Part shown: one piece after another, positions 1 through 58,828 of the stretch
Layout of the letters: each line of letters opens with the position of its first letter
Position numbering within the stretch: position 1 is the first letter of the stretch
Assembly (NCBI RefSeq): GCF_004564275.1
Contig: NZ_SPDV01000025.1
Location: forward strand, 1-58,828
Length of the DNA: 58,828 nt
Reading direction: 5' to 3'
DNA from: Sphingomonas parva (ex Maeng et al. 2020)
Lineage (GTDB): Bacteria; Pseudomonadota; Alphaproteobacteria; Sphingomonadales; Sphingomonadaceae
Program-made: the position numbers and the translations under genes
Notes under the pieces: generated by a model
Database searches by the model: none
Seen by the model: only the letters and a program-made list of their open reading frames with translations
Told to the model about the DNA's origin: nothing

Positions 1-488
1 CCGCCGGCGCGCGGCCCTGGCTGGAGCTGCTGGTCCGCCCGGTCCGCGCAGGCGTCGAGGGCGACGAGGCGCGCGTCGAGTTCGCGCTCGACGTCGCCAA
101 CCAGGGTGACGCCCCCGCGCAGGACGTCCGCGTCTCCACCTGGATGTTCCCGGCCGGCACACGCCAGGAAAACGCGATGGAGCGGATGCTGATCGAGCGG
201 GACGGCGACGGGGCACTGCCGCCGACCACGATCGATGCCGGCCACGGCCAGAGGATCGAGGCCAGCGTCGCGCTCAGCCGCGGCGAGATCGGCAGCGACG
301 CGGTCCTGCCTGTCGTGGTCGCCGAGGCGCGCTACCGCCTGCCCGACGGCCGCGAAGGCCGCACCGCCGCCTCGTTCGCGGTCGGCGTTCCGGACGGCGA
401 GGAGCTCGCCCATTTCGACCTCGCGCAGCCGTCCGGCCTACACGAAGGGGTCGAGGCCCGCGCCTTGGGAGAGCCGGAAAGAGTTTGA
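1..488 (+). CDS. C-terminal part of an exported or membrane protein, CARDB-like
   Basis: The reading frame is open from base 3 and ends with TGA at 486-488, so about 161 residues are visible and the start lies outside the window. The segment shows an alternating beta pattern with a motif resembling the conserved 'N-x-G-D-A-P-A' turn of CARDB-like beta-sandwich domains (VANQGDAPAQDVRVS). Such domains usually sit outside the membrane. I infer an exported or membrane-anchored protein. The function is unknown. Confidence 0.55.
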   Translation, partial: AGARPWLELLVRPVRAGVEGDEARVEFALDVANQGDAPAQDVRVSTWMFPAGTRQENAMERMLIERDGDGALPPTTIDAGHGQRIEASVALSRGEIGSDAVLPVVVAEARYRLPDGREGRTAASFAVGVPDGEELAHFDLAQPSGLHEGVEARALGEPERV

Positions 489-497
489 TTCGCGAGA

Positions 498-527
498 GAG
501 GGAACGGCCGGGGGCGGCCGTTCCCTC
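498..527. terminator. Perfect hairpin between convergent genes
   Basis: A 12-bp perfect inverted repeat (core GGGAACGGCC / GGCCGTTCCC, loop GGGGGC) lies between the end of the first gene and the end of otsA, overlapping the otsA stop. There is no T tract on either side, so it is at best an imperfect intrinsic terminator, probably serving both convergent transcripts. Confidence 0.5.
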
Positions 528-1938
528 AACCCGCCGCGCGGGCGCTGCCGGCGGCCTCCACATCCTCTCCGGCGAGCGCGGCGACGAAGCGGCGGCGCCA
601 CCAGACGACGTCCTCGCTGCGCACCGTCTCGATCATGCTGCGCCAGCGGCGGACGCGCTCCTCGCGCGGCATGGCGAGCGCCTGGCGGATCGCGTCGCTG
701 ATCTCCTCCTTGCTATACGGATTGACCAGCAGCGCGTCCTTGAGCTGCAGCGCGGCGCCGGCGAAGCGCGAGAGGATGAGCACCCCGGGATCGTCCGGAT
801 CCTGGGCGGCGACATATTCCTTGGCGACGAGGTTCATGCCGTCGCGCAGCGGCGTGATCAGCGCGATGTTTGAGGCGCGGTAGAAGCCCGCCAGGTCCTC
901 GCGGCCATAGCCCTGGTTGACGTAGCGGATCGGCACCCAGTCGACCTCGGCGAACTCGCCGTTGATCCGGCCGGAGAGCTCGTCGAGCGTCTCGCGGATC
1001 GTCTCGTAGGTATGGACCTCGCCGCGCGACGGCGGCGCGATCTGCAGCAGGAAGACCTCGCCGCGCCGCTCCGCATTCTCCTCGAGGAAACGGCGATAGC
1101 CGAGGAAGCGCTCCTCCAGCCCCTTGGAATAATCGAGCCGGTCGACGCCGATGATCGTGCGCCGTCCGTCGGCGCTCTTGCGCAGCCGCTCGCAGGCCGA
1201 GCGCGCCGCCTCGCTCGCCGCCGCTTCGCTGAACTCCCGGTAATCGATGCCGATCGGATAGGCCGCGGCATGGACCGAGCGGTCGCCGACATGGATCCAG
1301 CCGTCCGGGTCGCAGCGGCCGCCGAGCTCGCGCTCGACATAATTCTGGAAGCTCTCCAGCCATTCGCGGGTGTGGAAGCCGATCACGTCATAGGCGAGCA
1401 GCGAGAGAGCGAGATGCTCGTGGTCCGGCAGGGTGGTGAGCAGCCGCGCCGGCGGCCAGGGAATGTGGAGGAAGAAGCCGATGCGGTTCGCCACGCCGCG
1501 CTGGCGCAGTTGCCGGCCGAGCGGGATCAGATGGTAATCGTGGACCCAGACCAGATCCTCCGGCTCGATCAGCGGATAGACCGTCTCGGCGAAGCGCTCG
1601 TTGACCCTTTCATAGCCGGCGCCGAAACTGCGGTCGTATTCGGCGAGATCGATCCGATAGTGGAACAGCGGCCACAATGTCCTGTTCGCATAGCCGTTGT
1701 AATATTCCTCGACGTCCTGCTCCTCGAGATCGATCGTCGCCGAGGTGACGCCTTCGTGGCGCTGGAAGTCGATCTTGCCGGTGAATTCCTCGATCCGGTT
1801 GCCCGACCAGCCAAACCAGAAGCCGCGATATTCGCGCAGCGCCGCCGACAGCGCGACGGCGAGGCCGCCCTGCGCCCCACCCTCGCCTTCCGGCTGCGGC
1901 GCCGCCACGCGGTTGGAGATGACGATCAGCCGGCTCAC
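526..1938 (-). CDS. otsA: Alpha,alpha-trehalose-phosphate synthase (UDP/ADP-forming), GT20
   Basis: Joins a nucleotide-activated glucose to glucose-6-phosphate to give trehalose-6-phosphate in the cytoplasm; OtsB then removes the phosphate. The protein begins SRLIVISNRV, the usual GT20 start, and carries VHDYHL, GVDRLDYSKG (phosphate and sugar binding) and the C-terminal KEYVAAQ stretch. About 470 residues is normal for OtsA. I chose the GTG at 1938 because it overlaps the stop of the upstream GH15 gene as GTGA and matches the family start; a GTG at 1953 would add five residues. It is the last gene of the otsB-GH15-otsA operon. Trehalose usually serves as an osmotic and desiccation protectant. 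Confidence 0.93.
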   Translation of the reverse strand: MSRLIVISNRVAAPQPEGEGGAQGGLAVALSAALREYRGFWFGWSGNRIEEFTGKIDFQRHEGVTSATIDLEEQDVEEYYNGYANRTLWPLFHYRIDLAEYDRSFGAGYERVNERFAETVYPLIEPEDLVWVHDYHLIPLGRQLRQRGVANRIGFFLHIPWPPARLLTTLPDHEHLALSLLAYDVIGFHTREWLESFQNYVERELGGRCDPDGWIHVGDRSVHAAAYPIGIDYREFSEAAASEAARSACERLRKSADGRRTIIGVDRLDYSKGLEERFLGYRRFLEENAERRGEVFLLQIAPPSRGEVHTYETIRETLDELSGRINGEFAEVDWVPIRYVNQGYGREDLAGFYRASNIALITPLRDGMNLVAKEYVAAQDPDDPGVLILSRFAGAALQLKDALLVNPYSKEEISDAIRQALAMPREERVRRWRSMIETVRSEDVVWWRRRFVAALAGEDVEAAGSARAAG

Positions 1939-3773
1939 CGGATCGCGCTCCACGGCTTCGACAGCATCATCGCGCAGTTGATCAGCCCGACCAGCGAATA
2001 GGTCTGCGGGTAATTGCCCCAGAGCTCGCCGGTCTCGAAATCGGTGTCCTCCGAAAGCAGACCCGCCGGAGTCAGACGCTCCAGCGTCCGCTCGTAGAGC
2101 GCGCGCGCCTCGTCGCTGCGCCCGGCGAGATGGAGCGCCTCGATCAGCCAGAAGGTGCAGAAGTTGAACGCCGTCTCGGGCAGGCCGAAATCGTCCTCGG
2201 CGGCGTAGCGCAGCATGTGCTCGCCGCGCCTCAGCTCGCGCTCGACGGCCTCGAAGGTGCGCACGAAGCGCGGATCGTCGGGCGCGAGGAAGCGCATGTC
2301 GACGAGCTGCAGCAGGCTCGCGTCGGTCTCGCCGCCGCCGAAGCTGGCCCCGAACCTCTCGCCCTCGGCGAACCAGGCGTCCTTCTCGATCCGCTCACGG
2401 ATCTTCTGCGCCCGCTCGCGCCACAGAGCGGCGCGATCGTCGAGGCCGAGCACCGCCGCGGCGTTGGCGAGGCGGTCGCAGCCGGCCCAGTTCATCACCG
2501 AGCTGTAGGTATGGACGGCGCTTCGCGTGCGATATTCCCACAGGCCCGCGTCGGGCTGGTCGTGCGTCTCCCAGGCCCGCTCGCCGACCCGCTCCAGCGC
2601 CTGGAAATCTTCCACCGTCGCCTTGCGGAACAGCCGCTCGTCGAAGAACGCCTGGACGTTGGAGAGGATGATCTGGCCGTAGGCGTCGTGCTGGACCTGG
2701 TAATAAGCGGCGTTGCCGACCCGCACCGGCCCCATGCCCCGGTAGCCGGCCAGCGCCGGCGCCTCCCATTCCTCGATCCTCTTCTCGCCGGACACCGCGT
2801 AGAGCGGCTGGATCAGCCCGCCCTTGGCGTCGTCGACGATGTTCCTGAGATAGCCGAGATAGCTTTCCAGCACGTCGAGCGCGCCGAGGCGGTTCAGCGC
2901 CTGGACCGTGTAATAAGCGTCGCGGATCCAGCAATAACGATAGTCCCAGTTGCGGCCGCTGTTCGCCGCCTCCGGAATAGAGGTGGTGAGCGCCGCGACG
3001 ATCGCGCCGGTCTCCTCGTGCTGGCAGAGCTTCAGCGTGATCGCTGCGCGGATCACGACGCGCTGCCATTCGAGCGGGATGGCGAGGCCGCGCACCCAGT
3101 CGCGCCAGTCCTCGGTCGTCAGATGGAGCATGGTCGAGAGGGTGTGGCCGACGTTGCCGGTGAACGGCTCGTCGGGGCCGAGGAAGAAATGCTTCGCCTC
3201 CTCGAGCCGGAAGGCGCGCCCCTCCAGGATCTGCCCAACCGGCGCATCGGTGGTCAGCCGCATCGGCTGCGGCTTCAGCAGATAGCGTATGTGGTTGGTG
3301 CCGCGCGTCGTCGCCGCGTCCCTCTCGCCCCAATTGGTCGCGGGGTTGAGCGCAACGCGCAGCCGCGGCGCGCCGGAGATCGGCCGCACGATGCGGGCGA
3401 AGGCGACTGGTCTGTACATACGCCCCTCGCGCTCGAAGCGCGGGCAGAAATCGAAGATCTCGGCCACGCCGCCGTCGGCGTCGGTCAGCCGCGTGATCAG
3501 GATCGGCGTGTTGCGCAGGTACGTCTGCTCGACCGACACCTGGTTCTCCAGGCTCATCCGCCACTCGCCGCGCGGAAGGGCCGCCGGCGCAGGCTCGCTC
3601 CCGCCGGCGGAGGGCGCCGCGCTTTCGCCGCCCTCGCTCCTCGGGCTCAGCAACGAGCAGAACAGCGGATCGCCGTCGACGCGCGGGGCGCAGGCCCAGA
3701 CGAGCCCCGCCTCTGAATCGATCATCGCGGAAACCTGGCAATTGCCGATCGGCCACAGATTGAGATCAGGCAA
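1935..3773 (-). CDS. Glycoside hydrolase family 15 protein (glucoamylase/trehalase-like)
   Basis: A 612-residue GH15 protein. The N-terminal super-sandwich domain starts LNLWPIGNCQVSAMIDSEAG, typical of the GH15 group with trehalose- or glucan-related activity. The catalytic (alpha/alpha)6 barrel contains NWDYRYCWIRDAYYT (about residues 275-290) and the C-terminal acid motif region FGLPETAFNFCTFW. The start is a TTG at 3773, preceded by GGGAGGG at good spacing and overlapping the otsB stop by 8 bp; its own stop overlaps otsA. The position between otsB and otsA argues for trehalose or glucan turnover, but substrate cannot be read from sequence: bacterial relatives include trehalases and glucoamylases. 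Confidence 0.85.
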   Translation of the reverse strand: MPDLNLWPIGNCQVSAMIDSEAGLVWACAPRVDGDPLFCSLLSPRSEGGESAAPSAGGSEPAPAALPRGEWRMSLENQVSVEQTYLRNTPILITRLTDADGGVAEIFDFCPRFEREGRMYRPVAFARIVRPISGAPRLRVALNPATNWGERDAATTRGTNHIRYLLKPQPMRLTTDAPVGQILEGRAFRLEEAKHFFLGPDEPFTGNVGHTLSTMLHLTTEDWRDWVRGLAIPLEWQRVVIRAAITLKLCQHEETGAIVAALTTSIPEAANSGRNWDYRYCWIRDAYYTVQALNRLGALDVLESYLGYLRNIVDDAKGGLIQPLYAVSGEKRIEEWEAPALAGYRGMGPVRVGNAAYYQVQHDAYGQIILSNVQAFFDERLFRKATVEDFQALERVGERAWETHDQPDAGLWEYRTRSAVHTYSSVMNWAGCDRLANAAAVLGLDDRAALWRERAQKIRERIEKDAWFAEGERFGASFGGGETDASLLQLVDMRFLAPDDPRFVRTFEAVERELRRGEHMLRYAAEDDFGLPETAFNFCTFWLIEALHLAGRSDEARALYERTLERLTPAGLLSEDTDFETGELWGNYPQTYSLVGLINCAMMLSKPWSAIR

Positions 3774-4515
3774 TCAGCCCTCCCGAAGCATTCGAAAGCC
3801 ACGCCGCCACCGCGGCGACATCGTCGAGACGCCAGCGGGCGGCGGTGGCGCGGGCCGGGCCGACGAGTATCCCCGCTCCGCCCAGCTCCGCCGCCGCCGC
3901 GAAGGCGTGCTCGTCGGTGAGATCGTCTCCCACGAACACAGGACGCTTACCGGCAAAGGCTGGTTCCCCCATCAGCGTCGCCAGCGCGTCGCCCTTGTTG
4001 GCGCCGGCGGGGCGAAGCTCGAGCACCATCTTTCCCGGCTGCACCGAAAGACCGGTGCGCCGCGCCAGCGCCTCGAACAGCGCTCGTGCCTGCGGCGCGC
4101 GGTCGGGCGCGCCGCGGAAATGGAGCGCGATACTCGCCGGCTTCTCCTCGACCAGCAGCCCCGGCGTCTCCTCGGCGAAGCGGCGGATCTCGCCGCGTGC
4201 CGCGTTCAGCGCCCCGGAGGCGGCGAGCGGCGCCAGCCGCCCGTCGGCGAAGCGCAGCTCGAGCCCGTGCGAGCCGGACATCGCCAGCGTGACCGGGCCG
4301 AGATGCCGGTCGAGATCGGCGATCGCACGGCCGCTGACGATCGCGACGCAGCCGCCGAGCCGATCGGACAGCCGCGTGAGCAAGGGGCGGAGATGCCCCG
4401 GCACGCGGATCGCGTCGGGCGCCTCGGCAAGCTCGACGAGCGTGCCGTCGAAATCGAGGAACAGGGCCGCGCCGTCGAGCAGGTCGCTCGGCGGTGGCCG
4501 GAGAATATCAGCCAT
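3766..4515 (-). CDS. otsB: Trehalose-6-phosphate phosphatase
   Basis: HAD-superfamily phosphatase that converts trehalose-6-phosphate to trehalose. All HAD motifs are visible in 249 residues: DFDGT with the nucleophile and acid/base aspartates (about residue 20), IVSGR (motif II), the lysine in SVQPGKMVLELRP, NKG, and GDDLTDEHAF (motif IV, metal binding). First gene of the minus-strand trehalose operon, overlapping the GH15 start by 8 bp, which suggests translational coupling. The ATG at 4515 fits the family start. Confidence 0.93.
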   Translation of the reverse strand: MADILRPPPSDLLDGAALFLDFDGTLVELAEAPDAIRVPGHLRPLLTRLSDRLGGCVAIVSGRAIADLDRHLGPVTLAMSGSHGLELRFADGRLAPLAASGALNAARGEIRRFAEETPGLLVEEKPASIALHFRGAPDRAPQARALFEALARRTGLSVQPGKMVLELRPAGANKGDALATLMGEPAFAGKRPVFVGDDLTDEHAFAAAAELGGAGILVGPARATAARWRLDDVAAVAAWLSNASGGLIA

Positions 4516-4655
4516 GAGCCCCCGTTGGCCGCAGACGCGGCGAATCTCAAGCGCCGTCCGCCGGGCTTTCGCTCCCGTCCGCTTTGGCTTTAGGATCGTG
4601 CGAGGGGGGAACAGACGATGCGCTCGGGACCGGACACGCCAGGGGACGCGCCTCG

Positions 4656-5174
4656 ATGCCGCCGCCGCTGATCGCCGCCGGCCCTCTCGGGGTGGGCTAT
4701 CGCCCGGCCGACGAGGCGGACCTCCCCTTCCTGTTCGGCGTCTATGCGAGCACGCGGCTCGAGGAGCTCGCCCAGACCGGCTGGCCGGCGGAGATGCAGA
4801 CCATCTTCCTTCGCCAGCAGTTCGACGCCCAGCACCATCACTACCGCACCTATTATTCGGAGGCCGAATGGCTGGTGGTGCAATGGCGCGGCGCCGACGT
4901 CGGGCGCCTCTATTTCGAGGAATGGCCGAGCCAGGTCCGGATCATCGACATCGCCCTGCTCCCGGCGGCGCGCGGCCATGGCCTCGGCGCGGCGATCCTC
5001 CAGGACATGCTCGCCCTGGCCGCTGGCCTGAGCAAGGCCGCCTCGATCCACGTCGAGAAGAACAATCCGGCGATGCGCCTCTACCGGCGGCTCGGTTTCG
5101 CGACGGTGGAGGACAAGGGCGTCTACGATCTGATGGAATGGCGGGCTGAGTCGGCTCCGGGGGAGCCAACCTAG
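4656..5174 (+). CDS. GNAT family N-acetyltransferase
   Basis: 172-residue acetyl-CoA dependent N-acetyltransferase. It has the YRPADEADLPFLFGVYAS opening of the GNAT fold, the acetyl-CoA pyrophosphate loop ARGHGLGAAIL (motif A, R/Q-x-x-G-x-G/A), and the terminal NPAMRLYRRLGF (motif B). The ATG at 4656 follows AGGGGACG at about 8 nt; an earlier in-frame start at 4584 lacks support. The acceptor substrate is unknown. It lies divergent to the trehalose operon. Confidence 0.85.
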   Translation: MPPPLIAAGPLGVGYRPADEADLPFLFGVYASTRLEELAQTGWPAEMQTIFLRQQFDAQHHHYRTYYSEAEWLVVQWRGADVGRLYFEEWPSQVRIIDIALLPAARGHGLGAAILQDMLALAAGLSKAASIHVEKNNPAMRLYRRLGFATVEDKGVYDLMEWRAESAPGEPT

Positions 5175-5279
5175 CGCGCCATCGCGCCCCCCTGGGCTTC
5201 CTCCGGGGAAGCAAGCCCGGCGCGCCATCGCCTCAAGGGAGAGGGGGTTGAGACCCTCCCCCCGGCGCCCTGGCGGAGA

Positions 5280-5552
5280 TCAGTTGAAGATCGCCTCGTA
5301 GCGCACGCCGCGGGCATCGCGGGCGACGGGAACGAGGAAGATGTCGCGTTGCTCGCCGTCGCGGCTCAGCGCATAGATCGCCTGCGGCAGCACCGGCGCC
5401 GTCGGCCCGACGAACTCCAGCCGGAAGCCGCCGCCTTCGCGAACCGCCTGCGGCAGGGGCTGGACCAGGTCGAGGTGGAGCACCAGTCCCTCGGCCGCGC
5501 CGACCGAATAGTCCTCGCCCACGGCGAAATCGTCCACGGTGAGATCGGACAT
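5280..5552 (-). CDS. DUF6916 family protein
   Basis: 90-residue protein with the DUF6916 pattern: an N-terminal L-T-x-x-D-F, a central GGGFRLEFVGP stretch, LPQAIYALSRDG and the terminal DIFLVPVARD...YEAIFN. I recall the family from proteobacteria, sometimes beside phage-tail-collar-like proteins, with no established function; no such neighbour is seen here. It lies 23 bp upstream, on the same strand, of an SH3-domain protein gene's end, so the two may be cotranscribed. Confidence 0.7.
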   Translation of the reverse strand: MSDLTVDDFAVGEDYSVGAAEGLVLHLDLVQPLPQAVREGGGFRLEFVGPTAPVLPQAIYALSRDGEQRDIFLVPVARDARGVRYEAIFN

Positions 5553-5575
5553 CGGTCAGGCTCCGGCCAAAGGGA

Positions 5576-6061
5576 TCACTCGAGTGTCTCGCTGGGATCG
5601 ACGCCCCAGATATGCTCGGTCCGGATGAAGCCGCTGCGGCGGCCGACGTCCAGCCGGCACCAGCCGTCGGCGCATTTCGAGATCACGCCGACCACGCCCG
5701 GCTCGGCGCGGTAGCGCACCTTCGATCCGGCATCGGGCGTCACGTGCATCGGCCGAGGCTCGCTGCCGGTGACCAGCGCCGTGCGCTGGTCCTTGAGCAG
5801 GCGCTGCAGCATCCAGCCGGTCTCGCCGGTCGGGTCCTGCACCTTGCGCCAGCTCGGATAGGTCTCGATCACCTTGATCGGCAGATCGGCGCGCATGTAG
5901 AGCCAGGTCGCCGGGTAATTCTGCCCCGGCCCGGTCCGCATCATGGCCTTGGTGGCCTGGATCGACGCCCAATAGGGCGTCTTGCGCTCCGGCTGCGCCT
6001 CCGCCGAGGTCACGCTCAGCCCGAGGACCGCAAGCAATGTGAGCGCCAGCTTGTTGCGCAT
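5576..6061 (-). CDS. Exported SH3-domain protein
   Basis: 161 residues. The first 22 (MRNKLALTLLAVLGLSVTSA, cleaved near AEA-Q) form a Sec signal peptide. The rest holds two bacterial SH3-like units: one starting near KAMMRTGPGQNYPATWLYMR and one near VRYRAEPGVVGVISKCADGWCRL, each with the R-x-G/E-P pattern of SH3b domains. Such domains usually bind peptidoglycan or proteins in the periplasm. Rarely more can be said without partners. The GGAG ahead of the ATG at 6061 is 9 nt away. Confidence 0.8.
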   Translation of the reverse strand: MRNKLALTLLAVLGLSVTSAEAQPERKTPYWASIQATKAMMRTGPGQNYPATWLYMRADLPIKVIETYPSWRKVQDPTGETGWMLQRLLKDQRTALVTGSEPRPMHVTPDAGSKVRYRAEPGVVGVISKCADGWCRLDVGRRSGFIRTEHIWGVDPSETLE

Positions 6062-6160
6062 GATCGATTACTCCTCGGCTTCCCCTTAGGCATGAGCCTG
6101 CGCGGGGTTCAACACTCATCTGGCTTGACGCTGCTCGGCAGCGGGACATAGCGAACCGCC

Positions 6161-7132
6161 ATGCCCAGCGCCCGCCCTCGCCTTCTCGTCACCCGCCGGC
6201 TTCCCGAGAGCGTCGAAGCGCAGATGCGCGCCGAATTCGACACCGAGATCAACGCCGGCCCCCCGCTCGACCGGGCGCGGCTCGCCGAGGCGCTGAAGGG
6301 CTGCGACGCATTGGCCTGCACGGTCGGCGACCCGCTCGATGCCGAGATGCTCGCCGCGGCCGGCGAACGGCTGAAATTGCTCGCCAATTTCGGCGTCGGC
6401 GTCGATCACATCGATCTCGCGGCGGCGCGCGCGCGCGGCATCCTGGTCAGCAACACGCCCGACGTCATCACCGACGACACTGCCGACGTCGCCCTGGCGC
6501 TGATCCTCGGCACCCTGCGCGGCCTCTCCTCGGGCGAGCGGATGCTCCGCGCCGGCGGCTGGGGCGGCTGGGGCCCGACCAGGCAGATGGGACGCAGCCT
6601 CACCGGCAAGACGCTCGGCATCGTCGGCATGGGCCGGATCGGCCTCGCCGTCGCGGTGCGCGCCCGCGCCTGCGGCATGCGCATCCATTATCACAATCGC
6701 ACCCGCGTCGCGGCGGAGACGGAGCGCGCGCTCGCCGCCGACTATCGCGAAGACCTCGACGCACTGCTCGCCGAGGCGGACGTGGTCAGCCTCAACTGCC
6801 CTTATTCGCGCGAGACCCACCATCTGATCGACGCCCGCCGGCTCGGCCTGATGCGCCGCGATGGCTTCCTGATCAACACGGCGCGGGGCGCTATCGTCGA
6901 TCAGGAGGCGCTGATCGCCGCGCTCGAGCAGGGCACCATCGCCGGCGCCGGTCTCGATGTCTATCCGAACGAGCCCCATGTCGATCCGCGGCTGATCGCC
7001 CGCGACGACGTCATGCTCCTCCCCCACCTCGGCTCGGCGACCGTCGAGACCCGCATCGCCATGGGCGAAAAGGTCCTCGCCAACCTCCGCGCCTGGGCGA
7101 GGGGCGAGGAATTGCCGGACAGGGTGGCCTGA
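6161..7132 (+). CDS. D-2-hydroxyacid dehydrogenase (glyoxylate/hydroxypyruvate reductase type)
   Basis: 323-residue NAD(P)-dependent reductase. The Rossmann motif GIVGMGRIGLAVAVRA lies near residue 150. The catalytic Arg (NTARGAIVD), Glu (DVYPNEPHV) and His (LLPHLGSATVETR) are in the order expected for the D-isomer-specific family. The family profile is closest to GyaR/GhrB-type glyoxylate and hydroxypyruvate reductases. Start ATG at 6161; the Shine-Dalgarno is weak. It is convergent with the flavin oxidoreductase gene. Confidence 0.88.
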   Translation: MPSARPRLLVTRRLPESVEAQMRAEFDTEINAGPPLDRARLAEALKGCDALACTVGDPLDAEMLAAAGERLKLLANFGVGVDHIDLAAARARGILVSNTPDVITDDTADVALALILGTLRGLSSGERMLRAGGWGGWGPTRQMGRSLTGKTLGIVGMGRIGLAVAVRARACGMRIHYHNRTRVAAETERALAADYREDLDALLAEADVVSLNCPYSRETHHLIDARRLGLMRRDGFLINTARGAIVDQEALIAALEQGTIAGAGLDVYPNEPHVDPRLIARDDVMLLPHLGSATVETRIAMGEKVLANLRAWARGEELPDRVA

Positions 7133-7315
7133 TCCCTCATTCTCCCACGCCGGACGGCGCGGCCCCCTCCATGCGGCGCCGCTTCGGCCGCATCCGGGGG
7201 ATGCAGCCAGGTGCCGCATCCCCGGAAGACAGAGGGATTTCGCTGACCTTGGCCCTCTCCCTTTTGGGGAGAGGGAGGGACCCGCCGCAAAGCGGTGGGA
7301 GGGTGAGGGCCAGCC
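7133..7315. repeat. Intergenic spacer with CCTCCC-type palindromes
   Basis: 183-bp gap between convergent genes. The right part (about 7252-7315) holds CCCTCTCCCTTTTGGGGAGA and a hairpin around CCGCCGCAAAGCGGTGGG, a divergent member of the CCTCCCC repeat family described elsewhere in the window. The left part (7137-7235) has several GC-rich dyads, including GCGGCGCCGCTTCGGCCGC. No gene is evident. Confidence 0.5.
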
Positions 7316-8722
7316 TCAGTCGCCCGTCGTGATCCGCTCGACGAGCTGCTTCACGGTGGGCACGAAGCCGTTCGAATAGAACGGGTCCTTCTTGAAGCGG
7401 AAGGCGGCGTGGCCGGCGAACATCAGGTTGTGGTCGACGGGCCCGCCGTGGGCGATGTCCTGTAGCGTCTTCTGGATGCAGAAGGAGCGCGGGTCGGCGA
7501 GGCGGCCGGTCGAGTTCTTCTCATTGTCCGCCCAGGACGAGAAGGCGCATTGCGACAGGCAGCCCATGCAGTCCTGCTGGTCCTTGCGGATCTGCACCTT
7601 GTCCTCGGGCGTGACGAAGACGAGCGTGTCGTCCGGCGTCTTGAGGCTCTCGGTGAACCCTTGCGCGAACCATTCCCGGGCGTGGAGCAGGTCGCCGCGC
7701 GTCACCCAGAAGTTCTTCTTGCCGCCGACGCCGACGTCGAGCTGGAAGGCATGGTCGCCGATCGCTTCCTTGGTGAAGGCGATCTGGCGCTGCGAGCGCG
7801 CCTCCAGCGCGCGCAGGAACGGGTTGCGCACCGCCGAGCTGTAGAAGCCGGTCGGAGAGAAGCGGTGGAGCAGGACGTCGCCCTCCTCGAGCGTCATCAG
7901 CCGCTGCTTCCACTCCTCGGGAATCGGGCTCTCCTTGGTGAGCAAAGGCCGGGTGCCGAACTGGAAGGCGATCTGGCCGAGCTCCGGATTGTCGATCCAA
8001 TGCTCCCATTCCTTCAAATTCCAGACGCCGCCGGCCATCACGATCGGCACCTCGTCGGCGATGCCGCCCTGGCGCATCGTCTCGCGCAGCTCCTTGACCC
8101 GCGGATAGGGATCCTGCGGCTGCAACGGGTCCTCGGCGTTGGACAGGCCGTTGTGGCCGCCGGCCAGCCAGGGATCCTCGTAGACGACGGCGCCGAGCCA
8201 TTCCGGCACCTTGGAGTAAGCGCGCTTCCACAAGGCGCGGAAGGCGCGGGCCGAGCTGATGATCGGCAGATAATAGACGCCGAACGAAGCGGCGATCTCG
8301 GACAGGCGATAGGGCATGCCCGCGCCGCAGGTGACTCCGGTGACGAGGCCCTTGGTGCGCTCGAGCGTGCCTTCGAGCACGCGCTGCGCGCCGCCCATTT
8401 CCCAGAGCACGTTGATGTTGATCGCGCCCTGGCGGCCGCCGATCTCATAGGCGCGCTCGACCTGCGCCACCGCACCGTCGATCGCGTAGCTGACCAGCTC
8501 CTCGTGCCGCTCGCGGCGGGTCAGCGCGTGGTAGACCTGGGGAATGATCCGCCCCTCCGGATCGTAGCTGTCCGCATTGACCGCCGAGACGGTGCCGATC
8601 CCTCCGGCCGCCGCCCAGGCGCCGGAACTGGCATGGTTGCTCGCCGAAACACCTTTGCCGCCCTCGACCAGCGGCAGCACTTCGCGGCCGCCATAAAGGA
8701 TCGGCTTGACACCCTTGAACAT
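7316..8722 (-). CDS. NAD(P)H-dependent flavin oxidoreductase (nitronate monooxygenase family)
   Basis: 468-residue TIM-barrel FMN protein of the nitronate monooxygenase / 2-nitropropane dioxygenase superfamily. Recognisable parts are YGGREVLPLVEGGKGVS at the start, the glycine-rich GVTCGAGMPYRL, the IVMAGGVWN phosphate-binding turn and QFGTRPLLTKES. The C-terminal 90 residues carry a cysteine cluster (C-M-G-C-L-S-Q-C) not typical of small nitronate monooxygenases. The ATG at 8722 has a strong GGAGG six bases upstream, so the longer frame from 8785 is rejected. Physiological substrate unknown. Confidence 0.8.
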   Translation of the reverse strand: MFKGVKPILYGGREVLPLVEGGKGVSASNHASSGAWAAAGGIGTVSAVNADSYDPEGRIIPQVYHALTRRERHEELVSYAIDGAVAQVERAYEIGGRQGAININVLWEMGGAQRVLEGTLERTKGLVTGVTCGAGMPYRLSEIAASFGVYYLPIISSARAFRALWKRAYSKVPEWLGAVVYEDPWLAGGHNGLSNAEDPLQPQDPYPRVKELRETMRQGGIADEVPIVMAGGVWNLKEWEHWIDNPELGQIAFQFGTRPLLTKESPIPEEWKQRLMTLEEGDVLLHRFSPTGFYSSAVRNPFLRALEARSQRQIAFTKEAIGDHAFQLDVGVGGKKNFWVTRGDLLHAREWFAQGFTESLKTPDDTLVFVTPEDKVQIRKDQQDCMGCLSQCAFSSWADNEKNSTGRLADPRSFCIQKTLQDIAHGGPVDHNLMFAGHAAFRFKKDPFYSNGFVPTVKQLVERITTGD

Positions 8723-8781
8723 CGTTCCTCCGAAATTGACGCGCGCGCTATACGCGGACTTGGCGGCAATTGCGCCAAAAA

Positions 8782-9924
8782 TCATGCCCTGCCGGGCGTG
8801 AACGCGTTGGACCTGCCGATCGCCTCACCGTAGAGCGCGGCATAGCGCGCGATCATCGCCTTTTCGTCGTGCTCGGTCCGCGCTTTCTCGCGATTGGCGA
8901 GGCCGATCGCGCGCCGGAGATCGGCCCGCTCGGCCAGCGTGTCGAGCGCCGCCGCGAACGCGGCCTCGTCCTGCGGCGCGACGATCAGCGGCCGGTTGTC
9001 GCGCGCCACCATGTCGGGAACGTCGCCGACCGCGGTCGCGACCACCGGCAGGCCGGCGGCCATCGCCTCGATCAGCGAGATCGGCGCCTGCTCGCTGTCC
9101 GATGAGAGCGCGAAGATGTCGAAGGCGCCGATCCAGCGCGCCGGATCGGCTCGAAAACCGGGCATCTCGACCCGCGCGGCGACGCCCAGGCGGCGCGCCT
9201 CGGCGGCGATCCGCTCGCTCTCCGGCCCCTCGCCGACGATGACCAGGCGGGCGCCGCCGCTGCGCATCGCGGCGAGCGCACGCACCAGCCGCGGCAGGTT
9301 CTTGACCGGCCGCAGCCCGGCGACGGTGCCGATCACGATCGCCTTGCCTTTGTCGGCGAGGCCGACCAGCGCCGGCTCGGGCGCGAGAGCGTAGCGCGCG
9401 GTGGCGATGCCGTTGGCGATCCGCACGATCCGGGCCGGCGGCTGCTTCCACGCTTCGGCGGCGATCGCGGCGAGCCGGTGCGACGGCACCACCAGCCGGT
9501 ACGCTGCGCCCAGCGCCGCGCGGCGCCACAGATTGCGGCGCGGCTTCAGCCTTTCCGCCTCGTCCTGGTTGAAGCCGTCCTCGTGGTGGACGAGCGGCGG
9601 CCCGCCGAACAGCCGCCGCGCCATCACCACGTCCATCGCACCCCAATTGTAGCTGAGCACCAGGTCGAAGCCCCGCAGATAGCGCGCCAGGCGACGCAGG
9701 CGGAGCGGGGTTGGCCGGCCGGTGAGCGGCGGTGCGTCGGCCGGAAAGGAGACGGCGATGCCGGGCGCGAGCGCGGCGCGCGCGCCGGTCTCGCCCGGCG
9801 AGGCGCTCAGCACGACATGCTCGACGGCGTCACCGAACGCGTTCATCAGGCGCACCGCGCGCGCTTCCTTGCCGCCCAGCGAGAAGGTCGAATGAGCGTG
9901 AAGGATACGGACCGGGCGCGGCAT
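8782..9924 (-). CDS. Glycosyltransferase family 4 protein
   Basis: 380 residues with the GT-B double Rossmann fold of GT4 enzymes: ILHAHSTFSLGGKEARAVRL at the N terminus, the second-domain start VIGTVAGLRPVKNLPRLVRA, IVGEGPE, and the nucleotide-sugar motif ALSSDSEQAPISLIEAMAAG (E-x7-E type) followed by GLPVVATAVGDVPDMV. It transfers a sugar from a nucleotide donor, probably in envelope glycan or exopolysaccharide synthesis. Acceptor unknown. It is divergent from the c-di-GMP protein gene and followed at 59 bp by the flavin oxidoreductase gene. Confidence 0.88.
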   Translation of the reverse strand: MPRPVRILHAHSTFSLGGKEARAVRLMNAFGDAVEHVVLSASPGETGARAALAPGIAVSFPADAPPLTGRPTPLRLRRLARYLRGFDLVLSYNWGAMDVVMARRLFGGPPLVHHEDGFNQDEAERLKPRRNLWRRAALGAAYRLVVPSHRLAAIAAEAWKQPPARIVRIANGIATARYALAPEPALVGLADKGKAIVIGTVAGLRPVKNLPRLVRALAAMRSGGARLVIVGEGPESERIAAEARRLGVAARVEMPGFRADPARWIGAFDIFALSSDSEQAPISLIEAMAAGLPVVATAVGDVPDMVARDNRPLIVAPQDEAAFAAALDTLAERADLRRAIGLANREKARTEHDEKAMIARYAALYGEAIGRSNAFTPGRA

Positions 9925-10088
9925 GGCGGCCTTATGGCGCAGCCGCCCTGCCGGGGGAATCGAAACCTGTCGCCCCCCTGCCCGCGCCCGGTGAAGCCCA
10001 AAATTAACCTGTTCCGGTGCATCTCGGGCCCGACAGCATCGTGCCGGTGCTTCTGCCAGCGTCTCCGGGGAAGAGCACTCAGGCTCAG

Positions 10089-12956
10089 ATGATCCACGAC
10101 CAGAACAGCTTCAGGGATGCGGGCGAGAGCGCCGCGGAGGCCGCGCTCGCGGAAAGCCGCCGCCAGCTCGCCACCCTGATCGGCAATCTTCCCGGAATCG
10201 TCTATCGCTGCGGCACGGCGCCGCCCTGGGCGCTCGATTTCGTCAGCGACGGCGTGCTGGCGATCACCGGCCATCCCGCCGCCGAGTGGATGGCGGGCCG
10301 GATCTCCTGGGCCGACATCGTCCACGCCGACGACCTGCCCCGCCTGTCCGACGAGATCGAAGCGGCGGTCGCGGCGCGCCGTCCGTTCTGTGCGACCTAC
10401 CGGATCCGCCACCGCGAGGGTGAATGGCGCTGGCTGATGGAGCGCGGCCAGCCGGTCGCCGGCGCCGACGGCACCCTGTTCCTCGAGGGCTTCATCGCTG
10501 ACGTCACCGAGCAGAAGCAGCTCGAGGCGTCACTGCAGCGCGAGGCGCAGCGCGTCTCGGCCAGCGTCACCGCGGTGCTCGAGAATACGCTCGACCGCGT
10601 CTATTCGCTCGATAGCGCGCTGCGCTTCACCTACGTCAACGCGCGCTTCCGCCAGCAACATGCCGAGGAGCCGGAACTGATCGGCCGCTCGATCGCCGAT
10701 CTGCTGCCCGGCTTCGAGGACACCGATTTCGGCCGGGCCTATCGTCGCGTGATCGACACCCGGGTCGCCGAGACGATCGAGGCGCATTATCCGCCGGTCG
10801 ACCGCTGGTTCGAGGCCCATGTCACGCCGACCGAGGGCGGCGTCACCGTCTTCTACCGCGACGTCACCGAGCGCAAGCAGGCCGAGAAGGCGCTGCGCGA
10901 CAGCACCGCCCGCGCCCGCTCGATCCTCGATTCGGTGCCGCAGATCGTCTTCTCGACTGACGCCCGCGGCCAGCTCGACTACCTCTCGCCCCAGTGGCAG
11001 GCGCTCACCGGCCGCGACAACAATGCCGATCTCGGCACCGGCTGGATGAAGGCGGTCCACGGCCAGGACCGCCGCAAGGTGCGCGCCGCCTGGGCGCGCA
11101 GCATCGCCGGCGGCCGGCTGCTCGATGTCGAGATGCGGCTGCGCGACGCCGAAGGGAGTTTCCGCTGGGTGCTGCTCCGCGCCTCGCCGCGGCGCGCGGA
11201 AAGCGGCGAGATCGAGCGCTGGTTCGGCACCTGCACCGACGTCAACGAGCGGGTCGTCGCTCAGGCCGCGCTCGAGGAGAGCGAAGCGATCACCCGCTCG
11301 ATTCTCGACGCGAGCCCCGATTGCATCAAGTTGCTCGATGCCGACGGCCGCATCCTGTTCGTCAACCCGCTCGGTCCCGCCGCGGTCGATCTCGACGACA
11401 AGATGCAGCTGATCGGCCGGCGCTGGGTGAATTTCCTGCTCCCCGAGACGGCGCAGATCGCCGCCGACGCGCTGGACCGCGCCCGCGGCGGCGAGACGGT
11501 CAATTTCACCATGCCGCACCCGACCCACAAGGGCCGGCCGAAATGGTGGGACATCGTCGTCACCCCGGTGAAGGGCGCCGAAGGTGCCCGCATCGTCGTG
11601 GTCGCGCGCGACGTCACCCACCAGAAGCAGTCGGAGGAGCAGGTCCGCTGGGCGGCGAACCACGATCCGCTCACCGGCCTGCCCAACCGCCTGCTCTTCC
11701 AGGAGCGGCTCGACCAGCTCGTCACCCGCGACGAGCGGCTCGATCGCTTCGCCCTGCTGTTGCTCGATCTCGACGATTTCAAGCGGGTCAACGATTCGCT
11801 CGGCCACGACGCCGGCGACATCCTGCTCTGCGCCTTCGCCGAGCGGCTTCGCGCCGCCGTCCGCGCCGAGGATTTCGTCGCTCGCCTCGGCGGCGACGAG
11901 TTCGCCGTCATCGTCTCCGGCGCGCAGGGCGAGGAGCAGGTGACCAGCGTCGCGGATTCGATCCTGTCCGAGCTTCGCCGCCCGCACATTCACGCCGGCC
12001 GCGTCCTCGATTGCAACGCCAGCATCGGCGCCAGCCTCTTCCCAAAGGACGGCCGCAGCCGCGCCGAGCTGCTCAAGCACGCCGACATCGCCCTCTACGT
12101 CGCCAAAAGCTCGTGGCGCGGCAATCTGCGGCTGTTCCAGCCGGCGATGCGCGCCGACATGCAGAACCGCGTGTCGATGCTCGCGCTCGCCCGCAACGCG
12201 CTCGAGAAGGACCTGATAATCCCCTTCTACCAGCCGAAAGTCGATCTGCGCAGCGGCCGGGTCGCCGGCTTCGAGGCGCTGCTGCGCTGGCGTGACCCCC
12301 GTCGCGGCATCCAGGCGCCGAACACGATCGCCGCGGCGTTCGAGGACATCAACACCGCCGCCGAGATCAGCGATCGGATGATCGCCAAGGTCGTCGCCGA
12401 CATGAAGGCCTGGACCGCGGCGGGCGTCGATTTCGGCCATGTCGCGATCAATGCGGCCGCCGCCGAGTTCCGCAAGGGCGGCTTCGCCGAAGCCCTGCTC
12501 GCGCAGCTGGACGCTGCCGGCGTCGGCGCCGACAAGGTGCAGGTCGAGATCACCGAGACGGTGTTCCTCGGCCGCGGCGCCGATTGCGTCGAGCGGGCGC
12601 TCAAGACGCTCAGCGAGGCCGGCGTACGCATCGCGCTCGACGATTTCGGCACCGGCTACGCCTCGCTCTCGCACCTCAAGCAATTCCCGGTCGACGTGCT
12701 CAAGATCGACCGCTCGTTCGTCGCCGAGCTGGGCGAGAATGACGACGCCGCCGCGATCGTCCGCGCGGTGATCAACCTCGGCCGCAGCCTCGAGATCGAG
12801 GTCGTCGCCGAGGGCATCGAGACTGAGGCCCAGGCGTCCTGGCTCACCGAGGGCGGCTGCCACCTCGGCCAGGGCCATCTCTACGCCCCCGCCTCCGCCG
12901 CCGCCGAGGTGAAGCGCCTCCTCGCCCGCCTGAACGCCGCCCGCCACGCCGCCTGA
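10089..12956 (+). CDS. Multi-PAS GGDEF/EAL cyclic-di-GMP protein
   Basis: About 955 residues. Four PAS units precede the output domains (roughly residues 20-130, 145-265, 275-395, 400-515), each ending in the D-V-T-x-x-K or similar PAC exit. GGDEF is intact at about residues 601-605, with an I-site RxxD (RAED) exactly five residues before it, implying product inhibition of a diguanylate cyclase. EAL (FEALLRW, about 728) is followed by VEITETVF, DDFGTGYASL, KIDRSF and VVAEGIET, so the phosphodiesterase site also looks complete. No membrane segment is seen, so a cytoplasmic sensor is inferred. Start is uncertain: a GTG at 10017 would add 24 residues but lacks a ribosome site. Confidence 0.9.
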   Translation: MIHDQNSFRDAGESAAEAALAESRRQLATLIGNLPGIVYRCGTAPPWALDFVSDGVLAITGHPAAEWMAGRISWADIVHADDLPRLSDEIEAAVAARRPFCATYRIRHREGEWRWLMERGQPVAGADGTLFLEGFIADVTEQKQLEASLQREAQRVSASVTAVLENTLDRVYSLDSALRFTYVNARFRQQHAEEPELIGRSIADLLPGFEDTDFGRAYRRVIDTRVAETIEAHYPPVDRWFEAHVTPTEGGVTVFYRDVTERKQAEKALRDSTARARSILDSVPQIVFSTDARGQLDYLSPQWQALTGRDNNADLGTGWMKAVHGQDRRKVRAAWARSIAGGRLLDVEMRLRDAEGSFRWVLLRASPRRAESGEIERWFGTCTDVNERVVAQAALEESEAITRSILDASPDCIKLLDADGRILFVNPLGPAAVDLDDKMQLIGRRWVNFLLPETAQIAADALDRARGGETVNFTMPHPTHKGRPKWWDIVVTPVKGAEGARIVVVARDVTHQKQSEEQVRWAANHDPLTGLPNRLLFQERLDQLVTRDERLDRFALLLLDLDDFKRVNDSLGHDAGDILLCAFAERLRAAVRAEDFVARLGGDEFAVIVSGAQGEEQVTSVADSILSELRRPHIHAGRVLDCNASIGASLFPKDGRSRAELLKHADIALYVAKSSWRGNLRLFQPAMRADMQNRVSMLALARNALEKDLIIPFYQPKVDLRSGRVAGFEALLRWRDPRRGIQAPNTIAAAFEDINTAAEISDRMIAKVVADMKAWTAAGVDFGHVAINAAAAEFRKGGFAEALLAQLDAAGVGADKVQVEITETVFLGRGADCVERALKTLSEAGVRIALDDFGTGYASLSHLKQFPVDVLKIDRSFVAELGENDDAAAIVRAVINLGRSLEIEVVAEGIETEAQASWLTEGGCHLGQGHLYAPASAAAEVKRLLARLNAARHAA

Positions 12957-13384
12957 CGGCAGGCCGCCCGCCGATCGGCCACGCCGTCACCCCGGCTAGG
13001 ATCGGGGTCTCAGGTCGCGAATAGGCCGGCGTCAATCTGCCGCGAGTCCCGGCCTCAGGCGCGGTGAAACAGGATTGGCCTTCAGGCTAACCCGGGAGTC
13101 CCGCGGCAGCGCCGCCATCGTTCTTCCACGCGAAGGCGCGAAGAGCGCGAAGCCGCGCGAAGGCTTCGTGCAAGCAACGAGGACCCCGCAAGACCGATGC
13201 GCCCGTGCAAGAAAGGGCACGCGTCGCGTGCGCTATTCGACCGGCGCAACCAGGTTAACGCGGCTTGGCTGCCCCCGCAGACCCTTCGCGCCTTGGCGTC
13301 CTTCGCGTCATCGCGTGAAAAAGCGATCGCGAAGCGCCTCGGCTTCCCCGGTTATCCGCCTGCGCTCTTCCCTATCGAAGCGCC
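12957..13384. other. 428-bp gene-free spacer with two repeat elements
   Basis: Between the c-di-GMP gene and the convergent hydrolase gene. It begins with a worn GTCACCCCGGC-type element (about 12986-13080) and then holds copy A of the TTTCACGCGAA element (13124-13321). No convincing coding sequence is seen; short frames here are created by the repeats. Confidence 0.6.
13124..13321. repeat. TTTCACGCGAA element, copy A
   Basis: Left end TTCCACGCGAAGGCGCGAAG and right end TTCGCGTCATCGCGTGAAAA are imperfect inverted repeats. Inside are a hairpin (GGCACGCGTCGCGTGC) and the segment CCCCCGCAGACCCTTCGCGC, both shared with copy B at 23781. About 198 bp, noncoding. Confidence 0.7.
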
Positions 13385-14254
13385 TCAGCAGTCCGCCGCG
13401 TCCCCGCGAGCGAGGAGGCGATCGATCGCGTCGAGGGCGATCGGCTCGTCGAGGGTCGGGGCGTGGCCGACGCGGGGGACGGTGACCGCCTCGAGCGACG
13501 ACACCTCTGCGCACATCCGCTTCACCGTCTCCTCGCTGAGCAGGTCGGAGAGCTCGCCCCGCACCACCAGCGAGGGGACGCCGTCGAGGCTGCGGAACGC
13601 CGGCCAGAGGTCGAAGCCCGCCTCCCCCGCCGGCATCTTGAACGGCTCGGCGAGCCGCATGTCGTAATCGAAGACGATCCGGCCGTTCGGCGTCAGCCGA
13701 CACACCCTCTTGGCGTAGACCAGCCATTGCTCGAGCGGCCAGTCCGGATAGCGGTCGCTCTGCATCTCGCACAGCGCGCGCGCCGCGTGCAGCCAGGTCG
13801 GCCAGCTCTGCGAGCGGCCGACATAGGAGCGGATGTGCTCGAGCCCGCGCGTCTCGAGCACCGGGCCGATGTCGTTGAGCAGCGCCGCGGCGATCCGGCC
13901 GGAGTCGCGCTGGGCGAGCAGCATGGTGATCAGCCCGCCGAGCGAGGTGCCGAACAGCACGAAGCGGGTCAGGCCGAGCGCGGCGATCAGCGCCTCCATG
14001 TCCTCGACATAGACCGGCGGCACGTACAGCATCGGATCCTTGCTGTGCTCGCTCTGCCCGCGCCCGCGCAGGTCGACGCAGATCAGGCGGCGTCGGCCGG
14101 CGAGCCGCTCGGCAACCCCTTCGAAGTCGCGGGCGTTACGCGTCAGCCCGGGGATGCAGACGATCGGCGGGCGCGCGGCGTCTCCGGCATAATCGCGATA
14201 GTGGAGCCGGAGGCCGTCGCTTGACGACCAGTAACCATCGGACCATCGCGCCAT
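13385..14254 (-). CDS. Alpha/beta-fold hydrolase
   Basis: 289 residues. The nucleophile elbow is GTSLGG (Ser about residue 106), the acid is likely the Asp in RGELSDLL, and the catalytic His is in RVGHAPTL, giving a full Ser-Asp-His triad. The oxyanion region is IPGLTRNARDFEGVA. This looks like a soluble carboxylester or related hydrolase; substrate unknown. It is divergent from selO with only 36 bp between the start codons, so both promoters must overlap or extend into the opposite gene. Confidence 0.87.
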   Translation of the reverse strand: MARWSDGYWSSSDGLRLHYRDYAGDAARPPIVCIPGLTRNARDFEGVAERLAGRRRLICVDLRGRGQSEHSKDPMLYVPPVYVEDMEALIAALGLTRFVLFGTSLGGLITMLLAQRDSGRIAAALLNDIGPVLETRGLEHIRSYVGRSQSWPTWLHAARALCEMQSDRYPDWPLEQWLVYAKRVCRLTPNGRIVFDYDMRLAEPFKMPAGEAGFDLWPAFRSLDGVPSLVVRGELSDLLSEETVKRMCAEVSSLEAVTVPRVGHAPTLDEPIALDAIDRLLARGDAADC

Positions 14255-14290
14255 GCCATCCCCTTCATTGCCACGGCCCCATATTCACTG

Positions 14291-15694
14291 ATGCCCCACC
14301 GCCCGCAACCCAGCTCTTACACCCCCGCAACCGCGATCCTCGCCCTCGGCGACGCCTTTTACGATCCCGTCGCGCCGGCCGATTTCCCCCGGACGATCCT
14401 GAGGTTCCGCAACCAGCGTTGGGCCGAGGCGGTCGGGCTGGGCGATCTCGACGCCCAGGCCTGGCTCGCGCATTTCGGCCGCTTCGCGCCTTTGCCCGAC
14501 AATCTGCCGCAGCCGCTGGCGCTGCGCTATCACGGCCATCAGTTCCGCGTGTACAATCCCGACATCGGCGACGGCCGCGGCTTCCTCTTCGCCCAATTGC
14601 GCGACGCGCCGGGCCGGCTGCTCGATCTCGGCACCAAGGGCTCGGGACAGACGCCGTACAGCCGCTTCGGCGACGGCCGGCTGACGCTGAAGGGCGGCGT
14701 GCGCGAGGTGCTCGCCACCGAGATGCTCGAGGCGCTCGGCGTCGAGACGTCCAAGACTCTCTCGCTGATCGAGACCGGCGAGGCGCTCGACCGCAACGAC
14801 GAGCCCTCCCCGACCCGCGCCGCCGTGCTCGTCCGCCTGCAGCACAGCCACATCCGCATCGGCACCTTCCAGCGCCTCGCCCATTTCGGCCTGGAGGACG
14901 AGATGCGCACCCTCGTCGATTACTGCCTGCGCGAATATTATGGCGAGGAGAGCGGCGAGGACGGGTCGGCGCGGCTGCTCGCCCATGTCGTCGGCAAGAC
15001 GGCGGCGCTCGCCGCGTCCTATATCGCCGCCGGCTTCGTCCACGGCGTGCTCAACAGCGACAATATCGCGATCACCGCCGAGAGCTTTGATTACGGCCCG
15101 TGGCGCTGGACGCCGTTCTGGGACGGCTTCTTCACCGCCGCCTATTTCGATCACGCCGGCCTCTATTCGTTCGGCCGCCAGCCCGAGGCGATCCACTGGG
15201 ACGTCGTCCAGCTCGCCCGCGCCCTCACCCTTGTCGCCGACGCGGACGCGCTGACCCCGTCGATCGAGCAATTTCCCGCTTTGTTCCAGGCGGCGCTGAC
15301 CGCCAGCCTCTTCGCCCGGCTCGGCATCGCCGCGAAAGGCGAGGAGAGCGACGCGCGGCTGCTCGTCGCGATCGAGACCGCGCTCGCCCAGAAGACGGTC
15401 GAGATCGACCGCTTCTTCTTCGACTGGCGCGGCGGCCGCCGGCGCGGCCCCTCCCCGGCCGACGAGGCCTATCGCGACGAGCTCTTCGTCGCGGTCGCCG
15501 ATCTGCTGCGTGGCTACAGTCCGGTACCGGGCGCGACCGACCATCCTTACTGGTCCGACGCGGCGCCCTGCTCGATGCACATCAACGAGGTCGAGGCGAT
15601 CTGGAGCCGCATCGACGAAGCCGACGACTGGTCCGCCCTCGAAGCCAAGGTCGCCGCCGTCCGCCGCATGGGCGAGGCTCTCGCGACTTCCTAA
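14291..15694 (+). CDS. selO: Protein adenylyltransferase SelO (YdiU/UPF0061)
   Basis: 467-residue pseudokinase-fold AMPylase. SelO proteins transfer AMP from ATP to Ser/Thr/Tyr of other proteins, linked to redox stress. Visible family marks are LRYHGHQFRVYNP, DLGTKGSGQTPYSRFGDGR, the TEMLEALG helix, ALLVRL-like strand with RIGTFQ, and the metal-binding HGVLNSDNIAI segment. Length is close to the shorter SelO forms (about 460-490). It ends 180 bp before the AstD-like gene, the gap being filled by a palindromic repeat. Confidence 0.9.
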   Translation: MPHRPQPSSYTPATAILALGDAFYDPVAPADFPRTILRFRNQRWAEAVGLGDLDAQAWLAHFGRFAPLPDNLPQPLALRYHGHQFRVYNPDIGDGRGFLFAQLRDAPGRLLDLGTKGSGQTPYSRFGDGRLTLKGGVREVLATEMLEALGVETSKTLSLIETGEALDRNDEPSPTRAAVLVRLQHSHIRIGTFQRLAHFGLEDEMRTLVDYCLREYYGEESGEDGSARLLAHVVGKTAALAASYIAAGFVHGVLNSDNIAITAESFDYGPWRWTPFWDGFFTAAYFDHAGLYSFGRQPEAIHWDVVQLARALTLVADADALTPSIEQFPALFQAALTASLFARLGIAAKGEESDARLLVAIETALAQKTVEIDRFFFDWRGGRRRGPSPADEAYRDELFVAVADLLRGYSPVPGATDHPYWSDAAPCSMHINEVEAIWSRIDEADDWSALEAKVAAVRRMGEALATS

Positions 15695-15842
15695 TCCTCC
15701 CTGTCCGCGAAGCGGACGGGGAGGGGGACCGCGCGGAGCGCGGTGGAGGGGCACGCTTGTGCCCTGCACCGACCTGCCCCTCCACCGCTCGGCTTCGCCG
15801 AGCGGTCCCCCTCCCCATGAAGCTTCGCCTCACGGGGAGGAT
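15695..15842. repeat. CCTCCCC palindromic repeat, full copy
   Basis: Begins TCCTCCCTGTCCGCGAAGCG right after the selO stop and ends CACGGGGAGG. It consists of two half-elements facing each other, each with a GGAGGGGGACCG / CGGTGGAGGGG block and its own small hairpins, so the whole is an imperfect palindrome of about 148 bp. Related copies lie at 22481, 25697 and 47102. Confidence 0.8.
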
Positions 15843-15877
15843 TGACCGCATCCCGCAAAAATGGTGCTTCAGCCGCC

Positions 15878-17311
15878 ATGACCAGCCTGACGTCCCATGA
15901 ACCCGCAACCGGTACGCTTCTCTGGACCGGCGACAGCGGCGATCCCGATGCCGAGATCGCGCGGGCGCGCGGCGCCTGGGCAGCCTGGGCGGCGCGCCCG
16001 CTCGCGGTCCGGATCGAGACGATGCGGCGCTTCGCCAACGTCGTGCGCGGCCAGAAGGACCAGTTCGCCGATCTGATCGCCCGCGAGACCGGCAAGCCCC
16101 TGTGGGAGAGCGCGACCGAGGTCGACGCGGTGGTCAACAAGGTCGACATCTCGGTCTCGGCTTATTCGGAGCGCACCTCGCAGCGCCGGCTCGAGGGCGC
16201 GCTCGGCGCCCGCGTCGCCGTCCGCCACAAGCCGCACGGCGTCCTCGCCGTGCTCGGCCCGTACAATTTCCCGGCGCACCTTCCCAACGGCCACATCGTC
16301 CCCGCCCTGCTCGCTGGCAACGCGGTGGTGTTCAAGCCTTCGGAGAAGACGCCCGCGGTCGGCGAGCGGCTCGTCGCCCTGCTCCATGAGGCCGGGGTGC
16401 CGGAGGACGTCGTCCGCTGCGTCCAGGGCGGCCCCGATGTCGGCCGCGCGCTCGCCGCCCATCCGGGGCTCGACGGCCTGCTGTTCACCGGCTCGGCCCG
16501 CGCCGGCCTCGCCCTCCACCGCCAGTTCGCCGAGACGCCGCACAAGATCCTCGCGCTCGAGATGGGCGGCAACAACCCGCTCGTCGTCTGGGACGCGCCC
16601 GACATCCATGCCGCCGCGGTGATCGCCGTCCAGTCGGCCTTCCTCAGCGCCGGCCAGCGATGCACCGCCGCCCGGCGGCTGATCGTGCGCGACGGCGGCC
16701 ATGAGGAATTGCTCCAGGCCATCGTCCGCCTTTCCGAGCGGCTGATCGTCAACCATCCGCACGCCAATCCGGCGCCCTTCATGGGCCCGGTGATCGACGC
16801 CGCCGCCGCCGATCAGCTGCAGGAGGATTTCCTCGCCCTGCTCACCCGCGGCGGGCGGCCGATCAAGCATCTCGAGCGCTCGGCCGACGACCGGCCGTTC
16901 CTCACGCCCGCGATCATCGACGTCACCGACGTCAAGGAGCGGACCGACAGCGAGATGTTCGGCCCGATCCTCCAGGTGATCCGCGTGCCCGATTTCGACG
17001 CCGCCCTCGCCGAGGCCAATGCCACCCGCTACGGCCTCGCCGCTTCGCTGGTCGGCGGCAGCCCGGCGCTCTACGACCGCTTCTGGGCCAACATCCGCGC
17101 CGGCGTGATCAACTGGAACAAGCCGACCAACGGGGCGCCGTCCAATGCCCCGTTCGGCGGCATCGGCCTCTCCGGCAACCACCGCCCGAGCGCGTATTAC
17201 GCCGCCGATTATTGCGCCTATCCGGTCACCAGCTCCGAAGCCGAAGCGGCCCGCGCCAGCATCGGCGTCGGCCTGGCAGATCCCTACGCGGCGAACGAAT
17301 TGGAAGGTTAA
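15878..17311 (+). CDS. astD: N-succinylglutamate-5-semialdehyde dehydrogenase-like (AstD)
   Basis: 477-residue aldehyde dehydrogenase. It matches AstD by VLGPYNFPAHLPNGHIVPAL, the NAD-site FKPSEKTPAVGE, the base LALEMGGNNPLVVWD and the catalytic Cys262 in SAGQRCTAARR. AstD oxidises succinylglutamate semialdehyde in the arginine succinyltransferase pathway. No other ast gene is visible in this window, so the pathway role is inferred from sequence character only. The ATG at 15878 is preferred over an upstream TTG that lies at the edge of the palindromic repeat. Confidence 0.82.
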   Translation: MTSLTSHEPATGTLLWTGDSGDPDAEIARARGAWAAWAARPLAVRIETMRRFANVVRGQKDQFADLIARETGKPLWESATEVDAVVNKVDISVSAYSERTSQRRLEGALGARVAVRHKPHGVLAVLGPYNFPAHLPNGHIVPALLAGNAVVFKPSEKTPAVGERLVALLHEAGVPEDVVRCVQGGPDVGRALAAHPGLDGLLFTGSARAGLALHRQFAETPHKILALEMGGNNPLVVWDAPDIHAAAVIAVQSAFLSAGQRCTAARRLIVRDGGHEELLQAIVRLSERLIVNHPHANPAPFMGPVIDAAAADQLQEDFLALLTRGGRPIKHLERSADDRPFLTPAIIDVTDVKERTDSEMFGPILQVIRVPDFDAALAEANATRYGLAASLVGGSPALYDRFWANIRAGVINWNKPTNGAPSNAPFGGIGLSGNHRPSAYYAADYCAYPVTSSEAEAARASIGVGLADPYAANELEG

Positions 17312-17491
17312 ATCTTTTGGATCGAGCATAGCTTGCATCACGGGTAGCGCGCTGACCTCTAATCTACACCTAGGCACCTAGTACTGTGTCCAGAACGGTT
17401 GTAATTCTTTATTAACTTGGCATGCGAGCCGTGGACATGTGTAGCATACGGAAAAAGACCGCTTCCCTCCTGCTCAAACAGAGAACGAATC

Positions 17492-17935
17492 ATGGATGAA
17501 GATCACAAGAGCGAGCGCGACCGCAACCAACTGCCTGATCTTGCAAATCGCGGTATATTGGTGTGGATATGGCTAGGACTCTTGACATCTTACATATCCA
17601 CTTCGGCCATCTTTGCAGGCCAAATCCTCAACGGCCTTGACAGAAAAGTCTCATCATACGACCAATTTACGGCTGCAGGAATCATCAATGCGTACGCGAT
17701 GGCACCAGCCTTCCTACTTGTCCTTGGGTGGCTAACGCTTTTTCAGTTTACGATCCGAATTTTCGATCTACTTCTCGGATATAGATCCCCTTGGCAAGCA
17801 GACGAGACGCAAGAGGCAACCCTTCACCGTAGTCTTGTACGGGGACCGTTTAAACTATCAATTGCCCTCTTGATGATGAGCTGGGCGATAACCCTTCTGA
17901 TCTCCGTCCTGCCCACTATATTCATCTATACGTAA
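17492..17935 (+). CDS. Unrecognised small membrane protein
   Basis: 147 residues from the ATG at 17492. A charged N terminus (MDEDHKSERDRNQ) is followed by hydrophobic segments around residues 24-42, 66-90 and 120-145, so three membrane helices are predicted. The frame also extends upstream to 17417 without support. Base use is unlike its neighbours. Followed at 25 bp by a second membrane-protein gene on the same strand, probably an operon. No family recognised; I do not assign a function. Confidence 0.65.
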   Translation: MDEDHKSERDRNQLPDLANRGILVWIWLGLLTSYISTSAIFAGQILNGLDRKVSSYDQFTAAGIINAYAMAPAFLLVLGWLTLFQFTIRIFDLLLGYRSPWQADETQEATLHRSLVRGPFKLSIALLMMSWAITLLISVLPTIFIYT

Positions 17936-17960
17936 GCATGCCAATTCGGCTTGGACACTA

Positions 17961-18995
17961 ATGATGCCCCGTGGGATCTGGAGCATAGTCTGGGTTGTGA
18001 CAGTGGGCGCGGCCGCGATGTCGGCATACCTAGTGGCGCTTAATGTCAGCATCGAACGTAGTGCGGTCGCGAGCCTGGAAAAAAGGATCGCACGAGAGAA
18101 GATGCTAATTGCGCAGCTCAAACGGCTTCACGCGCCGAAGCGGGTCTTTCCCGCACCAACCCCTAGACAGATAGTTTGCGTGTTCGAGCTCGATAAGAGC
18201 GGCCGACTGTCTTCTCTCCAGATCCTCTCGAAGCAGGACCCTCGAACGCCCAATGCGCCGATCTTGGTCGCGGTGCCCGCGCGCCTTGTCCCGCCAGAAG
18301 CGCCGGGCAAAGGCGTGATTGGTGTTTTGAAAACCACTCCGTACGACGCACTTCTCTTAATCGGATCAGAAGATGTCAAAGGGACATTCAAGCTCGCTTC
18401 AAATGAACCGGTACCGGAGTATGCCATTGACGGGATTGTACGGGGCACCTCCTTCGCTTTCTCGCTTCCGAGCCGCACGACCGTCCGGCGCCTTTTGACT
18501 ATCCCCTTTTCAGACGGGTCTTCCGCCCGCGCCTGCAGCACAACCCGCCTCCGTATTCCGCCCGGGTTTAAGGTTATAGAGGAGGGAACGACGATCGAGG
18601 CGCTACGACCTATCGAGCGCGTGATACCGTATTCTGAAGCGGGAACGAAAGCACTCGAAGTACTGCTACCTACCAGCAACTTTGGCGAATTCCTTAAGGG
18701 ATCCGCGATAAACTTCGTCTCGATCCTTGCTGCGGCAGTGGCAGGAATTCTCGGCAGCGGATTGCGGCCCAAAACCTATAGAAACGTCGTATTGGGGTAC
18801 TCCGCCGCATGCGCGGCTTACCTCGTAAGCGGCCTCTACGCAGCGATGAGCGGCTACTTCGGCTTTGCCGACGAATTGACCAACTTGGCCACGGGAGTAG
18901 CCAGTTTGGCACTCGCATGGGTACCTTACCGCCTGCGCTACATCGGCTTGCGCGACCCCAAACCGCGTCCGCCGCACCCGCAAGCACCTGTCTAA
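17961..18995 (+). CDS. Unrecognised membrane protein with FtsL-like N terminus
   Basis: 344 residues. An N-terminal membrane helix (IWSIVWVVTVGAAAMSAYLV) leads into a short heptad-like stretch (about residues 30-52), an arrangement that resembles FtsL-type proteins. A long extracytoplasmic region of about 190 residues follows, then two or three more helices near residues 250-325. AT-rich codon use marks it as part of the island. Start could also be the second Met. The FtsL resemblance is only by pattern; no function is claimed. Confidence 0.6.
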   Translation: MMPRGIWSIVWVVTVGAAAMSAYLVALNVSIERSAVASLEKRIAREKMLIAQLKRLHAPKRVFPAPTPRQIVCVFELDKSGRLSSLQILSKQDPRTPNAPILVAVPARLVPPEAPGKGVIGVLKTTPYDALLLIGSEDVKGTFKLASNEPVPEYAIDGIVRGTSFAFSLPSRTTVRRLLTIPFSDGSSARACSTTRLRIPPGFKVIEEGTTIEALRPIERVIPYSEAGTKALEVLLPTSNFGEFLKGSAINFVSILAAAVAGILGSGLRPKTYRNVVLGYSAACAAYLVSGLYAAMSGYFGFADELTNLATGVASLALAWVPYRLRYIGLRDPKPRPPHPQAPV

Positions 18996-19049
18996 CTCTT
19001 GTGCTAGAGGCACGCTGTAGCACCTTCCGCCGCAGCTATGGGATGGTCG

Positions 19050-20576
19050 TCACCCACGAATCTCCGGCATCCGGTGCTCGTCCACCAGGTCGCTGAACCG
19101 CGTGATCTTCGCCTCGAACTTCAGCGTCACCGTGCCGGTCGCGCCGTGGCGCTGCTTGGCGATGATCACTTCGGCGCGGCCGTGGACCTCCTCCATCGCG
19201 CGCTGCCATTCCTCGAAGGCGGCGACGGCATTGGCGTCGTCGCCGGCCTGGGCCGAGGCTTCCTTCGGCTTGGTGAAATTGACGTAATATTCCTCGCGAT
19301 AGACGAACAGGACGATGTCGGCGTCCTGCTCGATCGAGCCGGATTCGCGAAGGTCGGAGAGCTGCGGGCGCTTGTTCTCGCGGCTCTCGACCTGGCGGCT
19401 GAGCTGGGACAGCGCCATCACCGGCACGTTCAGCTCCTTGGCCAGGGTCTTGAGGCCGCGCGAGATCTCCGAAATCTCCTGCACGCGGTTACCGTCGGTC
19501 GATTTGCCCGAGCCCTGCAGCAGCTGGAGATAGTCGACGACGATGAAGCCGATGCCGCGCTGGCGCTTGAGGCGCCGGGCGCGGGTCCTCAGCGCCGCGA
19601 TGGTCAGGCCCGGCGTGTCGTCGATGTAGAGCGGCAGGCTCTCCAGCTCGGCGGCGGCGCGGGCGAGGTTGCGGAAATCAGCCTGGCTGATCTTGCCCAT
19701 GCGCAGGCTCTCGCCGCTGATCCCCGAATTTTCGGCGAGGATACGGGTGGCGAGCTGGTCGGCCGACATTTCGAGGCTGAAGAAGGCGACCGGCGCGCCG
19801 GCCGATTTCTTCGGGTCGATGCCGTCGGCGAGATCCTGGACGTAGCGCTGGGCGGCGTTGAACGCGATGTTGGTGGCGAGCGAGGTCTTGCCCATGCCGG
19901 GACGGCCGGCGAGGATGATCAGATCCGAATGATGCATGCCGCCGGTGCGGGCGTTGAAGCTCTCGAGCCCGGTGGTGACGCCGCTGAGGCCGCCGCCGGT
20001 GTTGAGCGCCTTCTCGGCCATCTGCACGGCCATCCGCGTCGCCTCGGCGAAGCTCTTCACCTGGCCCTCGTTGCCGCCTTCCTCGGCGACTCGGTAGAGC
20101 GCCGATTCGGCCTGCTCGATCTGGCCCTTGGGATCGACGTCCTCGCTGGTGTCGAGCGCCTTCTCGACCATCTCGCGGCCGACGCCGATCAACGCGCGCA
20201 GCAGAGCGAGCTCGTAGATCTGATCGGCGAAGTCGCGCGCGCCGATCACCGCGGCGCCGCTGCCGGTCAATTGGGCGAGATAGGCCGGACCGCCCAGCTC
20301 CTTCATCTCCTGGTCGGCCTCGAACAGCGGCCGCAGCGTCACCGGCGAGGCGATCATGTTGCGGTCGATCATCTTCAGGATCTGCTCGTAGATCCGGGCG
20401 TGGAGCGGCTCGTAGAAATGATCGGGCCTGAGCCGCATCTGCACGTCCTCGGCGATGCGGTTGTCGATCATCAGCGCGCCGAGCAGCGCCGCCTCGGCCT
20501 CGACGTTGTGCGGAAGAGTCGGAGCGCTGGGCGCGGGCGCATCGGCGTCCGCGAGCCGGAGTAGAGTTTCAGCCAT
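19050..20576 (-). CDS. dnaB: Replicative DNA helicase
   Basis: 508-residue hexameric 5'-3' helicase that unwinds DNA at the replication fork. The N-terminal domain begins PHNVEAEAALLGALMIDNRI; the RecA-like domain has Walker A AGRPGMGKTS (about residues 223-232), the Walker B region FIVVDYLQLL and the arginine-finger region QDADIVLFVYREEYY. Length and order are normal for DnaB. Start at the ATG 20576. It is divergent from the UPF0262 gene with 161 bp between. Confidence 0.96.
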   Translation of the reverse strand: MAETLLRLADADAPAPSAPTLPHNVEAEAALLGALMIDNRIAEDVQMRLRPDHFYEPLHARIYEQILKMIDRNMIASPVTLRPLFEADQEMKELGGPAYLAQLTGSGAAVIGARDFADQIYELALLRALIGVGREMVEKALDTSEDVDPKGQIEQAESALYRVAEEGGNEGQVKSFAEATRMAVQMAEKALNTGGGLSGVTTGLESFNARTGGMHHSDLIILAGRPGMGKTSLATNIAFNAAQRYVQDLADGIDPKKSAGAPVAFFSLEMSADQLATRILAENSGISGESLRMGKISQADFRNLARAAAELESLPLYIDDTPGLTIAALRTRARRLKRQRGIGFIVVDYLQLLQGSGKSTDGNRVQEISEISRGLKTLAKELNVPVMALSQLSRQVESRENKRPQLSDLRESGSIEQDADIVLFVYREEYYVNFTKPKEASAQAGDDANAVAAFEEWQRAMEEVHGRAEVIIAKQRHGATGTVTLKFEAKITRFSDLVDEHRMPEIRG

Positions 20577-20737
20577 GGCCGCAGTGTAGCCGCAGCGGGC
20601 CGGATTCCCTAGCCCGCGCGGGCAATTAGATGTGGACGCGCTGTGGAAAAGCCGGGTCCTCGAGCGCTCCGGATTGCGCCGCGGCGGACGCGCGCGGCGC
20701 TTCCACCGGGCGCGATCAGGCTCTAACAGGGCTCCCC

Positions 20738-21202
20738 ATGGCCGATCCGCGGATCATCGACATCGAGCTGGACGCGCGGACGATCATCCGCCGCAGCGAC
20801 GACATTGAACGGGAGCGCCAGGTCGCGATCTTCGATCTGCTCGAGGCCAATCACTTCCAGCCGGCCGGCCACCACGGCCCGTTCCGCATCCTGCTTCGGA
20901 TCGAGGACAACCGCCTGGCGATCGATCTCAAGGACGAGAACGGCGCCCCGCTTGAGACGATCCGCCTCGGCCTCGCCCGCTTCAAGCGCCCGATCCGCGA
21001 CTATTTCGCGATCTGCGAGAGCTACTTCAAGGCGGTGCGCAGCGACACCGCCAAGGGCATTGAGACGATCGACATGGCCCGCCGCGGCATCCACAACGAG
21101 GCCGCCGAGCTCCTCCAGGAATGCCTGAAGGACAGGATCGAAATGGACTTCGACACCGCGCGCCGCCTCTTCACCCTGATCTGCGTCCTTCACATAAAGT
21201 GA
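20738..21202 (+). CDS. UPF0262 family protein
   Basis: 154 residues with the family's opening (RIIDIELDARTIIRRS), IERERQVAIFDLLE, the DYFAICESYF motif and the conserved terminal RLFTLICVLHIK. Found almost only in alphaproteobacteria; function unknown. Start ATG at 20738 is supported by AGGG upstream and by the family start; the frame extends further upstream without a good start. Confidence 0.88.
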   Translation: MADPRIIDIELDARTIIRRSDDIERERQVAIFDLLEANHFQPAGHHGPFRILLRIEDNRLAIDLKDENGAPLETIRLGLARFKRPIRDYFAICESYFKAVRSDTAKGIETIDMARRGIHNEAAELLQECLKDRIEMDFDTARRLFTLICVLHIK

Positions 21203-21258
21203 TCAGGTCGCCATGCTCCCGGCATGGCTTCGAACTGCCGGGGGCAGTTCGAACCTGA

Positions 21259-21286
21259 TCATCCTCCCCGGCACGGGGAGGATTGG
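21259..21286. repeat. Single hairpin of the CCTCCCC repeat
   Basis: TCATCCTCCCCGGCACGGGG followed by AGGATTGG is a lone arm of the CCTCCCC family, lying between UPF0262 and the GH25 gene. It may act as a weak terminator or mRNA end. Confidence 0.5.
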
Positions 21287-21331
21287 CGCGCCCCTTGCCC
21301 CCATCCCCGCCCCGCGCGACACTCCCTTTCG

Positions 21332-22072
21332 ATGCGGACGCTGCGCCTCGCCCTTCTTCTCCTCCTCGCCGCTGCGCTGCTCGCGCTCGTCGCCTGGCGG
21401 CTGGCCATCCGCTGGCACCCGTCGGAGCGCACCTACCCGCTCCAGGGCATCGACGTCTCCCACCACCAGGGCGCGATCGACTGGACGGCGCTCCCCGCCC
21501 AGGGGGTCGATTTCGCCTATCTGAAGGCGAGCGAGGGCGGCGACCATCGCGACCGGCGCTTCCACGCCAACCGCCGCGGCGCCGCGGCGGCCGGCATTCC
21601 GCACGGCGCCTATCATTTCTTCACCCTCTGCCGCGGCGGCGCCGCGCAGGCGGCGAACTTTCTCGCCGCGATATCCGCCGATCCGACCCTGCTGCCGCCG
21701 GCGGTCGACCTCGAGTTCGGCGGCAATTGCGCCGCCCGCCCCGACCGCGCGGCGCTGCTGCGCGAGCTCGCCGCCTTCCTTGCCCCGGTCGAGGCGCGGA
21801 CCGGCCGGCGGGCGATCCTCTACGTCACCGAGGAGTTTGAGGCGGCCTATCGGATCAGCGAAGCGAGCGACCGGCCGCTCTGGCTGCGCCGCCTGCTCCG
21901 CCGCCCCGCTTACGGCACGCGGCCGTGGCGGATCTGGCAGGCGTCGAGCTTCCGCGCGCTGCGCGGGATCGACGGCCGGGTCGACTGGAACGTCGTGGAC
22001 GGGGCTTGCGGCCTCGCCGCCCTCGCCGCCCCTTGCCCGCCGGCCTCATCCGGAGGACACTCCGCCTCATGA
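21332..22072 (+). CDS. GH25-family lysozyme (N-acetylmuramidase), membrane-anchored or exported
   Basis: 246 residues. A hydrophobic N terminus (LALLLLLAAALLALVAWRL) serves as signal or anchor. The GH25 barrel shows GIDVSHHQGAIDW (catalytic Asp), YLKASEGG, HGAYHFF and the DLE catalytic acid in PAVDLEFGGN. It would cut between MurNAc and GlcNAc in peptidoglycan, in the periplasm. The stop overlaps the start of the next gene as ATGA, so the two are translationally coupled. Confidence 0.9.
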   Translation: MRTLRLALLLLLAAALLALVAWRLAIRWHPSERTYPLQGIDVSHHQGAIDWTALPAQGVDFAYLKASEGGDHRDRRFHANRRGAAAAGIPHGAYHFFTLCRGGAAQAANFLAAISADPTLLPPAVDLEFGGNCAARPDRAALLRELAAFLAPVEARTGRRAILYVTEEFEAAYRISEASDRPLWLRRLLRRPAYGTRPWRIWQASSFRALRGIDGRVDWNVVDGACGLAALAAPCPPASSGGHSAS

Positions 22073-22476
22073 GGTCCGCTCTCGCCCTGCTCGTCCCGCT
22101 CCTCCTCGCCGGCTGCGCCACCCGCGAGCCGCCGTTCGCGCCGGTCGCCCAGGTCGATTATACCGCGGTCGGCCACGATCCCTTCTGGATGGTGACGATC
22201 GGCGACGCTAGCATCGTCCTCACCCTCGGCGCCGAGGAGCCCGGCGGCCGCAAGAGCGACCTCCGCACCCACTCCGTCCCCCGCGTCCTCCCGCGCACCG
22301 ACGGGACGGTGACCCGCTGGGAATCGGGCGAAGGCACCGCCGTGATCGCCATCGAGGCCCGCCACGGCCCCTGCACCGGCGCCCGCGGCCTGGTCTATCG
22401 CGAGCACGTCACGATCAGCCTCAGCGGCCGCCAGCTCACCGGCTGCGGCGGCCGCCTGGTCGGGCGGGGGATCTGA
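22069..22476 (+). CDS. Putative lipoprotein of the COG3650 type
   Basis: 135 residues. The signal peptide ends with the lipobox LLAGC (Cys17), so an inner- or outer-membrane lipoprotein is predicted. The mature part begins with [17 protein letters not shown] and ends with a Cys-containing [13 protein letters not shown], like small lipoproteins grouped with COG3650/META-like domains. Start ATG 22069 overlaps the lysozyme stop (ATGA), suggesting a shared envelope role. Function unknown. Confidence 0.75.
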
Positions 22477-22480
22477 ACAA

Positions 22481-22632
22481 TCCTCCCCGCTTGCGGGGAG
22501 GGGGACCATGCGCAGCATGGTGGAGGGGGTTCCGAGACCCGCACTGCGCCGCCTTTGCTCTTCCGCGGGGCCCCAGCCCCCCTCCACCACGCGGTTGCGC
22601 CGCGCGGTCCCCCTCCCCGCGAACGGGGAGGA
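22481..22632. repeat. CCTCCCC palindromic repeat, full copy
   Basis: Runs from TCCTCCCCGCTTGCGGGGAG to CGAACGGGGAGGATCC between the lipoprotein gene and dcd. Both facing half-elements are complete. The apparent reading frames through it (from 22508) are repeat-derived. Confidence 0.8.
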
Positions 22633-22678
22633 TCCCTCCCCTTGCCTCCCGCCGCAATTCCCGCGAAGACCTCGGCCC

Positions 22679-23233
22679 ATGAGCATCATGTCCGACCGCT
22701 GGATTCGCCAACAGGCCCTCGACCATGGAATGATCGAGCCGTTCGAGGACGGCCAGCGCCGCGAGGGGACGATCAGCTACGGCCTCTCGTCCTACGGCTA
22801 TGACGCCCGCGTCGCCGACGAGTTCAAGATCTTCACCAATGTCGACAACGCCCTGGTCGACCCGAAGGACTTCGCCTCGAACAGCTTCGTCGACCGCAAG
22901 ACCGACGTCTGCATCATCCCGCCGAACAGCTTCGCCCTCGCCCGCACGGTCGAATATTTCCGGGTGCCGCGCGACGTGCTCGTCATCTGCCTCGGCAAGT
23001 CGACCTATGCGCGCTGCGGGATCATCGTCAACGTGACCCCGCTCGAGCCCGGCTGGGAAGGCCATGTCACGCTCGAATTCTCGAACACGACGCCGCTCCC
23101 CGCCAAGATCTACGCCAACGAGGGCGCCTGCCAGTTCCTGTTCCTGCAGGGCAACGAGCCGTGCGAGACGAGCTATGCCGACCGCGCCGGCAAATACATG
23201 GGCCAGCGCGGCGTCACTCTGCCGCGGCTCTGA
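22679..23233 (+). CDS. dcd: dCTP deaminase
   Basis: 184-residue trimeric enzyme that deaminates dCTP to dUTP, feeding dTMP synthesis. Family marks: [25 protein letters not shown], the catalytic Glu in [14 protein letters not shown], and the C-terminal [12 protein letters not shown] lid. The ATG at 22679 gives the normal length; the frame upstream is formed by the palindromic repeat. Confidence 0.96.
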
Positions 23234-23309
23234 ACCGGCGGGAGCATCGACATACGCCGGCGGGGGCGCTCCATATCCGCACGCCTTGGTCTCCGCTCGG
23301 CCCCGTCGC

Positions 23310-23684
23310 TCACGGAAAACGGATATCGCCCTGGTCGGAACTGACGTCGAAGAAACCCACGCCGTGTTTCGCCGCGAGACTTTCAGCTGCAAGATGGGCC
23401 GCCTCGACCTGTGACCAGGTGAACGCTGCATAGATAACCGACCGGCCGATCGAGTAATCGGTCAGCTTCGGGTTGTCGTAATCGTCCGATGCCAGTGGAC
23501 CGTTGATCGGCGGAAAGGCTTCCGCAATCTCGGTGAACCAGCTGGCCAGCGCCGGGGTCGTGACCCTGGGGTCGTCATAGGAATGCCCCTCGTCCCACTG
23601 AACCTGCTCATGATACCAGCGCAGAAAGGCTTCGCGCTCGCGCGGCGCGGCCTCCGGATCGAACACCATCAGGTCGTAGCTCAC
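23310..23684 (-). CDS. Conserved hypothetical protein
   Basis: 124 residues from a GTG at 23684 (V-S-Y-D-L-M-V-F). Marked segments are FLRWYHEQVQWDEGHSYDDP, FPPINGPLASDD, TDYSIGRSVIYAAFTW and HGVGFFDVS. I recall similar small soluble proteins in many proteobacteria with no known function. The frame continues upstream through a repeat element to 23993, but the family-like start and the repeat argue for the short form; an ATG at 23669 is the alternative. Confidence 0.65.
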   Translation of the reverse strand: MSYDLMVFDPEAAPREREAFLRWYHEQVQWDEGHSYDDPRVTTPALASWFTEIAEAFPPINGPLASDDYDNPKLTDYSIGRSVIYAAFTWSQVEAAHLAAESLAAKHGVGFFDVSSDQGDIRFP

Positions 23685-23780
23685 CCGAACTTTCTGGCTC
23701 TTCACGATGCTGTTCGCAACGAGTGGTTCGCCAGCGCGACCCCGTAGGACCCCCAGCCGCCGTGCTGCTCCGCCGCCGAA

Positions 23781-23976
23781 TTTCACGCGAAGGCGCGAAG
23801 AGCGCGAAGCCGCGAAGGCGTCGGCCCGCTGAAGGCGGTCGCATCGGCTGAAGACCTCGCGGAAGAAAGGCACGCTTCGCGTGCCCATAGCCTGCTGGCG
23901 CAGCGGGTACTCGCAGGCCCCACCGCCCCCGCAGACCCTTCGCGCCTTCCTTCTTCTTCGCGGCTTCGCGTGGAAA
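23781..23976. repeat. TTTCACGCGAA element, copy B
   Basis: Left end TTTCACGCGAAGGCGCGAAG, right end CTTCGCGGCTTCGCGTGGAA: inverted repeats with few mismatches. Internal perfect hairpin GGCACGC-TTC-GCGTGCC (about 23869-23885) and the shared CCCCCGCAGACCCTTCGCGC. About 196 bp, lying between the 23.3-kb gene and the end of rnr. Confidence 0.75.
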
Positions 23977-24026
23977 TGCTGCCTACGGACCACATGGAGG
24001 CCCGATGGATAGCCGCAGCCGCCCCG

Positions 24027-26627
24027 CTAGCGCCCCTGGTGCCGGATGTTCCCCGGCCGGCCGCGCTTGCCCTGCATTCTCACCTTCTTGCCGTCGCCGC
24101 CGCCGCTCTTGCCCTCCCGGTCACCGCGCTTGCCGTCGCGGCGGATCGGCCGCCGCGCGCTGCCCGGGCCGCCGCGCTGGAAGCCGCGCGCCCCGCCGTC
24201 GGGGAGCTCGAAGCGCAGGCCCCCCGACACGGGGTTGGCCTCGACCAGCCTGAGCTTCAGCCTCTGGCCCGAGGCGAACTCGGTCTCGCTGTCCTCGCCG
24301 ACCAGGGTCTGGCGGGCCTCGTCGTAGCGGAAATATTCGCTGCCCAGAGTGGAGACCGGCACCAGCCCGTCGCCGCCGAGCCCCTCGACCGTGGCGAAGA
24401 AGCCGAACGGCTGCACGCCGGTGATCCGGCAGTCGACCAGGTCGCCGACCCGTTCGGAGAGGTACGCGGCGACATAGCGGTCGAGCGTCTCGCGCTCCGC
24501 CTCCATCGCCCGCCGCTCCAGTTGCGAGATCAACTCGCCGGTGACCTCCATCGCCTCGAGGTCCTGGTCGGTGAGGCCGGTCTCGCGCGCCTCCGGTCCG
24601 AGATCGTAGGCGCGGACCAAAGAGCGGTGGACGATGAGGTCGGCATAGCGCCGGATCGGGCTGGTGAAATGGGCGTAGGAGCCGAGCGCCAGGCCGAAAT
24701 GGCCGTGGTTCTCCGGCCCGTAATAGGCCTGGGTCTGGGTGCGCAGGATCTGCTCCATCACCTGCGGCTTGAAATCGGCCTCGCCGACCCGTTCGATGAT
24801 GTGGTTGAAGGTCGACGGGCGGATCACCTGGCCCAGGGCGAACTCGATCTCGAAGGTCTTCAGATAGTCCTTCAGCGCGACCAGCTTCTCGCGGCTCGGC
24901 GGTTCGTGGTCGCGGTACATCACCGGCGCTTTCTTCGCCTCCAGCGCCTTGGCCGCCGCGACGTTGGCCGCGATCATGTAATCCTCGATCAGTTTGTGGG
25001 CGTCGAGCCGCTCGCGCGGCGCCACCGACAGGATCCGGCCCTTCTCGTCGAGCACCACCCGCCGCTCGGGCAGGTCGAGGTCGAGCGGCCCCCTTTTCTC
25101 GCGCGCCACGTACATCGCCCGCCAGCATTCCCACAAAGGCTTCAGCGTCGATTCGACCAGCGCCGGATCGACCGGGGGCGGCGCCGCAGCCGATGTAAGC
25201 TCGATCTCCGGCATCGAGCAGGGCGAGGAGGCGACCTCGACCCTCTCCCCGGCCTCGGCGCCCCCCCTGCCCTCGGCCGCATCGATCGCCGCCTGCGCGT
25301 CCTCATAGGCGATGTTGGCGGCGATCCGCACCCGGGCGCGGGAGAAGCGCCAGCGCTTCAATTCGCCGCTCTTCGCGACCTGGAGGTGGCAGACCAGCGA
25401 CGCGCGGTCCTCGCCCTGCTTCAGCGAGCAGACGTGGGCGGAGAGCGTCTCGGGCAGCATCGGCACCACCCGGTCGGGGAAATAGACCGAATTGCCGCGC
25501 TTGCGCGCCTCCTTGTCGAGCGCCGAGCCGGGGCGGACGTAGAAACTGACGTCGGCGATCGCGACGATCGCCTTCCAGCCGCCGGCATTGGCCGGATCGT
25601 CGTCCGGCGCCGCCCACACCGCGTCGTCATGGTCCCGCGCGTCGGCCGGGTCGATCGCCACGATCGGGATGGACGTGAGGTCTTCCCGAGCGACCATTCC
25701 TCCCCGGTACGGGGAGGGGGACCGGCCGGTGCCGGAGGCGCCGGACGGTGGAGGGGCTGGCACCGCCTCATCATTCTGCGCTGCAGGCAAGGGCTCGAAC
25801 TCACTGCCAGCCCCTCCCCCACTCGCCTGCGGCGAGCGGTCCCCCTCCCCGTGCCGGGGAGGAATTGAAGAGCCGCTCGGGTCAAGCGGCAGCCCCGCCA
25901 CCCGTTCCGCTTCCTCGAGCACGCGGTCCGGGAATTCGTGCGGGATGCCATGCTTGTGGATCGCGATCAGGCTGAAGCTGCGCGGCGCGAACGGGTCACC
26001 GAGCACCTCCGACACCCGGGCGCTGATCCGCGGCGGCCTTCCCACTTTCTCGGCCAGCACCAGGTCGCCCGGCTCGGCTCTGCCGAGGTCGGAGATCGGC
26101 AGCTCGCGCCGCTCCTTCTTCTCGACCGGGCGCAGCCACAGGCTCTCCCCTTCCTGGTGGACGACGCCGAGCACCAGTTCCTCGCCGCGCGCCAGTTTCT
26201 TCATCGGGTGGGCGGCGTAGCCATTCCCCCGCGCCTCGGTGCGGGCGAGGATCCGGTCGCCGGGGCCGAGCGCCCCGCCCCTGCCCCCCTTGCCGGTCCG
26301 CTCGAGCACGCGGATCCGCGGCTCGGGCATGTCGCTCTCCCAGCGCTCGGGGACGGCCCAGATTTGGCCCTGGTCGTCGACGTCCTTGACCCGGAGCACG
26401 GTGACCTTCGGCACGCCGCCGGCCTGGTGGAAGGCGCGGCCCGGCGAGCCCTCGATCAGCCCCTCGTCGGCCATGTCGCGCAGCAGCACCTTCAGCGCCT
26501 GCTTGTCGTTGCCGGAGAGGCCGAAGGCGCGGGCGAGCTCGCGCTTGCCCGCCGGCTGGTCGCTCGACGCGATGAAATCGAGGATCTGCTGGCGGCTCGG
26601 GAGACCGCCTCTGTCTTTTCTAGCCAT
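24027..26627 (-). CDS. rnr: Ribonuclease R with an in-frame repeat-encoded insert
   Basis: 866-residue 3'-5' exoribonuclease. Order: N-terminal winged-helix region (residues 1-65), cold-shock-like domains (about 70-250), RNB catalytic domain from AIDPADARDHDDAVW (metal-binding aspartates, residues 324-338) through SPIRRYADLIVHR, an S1 domain, and a Lys/Arg/Gly-rich tail for structured RNA. Residues about 252-312 match no family part: they are encoded by a complete CCTCCCC palindromic repeat (25697-25865) inserted without breaking the frame. A second non-conserved Pro/Ala stretch lies near residues 450-490. The catalytic residues are intact, so activity is likely kept. Confidence 0.93.
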   Translation of the reverse strand: MARKDRGGLPSRQQILDFIASSDQPAGKRELARAFGLSGNDKQALKVLLRDMADEGLIEGSPGRAFHQAGGVPKVTVLRVKDVDDQGQIWAVPERWESDMPEPRIRVLERTGKGGRGGALGPGDRILARTEARGNGYAAHPMKKLARGEELVLGVVHQEGESLWLRPVEKKERRELPISDLGRAEPGDLVLAEKVGRPPRISARVSEVLGDPFAPRSFSLIAIHKHGIPHEFPDRVLEEAERVAGLPLDPSGSSIPPRHGEGDRSPQASGGGAGSEFEPLPAAQNDEAVPAPPPSGASGTGRSPSPYRGGMVAREDLTSIPIVAIDPADARDHDDAVWAAPDDDPANAGGWKAIVAIADVSFYVRPGSALDKEARKRGNSVYFPDRVVPMLPETLSAHVCSLKQGEDRASLVCHLQVAKSGELKRWRFSRARVRIAANIAYEDAQAAIDAAEGRGGAEAGERVEVASSPCSMPEIELTSAAAPPPVDPALVESTLKPLWECWRAMYVAREKRGPLDLDLPERRVVLDEKGRILSVAPRERLDAHKLIEDYMIAANVAAAKALEAKKAPVMYRDHEPPSREKLVALKDYLKTFEIEFALGQVIRPSTFNHIIERVGEADFKPQVMEQILRTQTQAYYGPENHGHFGLALGSYAHFTSPIRRYADLIVHRSLVRAYDLGPEARETGLTDQDLEAMEVTGELISQLERRAMEAERETLDRYVAAYLSERVGDLVDCRITGVQPFGFFATVEGLGGDGLVPVSTLGSEYFRYDEARQTLVGEDSETEFASGQRLKLRLVEANPVSGGLRFELPDGGARGFQRGGPGSARRPIRRDGKRGDREGKSGGGDGKKVRMQGKRGRPGNIRHQGR
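25697..25865. repeat. CCTCCCC palindromic repeat inside rnr
   Basis: Runs from TTCCTCCCCGGTACGGGGAG to GTGCCGGGGAGGAATT, with the same facing halves as the intergenic copies at 15695, 22481 and 47102. It spans about 56 codons in frame, encoding low-complexity Gly/Ser/Pro-rich peptide (for example SSIPPRHGEGDRSPQASGGG). Confidence 0.85.
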
Positions 26628-26648
26628 TCACGCTCTTGTTCGTTCGGG

Positions 26649-28073
26649 TCACTGCGCCGCGGTCGCGGGAGGGATGAAAGGGCGGAACGCACCACCGGGC
26701 ACGGCGGATGCAACCGGGCTCTCGTAGCCCGAAGCGCTGACCGACGAGACGCCGAACACGAAATCGTCGACTCGCACCCCCTTCAGCACGGACCGCAGCC
26801 GGGTCGGCTGCGCCGGCGCATTCGCCGTCGCCGCGACCGGCGCGAGCAATTCGGCGCCGTGGGCGGCGTCGACCCGCAGGCTCTCCGTCCAGTTCGCTTG
26901 GTCGGTCGGCCGCCAGCGCACCACATAGGCCGCGGCGCCGCGCACCGGCTCCCAGGTCAGGGTGGTGTCGGTCGAGACCGCGCCTTCCGCGACCGGCGCG
27001 GGCGGCTGCGGCGCGCTCGCCAGCGCAGCCAGCGCCGCGACGTTCAGCTGGACGACCTTGCGCAAATACGGGAAGTCCATCTTGTCGATCGTGTCGCCAT
27101 ATTCGACGCCGTTCTCGACCCGCAGGTCCTGGTGCTGCCAATTGTAATTCTCGATCGCGACGCTGAACCGCACCGCCGGGAAGCCGAGGTTGAGCATCTC
27201 CGTATGATCGCCGCCGCGGCCGAAGCGGTCGTTGCGCCACACCTGGCGGACGTCGAGGCCGAGGCTGAGGTCGTCGGCGAGGCCGTCGACCCAGCGCGAG
27301 ATGTTGCGCGACGGCGCGTCGTTCTCGCCGCCGAGGCTGCGCTGCGGCCCGCGCAGCGCCTCGCCGCCCTGCCAGCGCGGCCCCTCCGAGAAGACGCGGA
27401 CGTGCGCCGCGTCGCACACCCCGTCCGAGCTGCATGAATTGCCGATGATGTCGTTGTTGAGGGCGGCGATCGCCTCCCAGCCCTGCGCCTTCGCGTAATC
27501 GGCGAGCACCTTGCCGCCGTACAGCCCCTGCTCCTCGCCGGACAGCGCGGCATAGACGATCGTGTAGGGGAATCTGTGCCGCGACAGCACCCGCGCCGCC
27601 TCGATCACCGCCGCGGTGCCCGAGCCGTCGTCGTTCGCGCCCGGCGCGTCGCGGGTCACGTCCATCACGTCCGAGACGCGGCTGTCGATATGGCCGGAGA
27701 TGATCACCACCCTTTTCGGGTCGAGCGTTCCGCGCTGGATGGCGAGCACGTCGGCAACCTTGGTCGGCGTCGGGATGCGGCGGCCAGTGAAGATCTGGGA
27801 CGGCGTCTCGACGGTGAGGCACCCGCCGCAGGCCTTGGCGTAGCGCCCGAACTCCGCCTCGGTCCATCGCAGCGCCGCCCCGATCCCCCGGGCGGGATCG
27901 GTCTGCGACGAGAGCGTGTGGCGGGTGCCGAACGAGACGAGCTTCTCGACGATCGCGCGGAGGCGGGCTTCCTCGACATTGTCGGCGATGGCGCGGGGGC
28001 TCGGCGGCGGGGTTGGGGCGGCGGAGACGGCGGTGGGGAGAAGAAGGGCGGCGGCGAGGAGGACGTGCTTCAT
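26649..28073 (-). CDS. Secreted M28-family metallopeptidase
   Basis: 474 residues with signal peptide MKHVLLAAALLLPTAVSA. The zinc ligands of the M28 fold are visible in order: His in VIISGHIDSR, Asp in GANDDGSG, the Glu-Glu of LSGEEQGLYG, Asp in LNNDIIGN and His in GGDHTEMLN. A C-terminal segment of about 100 residues (TLTWEPVRGAAAYVVRWR...) looks like a fibronectin type III-like domain. A di-zinc aminopeptidase acting in the periplasm or outside is inferred. It lies 21 bp upstream of rnr on the same strand, so the two may be cotranscribed. The ATG at 28073 begins the signal peptide. Confidence 0.87.
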   Translation of the reverse strand: MKHVLLAAALLLPTAVSAAPTPPPSPRAIADNVEEARLRAIVEKLVSFGTRHTLSSQTDPARGIGAALRWTEAEFGRYAKACGGCLTVETPSQIFTGRRIPTPTKVADVLAIQRGTLDPKRVVIISGHIDSRVSDVMDVTRDAPGANDDGSGTAAVIEAARVLSRHRFPYTIVYAALSGEEQGLYGGKVLADYAKAQGWEAIAALNNDIIGNSCSSDGVCDAAHVRVFSEGPRWQGGEALRGPQRSLGGENDAPSRNISRWVDGLADDLSLGLDVRQVWRNDRFGRGGDHTEMLNLGFPAVRFSVAIENYNWQHQDLRVENGVEYGDTIDKMDFPYLRKVVQLNVAALAALASAPQPPAPVAEGAVSTDTTLTWEPVRGAAAYVVRWRPTDQANWTESLRVDAAHGAELLAPVAATANAPAQPTRLRSVLKGVRVDDFVFGVSSVSASGYESPVASAVPGGAFRPFIPPATAAQ

Positions 28074-28425
28074 GGCGCGGTCTGTGCGCCGGGCGGGGCG
28101 TGGTGGCAAGACTCCGCGGCCCTTGGAGGGCACAAGCTCGACGGGCGATTCGGGCGAGGATCGTGCGGCGGGTGCGCTCGAAGTGGCGCCATGCTGCGAG
28201 CCGGGGCCGGCGATCAGCGGCTCGCTTTCTCCTCGACGGATGCTTCAGCGCCAGCGGCGTTCCCGCGAAGCTCGCATATGCGGTTCGCGACCGCGATCGA
28301 ACGGCTCGCCACCGCGCCGAACGGCAAGAAGGTCACCAGTAAGTCATCGCTGATCTGCATGTTGCCTCGAAAATCGGGGGCGGTTACTTGCTGAGCGTCG
28401 CAGTCCGGCGATCGGGAGGGTTCGA
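28074..28425. other. 352-bp spacer, possible small ORF only
   Basis: Divergent region between the M28 peptidase and the next plus-strand gene. Apart from a possible 48-residue minus-strand ORF (28214-28360) I see no gene, RNA or repeat here. Confidence 0.45.
28214..28360 (-). CDS. Possible small protein
   Basis: 48 residues (MQISDDLLVTFLPFGAV at the start). The ATG at 28360 has CGAGG five bases upstream and codons are GC-rich at third positions, as in real genes nearby. No family is recognised. It could be a chance frame. Confidence 0.35.
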   Translation of the reverse strand: MQISDDLLVTFLPFGAVASRSIAVANRICELRGNAAGAEASVEEKASR

Positions 28426-28869
28426 ATGAGGATCGTGTTGGCAGCGGCTCTGGCGATGGTGCTCGCGATCGGGGGAGGAGCGGCGGCTCAGGGCATCGGA
28501 ACGGCCGAGTACGAGCTGAAATACGCGCGAGAATATTACAGCTCGGGAGAATATGATCTGGCGGCGATGCGCGCCCGCCAGGCGCTTGGACTGGATCCCG
28601 AGAACGAAGAGGCCAAGGCACTCGTGATCGATGCCGAGGCGAAAGCGCAGGCCAAGGCCCGTGCGCGGGCTGCGGCTCAGGCGACCGGCACGACGCGACG
28701 CTCATCCGCCGCGAGCAACGGGAGCCGCGCAACGCGTCCGGCAAGCAGCGACAGCTGTCAGGCCGCGTTCGCCATTTGCTGGACCGCAGCGAACAGGGCA
28801 GGCGACTATGCGCGCCAGAACGCCTGCTTCACCCAACGAAATCAGTGTCAGGCGCGGTCCCGTCACTGA
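28426..28869 (+). CDS. Exported TPR-like small protein
   Basis: 147 residues with signal peptide MRIVLAAALAMVLAIGGG, cleaved near AAA-Q. Then one TPR-like helix pair (YELKYAREYYSSGEYDLAAM...ALGLDPENEEAKAL), an Ala/Lys/Arg-rich linker, and a C-terminal part with four cysteines (about residues 111, 117, 131 and 139) that could form two disulfides. GGGAGG lies ahead of the ATG. A periplasmic role is inferred; function unknown. Confidence 0.7.
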   Translation: MRIVLAAALAMVLAIGGGAAAQGIGTAEYELKYAREYYSSGEYDLAAMRARQALGLDPENEEAKALVIDAEAKAQAKARARAAAQATGTTRRSSAASNGSRATRPASSDSCQAAFAICWTAANRAGDYARQNACFTQRNQCQARSRH

Positions 28870-28977
28870 CAGACTCCGCGACAGGGGGCGGTAGACCGTA
28901 AAGGGAATTTCGGTGCCAGTGCACTGAATGCACCAATTATGCAGCTCGACCTTCTGGTGACGCGAACCCGACCGCCG

Positions 28978-29838
28978 CTACTCCACCCGCCACACCACCT
29001 TCTGCACGTAGTAGGACCGCACCGGCTTGCCGTCCGCGCCCAGCGCCGGCTCGAGCTTCGCCCGCCTGGTAATGGCGCGGCAGGTGGTGTCGGCGAAGAC
29101 GTCGGGGCTGGTCCGCGCCAGCACGTGGCAGCCGGAGACCTTGCCGTCGGTCTCGACGTCGAGCCGGAACTGCACGACGCCGTTGGCCCCGTCGCGCAGC
29201 GCGCCCGAAGGATAATCGGAGGGTCCCACCCAGCGGTACGGCGGGTTCGCGGGCCGGACGGGGCTCGCCAGCGCCGCCTGGACGGCCGGATCGTAACCCC
29301 AGCTCTTCACCAGCTCCGCCTCGCACAAACGGAGCTGCTCCAGCGGCTTGGCCAGCGAACCGAACGCCAGGCGGAACGGTTTCCTGCCCTGGAGCTTCAC
29401 GGTCACGCCGGTCACGGCGGCTTCCTGCTGCGGCGATACTGAAGGCGCGACCTCGTCCGGCTCCGCGGGTCGCCAGCCGTCCAGCCGCAGCCACGAGATC
29501 AGCGACAGCGGCAGCGTGCCGGCCTTGCCATTCACCGTGCTCGTCTCGAACGGCGCGCCGCCAAGCCCGAAGTCGACCGACGCCTCGCTCCTCGGGCTCT
29601 CGCTCGCCAGCCTGCTGCCGTACAGGCTGAGGTCGAACCAGTCGCCAGGCTGGTAGCGGGTCAGGCGCATGGCCACCAGATCATCGCCGGTCCCGAACTG
29701 CGCCAGCAGATGGCAGGCATCGCGATCGTAATCGACCACCCACTTGCCGCTGCGCGTCAGCGCCGCCGGCGCGCTCTCCTTCGCCGCGGCCGGCACCGCG
29801 GCGAAGGAGAGCGCGCCCAGAATCAACTGCTTGAACAT
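28978..29838 (-). CDS. TonB C-terminal-domain protein, exported
   Basis: 286 residues from the ATG at 29838, with GGGGG upstream. The signal peptide is MFKQLILGALSFAAVPAAA. The last 90 residues form a TonB C-terminal-like domain (YPSGALRDGANGVVQFRLDV, GKVSGCHVLARTS, SYYVQKVVWRV), with two Cys nearby. Proline-rich linker and classical membrane anchor of TonB are missing, so it is more likely a periplasmic TonB-like protein than an energy transducer. Common in sphingomonads as 'TonB family protein'. Confidence 0.75.
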   Translation of the reverse strand: MFKQLILGALSFAAVPAAAKESAPAALTRSGKWVVDYDRDACHLLAQFGTGDDLVAMRLTRYQPGDWFDLSLYGSRLASESPRSEASVDFGLGGAPFETSTVNGKAGTLPLSLISWLRLDGWRPAEPDEVAPSVSPQQEAAVTGVTVKLQGRKPFRLAFGSLAKPLEQLRLCEAELVKSWGYDPAVQAALASPVRPANPPYRWVGPSDYPSGALRDGANGVVQFRLDVETDGKVSGCHVLARTSPDVFADTTCRAITRRAKLEPALGADGKPVRSYYVQKVVWRVE

Positions 29839-29923
29839 CACGACGCCCCCTTCATGCCCGCAGCGTCGATAGCGCAGGAAAAGAGGACCGCTCAACACCC
29901 GTCACGCGAGCGGGCCACCGGCG

Positions 29924-30514
29924 TCAGCCGCAGCTCCACTCGGCGCGATTGAGCTGGTCGAGCATGCGTTCGGCGCCGCGCGGCGTCGTCGCCATCTCGA
30001 TGAACGTCCCGCCGCCCGCATTGGTGAGCTGGACCCTGACCTCGGCGGCACGGCCGAGCGGGCCGAGGAATCCGGGGCCGAGCGCCCGGAAGTCCGACGT
30101 CAGGCGCCGCGTCGTCGAATATCGGCCCTTGTCGACCGTCATATTCGGGACGTTGAGCTCGTGGGTCGTCGCGCCGTCCAGGATCACCCGCGTCTTGCCG
30201 AACCTGTCGCCGTCGCGGAACTCGGGGTGCATGATCTCGAACTCGCCGAGGCTGTAGGCGATTTTGCCGGCGGCGGAGCGGGTGAACTCGATCGTCGTGT
30301 AGAGATGGGCCGCGCCGCCGCCGTAGAGCTGGTGTTCGCGGAAGTGGCCGCGCGCGCTCCGGTCCGGCGCGACGGTGAGCGAGAGCCCGAGGACTCCGCC
30401 GATCCGGCAATAAATGCTGCCGTCGGGCAGGCGCTCGATCCCGGAGCGAGTCACCGGCGCCGCCGCCTGCCCGATCGCCATCGCCGCCAGCAGGACGAGT
30501 GCCTGTCCCAACAT
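29924..30514 (-). CDS. Unrecognised exported protein
   Basis: 196 residues. Three ATGs stand in a row at 30520-30512; the third (30514) has GGGGGAG at six bases, so I chose it. Signal peptide MLGQALVLLAAMAIGQAAA. The mature part is beta-rich, with LPDGSIYCRIGG, HELNVPNMTVDKG and a terminal NRAEWSCG; its two cysteines could form a disulfide. No family recognised. The frame runs upstream to 31690 across other genes and is not believed. Confidence 0.65.
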   Translation of the reverse strand: MLGQALVLLAAMAIGQAAAPVTRSGIERLPDGSIYCRIGGVLGLSLTVAPDRSARGHFREHQLYGGGAAHLYTTIEFTRSAAGKIAYSLGEFEIMHPEFRDGDRFGKTRVILDGATTHELNVPNMTVDKGRYSTTRRLTSDFRALGPGFLGPLGRAAEVRVQLTNAGGGTFIEMATTPRGAERMLDQLNRAEWSCG

Positions 30515-30520
30515 CATCAT

Positions 30521-30859
30521 CTCCCCCAGAGTGGGCCGCAGTCTTGCAGCAAAGCACGGCGGGAGCAATGCGCCCCGCAACCGCGACGAGGGAGGAAGAC
30601 AGGCTGGTGCGCCAATGGCCGGCGCCCGGTGCCACGGCATCCCAGGCGGGATCACTAATCGGGCGGTTAAGAGCAGGTTCACTCTGCCCCTCCCCCGGCT
30701 CAGCTCGCTCCAGCGCGACGAGCTCGATCTTCTACATCGGCCCCATCGCCTCGGGCACGCGCTTGCCCACTCGGGGTCGATGCGGTCCCGACACGGAGCG
30801 CCGGACCACTGGACAGGATCGTACGCCTGGATCACATTCCGTGGCAGAGGAGCCGAGAC
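30521..30859. other. 339-bp spacer with a gene remnant
   Basis: Divergent gap. Its only recognisable content is the tail of a decayed VOC gene on the minus strand (30697-30775). The ribosome site and start of the ACP-like lipoprotein gene follow at its right end. Confidence 0.5.
30697..30775 (-). pseudogene. Remnant of a VOC (PhnB-like) gene tail
   Basis: Read on the minus strand it gives VGKRVPEAMGPM-stop-KIELVALERA, aligning without gaps to the end of the live VOC gene at 33213 (RAKRVFEAMMTMKKIDIAALERA). About four fifths of the bases agree by eye. It has an internal stop and no upstream part, so it is a broken duplicate. Confidence 0.6.
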
Positions 30860-31297
30860 ATGGTTCGAGCGACGTGGAGCGTGCTGACCGGGGCCTCCAG
30901 CCTTCTTGCCCTCACCGCCTGCGGGGCAAGCCGGGAGGCGGACCTCGCGAGCCCTGGCGACCGGACGACCAGCTGCCGCTCCGACGTTCATGGGCACGAG
31001 ACGAGCGCTCCCGTTGCGGCAGCCGGAGTGCAGACCGCCGGCGCCGAGGACGTGGGCGCGCGCGTTCAGGCGATCCTCGTCAGATATCTCCACATTTCGC
31101 CGGAACTTGCGGTGAGCGCGCCGGACCTCGCGCAGGACGCGAACGCGGACAGCTGCGAGGTCGTCGAGGTCGTGATGGCGGTGGAAGAGGAATTCGGCAT
31201 CGAGGTGCCCGACGACGCCGCGGAGCGGCTCCCCAATTACCAGGCGATCGTCGCCTACGTCGAAGCCAGGCTCAGGGAACGCGCCGCGACCTCCTGA
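30860..31297 (+). CDS. Predicted lipoprotein with an acyl-carrier-protein domain
   Basis: 145 residues. The N terminus ends in the lipobox LTAC (Cys21), predicting export and lipid anchoring. After a Ser/Ala-rich linker, residues about 64-140 align with bacterial ACP: helix I VGARVQAILVRYLHIS, then DANADSCEVVEVVMAVEEEF, and FGIEVPDDAAERL. The Asp-Ser that carries phosphopantetheine in ACP is kept (Ser98), but the following Leu is Cys. GAGGAG sits 9 nt before the ATG. ACP is normally cytoplasmic and is charged there by AcpS, so an exported form is unusual. Role unknown; alternatives are a cytoplasmic start further in or an uncleaved inner-membrane ACP. Confidence 0.7.
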   Translation: MVRATWSVLTGASSLLALTACGASREADLASPGDRTTSCRSDVHGHETSAPVAAAGVQTAGAEDVGARVQAILVRYLHISPELAVSAPDLAQDANADSCEVVEVVMAVEEEFGIEVPDDAAERLPNYQAIVAYVEARLRERAATS

Positions 31298-31347
31298 GCG
31301 CCTCCGCGCCGGATCCCTTCGTCTTATCTGTGCGCCACCGCCGGAGG

Positions 31348-32124
31348 TCAGCCGGCCGCGCAGGCGCCAATGCTGAGATACCAGCGGCTCGCAGACTGGG
31401 ATGCGCCGAGCTCGGACTGGTCGATGACGGCGGCGGACGTCAGGATCTTGCCGACGATAGCCTGGGCCGCCTCCGCCTCCGCGGTCCCCGGATCGGTCAC
31501 GACCAGCAGGTTGCGCCCCTTCATTGCGGCACGCCACCCCGCCGTTTGCTGCGGCTGGATCGGGCGGAGCTGGACCCGGCCCAGGCGCACGCCAGGCGCA
31601 ATCGGCCGGGTGGCGGCCGCCGGTCCCGCGAGCGCGATCGAGGCCGCCCGGGCGGTTGCATAATTCTCCGCCGCGCCTGCGCCGTCGCACCAGAAGACGT
31701 CCAGGTCCCAGCCGGTCGGCGCGCCTACCGTCAGCAGCTGGACGCGCCGCACCGCCACCTCGGACGGCATTGCAAAACTGCCCCCGTCGGCCTCGGGCAG
31801 GGCCTGCGAAAGGGCTCGGCTGGACTCGCGCGCCGCTTCCACGGCGGCCGGGGAGGCGCTCTCCGAGCTCAGCACCTTGTTGTATTCGGCAAGGCGCGCG
31901 GCGATCGTGTTGCGTTCCTGCAGCGCGCGTTCGAGCTGCTCCTGCGCGATCTCCAGCTTCTCCGCCTGGCGGACGCTGCGGACGAGCAGAAGCGTCGCCG
32001 CAATCAGCGAGAGGACGGCGAGCAATATGGCCGCCGCCACCACCGGGCGGCTGCGCTGGGCGCGTCGCTCCAGTTTCTCGAGCGTCTGGAGGACGAGCGC
32101 ATTGTCGTTCGCGAGGGTGCTCAT
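31348..32124 (-). CDS. Single-pass membrane protein with coiled coil, unrecognised
   Basis: 258 residues. One membrane helix (about residues 28-48, VVAAAILLAVLSLIAATLLL) is followed by a coiled coil (EKLEIAQEQLERALQERN) and a C-terminal alpha/beta domain of about 130 residues from VRRVQLLTVGAPTGWDLDVF, presumably on the far side of the membrane. Start ATG 32124 overlaps the stop of the small membrane protein upstream (ATGA). Function unknown. Confidence 0.7.
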   Translation of the reverse strand: MSTLANDNALVLQTLEKLERRAQRSRPVVAAAILLAVLSLIAATLLLVRSVRQAEKLEIAQEQLERALQERNTIAARLAEYNKVLSSESASPAAVEAARESSRALSQALPEADGGSFAMPSEVAVRRVQLLTVGAPTGWDLDVFWCDGAGAAENYATARAASIALAGPAAATRPIAPGVRLGRVQLRPIQPQQTAGWRAAMKGRNLLVVTDPGTAEAEAAQAIVGKILTSAAVIDQSELGASQSASRWYLSIGACAAG

Positions 32125-32417
32125 CAGGCGCCGCCCCGGTCGATCTCGGCCTTGACGATCTGGGCGATGAGCTTGTGACCCTCGTTGAAGAAATAGGCGA
32201 TCCGGAGCATCGCGGCCGTCAGGAAGCCCGAAGCCCCGAAGAAGCTGGCAAGCAGCTCCCAACGCACTTCGGTTCTCGTGAACGCCTGGAGTGCAACGTA
32301 GAAGAGGAGCAGGAACGACGCCACGGCCGCCGCCATCGAAAGGTATCGATCGACGCGATAGAGCGCGTTCAGGTGCTCGAGCGCCTTCAGAGTGCGCCCC
32401 ATCAAGTCCGATTCCAT
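32124..32417 (-). CDS. Small two-helix membrane protein, unrecognised
   Basis: 97 residues from the ATG at 32417 (GGGGG just upstream; ATG 32402 is an alternative). Two hydrophobic helices (about residues 32-50 and 55-75) with a short amphipathic end EGHKLIAQIVKAEID. The helix pair reminded me of TRADD-N-associated two-helix membrane domains, but the match is too weak to claim. Translationally coupled to the coiled-coil membrane protein downstream, so the two probably form one complex. Confidence 0.65.
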   Translation of the reverse strand: MESDLMGRTLKALEHLNALYRVDRYLSMAAAVASFLLLFYVALQAFTRTEVRWELLASFFGASGFLTAAMLRIAYFFNEGHKLIAQIVKAEIDRGGA

Positions 32418-32532
32418 CGCCCCCGTCCGATCGAGCGAAACCGTCTTCCGACCGGGAGTTTCGCTGCGCGGATGAGGCTTGTCAATCGAAGGCACGAGGC
32501 GGCCCGCCACCCCGCTCCCTCGCTCATGCCCC

Positions 32533-32632
32533 AGAATTTCGGGGACACTATACTAATTGGTCCCCCCGCGGCCCGCGATCAGAGAATTTCGGGGACACTA
32601 TACGAATTGGTCCCCCTGCGCCCCGAGATCAG
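32533..32632. repeat. Two tandem 50-bp REP-like units
   Basis: Two units with a 50-bp period, each containing AATTTCGGGGACACTATAC and then AATTGGTCCCC; GGGGAC and GTCCCC form a stem. Similar GGGGACA-TATAC sequences are known to me from REP elements mobilised by IS200-like REP-associated transposases, but no such gene is here. The second unit runs into the stop codon of the gene at 32629. Confidence 0.7.
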
Positions 32633-33093
32633 CGCCCCGCCGCCCCACCCTTCCGCACGCGATCGGCGAGATGCGCGGCGATGGCGTCCCGGCAATGGGC
32701 CTTGATCAGCGTCCGCCGGCGCTCGTCCTCGAGCTCCTCCGGCGTCTTCGCATCCGTCTTCTCGACGAAGGTCAGGACGCTGTCCTCCGTGCCGAGTACC
32801 GAGACGTCGAACGCGGGCGCCGCGCCCTTTGCCGGCGCGCGCAGCTGCACCACCGCGATCAGCTGCACCGGCGTGTCGAGGCAGATCACCACGTTGTGCC
32901 CCCGGCGCGACCGCGCCGCCTTGCGGACATAGCCCTCCACCTCCTCGCGCGCCTCCCGATATCCCGGGTCCGACGGCAGGACCCAGGGCTTGGCCGCCGC
33001 GCCGGCCGTTTGGCGAGGGGGCGCGGCCCCTCCGGGCGCGACGAGCAGCAGGCCGAGCGTAGCGCCCGACAGATAGTTGAATAGTCTCCGCAT
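32629..33093 (-). CDS. Unrecognised exported protein
   Basis: 154 residues. Signal peptide MRRLFNYLSGATLGLLLVAPGGAA. The mature part has a charged helix (YREAREEVEGYVRKAARSRR), a beta segment HNVVICLDTPVQLIAVVQL and a C-terminal helix with many Arg/Lys. No family recognised. It follows the VOC gene at 119 bp on the same strand. Confidence 0.6.
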   Translation of the reverse strand: MRRLFNYLSGATLGLLLVAPGGAAPPRQTAGAAAKPWVLPSDPGYREAREEVEGYVRKAARSRRGHNVVICLDTPVQLIAVVQLRAPAKGAAPAFDVSVLGTEDSVLTFVEKTDAKTPEELEDERRRTLIKAHCRDAIAAHLADRVRKGGAAGR

Positions 33094-33212
33094 GAACGCC
33101 GCTCCCCGATCACTGCGCGGCGAGGCTTGGCAGCGGCGATGCGGTGCGGTCGACCGCGATCGTCCGCGTCGCGGCCTGCGGCGACTGCGCTCGGCCCGCG
33201 GAGGCGGCGCGA

Positions 33213-33713
33213 TCAACTCCCCGCCGCCGCCCGCTCCAGCGCGGCGATGTCGATCTTCTTCATCGTCATCATCGCCTCGAACACGCGCTTGGCCCGTTCC
33301 GGCTCGCCGTCCATCGCTTCGGCCAGGATGCGCGGGGTGATCTGCCAGGAGACGCCCCATTTGTCCTTGCACCAGCCGCACATGCTCTCCTGCCCGCCGT
33401 TCCCCGTGATCGCGTTCCAGTAGCGGTCGGTCTCCTCCTGGTCCTCGGTGATCACCTGGAAGGAGAAGGCCTCGCTCTGCTGGAAATGCGGCCCGCCGTT
33501 GAGGCCGAGGCAGTCGATGCCGAGCACGGTGAAGTTGACCGTCAGCGGCTCGCCCGCCTTGGCGGAAGGATTGTCGGCCGGCGCTGCGTGCACCTTGCCG
33601 ACCGAGCTGTCCGGGAAGGTCTCGGCGTAGAATTGCGCCGCGGCCTCCGCGTCCTTCTCGTACCACAGGCAGACCAAAGCCTTGCTGCCGCTTTCCGTCG
33701 TGCGCGTCGCCAT
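33213..33713 (-). CDS. VOC family protein (PhnB-like)
   Basis: 166 residues of the 3-demethylubiquinone-9 methyltransferase-like/PhnB branch of the vicinal oxygen chelate fold: ALVCLWYEKDAEAAAQFYAE, TVLGIDCLGLNGGPHF, AFSFQVITEDQEETDRYWNA and WGVSWQITPRIL. Role unknown; may bind a small molecule. The ATG at 33713 has GAGGAG at seven bases; an ATG at 33719 overlapping the previous stop (ATGA) is also possible. It follows the two-domain VOC gene in the HxlR-linked operon, and a broken copy of its tail lies at 30697. Confidence 0.85.
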   Translation of the reverse strand: MATRTTESGSKALVCLWYEKDAEAAAQFYAETFPDSSVGKVHAAPADNPSAKAGEPLTVNFTVLGIDCLGLNGGPHFQQSEAFSFQVITEDQEETDRYWNAITGNGGQESMCGWCKDKWGVSWQITPRILAEAMDGEPERAKRVFEAMMTMKKIDIAALERAAAGS

Positions 33714-33715
33714 GG

Positions 33716-34504
33716 TCATGCTCCTCTCTTCGGCCCGACGAAGGCCAATGCCGCCCCGCCCGGATCGGTGACGCCGAGCGCGAACTCGCCGCCGGGGATC
33801 TCCTGCAGATCCTGGGTGACGATGCCGCCGTTCGCCTCGGCCGCCGCCTTCGCCGCCTGGATCTCCTCGACGCCGAACACGGGAAGCCAGTGCGAAGGCC
33901 CCGCGCGCACCGGGTTGACCGCGCCGATCGCGAGCCCCTCGTGCTCGATGAAGCGATAGTCGCCGGCCTCGCCCATCGGCATCGCCATGCCGGGGGTCCA
34001 GTCGAACAGCGCCGTGTAGAAGGCGAGCGCGCCCGCCGCGTCCCTGGTGTTGAGCTCGTTCCAGCGGCAGTGTCCCGCCTTCTGCGGATCGAACACGTCG
34101 CTCTGCGCATCCGGCTGGCCGGCGGGCGGCGTCGGCGCCATCACGTAGAAAGGCGCGCCCTGCGGATCGGCGAGCATCGCCATCCGGCCGACGCCGTCCA
34201 TGCTGACCGGCGGCATCTGCACGCTTCCGCCGAGCTCTTGCGCCTCCGCCGCCGCGGCATCGACGTCCCCGACGTGGAAATAGGGCAGCCAGCCCGGCCT
34301 GGCGCCGCTGTCCCGCATGGCCGGGCTGAGCGTCAGCGCCCCGCCGGCATGGCCGCCGTCGGCGCGCCCGATCATCCCGTAGGTGACGCCGTTGGGCATC
34401 GCCTCGCCCGGCCCGATCTCCCACTTGAGCGTCGCCCGGTAGAAGGGCGCGACACTCAAAGGATCGGCCGTCATCAGCTCGTACCAGATCGGCATTCCGG
34501 CCAT
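33716..34504 (-). CDS. Two-domain VOC (glyoxalase-like) protein
   Basis: 262 residues with two similar glyoxalase/bleomycin-resistance modules: the first from PIWYELMTADPLSVAPFYRA and the second from RWNELNTRDAAGALAFYTAL, each with the DPQGAPF / DPGGAALAF closing motif. The tandem modules can form a single VOC metal site. Strong AAAGGAGGGG seven bases before the ATG at 34504. Part of the DoxX-GST-VOC-VOC operon; a stress or aldehyde detoxication role is inferred from neighbours. Confidence 0.87.
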   Translation of the reverse strand: MAGMPIWYELMTADPLSVAPFYRATLKWEIGPGEAMPNGVTYGMIGRADGGHAGGALTLSPAMRDSGARPGWLPYFHVGDVDAAAAEAQELGGSVQMPPVSMDGVGRMAMLADPQGAPFYVMAPTPPAGQPDAQSDVFDPQKAGHCRWNELNTRDAAGALAFYTALFDWTPGMAMPMGEAGDYRFIEHEGLAIGAVNPVRAGPSHWLPVFGVEEIQAAKAAAEANGGIVTQDLQEIPGGEFALGVTDPGGAALAFVGPKRGA

Positions 34505-34518
34505 GGTCACCCCTCCTT

Positions 34519-34620
34519 TCAGACCAGCGGCGCGACGCCGCCGAACATCCTCTTGCCGTCGAACCTTGTCTCCCCGCCCGATACCGTCCTCCGCGGATCG
34601 GCCTCGCCGTCGCTGGGCAT
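34519..34620 (-). pseudogene. Remnant of a DUF1428 gene
   Basis: 33 codons ending RFDGKRMFGGVAPLV-stop. This resembles the C terminus of DUF1428 proteins (M-P-F-D-G-K-R-M-x-x-G-G-F). It still has a start with a purine-rich upstream sequence, but the body of the gene is missing. It lies between GST and VOC genes, where DUF1428 genes often sit. A real micro-ORF is the alternative. Confidence 0.5.
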
Positions 34621-34641
34621 GTCTCTTCTCCCCCGGCCTGG

Positions 34642-35304
34642 TCAGGCGGCCTCGCCGATGTCGAGCGCGGCGAGCTGCGCCGCCAGCGCGGCCTGGAAGG
34701 CCGGCCGCGCCGTCCCGCGATCGCGATAGGCGGCGAGCCGCGCGTGGCCGGCGAGCAGCTCGGGCCCGCCGCCGCGCAGCGCCGAGACCATCGCGATGTC
34801 GGCGATCGAGAAGTCGCCGGCGATCCAGTCCCGTTCGCCCAGCGCCGCCTCGAGCCGGTCGAGCTTCTGGCCGATCGCCGTCAGCAATCCGGGCTTGCGC
34901 GCCTCGGCCCACGCCTCGCCGGCGGCGAACAGGGTGACGGTACCGAGCTCCATCAGCAGCGGCTCGACGCTGTTGAACGCCGCGAACAGCCAGCTCAGCA
35001 CGTCGGCGCGGCCCTGGCCGCCGGCGGGCAGCAGCCGGCCGGCCCGCTCGGCGAGATGGACCAGGGTCGCGCCGCTCTCGAACAAATGGATGTCGCCGTC
35101 GCGCAGATGCGGCACCTGCCCCCAGGGCTGCTCGCCGAAATACCATTCCGGCCGGCGGACCGCGCTGATCAGCCGCTCGCGATAGCCGAGGCCCAGCTCC
35201 TCGCAGGCCCAGCGCGGGCGGAGGTCGCGGACGTAGCCGCGGGCGAAATCGGGCACCCAGTCGAACGCGGTGATCTCGATGGTCGCATCCTTGTCGATCA
35301 TCAT
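34642..35304 (-). CDS. Glutathione S-transferase family protein
   Basis: 220 residues with a thioredoxin-like N-terminal domain (WACEELGLGYRERL, WGQVPHLRDGDIHLFESGATLVHLAE; the cis-Pro in QVPHL and the ES pair bind glutathione) and an all-helical C-terminal domain with WIAGDFSIADIAM. Cytoplasmic detoxication enzyme; substrate unknown. Lies 2 bp downstream of the DoxX-like gene, so clearly the same operon. Start at ATG 35304, GAGG at 8 nt. Confidence 0.9.
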   Translation of the reverse strand: MMIDKDATIEITAFDWVPDFARGYVRDLRPRWACEELGLGYRERLISAVRRPEWYFGEQPWGQVPHLRDGDIHLFESGATLVHLAERAGRLLPAGGQGRADVLSWLFAAFNSVEPLLMELGTVTLFAAGEAWAEARKPGLLTAIGQKLDRLEAALGERDWIAGDFSIADIAMVSALRGGGPELLAGHARLAAYRDRGTARPAFQAALAAQLAALDIGEAA

Positions 35305-35306
35305 GG

Positions 35307-35759
35307 TCAGTTCCTCTCTCGAACGATCGGGAAGAGCGCCCGAAGGGCCGGGCTGCGCAGCCACAGGCCGCCCCACATGAACAGGGCGAGATAGATCCCG
35401 AACAATGTGTGGCTGAGCAGCGGGCTGCCGGCGCGGACGTGGGCCGCGATCGCGCCCCCGAGCAGCGCGGTCATCAGCACCGCGCCGAGCAGGCTGGTGC
35501 GCGGAAACAGGTAGAGCGCCAGCAAGGCGAGCTCGAGCAGGCCGATGGCCAGCGCGTGGCGGGCCGGCCAGCCCAGCGCCTCGAGCGTCTCGCCGGCGAC
35601 TGGCATGCCCATCAGCTTCGGCGCGATCGAGGCGCCGAGCATGAACAAGGCGAACAGCGCGGAGAGGATGCGCCCGGTCCGGACGGAGGCCGTCGCGCCT
35701 GGGCGGCGATCCGCCGCGATCGGGCCCGGCCCGGCCGGAGTTGCGGATCTCGTCGCCAT
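35307..35759 (-). CDS. DoxX-like membrane protein
   Basis: 150 residues with four membrane helices (about 30-50, 68-88, 90-112, 118-138), matching DoxX/DoxX-like proteins by FMLGASIAPKLMG at the first helix and the HALAIGLLELALLALYL pattern. Function of the family is not settled; often beside HxlR regulators. First gene of the minus-strand operon and divergent to the HxlR gene. ATG 35759 has GGAGAGG upstream. Confidence 0.8.
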   Translation of the reverse strand: MATRSATPAGPGPIAADRRPGATASVRTGRILSALFALFMLGASIAPKLMGMPVAGETLEALGWPARHALAIGLLELALLALYLFPRTSLLGAVLMTALLGGAIAAHVRAGSPLLSHTLFGIYLALFMWGGLWLRSPALRALFPIVRERN

Positions 35760-35829
35760 GATTCCTCTCCTCTTCCGGCCGGCCGCGCACCGCACGCCGA
35801 CTCGTCCCTTGCCTTTCGTGCCGCAGATA

Positions 35830-35865
35830 GTTACCTAATGCAACTGTGAAGTTACCAAAGGAAAC
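35830..35865. promoter_or_regulatory. Two operator dyads for the HxlR regulator
   Basis: GTTACCTAATGCAAC (35830-35844) and GTTACCAAAGGAAAC (35851-35865) are pseudo-palindromes on a common GTTACC-N3-GNAAC plan. Their centres are 21 bp apart, two helical turns, so two dimers could bind on the same face. The second covers the ribosome site of the regulator gene. They lie in the gap between the divergent DoxX and HxlR genes. Confidence 0.65.
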
Positions 35866-35871
35866 TACGCG

Positions 35872-36546
35872 TTGATCGCGCACGGCAAATGGTATGGCGA
35901 CGCCTGCGGAACCGCCTTTGCGATGGAGCTGGTCGGCGAGCGCTGGTCGATGCTGATCCTGCGCGAGCTGATGCTCGGCGGCCGCCGCTTCTCCGACCTG
36001 CGCGCCGCTCTCCCCGGCCTCTCGGCCAAGGTGCTGACCGAGCGTCTCGCCGGGCTGGAGGAGGCCGGGCTGGTGACCCGGCGCAGGCTGCCGCCGCCGG
36101 CCGCGGTCCAGCTCTACGAGCTCACCGAATGGGGCTATTCGGCCGAGCCGGCGATCCGCGAGCTCGGCCGCTGGGCGGCGCGCTCCCCGGCGCACAACCC
36201 CCAGCTGCCGCTGTCGCCGGTCAGCTTCATGCTCTCGCTGCGCACGATGATCGACCGGGAGGCCGCCGCGGCGAGCGGCCTCGATCTCGAAATCGGCTTC
36301 ACCCTCGCCGGCGAGAGCTTCCTCGCCGCGCTGCGCGGCGGCGAGCTGCCGGTCCGCCGCGCCGAGCCGGGGGAGACCTCGGGTGAGCTCCATTTCGAAG
36401 CCGAGATCGCCCTGCCCCTGCTGCGCCTGTTCTACGGCAAGCAGCCGCTCGACGAGGCCGAGCAGGCCGGCGTCCGCATCACCGGCGACCGCAACCTCGC
36501 CCGCCGCGTCATCGCCCTCTTCGCCTTGCCCCCGAAGATCGGCTGA
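35872..36546 (+). CDS. HxlR-family transcriptional regulator
   Basis: 224 residues. The winged helix of the HxlR group is clear: KWYGDACGTAFAMELVGERW, LILRELMLGGRRFSDLRAAL, LSAKVLTERLAGLEEAGLVT and LTEWG. An extra C-terminal domain of about 110 residues may sense a ligand. TTG start at 35872 with AAAGGAAAC upstream; no in-frame ATG or GTG upstream before a stop. Probably controls itself and the divergent DoxX-GST-VOC operon through the dyads at 35830-35865. Confidence 0.87.
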   Translation: MIAHGKWYGDACGTAFAMELVGERWSMLILRELMLGGRRFSDLRAALPGLSAKVLTERLAGLEEAGLVTRRRLPPPAAVQLYELTEWGYSAEPAIRELGRWAARSPAHNPQLPLSPVSFMLSLRTMIDREAAAASGLDLEIGFTLAGESFLAALRGGELPVRRAEPGETSGELHFEAEIALPLLRLFYGKQPLDEAEQAGVRITGDRNLARRVIALFALPPKIG

Positions 36547-36709
36547 CGGGCGTCGAGGCCGCCGTCACCACGGATCGGATCAATCTGTCAGCCCTCTATC
36601 CGGCCTGCACGACCCGGCTCCCCTCCAGCCCTTGCTGGAAGGGCTGGGGGTGGCACTTGCTTTCTGCTTCCCAAGCTTGCCGGACCCACCTGCGCTGTTC
36701 CGGCGCCGC

Positions 36710-37570
36710 TCACCCCCGCCGCGTGAACAGCCGCCACAACCCCCTCGGCCTCGCCGCCGGCGCTGGCGTGGTCGCAGCCGCCGGCCCGGGCCCGGCCGCG
36801 GCGAAGGCGCCGCCGGTCCGCACCGCCAGCTCCTCGGTCACGTCCTTGTGGATGAAGGCATAGGCCCACATCAGCTCCATCCGGCAGGCGTCGCGCTTCA
36901 TCTCCTTCGCCATCTTCAGCGCGATCGCGAACAGCAAGGCGACGGCGAGGGTGAACAGCAGGATCTGGATCGCGGCCGAGGCGGTGAGGATCGGGAACAG
37001 CAGCATGCCGGTCGCCAGGCCGAGCACGCTCGCCGCCAGCCAGTTGACCCCGATGTAGCCGTAGCTGCGCCGCCGCCGCGCCCATTCGATCAGGTGCGGC
37101 GGGGCATTGCTGTAATAGGCCCAGACGAACAGGGAATCGTCGTCGCGCACCGGTTCGAACACCGAGGAGAATTCCTTGGTGCCGCTGTGGAATTGCAACG
37201 TCCTCTGCTTGTCCTTCATCGTCTTCCTGATGTGATCGCCGACGATCAGCCGCGCATAATCGTCGAAATGCGCGCCCTTCTCGCGGCTGGCGGTCTCGTA
37301 GGCGGTGCGCCGCGAGGTCAGCACCAGCCCCTGGACGACCACGCCGATGATCGGCGAGATGCCGATCGCCAGCCAGCTCGCGTCACCGGCCCTGGCGAGA
37401 AGTTGCCGGAAGATCTCGACATCGCGCGGCGGCGCGGGCGCCGAGACGATGCACAGCAACGTGCAAGAACTCGCCATGGCGAGATAGATCACCGTGCCGG
37501 CGATGCAGCAGATCAGGAAGACGATCCCGGTCAGGGCATTGCGGATCAGGAAGTGCAGGTCACTTGGCAT
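36710..37570 (-). CDS. Unrecognised four-helix membrane protein
   Basis: 286 residues. Hydrophobic segments near residues 10-42, 62-85, 178-200 and 205-232; a charged loop of about 90 residues lies between the second and third. The C terminus is Ala/Pro/Gly-rich and ends in basic RRG. Preceded by the start codon at 37570. No family recognised. Confidence 0.65.
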   Translation of the reverse strand: MPSDLHFLIRNALTGIVFLICCIAGTVIYLAMASSCTLLCIVSAPAPPRDVEIFRQLLARAGDASWLAIGISPIIGVVVQGLVLTSRRTAYETASREKGAHFDDYARLIVGDHIRKTMKDKQRTLQFHSGTKEFSSVFEPVRDDDSLFVWAYYSNAPPHLIEWARRRRSYGYIGVNWLAASVLGLATGMLLFPILTASAAIQILLFTLAVALLFAIALKMAKEMKRDACRMELMWAYAFIHKDVTEELAVRTGGAFAAAGPGPAAATTPAPAARPRGLWRLFTRRG

Positions 37571-37732
37571 AGCGACTCCACGCCTTGCACCGGCGATGCT
37601 ACGCGGCCGCGCGGCAGCCAGCAAGCTTTGCGCGGATGGCGGATGGCGCGCGCGACTGGCGATGGACTTGACCGGTGTCCCGGCGAAGATATGCGGCGCA
37701 AAGTCCCGCGCGGCGGCACCACCTTCCGCGGT

Positions 37733-37999
37733 TCAGCGCCCCGCGTCCCGCCGCTCCGAGCCGCCGAGCGCGGCGGCGGCGAGCCGCATCGCCCTGAGAT
37801 AAGCGGCGGAGCTGCGCGGCACTTCGGTCCAAGCGCCGGCGCGCCCGCCGTGCACCTCTTCCCAGATTCGCGCGCCGAGGCGGTCGAGCTCGGCGCGCGT
37901 CGGCAGGACGGCGTCGCGCAGGCAGTGAATCAGCACCGGCTCCCGCCGCGCCCAGCCGCTCGGCTGCATCACACGCCCGCTCTCCGCTTCTCCACCCAT
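37733..37999 (-). CDS. Small hypothetical protein
   Basis: 88 residues, soluble, without signal peptide (VLIHCLRDAVLPTRAELDRL in the middle). GAGGAGG six bases ahead of the ATG is the strongest support that it is real. Function unknown. Confidence 0.55.
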   Translation of the reverse strand: MGGEAESGRVMQPSGWARREPVLIHCLRDAVLPTRAELDRLGARIWEEVHGGRAGAWTEVPRSSAAYLRAMRLAAAALGGSERRDAGR

Positions 38000-38125
38000 C
38001 GCCGCCTCCTCGGCCCTTTGATGGCGAGCGCCGCGAAAGGTTCCCGGCCCCTCGAAGACTCCTCCTGCGGCGACGCCTGGGACAGGCGTGTGTGAACAAT
38101 CCAGCCTCTGCGCCGGGTGGCCGCC

Positions 38126-38257
38126 GTTTCACGCGAAAACCGGGACGGTCGCCGGGACCGCGAAGCGGCATCAAACCGACCGATTGCGCAAGCACAACGG
38201 GCGGGAAAAAGCTCCGCTTGGCGATCTTCTTTCTTCTTCGTAACCTTCGCGTGAAAC
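38126..38257. repeat. TTTCACGCGAA element, copy C
   Basis: Bounded by GTTTCACGCGAA (38126-38137) and TTCGCGTGAAAC (38246-38257), a perfect 12-bp inverted repeat. About 132 bp, shorter than copies A and B. It is followed by degenerate pieces (38321-38360 and 38404-38480), including a near-duplicate of GGCACGGACGCTCGCCGTGC. Confidence 0.75.
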
Positions 38258-38655
38258 GGGCCTCCACCCGCGGCACGGACGCTCGCCGTGCACCCCCGCC
38301 GTCGGCGGCAAGCGCACCCCGTCGTGCCTTCGTGACCTTTCGTGACGTCGTGTAGAAATCAGACCCGAAGCCGCGCCGCCGCCTTCGCTACGCCGCCGCC
38401 GCCGTTTCGCGCGGAAACCGCGAAGATCGCCAGGACGTGAAACGGAGCGCACGCCCGCGACACGGACGTTTGCTGTGCGACTCGGCGCTTTCACGAGAGG
38501 CGGAGGCCGGACGGTCCCGAGCGATGCGAGGCGCCCGCGCCCTCCCTCTCCCGTGCCGCCACCTGTAGATTCCCCTGCCTTAGAAGGAGAGACCCGGGCG
38601 ACGGCCTTTGAAGCGGACGCTATTCGCTACTTGCGAAAATCGCGACAATGTGCTA

Positions 38656-38670
38656 GAACGAAGCAGGAAC
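38656..38670. promoter_or_regulatory. LexA-type SOS box, GAAC-N7-GAAC
   Basis: GAACGAAGCAGGAAC matches the alphaproteobacterial LexA site (GTTC-N7-GTTC, read on either strand). A possible -35 TTGCGA (38633) and -10 TAGAAC (38654, inside the box) are 16-17 bp apart, so a bound repressor would block the promoter. It lies 53 bp before the DUF5681 start. Confidence 0.6.
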
Positions 38671-38703
38671 ATGGCTGCTCGATAGAAGTCGGAAGACTAG
38701 GCA

Positions 38704-38718
38704 GCCTCCCGTGGAGGC
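38704..38718 (+). promoter_or_regulatory. Hairpin over the ribosome binding site
   Basis: GCCTCC-CGT-GGAGGC is a perfect 6-bp stem with a 3-nt loop; its right arm is the GGAGG that serves the ATG at 38723. Folding would hide the ribosome site. Confidence 0.5.
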
Positions 38719-38722
38719 CATC

Positions 38723-39682
38723 ATGACCGAGATGTCCGCAATTCGCTCCGACACCGGACGCTTCCCGCCCGGCCGCAGCGGCAATCCGGCCGGGCGGCCG
38801 CTCAGATCGCGCAACCGCGCGTCGCGGCTCGCCGAGTTGATCGACGAGGCGGAGAGCGCGGCGATCGTCCGGGCAATGGTCGACCGCGCGCTCGCCGGCG
38901 ACGGCGCCGCGCTGCGCGCCTGCTTCACCCGCCTGCTGCCACGCCCGCGCGAGGCGGCGGTCGAGATCGACCTGCCGCCGGTCGCCTGCGCCGCGGACGT
39001 GTGCGAGGCGAGCACCGCCCTGATCGCCGCCGTCGCCTCCGGCGACATCAGCCCGCGCGAAGCGCAGCAGGTGATGCGCCTGCTCACCGCCCATCTGAAG
39101 CTCCTCGCCGCCGCCCGCGGCGAAGCCCCGGCCGCCGCGCCGCCGCCGAAGCCATCATCCCGGTACGAGGACCGGCTCGCCATGCCGCCCGATCCCGATC
39201 CCGGCAAAGGCGGCGCCTGTATTTCACCTGTTTCCGCAGGCGCGCCCCCGCCCGTTCCGGACGCGCCGGCGCAGGCGGCGCGGGTCTCACGATCGTCGCG
39301 CGACCGCACGAAGGACGCGAAGAGCGAAACCGGGGGCCGGCCCGAGGCGGCGGCGCCTCCCGATCGTCCTGGCGAGGCGAACCACGGGATCGTGACCCTG
39401 CCGCGCGGGCTCGCGCCCCGGGCCACCGCGCAGCGCCTGTATTTCGCCTGTTCTGAGCCGGGTCGAAGGGCCTGTTCGGCGCGGCCGGCAGCCCGGTCCT
39501 GTGGAGGCGAAGCCGGGCGCGTGCTGCCCGCTTCGACCGCGGCGCTGCACCTCCGGCCGGTCTTGTGCGTCTGCCCGGTGTCCGCCCGGGGTTATGTCCG
39601 CTGCCGCCCACCGCCGCCCGGCGGGCGCACCGCGCCGATCGGGGCGGACGAACCGGTCACCCGCCTTCCGGCATGCGGCTGA
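38723..39682 (+). CDS. DUF5681 domain protein with a long unconserved tail
   Basis: 319 residues. The N terminus GRFPPGRSGNPAGRP is the DUF5681 signature, in a family often linked to phage or mobile DNA. Residues up to about 130 look helical and normal (LITAHLK-like region MRLLTAHLKLLAAARG). The remainder is Pro/Ala/Arg-rich with eight or more Cys late on and looks like a frame read beyond its proper end; a frameshift or loss of the stop is likely. GGAGG six bases before the ATG at 38723. Possibly SOS-regulated. Confidence 0.6.
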   Translation: MTEMSAIRSDTGRFPPGRSGNPAGRPLRSRNRASRLAELIDEAESAAIVRAMVDRALAGDGAALRACFTRLLPRPREAAVEIDLPPVACAADVCEASTALIAAVASGDISPREAQQVMRLLTAHLKLLAAARGEAPAAAPPPKPSSRYEDRLAMPPDPDPGKGGACISPVSAGAPPPVPDAPAQAARVSRSSRDRTKDAKSETGGRPEAAAPPDRPGEANHGIVTLPRGLAPRATAQRLYFACSEPGRRACSARPAARSCGGEAGRVLPASTAALHLRPVLCVCPVSARGYVRCRPPPPGGRTAPIGADEPVTRLPACG

Positions 39683-39699
39683 CGGCGCGTTCCGGCCGT

Positions 39700-40521
39700 T
39701 CAGCCGCCGGCCTGCGCTCCGTGCGGCCGCGGGCTGGCGAAATGTTCGGTGGTGGTGGCGAAGCCCCAGCAATTCTTGGCGTTGAACTCGACCGCCTGCT
39801 GGCAGAAATCGGGGCTCGACGTCGCGCAGGCGTCGGTCAGCAGCACCGCGTTATAGTCGCGGAAGTAGGCGTCCTCCATCGTCGTGGTCACGCATTGATC
39901 TATGTTGACCCCGGCCAGATACAGAGTGTTGATCCCCTGGGTGCGCAGCACCTGGTCGAGATGCGTGCCGTAGAAGCCGCTCATCCGCACCTTCTCGATA
40001 TGGACGTCGTCCTCGTCGATCAGCGGCTTGAGCTCGTCGACGATCGCGCCGCCCCACGAGCCCTGGGTCAGCACCGGGCCGTGCTCCAGATTCTCGCCGA
40101 TGCCGGCCTGATCGGGCGCGTGCTTGAACGAATAGAGGGTCGGGGCGCCGAGGTTCCGGAGGTCGGGCCGGTTGTGCCAATAGACCCAGACCACCCACAT
40201 GCCGTGGCGCCGCGCCGCCTCGATCGCGCGCTTCACGCCGGGGATCGCCGCCCGGCAGCGCCGGTAGTCGAGCCCCGACCGCTCGGTCCAGCCGCCCGGG
40301 GCGCAGAAATCGTTCTGCATGTCGATGACGACCAGGGCGCCGCGATCGAGGCTGTCCACGAACGGCTTGAGCTCGGCCTCGAAGCGCACCAGCCGCCCCT
40401 GCGGATGATGCGGCGCCAGGTGGACGTAATCGTCGTGGAGGTGCCAGCGGTCCGAGCCGGCGGCGAGCTGGATGCCGCCGTCTTCGGTGCTTGCGTAGAT
40501 CGTCCGGTGTTGGGAGGGCAT
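39700..40521 (-). CDS. Isochorismatase-family cysteine hydrolase
   Basis: 273 residues. The triad is visible: Asp in VVIDMQNDFCAPGGW, Lys in HIEKVRMSGF, and Cys in VNIDQCVTTTMED following the cis-peptide. An extra N-terminal part of about 60 residues precedes the fold. Family members cleave amides (for example ureidoacrylate, nicotinamide, N-carbamoylsarcosine). The exact substrate cannot be told. Divergent from the methyltransferase gene. Confidence 0.87.
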   Translation of the reverse strand: MPSQHRTIYASTEDGGIQLAAGSDRWHLHDDYVHLAPHHPQGRLVRFEAELKPFVDSLDRGALVVIDMQNDFCAPGGWTERSGLDYRRCRAAIPGVKRAIEAARRHGMWVVWVYWHNRPDLRNLGAPTLYSFKHAPDQAGIGENLEHGPVLTQGSWGGAIVDELKPLIDEDDVHIEKVRMSGFYGTHLDQVLRTQGINTLYLAGVNIDQCVTTTMEDAYFRDYNAVLLTDACATSSPDFCQQAVEFNAKNCWGFATTTEHFASPRPHGAQAGG

Positions 40522-40729
40522 TCATGTCTCCAGCATGTGTCCGTCCGCGCCCAACGCGATTGCTGCGTCGAGGCTCCCCCCGCTGCGCCGCTCGGCGCAG
40601 CGCCGGTCGCATCGTCGGCTCCTGCCGTCACAATCGACACCCTTTTCCGCGTTCAAAGCCATCGAACCGGCACAGGGCTCCGCCAGACCCTCGCCCTCTT
40701 TCCGCCGACCGCACCCGAGGAGCGCGAAC

Positions 40730-41557
40730 ATGGACATGCCCGTCACCAATCCGAACCGAGCCCTGTGGGAGAAAGGCGATTTCACCCGCATCGCCGAGAC
40801 CATGCGCGACAGCGGCGAGGCCTTCGTCGAAACGCTCGGCATCCGCCCCGGCATGGCCGTGCTCGATCTCGGCTGCGGCGACGGCACCACCGCCCTCCCC
40901 GCCGCCCGGCGCGGAGGCGAGGTGCTCGGCGTCGACATCGCGGCGAATCTGGTCGCCGCCGGCAATGCGCGCGCCCGCGCCGCCGGCCTGTCGAACCTCG
41001 CTTTCGAGCAGGGCGACGCCTGCGACCTCGGCGGGATCGAGGACGGCCGGTTCGATCTCGTCGTCAGCCTGTTCGGCGCGATGTTCGCCCCGCGCCCGCA
41101 CGACGTGGCGCGCGAGATGGTGCGGGTGACGCGGCCGGGCGGCCGTATCGTCATGGGCAACTGGATCCCGGGCGATCCGACCCTGGTCGCGCAGATCCTC
41201 AAGGTCAGCGCTGCTTTCGCTCCGCCGCCGCCCGCCGGCTTCATCAGCCCGGTCACCTGGGGAGAAGAGGCGCAGGTCCGCGAGCGCTTTGCCGCCGCCG
41301 GCATTCCGCCCGCCGACATCGCGTTCGCGCGCGCCGAGTGGGTGTTCCGCATCCCCGGCCCGCCGTCGGCGCTGCTCGACATCTTCCGCAACTTCTACGG
41401 CCCGACCATGAACGCCTACGCCGCCGCGGCGAAGGACGGGCGCGAGGACGCGCTCCATGCCGAGCTGCTCGCGCTGTTCGAGGCGCAGAACCGCGCGACC
41501 GACGGCGGCACCGAGATCCCCGCCACCTTCCTCAAGGTGACGGTGCAGCGACGCTGA
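40730..41557 (+). CDS. Class I SAM-dependent methyltransferase
   Basis: 275 residues. SAM motif I is VLDLGCGDGTTALPAARRGG; the acid in VLGVDIAAN, motif II-like QGDACDL and the post-motif RPGGRIVMGNWI follow. Start ATG 40730 with GAGGAG eight bases upstream. Substrate unknown. Confidence 0.87.
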   Translation: MDMPVTNPNRALWEKGDFTRIAETMRDSGEAFVETLGIRPGMAVLDLGCGDGTTALPAARRGGEVLGVDIAANLVAAGNARARAAGLSNLAFEQGDACDLGGIEDGRFDLVVSLFGAMFAPRPHDVAREMVRVTRPGGRIVMGNWIPGDPTLVAQILKVSAAFAPPPPAGFISPVTWGEEAQVRERFAAAGIPPADIAFARAEWVFRIPGPPSALLDIFRNFYGPTMNAYAAAAKDGREDALHAELLALFEAQNRATDGGTEIPATFLKVTVQRR

Positions 41558-41639
41558 CCGGGGGTCCGGCCGCAGCGGATCTCACCTGCATTCCACCTGC
41601 ATTAACAGGCGGCGGGGCCCGCCGACGGCGCCCAGCCGC

Positions 41640-42647
41640 TCAGGCCGGCACCACCTTCTGCTCGATGACGCCGAAGATCGGGTGGCCATGGTCGTCGTCC
41701 ATCCAGATCCGGACGGTGTCGCCGTGGCGCAGGAACGGGGTCTCGGCTCTGCCGTCGAGGATCGTCTCGACCGTCCGGACCTCGGCGATGCACGAATAGC
41801 CGACGCCGCCCTGGGCGATCGGTTTGCCGGGGCCGCCGTCCTCGCCGCGGTTGGAGACGGTGCCCGAGCCGACGATCGTGCCGGCGGCGAGATTGCGGGT
41901 CCTGGCGAGGTGGGCGACCAGTGTCCCGAAGTCGAAGGTCATGTCGGTGCCGGCGTCGGCGCGGCCGAACGGATTGCCGTTGAGGTCGACCTTCAGCGCG
42001 CCGTGCAGCTTGCCGTCCCGCCACCGCCCGCCGAGGCTGTCCGGGGTCACGAACACCGGCGACAAAGCCGAGGCCGGCTTCGACTGGAGGAAGCCGAAGC
42101 CCTTGGCGAGCTCGGCCGGGATCAGGTTGCGCAGCGACACGTCGTTGACCAGCCCGACTAGGACGATCTTCTCGAGCGCCTGCTCGCGGGTCGCGCCGCG
42201 CGGCACGTCGCCCACGACCACCACCACCTCGGCCTCGAGGTCGCAGCCCCAGTCCTCGTCCGGCAGCGGGATGTCGGCGCGCGGCGGCAGCATCTCGTCG
42301 CTCGCGCCCTGGTACATCAGGGGATCGGTCCAGAAGCTCTCCGGCATCTCGGCGCCGCGCGCCTGGCGGACCAATTGGACGTGGTTCACATAGGCCGATC
42401 CGTCGGCCCATTGATAGGCGCGCGGCAGCGGCGCCAGCGCATTGCGCTCGTGGAAGCGCATCATCGGGATCACCTCGTGGGCGAGGTCGGTGGCGAGCAG
42501 CTCGAGCGCCGGCCGCGCCTCCGCCCAGTCGTCGAGCGCCGCCTGCAGGGTCGGCGCGATGTGGCCCGCGTCCGCGCACCAGGCGAGGTCCTCGCTCACC
42601 ACCACCAGCCGGCCGTCGCGGCCTCCATTCAGGGTCCCGAGCTTCAT
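41640..42647 (-). CDS. Fumarylacetoacetate hydrolase family protein
   Basis: 335 residues. Metal ligands of the FAH fold appear as Asp/Glu in WGCDLEAEVVVVVGDVPRG, and FGFLQSKPASALSPVFVTPD and GSGTVSNRG are family marks. It hydrolyses or decarboxylates a beta-diketo or oxo acid, often in aromatic or amino-acid breakdown. An N-terminal domain of about 80 residues precedes, as in the two-domain FAH group. The ATG at 42647 is preferred over an upstream frame. It lies divergent to mmsA, separated by a palindromic repeat. Confidence 0.85.
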   Translation of the reverse strand: MKLGTLNGGRDGRLVVVSEDLAWCADAGHIAPTLQAALDDWAEARPALELLATDLAHEVIPMMRFHERNALAPLPRAYQWADGSAYVNHVQLVRQARGAEMPESFWTDPLMYQGASDEMLPPRADIPLPDEDWGCDLEAEVVVVVGDVPRGATREQALEKIVLVGLVNDVSLRNLIPAELAKGFGFLQSKPASALSPVFVTPDSLGGRWRDGKLHGALKVDLNGNPFGRADAGTDMTFDFGTLVAHLARTRNLAAGTIVGSGTVSNRGEDGGPGKPIAQGGVGYSCIAEVRTVETILDGRAETPFLRHGDTVRIWMDDDHGHPIFGVIEQKVVPA

Positions 42648-42710
42648 GCCGCCGTCTCTCCTCATGTTCTTTCTTCCGCCGTCCCTGTGCCGCCCGACCC
42701 TCCTCTTTCC

Positions 42711-42794
42711 GTCATCCCCGCGAATGCGGGGATCCAGGAGGCTTTTGGATCGGTCACCGAGGCCGCCCTGGATTCCCGCCTTGGCGGGAATGAC
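42711..42794. repeat. GTCATCCC palindromic repeat, copy 1
   Basis: From GTCATCCCCGCGAATGCGGG to CTTGGCGGGAATGAC: both arms are small hairpins and the whole is an imperfect palindrome of 84 bp. It lies between the divergent FAH and mmsA genes. Related to copies at 48334, 49222 and 50285. Confidence 0.75.
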
Positions 42795-42903
42795 GGCTGA
42801 AGTGACGTGCAGGTCCGACCAATGTTGTGCCTCGGCAACTGGCATTTCGCCGCCGTCAGGTCTAGGGGCTCGGACAACAACAGAACACGCAGCAGAGGAT
42901 GCC

Positions 42904-44400
42904 ATGCGGAACATCGATCATTTCATCGGCGGCGGCGCCTTCGCCTCCGGCGAGCGGCACAGCGACGTCTTCGATCCCAACAACGGCGACGTCCAGGCGC
43001 GGGTGCGCCTCGGCGGCGAGGCCGATCTCCAGCGCGCGGTCGACGCCGCCAATGCCGCCCTCCCCGGCTGGATCGCGACCAACCCGCAGCGCCGCGCCCG
43101 GGTGATGTTCAAGTTCAAGGAGCTGGTCGAGAAGAACATCGACGAGCTCGCCCTGCTGCTCTCGTCCGAGCACGGCAAGGTGATCGCCGATTCGAAGGGC
43201 GACGTGCAGCGCGGCCTCGAGGTGATCGAGTTCGCCTGCGGCATCCCGCACGCGCTGAAGGGCGAATATACCCAGGGCGCCGGCCCCGGTATCGACGTCT
43301 TCTCGATGCGCCAGCCGCTCGGCATCGTCGCCGGCATCACCCCGTTCAACGTCCCGGCGATGATCCCGATGTGGATGTTCGGAGTCGCCATCGCCTGCGG
43401 CAACGCCTTCATCCTCAAGCCGTCCGAGCGCGATCCTTCGGTCCCCGTCCGCCTCGCCGAACTGATGAAGGAGGCGGGCCTGCCCGACGGCATCCTCCAG
43501 GTCGTCCAGGGCGACAAGGAGATGGTCGACGCGATCCTCGACCATCCGGAGATCAAGGCGGTGAGCTTCGTCGGCTCGAGCGACATCGCCCATTACGTCT
43601 ACCGGCGCGGCGTCGCCGCCGGAAAGCGCGTCCAGGCGATGGGCGGCGCCAAGAACCACGGCATCGTCATGCCCGACGCCGATCTCGACCAGGTCGTCAA
43701 CGATTTGACCGGCGCCGCCTTCGGCTCGGCCGGCGAGCGCTGCATGGCGCTCCCCGTCGTCGTGCCGGTCGGCGAGAAGACTGCCGAGGCTTTGCGCGAG
43801 AAGCTCATTCCGGCGATCGACAGGCTCCGGGTCGGCGTGTCGACCGATGCCGAAGCGCATTACGGGCCGGTGGTCAACGCCGCCCACAAACAGCGGATCG
43901 AGAATTACATTCAGATGTGCGTCGACGAGGGCGGCGAACTGGTCGTCGACGGCCGCGGCTTCACCCTCCAGGGCCACGAGAACGGCTTCTTCATCGGCCC
44001 GACCCTGTTCGACCGGGTCCAGCCGCACTTCCAGAGCTATCAGGAGGAGATCTTCGGTCCCGTCCTGCAGATCGTCCGCGCCGACAGCTTCGAGGAGGCG
44101 GTCCGCCTGCCCTCCGACCATCAGTACGGCAACGGCGTCGCGATCTTCACCCGCAACGGCCACGCCGCCCGCGAGTTCGCCGCCCGGGTCAACGTCGGCA
44201 TGGTCGGCATCAACGTGCCGATCCCGGTGCCGGTCGCCTATCACACCTTCGGCGGCTGGAAGCGCTCGGCCTTCGGCGACATCAACCAGCACGGCATGGA
44301 AGGCGTCCGCTTCTGGACCAAGACCAAGACCGTCACCCAGCGCTGGCCCGACGGCTCGCCGAGCGGCGAGAACGCCTTCGTCATCCCGACAATGGGTTGA
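42904..44400 (+). CDS. mmsA: CoA-acylating methylmalonate-semialdehyde dehydrogenase
   Basis: 498 residues. Converts methylmalonate semialdehyde (from valine) with CoA and NAD to propionyl-CoA and CO2; the last step of valine breakdown. Marks: ITPFNVPAMIPMWMFG, KPSERDPSVP, SFVGSSDIAHYVY, MGGAKNHGIVMPDAD, catalytic Cys280 in GSAGERCMALPV, and the terminal GWKRSAFGDINQHG. The 32-bp tandem repeat at its 3' end starts inside its last codons. First gene of the valine module. Confidence 0.95.
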   Translation: MRNIDHFIGGGAFASGERHSDVFDPNNGDVQARVRLGGEADLQRAVDAANAALPGWIATNPQRRARVMFKFKELVEKNIDELALLLSSEHGKVIADSKGDVQRGLEVIEFACGIPHALKGEYTQGAGPGIDVFSMRQPLGIVAGITPFNVPAMIPMWMFGVAIACGNAFILKPSERDPSVPVRLAELMKEAGLPDGILQVVQGDKEMVDAILDHPEIKAVSFVGSSDIAHYVYRRGVAAGKRVQAMGGAKNHGIVMPDADLDQVVNDLTGAAFGSAGERCMALPVVVPVGEKTAEALREKLIPAIDRLRVGVSTDAEAHYGPVVNAAHKQRIENYIQMCVDEGGELVVDGRGFTLQGHENGFFIGPTLFDRVQPHFQSYQEEIFGPVLQIVRADSFEEAVRLPSDHQYGNGVAIFTRNGHAAREFAARVNVGMVGINVPIPVPVAYHTFGGWKRSAFGDINQHGMEGVRFWTKTKTVTQRWPDGSPSGENAFVIPTMG

Positions 44401-44460
44401 TTAGATCCTCCCCGCTCCGCGGGGAGGGTTGATTAGATCCTCCCCGCTCCGCGGGGAGGA
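44397..44460. repeat. Tandem 32-bp duplication with CCTCCCC hairpins
   Basis: Two 32-bp units in direct tandem, differing only at the last base: TTGATTAGATCCTCCCCGCT then CCGCGGGGAGGG/A. Each holds the hairpin TCCTCCCCGC-TCC-GCGGGGAGGG/A. The first unit overlaps the mmsA stop codon, so the duplication copied the last two bases of that codon and what followed. Confidence 0.85.
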
Positions 44461-44480
44461 CCTGGATTCTGGAGACGCTC

Positions 44481-45014
44481 TTGAACCTGCTCCACCTTCT
44501 CCCTCTCCTGCTTCTCCAGGCCGCCGACCCGCCGCGGACGGTGAACGACGGAGTGCTGGGAACGACGGAGGAGTTCGCCACCAAAGGCCCCGCGCGGGTC
44601 TGTGTGGGGAACACGATGGTCGAGGTGCTACCCGGAGAGACTGCCTATCTCGACTATCTCGGCATCCACTGGGGCGCGGTGCGCATCGTTGGACCGCACG
44701 GCAAGTTCGTGGTCAAGGAAGGCGACAGCTGGGCTCCGCTCAAACGACCGGATCTGTTCCAGGACGAGAGCGGCCGCACGTTTGCCCGCACTCGGCGCGA
44801 TGGGGAGCCCGCCTACCTGCTGTTCGCAGCGACCGAATTTTCCGATGGCGAGGAAGTTCCCAGGGTATGGATCAGCGGTGAGGCGCTGAAGAAGGGACGC
44901 GCGTCCAGCATCCTCGAGCGCGTGCGGACGCGCCAGAAGGAAGCCACCGGCTGCGACCGCGCCTTCAATTATGGTTGGGACATGCTGTTCGGCGAGGAAT
45001 CGATAGAGAAATGA
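44481..45014 (+). CDS. Unrecognised small exported protein
   Basis: 177 residues from a TTG at 44481 with GGAG seven bases before. Signal-like start LLHLLPLLLLQA. The mature part has two Cys (RVCVGNTM and TGCDRAF). Its stop overlaps the polysaccharide deacetylase start (ATGA). No family recognised. It lies between mmsA and the deacetylase in the valine module but has no visible link to it. Confidence 0.6.
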   Translation: MNLLHLLPLLLLQAADPPRTVNDGVLGTTEEFATKGPARVCVGNTMVEVLPGETAYLDYLGIHWGAVRIVGPHGKFVVKEGDSWAPLKRPDLFQDESGRTFARTRRDGEPAYLLFAATEFSDGEEVPRVWISGEALKKGRASSILERVRTRQKEATGCDRAFNYGWDMLFGEESIEK

Positions 45015-45955
45015 TACGAGAAGCCATCACCCGACTTGTTGCCGTCCTCCTCCTCCTCGCCCTCGCGGCCACGCCGGCGGCGGCGCAGAAGCGCATCGCC
45101 TTCACCTTCGACGACGCCCCCCGTTCGCCCGGCGCGTTCCTCACCCCCGACCAGCGCAGCGTGAAGCTGATCGCGGCGCTGAAGCGCGCCGGAGTGAAGC
45201 AGGCCGCCTTCTTCGTGAACCCGGGCAATCTCGCCCAGCCGTTCGGTGAAGGCGGCGAGGACCGGCTCGACGCTTATGTCGCCGCCGGCCACGTCCTCGC
45301 CAACCACAGCTTCTCCCACCCGCGCCTCCAGTCGACCGACCCGGACGTCTATCTCGCCGACATCGATCGCGCCGCGGCCTGGCTGAACGGCCGCGAGGGC
45401 AACCGCCCCTGGTTCCGATTCCCCTTCCTCAACGAGGGCGGGCCCGACAAGGCGAAGCGCGACGCGCTGCGCGCCGGCCTGAAGGCGCGCGGCCTCCGCA
45501 ACGGCTATGTCACCGTCGACGGCGCCGACTGGCACCTCGAGGCGCGCGCGATCGAGGCCGCCCGCGCCGGCAAGGCGATCGACATGGACGCCTTGCGCGA
45601 CCTCTATGTCGAGACCCAGGTCGGCGCCGCCGAAGCGTTCGACGCGATCGCGCGGAAGACCCTCGGCCGCTCGCCCGCCCATGTCATCCTCCTCCACGAG
45701 ACCGATCTCGCCGCGCTGTGGATCGACGATCTCGTCGCCGCTCTGCGCACCAAGGGCTGGGAGATCGTCACCGCCGACGAGGCCTATCGCGACCGGCTGC
45801 GCAAGGCGTTTCCCGACACGCCCTCGGCCCAGGGGACATTGACCGAGGCGCTCGCCTGGGAGAAGGGCCTGCCCGCGCCGCGCTGGTACGCGCGCAACGA
45901 CACCAAGATCCTCGACGCATTGTTCGCCGAACGAGTCCTCAAGGAACGCCCATGA
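45011..45955 (+). CDS. Exported polysaccharide deacetylase (NodB-like)
   Basis: 314 residues. Signal peptide LVAVLLLLALAATPAAA. The NodB fold has the metal-binding AFTFDDAPRSPG, the zinc pair in LANHSFSHPRL and the RFPFLNEG motif. It would remove acyl groups from glycans or peptidoglycan outside the cytoplasm. Coupled at both ends: ATGA from the gene before, and its own stop overlaps the acyl-CoA dehydrogenase start (ATGA). Confidence 0.87.
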   Translation: MIREAITRLVAVLLLLALAATPAAAQKRIAFTFDDAPRSPGAFLTPDQRSVKLIAALKRAGVKQAAFFVNPGNLAQPFGEGGEDRLDAYVAAGHVLANHSFSHPRLQSTDPDVYLADIDRAAAWLNGREGNRPWFRFPFLNEGGPDKAKRDALRAGLKARGLRNGYVTVDGADWHLEARAIEAARAGKAIDMDALRDLYVETQVGAAEAFDAIARKTLGRSPAHVILLHETDLAALWIDDLVAALRTKGWEIVTADEAYRDRLRKAFPDTPSAQGTLTEALAWEKGLPAPRWYARNDTKILDALFAERVLKERP

Positions 45956-47097
45956 CCAACCAGTTCGATCTCACCGACGAGCAGCGCCAGATCCAGGAGA
46001 TGGCGCGCCAGTTCACCGCGGACGCGATCACCCCGCACGCCGCCGAATGGGACGAGAAGCACATCTTCCCGCGCGACACGATCCGCGCCGCGGCCGAGCT
46101 CGGCTTCGGCTCGATCTACGTGTCCGAGGAGAGCGGCGGCATCGGCCTCGGACGGCTCGAGGCGGCGCTGATCATGGAGGCGATGGCCTATGGCGATCCC
46201 TCCACCTCCGCCTTCATCTCGATCCACAATATGGCGAGCTGGATGATCGACCGCTTCGGCGGCGATGCGGTCAAGGCCAAGTATCTGCCCTCGATGGTCA
46301 CCATGGATCGGATGGGCTCCTATTGCCTGACCGAGCCGAGCTCGGGCTCCGACGCCGCCGCGCTCAAGACCAAGGCGGTGAAGGACGGCGATCACTACGT
46401 CGTCTCCGGCTCGAAGGCGTTCATCTCCGGCGGCGGCGAGAACGAGGTCTACGTGACCATGGTCCGCACCGGCCAGGAGGGTCCCAAGGGCATCTCCTGC
46501 CTGGTGATCGAGAAGGACATGCCCGGCGTCAGCTTCGGCGCGCAGGAGCGCAAGCTCGGCTGGCATTCGCAGCCGACCGCCCAGGTCAATTTCGACGAGG
46601 TCCGCGTGCCCGCCGAGAACCTCGTCGGCGGCGAGGGCGAGGGTTTCCGCATCGCGATGATGGGCCTCGACGGCGGCCGGCTCAACATCGGCGCCTGCTC
46701 CCTGGGCGGCGCCCAGCGCTGCCTCGACGAGGCGGTCAATTACACCAAGGAGCGCAAGCAGTTCGGCCAGGCGATCGCCGATTTCCAGGCGACCCAGTTC
46801 ACCCTCGCCGACATGGAGACCGAGCTCCAGGCCGCCCGCATGCTGCTCTACGCCGCGGCGGTGAAGGTCACCGAGAACGCGCCGGACAAGACGCGGTTCG
46901 CCGCCATGGCCAAGCGCCTCGCCACCGACACCGGCTCGTCGGTCGTCGACCGCGCCCTCCAGCTCCACGGCGGCTACGGCTATCTGATGGACTATCCGAT
47001 CGAGCGCTTCTGGCGCGACCTCCGCGTGCACTCGATCCTCGAGGGCACCAACCAGGTGATGCGGATGATCGTCGGCCGCGACATGCTGCGCCAGTGA
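45952..47097 (+). CDS. Acyl-CoA dehydrogenase, probably isobutyryl-CoA
   Basis: 381-residue flavoprotein with the ACAD marks YCLTEPSSGSDAA, WHSQPTAQVNFDEVRVP, GRLNIGACSLG and the C-terminal QLHGGYGYLMDYPIERFWRD (FAD binding and catalytic-loop region). The valine-module context, beside HIBCH, ECH and mmsB, argues for isobutyryl-CoA dehydrogenase activity giving methacrylyl-CoA. Start ATG overlaps the deacetylase stop. Confidence 0.9.
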   Translation: MTNQFDLTDEQRQIQEMARQFTADAITPHAAEWDEKHIFPRDTIRAAAELGFGSIYVSEESGGIGLGRLEAALIMEAMAYGDPSTSAFISIHNMASWMIDRFGGDAVKAKYLPSMVTMDRMGSYCLTEPSSGSDAAALKTKAVKDGDHYVVSGSKAFISGGGENEVYVTMVRTGQEGPKGISCLVIEKDMPGVSFGAQERKLGWHSQPTAQVNFDEVRVPAENLVGGEGEGFRIAMMGLDGGRLNIGACSLGGAQRCLDEAVNYTKERKQFGQAIADFQATQFTLADMETELQAARMLLYAAAVKVTENAPDKTRFAAMAKRLATDTGSSVVDRALQLHGGYGYLMDYPIERFWRDLRVHSILEGTNQVMRMIVGRDMLRQ

Positions 47098-47101
47098 CCT
47101 A

Positions 47102-47231
47102 TCCTCCCCCAGCTTGCTGGGGGAGGGGGACCAGCCGAAGGCTGGTGGAGGGGTATGCTTGTGCCACGCGCCGACCTACCCCTCCACCGCGCTCCGCGCG
47201 GTCCCCCTCCCCGAGCCGAGCTCGGGGAGGA
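47102..47231. repeat. CCTCCCC palindromic repeat, full copy
   Basis: From TCCTCCCCCAGCTTGCTGGG to GAGCTCGGGGAGGA between the acyl-CoA dehydrogenase and HIBCH genes. Two facing halves with the GGTGGAGGGG block, as in the other full copies. Confidence 0.8.
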
Positions 47232-47256
47232 ATGAACGATAGAGGTTCTGTAGTTG

Positions 47257-48306
47257 ATGACTGAAGACGTCCTCACCCTCACCGAAGGCGCGATCGGCCG
47301 CATCCGGCTCAGCCGCCCGAAGGCGATCCATGCCCTCACCAGGGACATGTGCAGCGCGATGATCGCGGCCCTGCTCGACTGGCGCGAGGATGCCGCGATC
47401 GAGGCGGTGATCATCGACCATGCCGAGGGGCGCGGCTTCTGCGCCGGCGGCGACGTCGTCATGCTGGCGAAGAGCGGCGAGAGCGACGGCGCCCAGGCGC
47501 GCGCCTTCTTCCACGAGGAATATCGCCTCAACCACCTTCTCTTCAGCTTCATGAAGCCGACCATCGCCTTCATGGACGGGATCACGATGGGCGGCGGCGT
47601 CGGCATCTCCCAGCCGGCGCGCTACCGGATCGCGACCGAGAACACCCGCTTCGCCATGCCAGAGACCTCGATCGGCCTCTTCCCCGACGTCGGCGGCGGC
47701 TGGTACCTCTCGCGCCTGCCCGGCCGGATCGGCCAGTATCTCGCGCTGACCGGCGCGCGGCTCGACGGCGCCGAGTGCCTCGCGCTCGGCCTCGCCACCC
47801 ATTACCTCCCCGCTGCGTCGCTCGCCGAGGTCAAGGCGCGGATCGCCGCCGATCCGCAAGGGATCGAGGCGATCCTCTGCCAGGCGAGCCTCCCCGCCCC
47901 CGAGGCCAGGATCGAGGCGAACCGCGAGGCGATCGACCGGCTGTTCGCCTCCGAGGACTATGAGGAGATTCTCGCCGCGCTCGAGGCCGACGGCTCCGAA
48001 TGGGCGCAAGCGCAGCTCGCCACCCTCCGCACCAAGAGCCCCCAGGCCTGCAAGGTCTCGCTGCGCCTGCTCTACGACGGCGCCCGGGTGCAGGATTTCG
48101 CCCATGAGATGCGCCAGGAATATGCGGTCGCCGCGCGGGTCGTGCAGCGCAATGATTTCGTCGAGGGCGTCCGCGCCCTGCTGATCGACAAGGACAATGC
48201 GCCGCGCTGGAGCCCGGCGACGCCGGAAGGCGTGTCGGACCATCTGATCGACCAGATCTTCGCCCCGATGCCGGAAGGCGAGGAATGGACGCCGCTGGCG
48301 CTGTGA
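47257..48306 (+). CDS. 3-hydroxyisobutyryl-CoA hydrolase
   Basis: 349-residue crotonase-fold enzyme. HIBCH features: RGFCAGGDV oxyanion loop, GITMGGGVGIS, the catalytic Glu in AMPETSIGLFPDVGGG and a C-terminal part of about 110 residues (RNDFVEGVRALLIDKD) present in HIBCH but not in short crotonases. It frees 3-hydroxyisobutyrate in valine breakdown. Start ATG 47257 directly after an in-frame TTG. Confidence 0.92.
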   Translation: MTEDVLTLTEGAIGRIRLSRPKAIHALTRDMCSAMIAALLDWREDAAIEAVIIDHAEGRGFCAGGDVVMLAKSGESDGAQARAFFHEEYRLNHLLFSFMKPTIAFMDGITMGGGVGISQPARYRIATENTRFAMPETSIGLFPDVGGGWYLSRLPGRIGQYLALTGARLDGAECLALGLATHYLPAASLAEVKARIAADPQGIEAILCQASLPAPEARIEANREAIDRLFASEDYEEILAALEADGSEWAQAQLATLRTKSPQACKVSLRLLYDGARVQDFAHEMRQEYAVAARVVQRNDFVEGVRALLIDKDNAPRWSPATPEGVSDHLIDQIFAPMPEGEEWTPLAL

Positions 48307-48333
48307 CCGGCGCCGGCGCCGCGTAATATAGCC

Positions 48334-48420
48334 CGTCATCCCGGCGAAAGCCGGGATCTCGTCGGGTGAAGAACGCGGCGCTTATATCACCACGAGATCC
48401 CGGCCTTCGCCGGGATGACG
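48334..48420. repeat. GTCATCCC palindromic repeat, copy 2
   Basis: From CGTCATCCCGGCGAAAGCCG to TTCGCCGGGATGACG, 87 bp between HIBCH and enoyl-CoA hydratase. Arms are hairpins. Confidence 0.8.
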
Positions 48421-48436
48421 GAGACAGGGAAGCGTG

Positions 48437-49213
48437 ATGTCTGGATATCAAACCATCCTGGTCGAGCCGCGCGGGGCCGTCACCCTGATCACGCTCAACC
48501 GTCCGAAGGCGCTGAACGCGCTGAACAGCCAGGTGCTGGGCGAGCTGATCGAGGCCTTCGCCGCCTTCGACGCCGACGACGGCCAGCATTGCGCGGTGCT
48601 CACCGGCAGCGAAAAGGCCTTCGCCGCCGGCGCCGACATCAAGGAGATGCAGGACCAGGGCTTCGCGCGCATGTACGCGTCGAACTTCTTCGCCGGCTGG
48701 GAGCGGGTCACCGCCACCCGCAAGCCGTGGATCGCCGCGGTCGCCGGCTATGCGCTCGGCGGCGGCTGCGAGGTGGCGATGATGGCGGATTTCATCATCG
48801 CTGCCGACAACGCCCAGTTCGGCCAGCCCGAGATCAAGCTCGGCGTCACTCCCGGAATGGGCGGCTCGCAGCGGCTCACCCATGCGATCGGCAAGGCGAA
48901 GGCGATGGAAATGTGCCTGACCGGCCGGATGATGGGCGCCGCGGAAGCAGAGCGCGCCGGCCTGGTCGCCCGCGTCGTGCCGGCCGCCGAGCTGCTCGAC
49001 GAGGCGCTGAAGACCGCCGCGACGATCGCTTCCATGGCCCCGCTCGCCGCGATCGCCAACAAGGAGATGGTCAACGCCGCCTTCGAGACCGGCCTCGCCC
49101 AGGGCATTCTGTTCGAGCGCCGGCTGTTCCACGGCCTGTTCGGCACCGAGGACCAGAAGGAAGGCATGGCCGCCTTCGTCGACAAGCGTAAGGCTGAGTG
49201 GACGGGGCGGTAA
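48437..49213 (+). CDS. Enoyl-CoA hydratase (crotonase)
   Basis: 258 residues. [11 protein letters not shown] oxyanion loop, [15 protein letters not shown], and the second catalytic Glu in [16 protein letters not shown]. Both Glu residues of crotonase are in place. In this module it would hydrate methacrylyl-CoA to 3-hydroxyisobutyryl-CoA. The ATG at 48437 follows an in-frame GTG; GGGAAG is upstream. Confidence 0.92.
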
Positions 49214-49221
49214 GAAATAAA

Positions 49222-49308
49222 CGTCACCCCGGCGCAGGCCGGGGTCTCGTCGGGTGAAAAGCGAAGGCGCCTTTCCGAGCCGAGATCCCGGCTTTCGCCG
49301 GGATGACG
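49222..49308. repeat. GTCATCCC palindromic repeat, copy 3
   Basis: From CGTCACCCCGGCGCAGGCCG to TTCGCCGGGATGACG, 87 bp between the hydratase and mmsB genes. Confidence 0.8.
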
Positions 49309-49331
49309 TGGATGTTGAAGAGGATCTAATC

Positions 49332-50276
49332 ATGGCACGCATCGCATTCATCGGTCTCGGCAACATGGGCGGCGGCATGGCCGCGAACCTGGCGAAAGCG
49401 GGGCACGAGGTCGTCGCCTTCGATCTCGCCGAGGCGGCGCTCGCCAAGGCGGAGGCCAACGGCTGCACCCGCGCCGGCTCGGCCGCCGAGGCGGTGGCGA
49501 ATGCCGAGGCGGTGGTCACCATGCTGCCCGCCGGCAAGCACGTCCGCCAGGTCTATGAGGCGAGCGTGATCGGCACCGCGCCCTCGTCCGCCATCCTGAT
49601 CGACTGCTCGACGATCGACGTCGCCACCGCCCGCGAGGAGATCGGCAAGGCCGAAGCCAAAGGCTACCAGATGGTCGACGCGCCAGTCTCGGGCGGCATC
49701 GCAGCGGCCGAGGGCGGCACCCTGACCTTCATGGTCGGCGGCACGGACGACGCGTTCGAGCGCGCCCGCCCCTTCCTCGAGCAAATGGGCAAGGCGGTGA
49801 TCCATGCCGGCGGCGCCGGCGCCGGCCAAGCCGCCAAGATCTGCAACAACATGCTGCTCGGCGCCTCGATGGTCGCGACCTGCGAGACCTTCGTGATGGC
49901 CCAGAGGCTCGGCCTCGACCCGCAGACCTTCTTCGACATCGCCTCCAAGGCCTCGGGCCAATGCTGGTCGATGACGACCTATTGCCCCCTGCCCGGCGTC
50001 GGCCCGCAGACCCCGGCCGACCGCGGCTATGAAGGCGGCTTCGCCGCAGCGCTGATGCTGAAGGACCTGCGCCTGGCGATGGAGGCGGCCGAGAGCGTCG
50101 ACGCCTACACGCCGATGGGCGCCCATGCCGAGGAGCTCTACACCCGCTTCGCCGAGAGCCTCGGCGGCGGCGGCAAGGATTTCTCCGCGATCATCAAGAT
50201 GCTCGACGACAGCTGGCACGCGCCGGAAGGAACCGCCACGACGGGTACGCCGCCGATCACGACGCTGAAGGGCTGA
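49332..50276 (+). CDS. mmsB: 3-hydroxyisobutyrate dehydrogenase
   Basis: 314-residue NAD-dependent enzyme. Rossmann GLGNMGGGMAANLAKAG; substrate loop DAPVSGGIAAAEGGTLTFM; catalytic Lys in GQAAKICNNMLLG. Oxidises 3-hydroxyisobutyrate to methylmalonate semialdehyde, the substrate of MmsA, closing the valine module. Start at ATG 49332, GAGG upstream; the longer frame crosses the repeat and is rejected. Confidence 0.95.
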   Translation: MARIAFIGLGNMGGGMAANLAKAGHEVVAFDLAEAALAKAEANGCTRAGSAAEAVANAEAVVTMLPAGKHVRQVYEASVIGTAPSSAILIDCSTIDVATAREEIGKAEAKGYQMVDAPVSGGIAAAEGGTLTFMVGGTDDAFERARPFLEQMGKAVIHAGGAGAGQAAKICNNMLLGASMVATCETFVMAQRLGLDPQTFFDIASKASGQCWSMTTYCPLPGVGPQTPADRGYEGGFAAALMLKDLRLAMEAAESVDAYTPMGAHAEELYTRFAESLGGGGKDFSAIIKMLDDSWHAPEGTATTGTPPITTLKG

Positions 50277-50284
50277 ACCTGTTT

Positions 50285-50371
50285 CGTCATCCCGGCGAAG
50301 GCCGGGATCTCAGGTCGGAAGGGCCCCGGCGCCTTTCACCCTATTAGACCCCGGCTTTCGCCGGGGTGACG
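50285..50371. repeat. GTCATCCC palindromic repeat, copy 4
   Basis: From CGTCATCCCGGCGAAGGCCG to TTCGCCGGGGTGACG, 87 bp between the convergent mmsB and wecB genes, where it could also end transcription. Confidence 0.8.
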
Positions 50372-50373
50372 AG

Positions 50374-51576
50374 TTACCCGCCGCGCCGGTAGCTCACGCC
50401 CATCCTGCGCCGCTCCTCGCCGTGGCCGCGCGACAGCGCCGCTGCCCGCTCGGCCGCACTCACCTTTGCCGCGGGCAGGAGCACCGGGCCGCTGCGGCGG
50501 CGCAGGTCGGCGAGGCAGCGGGCGGCGGTGTCGCCGTCCCAGAGCTCCGGCCGCGGCCGCACTTCGCGCGGCGTCGAGAGCGCCTGGTGCAGCGCCACGC
50601 TCAATGTTTCCGGGGTGACCAGCCGGTTGGTGCCGTCGGTGATCGTCACCGGCCGCTCGGTATTCTCGCGCAGGGTCAGGCAGGGGATGCCGAGATAGGT
50701 CGTCTCCTCCTGCACGCCGCCGCTGTCGGTGATCGCCGCCGCGGCGCCGGTGACGAGGCTCATGAAGCGGACGTAGGGCTGCGGCGCGATCAGCGTCACG
50801 CCGGCGCGGGCGAGCCTGGTGTCGAGGCCGTTCTCGGCGAGCTTCTTGGCGGTGCGCGGGTGCACCGGGAAGACCAGGGCGAGCTCGCGCTGCACCTCGA
50901 TCAGGGCGTCGACCAGCCGGATCAGCTGGGCCGGCGTGTCGACGTTCGACGGACGGTGCAGCGTCACCACGCCGTAGCGGCCGCGCGCAAGCCCGATCTC
51001 GGCCGGCAGGTCGGCGCTCTCGATCGCCGGCCGGACCAGCTCGAAGCTGTCGAGCATGATGTTGCCGACCCGGGTGATCCGGCCCGGCTCCACCCCTTCG
51101 GCGCGCAGATTGTCGTCGGCGTCGGGCGACGGCGTCCACAGCACGTCGGCGATCGCGTCGGTGACCAGGCGGTTGATCTCTTCCGGCATCGCTCGATCGC
51201 GGCTGCGCAGCCCCGCCTCGAGATGGATCGACGGAAAGCCTTCCTTGGCCGCGACCATTGCGCAGGCGGCGGTCGGGTTGACGTCGCCGACGACGATCAG
51301 CCAGTCGGGCCGATCGGCGCGCGCCACTTTCTCATAAGAGATCATCACGCCGCCGGTCTGCTCGGCATGGCTGCCCGAGCCGATGCCGAGATGGTGGTCG
51401 GGCTCCGGCAGCTTCAGATCGGCGAAGAAGGCGTCCGACATGTTCACGTCGTAATGCTGGCCGGTGTGGATCAGCACCGGCGCGAAATCCGGGGCGGCGG
51501 CGAGCGCGTGCCAGAGCGGCGCGACCTTCATGAAATTGGGCCGCGCGGCGGCGACGAGATGGATGCGCTGGACCAT
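50374..51576 (-). CDS. wecB: UDP-N-acetylglucosamine 2-epimerase (non-hydrolysing)
   Basis: 400 residues. Family marks: AARPNFMKVAPLWHAL, HTGQHYD, IVVGDVNPTAACAMVA, HLEAGLRSRDRAMPEE, VTLHRPSNVDT and TDSGGVQEETTYLG. It interconverts UDP-GlcNAc and UDP-ManNAc for surface glycans. No other such gene is adjacent. The C-terminal 20 residues are basic and unconserved. ATG start at 51576. Confidence 0.92.
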   Translation of the reverse strand: MVQRIHLVAAARPNFMKVAPLWHALAAAPDFAPVLIHTGQHYDVNMSDAFFADLKLPEPDHHLGIGSGSHAEQTGGVMISYEKVARADRPDWLIVVGDVNPTAACAMVAAKEGFPSIHLEAGLRSRDRAMPEEINRLVTDAIADVLWTPSPDADDNLRAEGVEPGRITRVGNIMLDSFELVRPAIESADLPAEIGLARGRYGVVTLHRPSNVDTPAQLIRLVDALIEVQRELALVFPVHPRTAKKLAENGLDTRLARAGVTLIAPQPYVRFMSLVTGAAAAITDSGGVQEETTYLGIPCLTLRENTERPVTITDGTNRLVTPETLSVALHQALSTPREVRPRPELWDGDTAARCLADLRRRSGPVLLPAAKVSAAERAAALSRGHGEERRRMGVSYRRGG

Positions 51577-51631
51577 GGCCCGGAGCTAGCGCCAAAGGGT
51601 AAAGATAGGGTTGGGCCCGCGGCCCCGCCCT

Positions 51632-53092
51632 TTAGCCCAGCACCCGCTTCACGGCGTCGGCCCAGCCGGCCAGGCGTGCATCGCGGACCTCCGCCGCCAT
51701 CGCCGGCGCGAAGCCCTCGACGGCGCCGCGCATCGCCGCCGCTTCGTCGAGCGAGGCGAACAGGCCGCAGCCGACCCCGGCCAGCATCGCCGCGCCGAGC
51801 GCCGTGGTCTCGACGAACAGCGGCCGCTCGACCGGAAGGGCGAGCATGTCGGCGAGATCCTGGGCGATCCAGTCGTTGGCGACCATGCCGCCGTCGATCT
51901 TCAGGCATTGCCAGGCGGCGCCGTCGCCGGCGAAGGCGGTCATCAGATCGTGCGCCTGGTGCGCCATCGCCTCCAGAGCGGCGCGTGCGACATGGGCGCG
52001 GCCGCTGGAGAAGCTCAGGCCGGAGAGCGCCGCCCGCGCCGACGGCTGCCAATAAGGCGCGCCAAGGCCCGAGAGCGCCGGGACCAGATAGACGCCGCCA
52101 TTGTCGGGCACCGAGCGCGCCAGGCTCTCGCTCTCGCTGGCGCAGCTGAGCAGGCCCAGACTGTCGCGCAGCCACTGGACCAGGCTGCCGGCGACGAACA
52201 CCGAGCCCTCGAGCGCATAGCGGCGCACGCCGCCGAGCTGCCAGGCGATGGTGGTGAGCAATCGGTGGCGGCTGAGCGGCGCCTCGCCGCCGGTGTGGGT
52301 GAGAATGAAGGCGCCGGTGCCGAACGTTGCCTTGCTGTCGCCGGGCGCGAGGCACGCCTGGCCGATCGCCGCCGCCTGCTGGTCGCCGGCGAGGCCCGCG
52401 ATAGGGATGGGTGTGCCAAGATGCTCGGGCAGCGTCGTGCCGAGGCTGCCGGCGCAATCGACGATCTCCGGCAGCGCCCGGCGCGGCACGCCCCAGAGGT
52501 CGAGCAATTCCTCGTCCCAGCCGCCGCGGTGGATGTCCATCAGCGCGGTGCGCGAGGCATTGGTCGCATCCGAGACGTGGAGGCCGCCGGTCAGTCGGAA
52601 CACCAGCCAGCTCTCGACGGTGCCGATACAGAGGTCGTCGCCCGCCGCGCGCAGCTGCGGCCAATGAGCCAGCGCCCAGGCGATCTTCGAGGCGCTGAAA
52701 TAGGGATCGAGCAGCAGCCCGGTCCGCGCCTGGACGAGCGGCTCGCGCCCCTGCTCGCGCAGCGCCTCGCACAGATCGGCGGTACGCCGGTCCTGCCAGA
52801 CGATCGCCGGCGCCAGCGCACGGCCGCTCGTCCGGCTCCAGAACACGATCGTCTCGCGCTGGTTCGAGATGCCGAGCGCCGCGACCCGACCGTCGGCGCC
52901 GCGCAGCACCTCCCGAGCGCAGGCGAGGCTCGCCCGCCAGATCTCCTCGGCGTCGTGCTCGACCAGCCCGGGCGCCGGATGATGCTGGGTGAGGTCGCGC
53001 TGCGCGGTGCCGCGGCAGCGCCCGTCGACGCCGAACAGCATCGCCCGGCTGCTCGTCGTGCCCTCGTCAATGACGAGCAGATCGTCGCCCAT
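51632..53092 (-). CDS. glpK: Glycerol kinase
   Basis: 486 residues of the FGGY kinase family. The N-terminal ATP-site motif is IDEGTTSSRAMLFG, QHHPAPGLVEHDAEEIW and GISNQRETIVFW follow, then FGTGAFILTHTG and the C-terminal LKIDGGMVANDWIAQ. It converts glycerol to glycerol-3-phosphate, the substrate of divergent glpD. Strong GGAGGGGGG before the ATG at 53092. Confidence 0.94.
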   Translation of the reverse strand: MGDDLLVIDEGTTSSRAMLFGVDGRCRGTAQRDLTQHHPAPGLVEHDAEEIWRASLACAREVLRGADGRVAALGISNQRETIVFWSRTSGRALAPAIVWQDRRTADLCEALREQGREPLVQARTGLLLDPYFSASKIAWALAHWPQLRAAGDDLCIGTVESWLVFRLTGGLHVSDATNASRTALMDIHRGGWDEELLDLWGVPRRALPEIVDCAGSLGTTLPEHLGTPIPIAGLAGDQQAAAIGQACLAPGDSKATFGTGAFILTHTGGEAPLSRHRLLTTIAWQLGGVRRYALEGSVFVAGSLVQWLRDSLGLLSCASESESLARSVPDNGGVYLVPALSGLGAPYWQPSARAALSGLSFSSGRAHVARAALEAMAHQAHDLMTAFAGDGAAWQCLKIDGGMVANDWIAQDLADMLALPVERPLFVETTALGAAMLAGVGCGLFASLDEAAAMRGAVEGFAPAMAAEVRDARLAGWADAVKRVLG

Positions 53093-53147
53093 CCCCCCTC
53101 CTTTGGGTCGACTATGGCGGCTTCGGCCTCTAGCCTGCAAGACGGCG

Positions 53148-54581
53148 ATGGAGAGCTACGACCTTCTGATCATCGGCGGCGGCATCAACGGCGCGGCGAT
53201 CGCCCGCGACGCGGCGATCCGCGGCGCGCGCGCGCTGCTGATCGAAAGGGACGATCTCGCCGGCCACACCTCGTCTGCGTCGTCCAAGCTGATCCACGGC
53301 GGCCTGCGCTATCTCGAGCATGGCGAGCTCCGTCTCGTCCGCGAGGCGCTGGCCGAGCGCGAGATCCTGCTGCGCACCGCGCCGCACATCGTCCGCCCGC
53401 TGCGCTTCGCTCTGCCCCACGCGCCCGGGATGCGGCCGCGCTGGATGCTGCGCGCCGGGCTGCTGCTCTACGATCTGCTCGCCCTGCGCGGCAGCCTGCC
53501 CCGCTCGCGCCGGGTCGGCGCGCGCGACGCGGCGCTGCGCGCGCCTCTGGCGCGGCCTGCCTCCCTCCTGTCCTACTGGGACGCCTGGGTCGACGATTCG
53601 CGGCTGGTGGTGCTGAACGCGCTCGATGCCGCCGAGCGCGGCGCCACGATCGCGACCCGTACCGAATTGCTCGCCGCCCGCCGCGACGGCGAGACATGGC
53701 GCGCGGAGCTCTCCGGCGGCCGCAGCGTCGCTGCCGGCGCGATCGTCAACGCCGCCGGCCCCTGGGTGGCGGAGACGCTCGGCCGGCTCGGCGTCGCCGA
53801 GCGCAGCCGCGTCCGCCTGGTCAAGGGCAGCCATATCGTCGTGCCCGCGCTCTGGCCGGGCGACCATGGCTATATTCTCCAGCAGCCGGACCGGAGGATG
53901 GTGTTCGCCCTGCCCTTCCGCGGCCGCTTTACCCTGATCGGCACCACCGACATTCCCATCGACCATCCCGGCGACGCGCGGATCGACGGCGAGGAGATCC
54001 GTTATCTTTGCGAGGCCGCCGATCGCTACTTTGTCCGGCAAGTCTGCCCGGGCGACGTGGTCTGGCGCTATTCGGGCGTCCGGGCGCTGCACGACGACGG
54101 CGCGCCGCTCGCCAGCGCCGTCACCCGCGACTATCACCTCGATCTCGATCCCGAACCGGGGCCGAAGCTGCTTTCCGTCTACGGCGGCAAGATCACCACC
54201 GCCCGCGCGCTCGCCGCCCAGGCGCTCGACCGGCTCGGCGTCGACGGGCGGCGCGCGACCGACAGCCTGGCGCTGCCCGGCGGCGACCTCTCGCCGCACT
54301 TCCTCGACTGGCTGCGCGGGATCGCCGGCTGGATGCCGCAGCCCCTGCTCGCCCGCCTGTCCAACGCCTACGGCACGCGGCTGCGCGACATCGTCGGAGA
54401 CGCGACGTCGCTGCGCGGGCTCGGCGCGGATTTCGGCGGCGGACTCCACGAGGCGGAGCTTCGCTACCTCCGGGACAAGGAGTTCGCCCGCACCGCCGAG
54501 GACGTGCTCTGGCGCCGCACCAAGCTCGGTCTCGATCTCACCGAAGCCGAGAAGGAGGCGGTCGAACGCTGGTTCAAGTGA
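53148..54581 (+). CDS. glpD: Glycerol-3-phosphate dehydrogenase (FAD)
   Basis: 477 residues. FAD-binding start YDLLIIGGGINGAAIARDAA, then SSASSKLIHGGLRYLEHGEL, NAAGPWV and TTDIPIDHPGD, and the C-terminal GGDL...RYLRDKEFARTAEDVLWRR. Feeds electrons to the quinone pool at the membrane and makes dihydroxyacetone phosphate. Divergent from glpK, 55 bp apart; a shared regulator is likely but no operator is obvious. Confidence 0.95.
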   Translation: MESYDLLIIGGGINGAAIARDAAIRGARALLIERDDLAGHTSSASSKLIHGGLRYLEHGELRLVREALAEREILLRTAPHIVRPLRFALPHAPGMRPRWMLRAGLLLYDLLALRGSLPRSRRVGARDAALRAPLARPASLLSYWDAWVDDSRLVVLNALDAAERGATIATRTELLAARRDGETWRAELSGGRSVAAGAIVNAAGPWVAETLGRLGVAERSRVRLVKGSHIVVPALWPGDHGYILQQPDRRMVFALPFRGRFTLIGTTDIPIDHPGDARIDGEEIRYLCEAADRYFVRQVCPGDVVWRYSGVRALHDDGAPLASAVTRDYHLDLDPEPGPKLLSVYGGKITTARALAAQALDRLGVDGRRATDSLALPGGDLSPHFLDWLRGIAGWMPQPLLARLSNAYGTRLRDIVGDATSLRGLGADFGGGLHEAELRYLRDKEFARTAEDVLWRRTKLGLDLTEAEKEAVERWFK

Positions 54582-54608
54582 ATCCGCTCGGTCGAGAGAG
54601 GAATTGCA

Positions 54609-54764
54609 TCACGGTCCTTCGTGCAGCGGGTCGGTGCCGTGCGCCGGAATGTCGTCCATCGCCTTGCGGTTCTTCTCGCCTTCGGCAGCGATGTCGCCAT
54701 CGGCCGACGGGAGATCGGGGGTCGCCATGTCGTCGGGCGAGATTTCGTTCGGTTCGCGGCTCAT
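54609..54764 (-). CDS. Small acidic hydrophilic protein
   Basis: 51 residues (MSREPNEISPDDMATPDLPS at the start), very acidic and probably disordered. AAGGAGA precedes the ATG at 54764. Convergent to glpD. Function unknown. Confidence 0.6.
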   Translation of the reverse strand: MSREPNEISPDDMATPDLPSADGDIAAEGEKNRKAMDDIPAHGTDPLHEGP

Positions 54765-54835
54765 CACCTGTCTCCTTCTCCGTCGACCAACGCCCGATCG
54801 GGGAACCCGCTCCGCGCGCACGCCGTTTCGCGGCC

Positions 54836-55249
54836 ATGGCACCCACGGCACGACAGGCGCACGATCAGGCCGGACACGGCGACACCGTGATCGGCTGGAA
54901 GCTCGATCCAGAACAGCGGATGGAGCTGCTCCAGCAATTCCCGCCGCGTTATCCCGTCGTCGTCGCCGATCACGTGACGCTCCGCGCCCATGCCTCGGCC
55001 GACGCCATGCTTCCCGAGGAGACGCATGGCGAAATCGTCGGCCGCGCCGACGACGGCCAGGGCGTCGAGGCGATGGTGGTGCAGATCGCAGGAAGCACGG
55101 ATCGGCCGGACGGAGGGACCTACCACATCACCTGGTCGCTCGCCGACGGCCGCGAGGCCAATGAATCGAACGACGTGCTGAAGGGCCGGCGCTGGCAGAG
55201 CTTCGACCTTCCCATGCCGGTGCGCCTGCTCCCCGCCCGCTTCCCCTGA
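54836..55249 (+). CDS. 2H-phosphoesterase-like protein (two HxT motifs)
   Basis: 137 residues. ADHVTLRAH (His46-x-Thr48) and TYHITWSL (His97-x-Thr99) are two H-x-T motifs about 50 residues apart, each on a predicted strand, the signature of 2H phosphoesterases that act on cyclic phosphates or on RNA ends. Between them, the strand IVGRADDGQGVEAMVVQI fits the fold. The stop overlaps the start of the HAD gene as TGATG. I infer an RNA- or nucleotide-end processing role; no database support was available. Long frames upstream (from 51611) are antisense shadows. Confidence 0.6.
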   Translation: MAPTARQAHDQAGHGDTVIGWKLDPEQRMELLQQFPPRYPVVVADHVTLRAHASADAMLPEETHGEIVGRADDGQGVEAMVVQIAGSTDRPDGGTYHITWSLADGREANESNDVLKGRRWQSFDLPMPVRLLPARFP

Positions 55250-55722
55250 TGAAACGTCAATTGTTCCTGGATTGCGACGGCGTCCTCGCCGATTTCGACA
55301 AGGGAGCGACCGCGATCCTGGGGATGCCGCCCAAGGCGTTCGAGCGGCGGCACGGACCGGGCCGCTTCTGGGCCAGGCTCGCCTCCGCGCCCGATTTCTA
55401 TTTCGGCCTGCCGCTGCTCGACGGCGCGAGCGAGCTGTTCGAGGCGGTCCGTCATCTCGATCCGATCATCCTCACCGGCATTCCCCGGGGCAATTGGGCG
55501 GCCGACCAGAAGGTGCGCTGGGCCGCGCATCACTTCCCCGGCACGCGGATCATCACCACCCTGGCCCGCGACAAGCGCGCCCACGCCAAGCCCGGCGACG
55601 TGCTGGTCGACGATCAGCGGCGCCACGCCGCCCTGTGGGAGGAGGCCGGCGGCGTGTTCATCCACCACAAGAACGTGCCGGCAACGCTGGACGCGCTTCG
55701 CGCGTTCTTTCCGCTCGACTGA
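55249..55722 (+). CDS. HAD-superfamily 5'(3')-nucleotidase-like phosphatase
   Basis: 157 residues. HAD motif I LFLDCDGVLADFDKG (Asp8 nucleophile, Asp10), motif II ILTGIPRG, and the Lys plus acid motif HAKPGDVLVDDQRR (motifs III-IV). Similar to small deoxyribonucleotidases (NT5C type). Translationally coupled to the 2H-like gene, so a joint phosphate-trimming pathway is inferred. Confidence 0.8.
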   Translation: MKRQLFLDCDGVLADFDKGATAILGMPPKAFERRHGPGRFWARLASAPDFYFGLPLLDGASELFEAVRHLDPIILTGIPRGNWAADQKVRWAAHHFPGTRIITTLARDKRAHAKPGDVLVDDQRRHAALWEEAGGVFIHHKNVPATLDALRAFFPLD

Positions 55723-55804
55723 GTCCGGTCCTCCGGTCGCCTCGAGAGCGATTGCCCGGACGCGCCGATGATATAGGATCACACGCGAATCCGTGGAGTG
55801 ACGC

Positions 55805-57493
55805 GTGCGCCTGAAGCCTGGTCTTGCCCTCGCCGCTGGTCTCCTTCTCGCGGCCGCCAAGGCGCCCGAGCAGCGCACCATGCATTATCGGGTGACGCCC
55901 GGCTTCTGGTTCGACGGTACCGAGAGCTTCCAGGTCGATCTTCGCTTCCGCGGCGACGCCGATGGCGAGACCCTGCTTCAGCTGCCGAGCGAATGGGCGG
56001 GCTCCACCGAGCTGTGGCGGCAGATCGTCGGTCTCGAGATCCGCGGCGCGACGAGCCTCGGCGGCTTCTACGACAAGCCGGTCATCCGTCATAGACCGGG
56101 GGCGCGGCTGCGTGTCCGCTACTTCGTCGTCTCGCCGTGGCGGGAGGATCCCGGCTTCGCCTACGGGAAGGCGCGGCCGATCGTCCGCTCCGACTGGTTC
56201 TTCTGGCACGGCGAAGGCGTGTTCGCGCATCCGGAGGGACGCGAGGCGCGTCCCGCCCGCTTCCGCTGGGGCAAGCTGCCGCGCGGCTGGACGGTCGCCT
56301 CCGATCTCGACCATCTCCGCGGCAGGCGCACCGAGCTCGCCAACATGATCGACAGCGTCGCGATCGGCGGCACGCGGCTGAACGTCGTCGAGCGCGACAT
56401 CGGCGGCGCTCCCTTCCGCCTGGCGACGATCGGCCGCTGGACCTTCGCACCGGAGCAGCTCGCCGACACCGTCGCGCCGATCGTCGAGGCGGAGAACGCC
56501 TTCTGGGGCGATCGCAGCGCGCCGCTCCTCGTCGCCATGGCGCCGATCGGCAACCTCCCCTCCGGCCTCTTCTACGTCGGCACCGGGCGGACCGACGCCT
56601 TCTCGATCGCCTCGACCAGCGCGTTCGAGCTGAAGCACGCCAAGCGCTTTCTCGCCCACGAATATATGCATAGCTGGGTGCCGCTGGCGCTCGGCGCCCT
56701 GCCGGTCGAGAAGCAGCCGAGCGACTATTGGTTCAGCGAGGGCTTCACCGACTATCTCGCCTCGAAGGTGCTGCTGCGCGCCGGCCTGTGGAGCGCCTCC
56801 GATTATGTCGCGGACAAGAACGAGACCTTGCTCCGCTACGGCACCTCGCCCGCCCGCAGCGCCAGCGCCGAGCAGGTGGTCGAGCGCTTCTGGGAGGACG
56901 AGGCGGTCCGCCAGCTGAGCTACGACCGCGGCCATCTCCTCGCCGCGATGCTGGACGCGGAGATCTTCGCGCGCTCGCAAGGCGCCGACAGCCTCGACGC
57001 CGTGCTCCGCGCCCAGCGCGACGTGGCCAAGGGCAGCTCCGCGCTGGCGACCAGTCTGTTCGCCGAGGTGCTGAAAGGCCGGACCGGCATCGACGTCGCC
57101 CCGCTGATCGATCGCTACGCCCGCCGCGGCGAGATGCTCCGCCTCCCCGACACCCTGTTCGGCGGCTGCGCGCGCCTGGTCAGCGAACGGCGGCGCGCGT
57201 TCGAGCGCGGCTACGACGCCGATGCGACCCGCGAAGCCGACGGGCTGATCACCGGCGTCGATCCGCTCGGCCCCGCCTTTGCGGCGGGGATGCGCGACGG
57301 CATGCGCCTCGTCGGCCGCGAGGACAGGAACAGCGGAGACTCGGCCGTCGAGATCGCCTACCGGGTCGCGGACGCGGGCGGCGAGCGGGTGCTGCGCTAT
57401 CTCCCGCAAGGCAAAGAGGAGTTCGAAGTGCAGCGTCTGGAGCTCGATGGCCGCGAGACGGATCCGGCATGCGGCGTGAGCGCGACGCGATGA
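55805..57493 (+). CDS. Exported M61-like metallopeptidase
   Basis: 562 residues. Signal peptide at the N terminus (LALAAGLLLAAAKA). The zinc site HEYMH (285-289) and the third ligand region WFSEGFTDYLASK match the M61 glycyl-aminopeptidase fold; a PDZ-like C-terminal segment (LITGVDPLGPAFAAGMRDGM) follows as in that family. GTG start at 55805 with GGAG seven bases upstream. Its stop overlaps the purT start (ATGA). Confidence 0.85.
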   Translation: MRLKPGLALAAGLLLAAAKAPEQRTMHYRVTPGFWFDGTESFQVDLRFRGDADGETLLQLPSEWAGSTELWRQIVGLEIRGATSLGGFYDKPVIRHRPGARLRVRYFVVSPWREDPGFAYGKARPIVRSDWFFWHGEGVFAHPEGREARPARFRWGKLPRGWTVASDLDHLRGRRTELANMIDSVAIGGTRLNVVERDIGGAPFRLATIGRWTFAPEQLADTVAPIVEAENAFWGDRSAPLLVAMAPIGNLPSGLFYVGTGRTDAFSIASTSAFELKHAKRFLAHEYMHSWVPLALGALPVEKQPSDYWFSEGFTDYLASKVLLRAGLWSASDYVADKNETLLRYGTSPARSASAEQVVERFWEDEAVRQLSYDRGHLLAAMLDAEIFARSQGADSLDAVLRAQRDVAKGSSALATSLFAEVLKGRTGIDVAPLIDRYARRGEMLRLPDTLFGGCARLVSERRRAFERGYDADATREADGLITGVDPLGPAFAAGMRDGMRLVGREDRNSGDSAVEIAYRVADAGGERVLRYLPQGKEEFEVQRLELDGRETDPACGVSATR

Positions 57494-58665
57494 GCTTTAC
57501 GGCCCGCATCCTGCTTCTCGGCTCGGGCGAGCTCGGCAAGGAATTCGCTATCTCCGCAAAGCGGCTCGGCGCCTATGTCATCGCCTGCGATTCCTACGCC
57601 GGCGCGCCGGCGATGCAGGTTGCCGACGCGGCCGAAACCTTCCCGATGCTCGACGGCGACCGGCTGCGCGAGGCGATCGCCCGCCACGCCCCCGATTTCG
57701 TCGTTCCCGAAGTGGAGGCGATCCGCACCGAGATCCTCGCCGAGGTCGAGGCGGAGGGAACGGTGGTGGTCCCGTCCGCCCGCGCCACCCAGATGACGAT
57801 GAACCGCGACAGCATCCGTGAGCTCGCCGCCGGCACGCTCGGGCTGCGGACGTCGCGCTACCGTTTCGCCGAGAGCTTCGAGGAGGCGGCGGAGGCCGCG
57901 GCTTACACCGGTTTCCCGTGCGTGGTGAAGCCGGTCATGTCCTCCTCGGGCAAGGGGCAGAGCACGGTCGAGACCCGCGAAGGTCTCCACGCCGCCTGGG
58001 ACTATGCCGTCGCCGGCATGCGCGGCGACCGTGTCCGGGTGATCGTCGAGGAGTTCGTGCGCTTCGATTACGAGATCACCCTGCTCACCGTCCGAACCCG
58101 GGAGGGGATCCTGTTCTGCCCGCCGATCGGCCATCGCCAGGAGCGCGGCGACTATCAGGAGAGCTGGCAGCCGACGCCGATGTCCGCCGCCGCCCTCGCC
58201 GCGGCGCAGGAGATGGCGCGCGCCGTGGTCGACGATCTCGGCGGCTACGGGCTGTTCGGTGTCGAGTTCTTCGTCGCCGGCGACGAGGTGATCTTCTCCG
58301 AGCTCTCGCCGCGCCCGCACGACACCGGCATGGTCACCCTGATCTCGCAGAATCTCTCGGAGTTCGATCTCCATGCCCGCGCGATCCTCGGCCTGCCGAT
58401 CCCGGCACTGCGCCTGGCGCACCCGGCCGCCGCCTCGGCCGTGATCCTCGCCGACCGCGAGGCCGAGCGCTTCCGCTACGAGGGCGTCGCCGATGCGCTG
58501 GCGCTCGGTTCGGACGGCGCGGAAGTCGACGTCCGCATCTTCGCCAAGCCGGTCACCCGGCCCTTCCGCCGCATGGGCGTGGGGCTCGCCACGGCCCCCG
58601 ACGCCGACACCGCTCGAGCCCTTGCCCGACAGGTCGCGGACAGGGTGCGCATCGTCTACGAGTGA
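57490..58665 (+). CDS. purT: Formate-dependent GAR transformylase
   Basis: 391-residue ATP-grasp enzyme. Uses formate and ATP to make formyl-GAR in purine synthesis, an alternative to PurN. Marks: LLLGSGELGKEFAISA, CVVKPVMSSSGKGQS (P-loop of ATP-grasp), GLFGVEFFV, FSELSPRPHDTGMVT and TRPFRRMGVGLA. Coupled by ATGA to the M61 gene, an odd pairing. Confidence 0.94.
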   Translation: MSFTARILLLGSGELGKEFAISAKRLGAYVIACDSYAGAPAMQVADAAETFPMLDGDRLREAIARHAPDFVVPEVEAIRTEILAEVEAEGTVVVPSARATQMTMNRDSIRELAAGTLGLRTSRYRFAESFEEAAEAAAYTGFPCVVKPVMSSSGKGQSTVETREGLHAAWDYAVAGMRGDRVRVIVEEFVRFDYEITLLTVRTREGILFCPPIGHRQERGDYQESWQPTPMSAAALAAAQEMARAVVDDLGGYGLFGVEFFVAGDEVIFSELSPRPHDTGMVTLISQNLSEFDLHARAILGLPIPALRLAHPAAASAVILADREAERFRYEGVADALALGSDGAEVDVRIFAKPVTRPFRRMGVGLATAPDADTARALARQVADRVRIVYE

Positions 58666-58703
58666 AGGCGGATGGAGGCCGCCTCGGCTGAGCTGGCCGC
58701 CGC

Positions 58704-58828
58704 CTACCGCGAAGGTGGCTTGCGGTCCGGACGACCCCGGCCGCGCGGGCCCGGCTTGCCGCCGCTGGGATCGTGGCGGGGCGGCGGCTTGCCTTCGCGG
58801 CGGCCGCGCGGCGGGCCGTCCCGGCGCG
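58704..58828 (-). CDS. C-terminal tail of an RG-rich RNA-binding protein (partial)
   Basis: The minus-strand frame has stop TAG at 58706-58704 and stays open to the window edge. It encodes about 40 residues rich in Arg, Gly, Pro and Lys (GRRGRPDRKPPSR-like). Such tails occur on DEAD-box helicases and RluB-type pseudouridine synthases; which one cannot be told. Convergent to purT. Confidence 0.5.
   Translation of the reverse strand, partial: RRDGPPRGRREGKPPPRHDPSGGKPGPRGRGRPDRKPPSR

Follow-up and report, generated by a model that had tools for sequence, protein, structure and literature searches.

An in-frame palindromic repeat in the RNase R gene of Sphingomonas parva is probably a gene-less copy of a mobile element with a putative DUF559 nuclease form

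In Sphingomonas parva, the RNase R gene (rnr) is interrupted in frame by a palindromic repeat. Judging from sequence comparisons, this insert is probably (we put the probability at roughly 0.7) a non-autonomous copy of F1, a palindrome-bounded mobile element with a putative autonomous form that encodes a DUF559 nuclease, and the copies that survive in frame would mark sites where insertions are tolerated. The putative autonomous form would consist of an inverted pair of double hairpins around a single gene for a DUF559 (Vsr-like PD-(D/E)XK) nuclease, and the short copies, including the one in rnr, would be derivatives that lack this gene. In-frame palindromes within proteins are already known from Rickettsia and from some REP families, often with no clear idea of what moves them. 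In this bacterium, which is not known to be a pathogen, the question becomes testable through a concrete candidate enzyme that is linked to the repeat by position and phylogeny. Moreover, unrelated repeats found at the same linkers and loops could serve as natural replicates of mobile DNA becoming protein sequence, with a broken rnr in one genome (G001) beside the intact cases.

The window, that is, the whole stretch of 58,828 nt that was analyzed, is contig 25 (58.8 kb) of a 4.49-Mb draft genome (G000), and its features are listed in Table 1. A preliminary description had reported a CCTCCCC palindrome in frame within rnr, directly ahead of the RNB domain, with further copies at three other places in the window; all of this is borne out. 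The rnr frame is open over its entire length, with no stop codon and no frameshift, and Pfam matches to CSD2, RNB (over profile positions 1-323 of 326) and S1 put the palindrome between CSD2 and RNB. The inverted arms of this copy, at 25696-25735 and 25826-25865, are 85% complementary, and the RNA of the palindrome folds with -131.1 kcal/mol as compared to -93 for shuffled sequences (z = -8.2). The size of about 56 codons given earlier is correct for the palindrome itself but not for the insertion, which amounts to approximately 62 residues (around 249-312) relative to the empty site of a related genome, G014. In an AlphaFold model of the window RNase R, built with a 60-sequence alignment, insert residues 253-310 have pLDDT values below 50, as does the RNB loop at residues 459-479 (site 2 below), and the RNB core is mostly confident; the closest solved chain is Ribonuclease R 5xgu. 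The insert is thus modelled as a disordered loop ahead of RNB, with the catalytic domain retained, and a tolerated flexible loop, as had been suggested, is probable given the low model confidence for these residues. A scan of the window against Rfam at gathering score gave no matches. A second palindrome family, of the CGTCATCCCGGCGAAAGCCGGGATC type and CGTC-tagged like published REPs, is present in the window at 42710-42795, 48334-48420, 49222-49308 and 50285-50371.

Table 1. Location of rnr and of the F1 copies in the window
Feature	Position	Strand	Remarks
rnr, RNase R	24027..26627	-	866 aa, CSD2 + RNB + S1; host of the insert
F1 double-hairpin palindrome, in frame in rnr	25699..25862	.	164 nt between outer ends
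Left half-element of the rnr F1 copy (GGGGAGGGGGACC ... GGAGGGG)	25711..25756	+	
Right half-element of the rnr F1 copy, inverted	25811..25850	-	
F1 element outside rnr, full pair	15696..15840	.	intergenic in the preliminary description
F1 element outside rnr, full pair	22482..22631	.	intergenic in the preliminary description
F1 element outside rnr, full pair	47103..47230	.	intergenic in the preliminary description; an antisense open frame of coding-like composition runs across it

F1 is made up of two inverted halves, each with an outer hairpin, CCTCCCC ... GGGGAGG, and next to it an inner one arranged as GGGGAGGGGGACC-stem-loop-GGTGGAGGGG. Counts of F1 rest on a pattern for the half-element (a version with a stricter loop undercounted copies), which matched 95 times in the G000 genome and not once as a reversed control. 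F1 halves were found in 25 of 26 genus genomes, at 1 to 218 per genome, with one reversed-control match over all 26. Among 75 distinct 34-nt halves, all four inner-hairpin pairs were present in 64, three in 10 and two in 1, with G-T pairs allowed, and the 25 different inner arms in this set point to co-varying stems. The consensus ends are AATCCTCC and GGAGGATT, based on 103 distinct end pairs with both outer ends (from 129 pairs); no target-site duplication was found at these 103 end pairs, where direct matches of 2-6 nt occurred at about the level expected by chance. The lengths of 86 short F1 pairs fall into all three modulo-3 classes (25 with remainder 0, 32 with remainder 1 and 29 with remainder 2), and 26 of 27 full pairs from the G000 genome are open in at least three of the six frames. 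Because the lengths cover all remainders and stop codons are few, a fair share of insertions within genes could stay open; selection would then presumably purge most of them, sparing those in tolerant linkers and loops. On one contig of G000 (C103), 10 of the 11 F1 halves form a tandem array with a period of 169 bp (L219, 149-1734).

Evidence for a gene-bearing form comes from F1 pairs whose halves lie 344-458 nt apart. All 16 of these long pairs enclose a DUF559 (PF04480) gene, as identified by an independent Pfam search, so that in F1 the nuclease gene does lie between inverted palindromes that belong to a single family; the rnr copy is a gene-less member. DUF559 is present in 25 of the 26 genus genomes, and when its genes were collected regardless of palindromes, 45 of 48 scorable genes had flanking inverted GA/CT-rich palindromes. 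In the first set, flanking inverted repeats scored at least 39 in 29 of 30 loci with 330-nt windows and in 26 of 30 with 270-nt windows, three loci at contig ends scoring 65-104 once the windows were correctly placed. A further 20 lower-scoring DUF559 genes from eight genomes were picked by score and place, not by palindrome, and 16 of the 18 scorable ones passed. By comparison, none of 516 controls passed, of which 100 were rnr genes and 416 were other coding-like frames (top score 38); these controls consisted of rnr and its neighbours in 260-nt windows. Among solved structures, the F1-type DUF559 protein matches 3hrl, which is endonuclease-like (4.5e-15).

Three palindrome types flank DUF559 genes, namely F1, F5 (CCCTCTCCC) and F6 (CCCCTCCC). 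When 70 nucleases were placed in a tree (127 columns), all 35 F1-flanked sequences fall on one side of a branch with an SH-aLRT of 100, and palindrome labels change 4 times along the tree compared to at least 23 times in 200 shuffles. Many forks of this tree lack resolution, half-flanked genes were assigned to the respective family, and a single untyped gene was excluded; 20 of the 35 F1 rows were chosen for an adjoining F1, and the remaining 15, which were retrieved through DUF559 alone, show the same behavior. From these associations we infer that the DUF559 nuclease is the best candidate for the enzyme that moves F1, which would probably spread through the action of the nuclease on hairpins or targets, leaving no target-site duplication.

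The DUF559 gene could instead be a passenger that was caught between pre-existing palindromes and has no part in their movement, an explanation that we regard as rather unlikely. In its favor, the majority of F1 copies are without a DUF559 gene and the number of F1 copies does not correlate cleanly with the presence of an F1-type nuclease. Genome G012 has one DUF559 gene, not of the F1 type, and no F1 halves, and in G013 DUF559 was not found and there is one F1 half; G025, however, has 23 F1 halves with two DUF559 genes, one F5-typed and one untyped, and G023, which is 81% complete, has one F1 half in spite of a DUF559 gene of the F1 type. F1 copy number and nuclease type therefore agree only in part. 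A passenger would, however, fit less well with three palindrome types that each bound DUF559, with a nuclease tree that tracks palindrome type, with control genes that have no such boundaries, and with similarly bounded DUF559 genes elsewhere in the class. Across the class, DUF559 was found in 51 of 142 genomes, and 19 of 27 scorable loci passed the flank test, which is less regular than within the genus. We are slightly inclined to a broader reading, in which DUF559 nucleases would be the mobility enzymes of undescribed, class-wide elements bounded by GA/CT-rich double hairpins, with one palindrome per nuclease clade, and gene-less copies of these elements would repeatedly settle in frame in RNase R, LigD, TruB, GlyS and UvrA, at their linkers and loops. 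Among the matches listed from the open-licence literature, no paper links DUF559 or Vsr with palindromic repeats and none reports in-frame palindromes in Sphingomonas; by their titles and the opening parts of their abstracts, none of the open-licence papers found to mention DUF559 treats palindromic repeats.

Another enzyme could also move F1, because the G000 genome has five Y1_Tnp (RAYT-like) matches. F1 might be a REP or REPIN mobilized by RAYT, a Y1 tyrosine transposase, and unrelated to DUF559; its hairpin architecture is REP-like and it is without target-site duplication, both of which would fit. Neither an exact F1 core nor CCTCCCC was found, however, within flanks of up to approximately 1.5 kb around the five Y1_Tnp genes of G000, the F1 consensus ends are AATCCTCC rather than GTAG or CGTC, and a DUF559 gene lies inside all 16 long F1 copies, making mobilization by RAYT unlikely. 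The RAYT-like Y1 genes are paired on G000:C102 and again on C47, with the two copies about 1.2 kb from each other (L176-L179), and there is one more.

Insertions into rnr have occurred repeatedly. We compared 110 rnr coding regions, 30 in a first set and 80 named loci (the best 80 of 582), which included 7 duplicates; 17 of the 103 distinct genes, L084 among them, carry at least one copy of F1, F2 or F3. At the CSD2-RNB joint (site 1), four kinds of hairpins were found in different species: F1 in the window gene (L001), L002, L004, L025 and the distant Sphingomonas sp. Leaf33 (L107), with a single F1 outer hairpin, in frame, in Sphingomonas hankookensis (L084); F2 (TTCGACAAGCTCAG) in L021 and in L003, a gene that also appears as L067 (A. 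vermicomposti); F3 in L024; and a short hairpin in L011. Some length differences at site 1 contain no known family (e.g., L071 and L072), and the partial genes L019 and L026 were left out of site 1 scoring. Two further insertion sites were identified. Site 2, the RNB loop, holds F1 in L020, L021, L023, L088, L107 and L109, F3 in L003, L014, L100 and L105, and F2 in L115. At site 3, G018 has an in-frame F1 copy, and in G001 the copy is out of frame and shifts the reading frame of rnr (L024), which is thereby split. L115, L100 and L105 come from more distant sphingomonads. In L019 (G022, a 68%-complete genome), the rnr match consists of two open frames near site 1 and is possibly broken or mis-assembled, and the rnr match of Sphingomonas sp. 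ERG5 (L081, 3001-6470) spans about 3.5 kb, which exceeds the gene and could reflect a duplication or insertion.

In a quick tree with 39 rows, of which 27 stand for genomes and 12 for named loci (rows and labels hand-picked; 755 of 1304 columns), at least 9 state changes are needed at site 1, if the hairpin of G013 is taken as a state of its own, and at least 11 at site 2. Site 1 is empty in G014 (L005) and filled in its sister G015 and in the window genome, whose DNA identities to G014 are 89.5% and 84.2%, respectively. Since G014 is closer to G015, either a loss or two gains are required. The filled copies at site 1 have spacer letters in common, and since the ligD copy of G000 has similar letters, one gain followed by a loss and two gains are both possible. 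The suggestion that these repeats move is therefore supported by filled and empty sites among relatives. The alignment of relatives' RNase R that had been proposed as a check found the insert absent in G014 and in most relatives compared; an ancient conserved segment of RNase R can thus be ruled out.

F1 has also entered other protein genes. Among 233 distinct units (119 + 114), 27 lie in open frames of Pfam-matched genes, representing 12 gene kinds; to qualify, a unit had to sit in an open frame that itself matches Pfam and is coding-like in composition to either side of the repeat, and 27 of 233 is not a rate, as out-of-frame insertions were not searched for systematically. In-frame copies were found in ligD (5), glyS (4), truB (4), uvrA (4, in 3 genomes) and oxoprolinase genes (3), and once each in rnr, uvrD, mfd, coaBC, thiC, a terminase gene and a gene with a weak pyruvate-dehydrogenase-like match; for thiC and the dehydrogenase-like frame, the Pfam match is on one side of F1 only. 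F1 lies between two matched Pfam domains in ligD, uvrA, coaBC and terminase, and interrupts or edges a single match in glyS, truB, mfd and oxoprolinase. The ideas that F1 is always between domains and that it is confined to nucleic-acid genes were both rejected, the former by these Pfam ranges and the latter by the oxoprolinase, coaBC and thiC copies. A further seven candidate units (L199, L211, L216, L295, L299, L331 and L338) had no Pfam match and were not counted, and five alternative frames at loci of counted or candidate units (L284, L338, L376 and two in the window) fell outside the scan. The survey left out G002, G003, G010, G012, G017, G021-G024 and the G000 copy on C89, covered G015 in part and G006, G011, G013 and G019 by one or two loci, and the 233 units exclude rnr copies outside G000, which are known from the rnr loci.

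Alignment of five of these genes put the insertion at a place common to different species, with the exception of glyS, which has two places. The ligD linker was read in 23 genus genomes regardless of motif: F1 is clear in 11 (G000, G014, G011, G021, G006, G003, G007, G024, G005, G009 and G015), some with one half, and decayed in G017, and the other seven linkers outside these and the following group have neither repeat or remnants only. The CGTC-tagged CGTCATCCCGGCGAAAGCCGGGATC type seen in the window occupies this linker in G008, G010 and G019, with a partial CGTC-type repeat in G020. The sister genomes G007 and G019 share the same linker flank and have different repeat families inside, and at least 7 state changes over 21 rows are needed on a quick tree. 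The same places have been struck repeatedly by F1 and by unrelated palindrome families.

Alternatively, the inserted peptide could have been kept for an added RNase R function, for example as an Arg/Gly-rich linker that binds nucleic acids. Seven of the 12 gene kinds (20 of the 27 units) have products that work on nucleic acids or tRNA, and F1 frames can give GEGDRSP or RSPSPxRGG. The GTAG and CGTC repeats are reported to show the same lean (PMC3733652). Such a function is nevertheless improbable: reading frames at site 1 vary by species (PPRHGEGDRSP vs LPGTGRGTSRR, with unrelated families read as RPEPVEG and SRAKSRG), most compared species have no site 1 insert at all, and the insert is modelled as disordered. 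Because species differ in palindrome family and reading frame, no particular peptide is maintained at the rnr joint, and the earlier proposal that such repeats may be a source of protein novelty is weak.

Since unrelated palindromes recur in rnr, structure rather than peptide could be the common factor. RNase R digests structured RNA, and the enzyme might autoregulate its own message through the inserted palindrome; the strong fold of the inserted RNA and the repeated hits of rnr by unrelated palindromes would agree with this. However, ligD, truB, glyS, uvrA and metabolic genes are struck likewise and the majority of compared rnr genes are without an insert, which leaves autoregulation with little to recommend it. 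An assembly or sequencing artefact is hardly credible; some F1 copies are near contig ends of the draft genome, but the rnr copy is internal to its contig and in-frame copies occupy shared places in other genomes, some of them single-contig (G007 and G009).

With F1 read as a mobile element with a putative DUF559 form, it can be compared with several known systems. Rickettsia belongs to another order of the same class. Its palindromic elements (RPEs) were the analogy drawn in the preliminary description, and this stands as far as the in-frame palindrome is concerned: RPEs are described as palindromic repeats in frame within protein genes (PMC3733652), and F1 behaves likewise in rnr and 11 other gene kinds. 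Membership in an RPE family is not supported; compared by description, F1 differs in being GC-rich and built as a pair of double hairpins, in occurring in sphingomonads and in having long relatives with a nuclease gene. REPs, as described in PMC3733652, are short dispersed palindromes, often in inverted pairs and mostly intergenic, some of which are intragenic in uvrA, truB, DNA ligase and tRNA synthetase genes. F1 is also a dispersed palindrome with a co-varying stem and often forms inverted pairs, but it has no GTAG or CGTC tag at its ends (103 end pairs), no RAYT was found adjoining it in G000 (flanks up to about 1.5 kb) and its long copies enclose DUF559. The Caulobacter VsrA protein (PMC12907096) has the DUF559 domain in common with the candidate F1 enzyme; in that paper, VsrA is handled as a putative mismatch-repair nuclease, and the "palindrom-" term does not occur in the main text. 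F1 resembles MITEs in having terminal inverted repeats. MITEs are short copies bounded by inverted repeats that have longer, gene-bearing relatives. F1 differs from them in that a target-site duplication was not found and in its candidate enzyme, a Vsr-like nuclease rather than a classical transposase. The likeness may nonetheless extend to the longer gene-bearing relative, as the DUF559 gene in 16 of 16 long F1 copies would be the candidate mobility gene.
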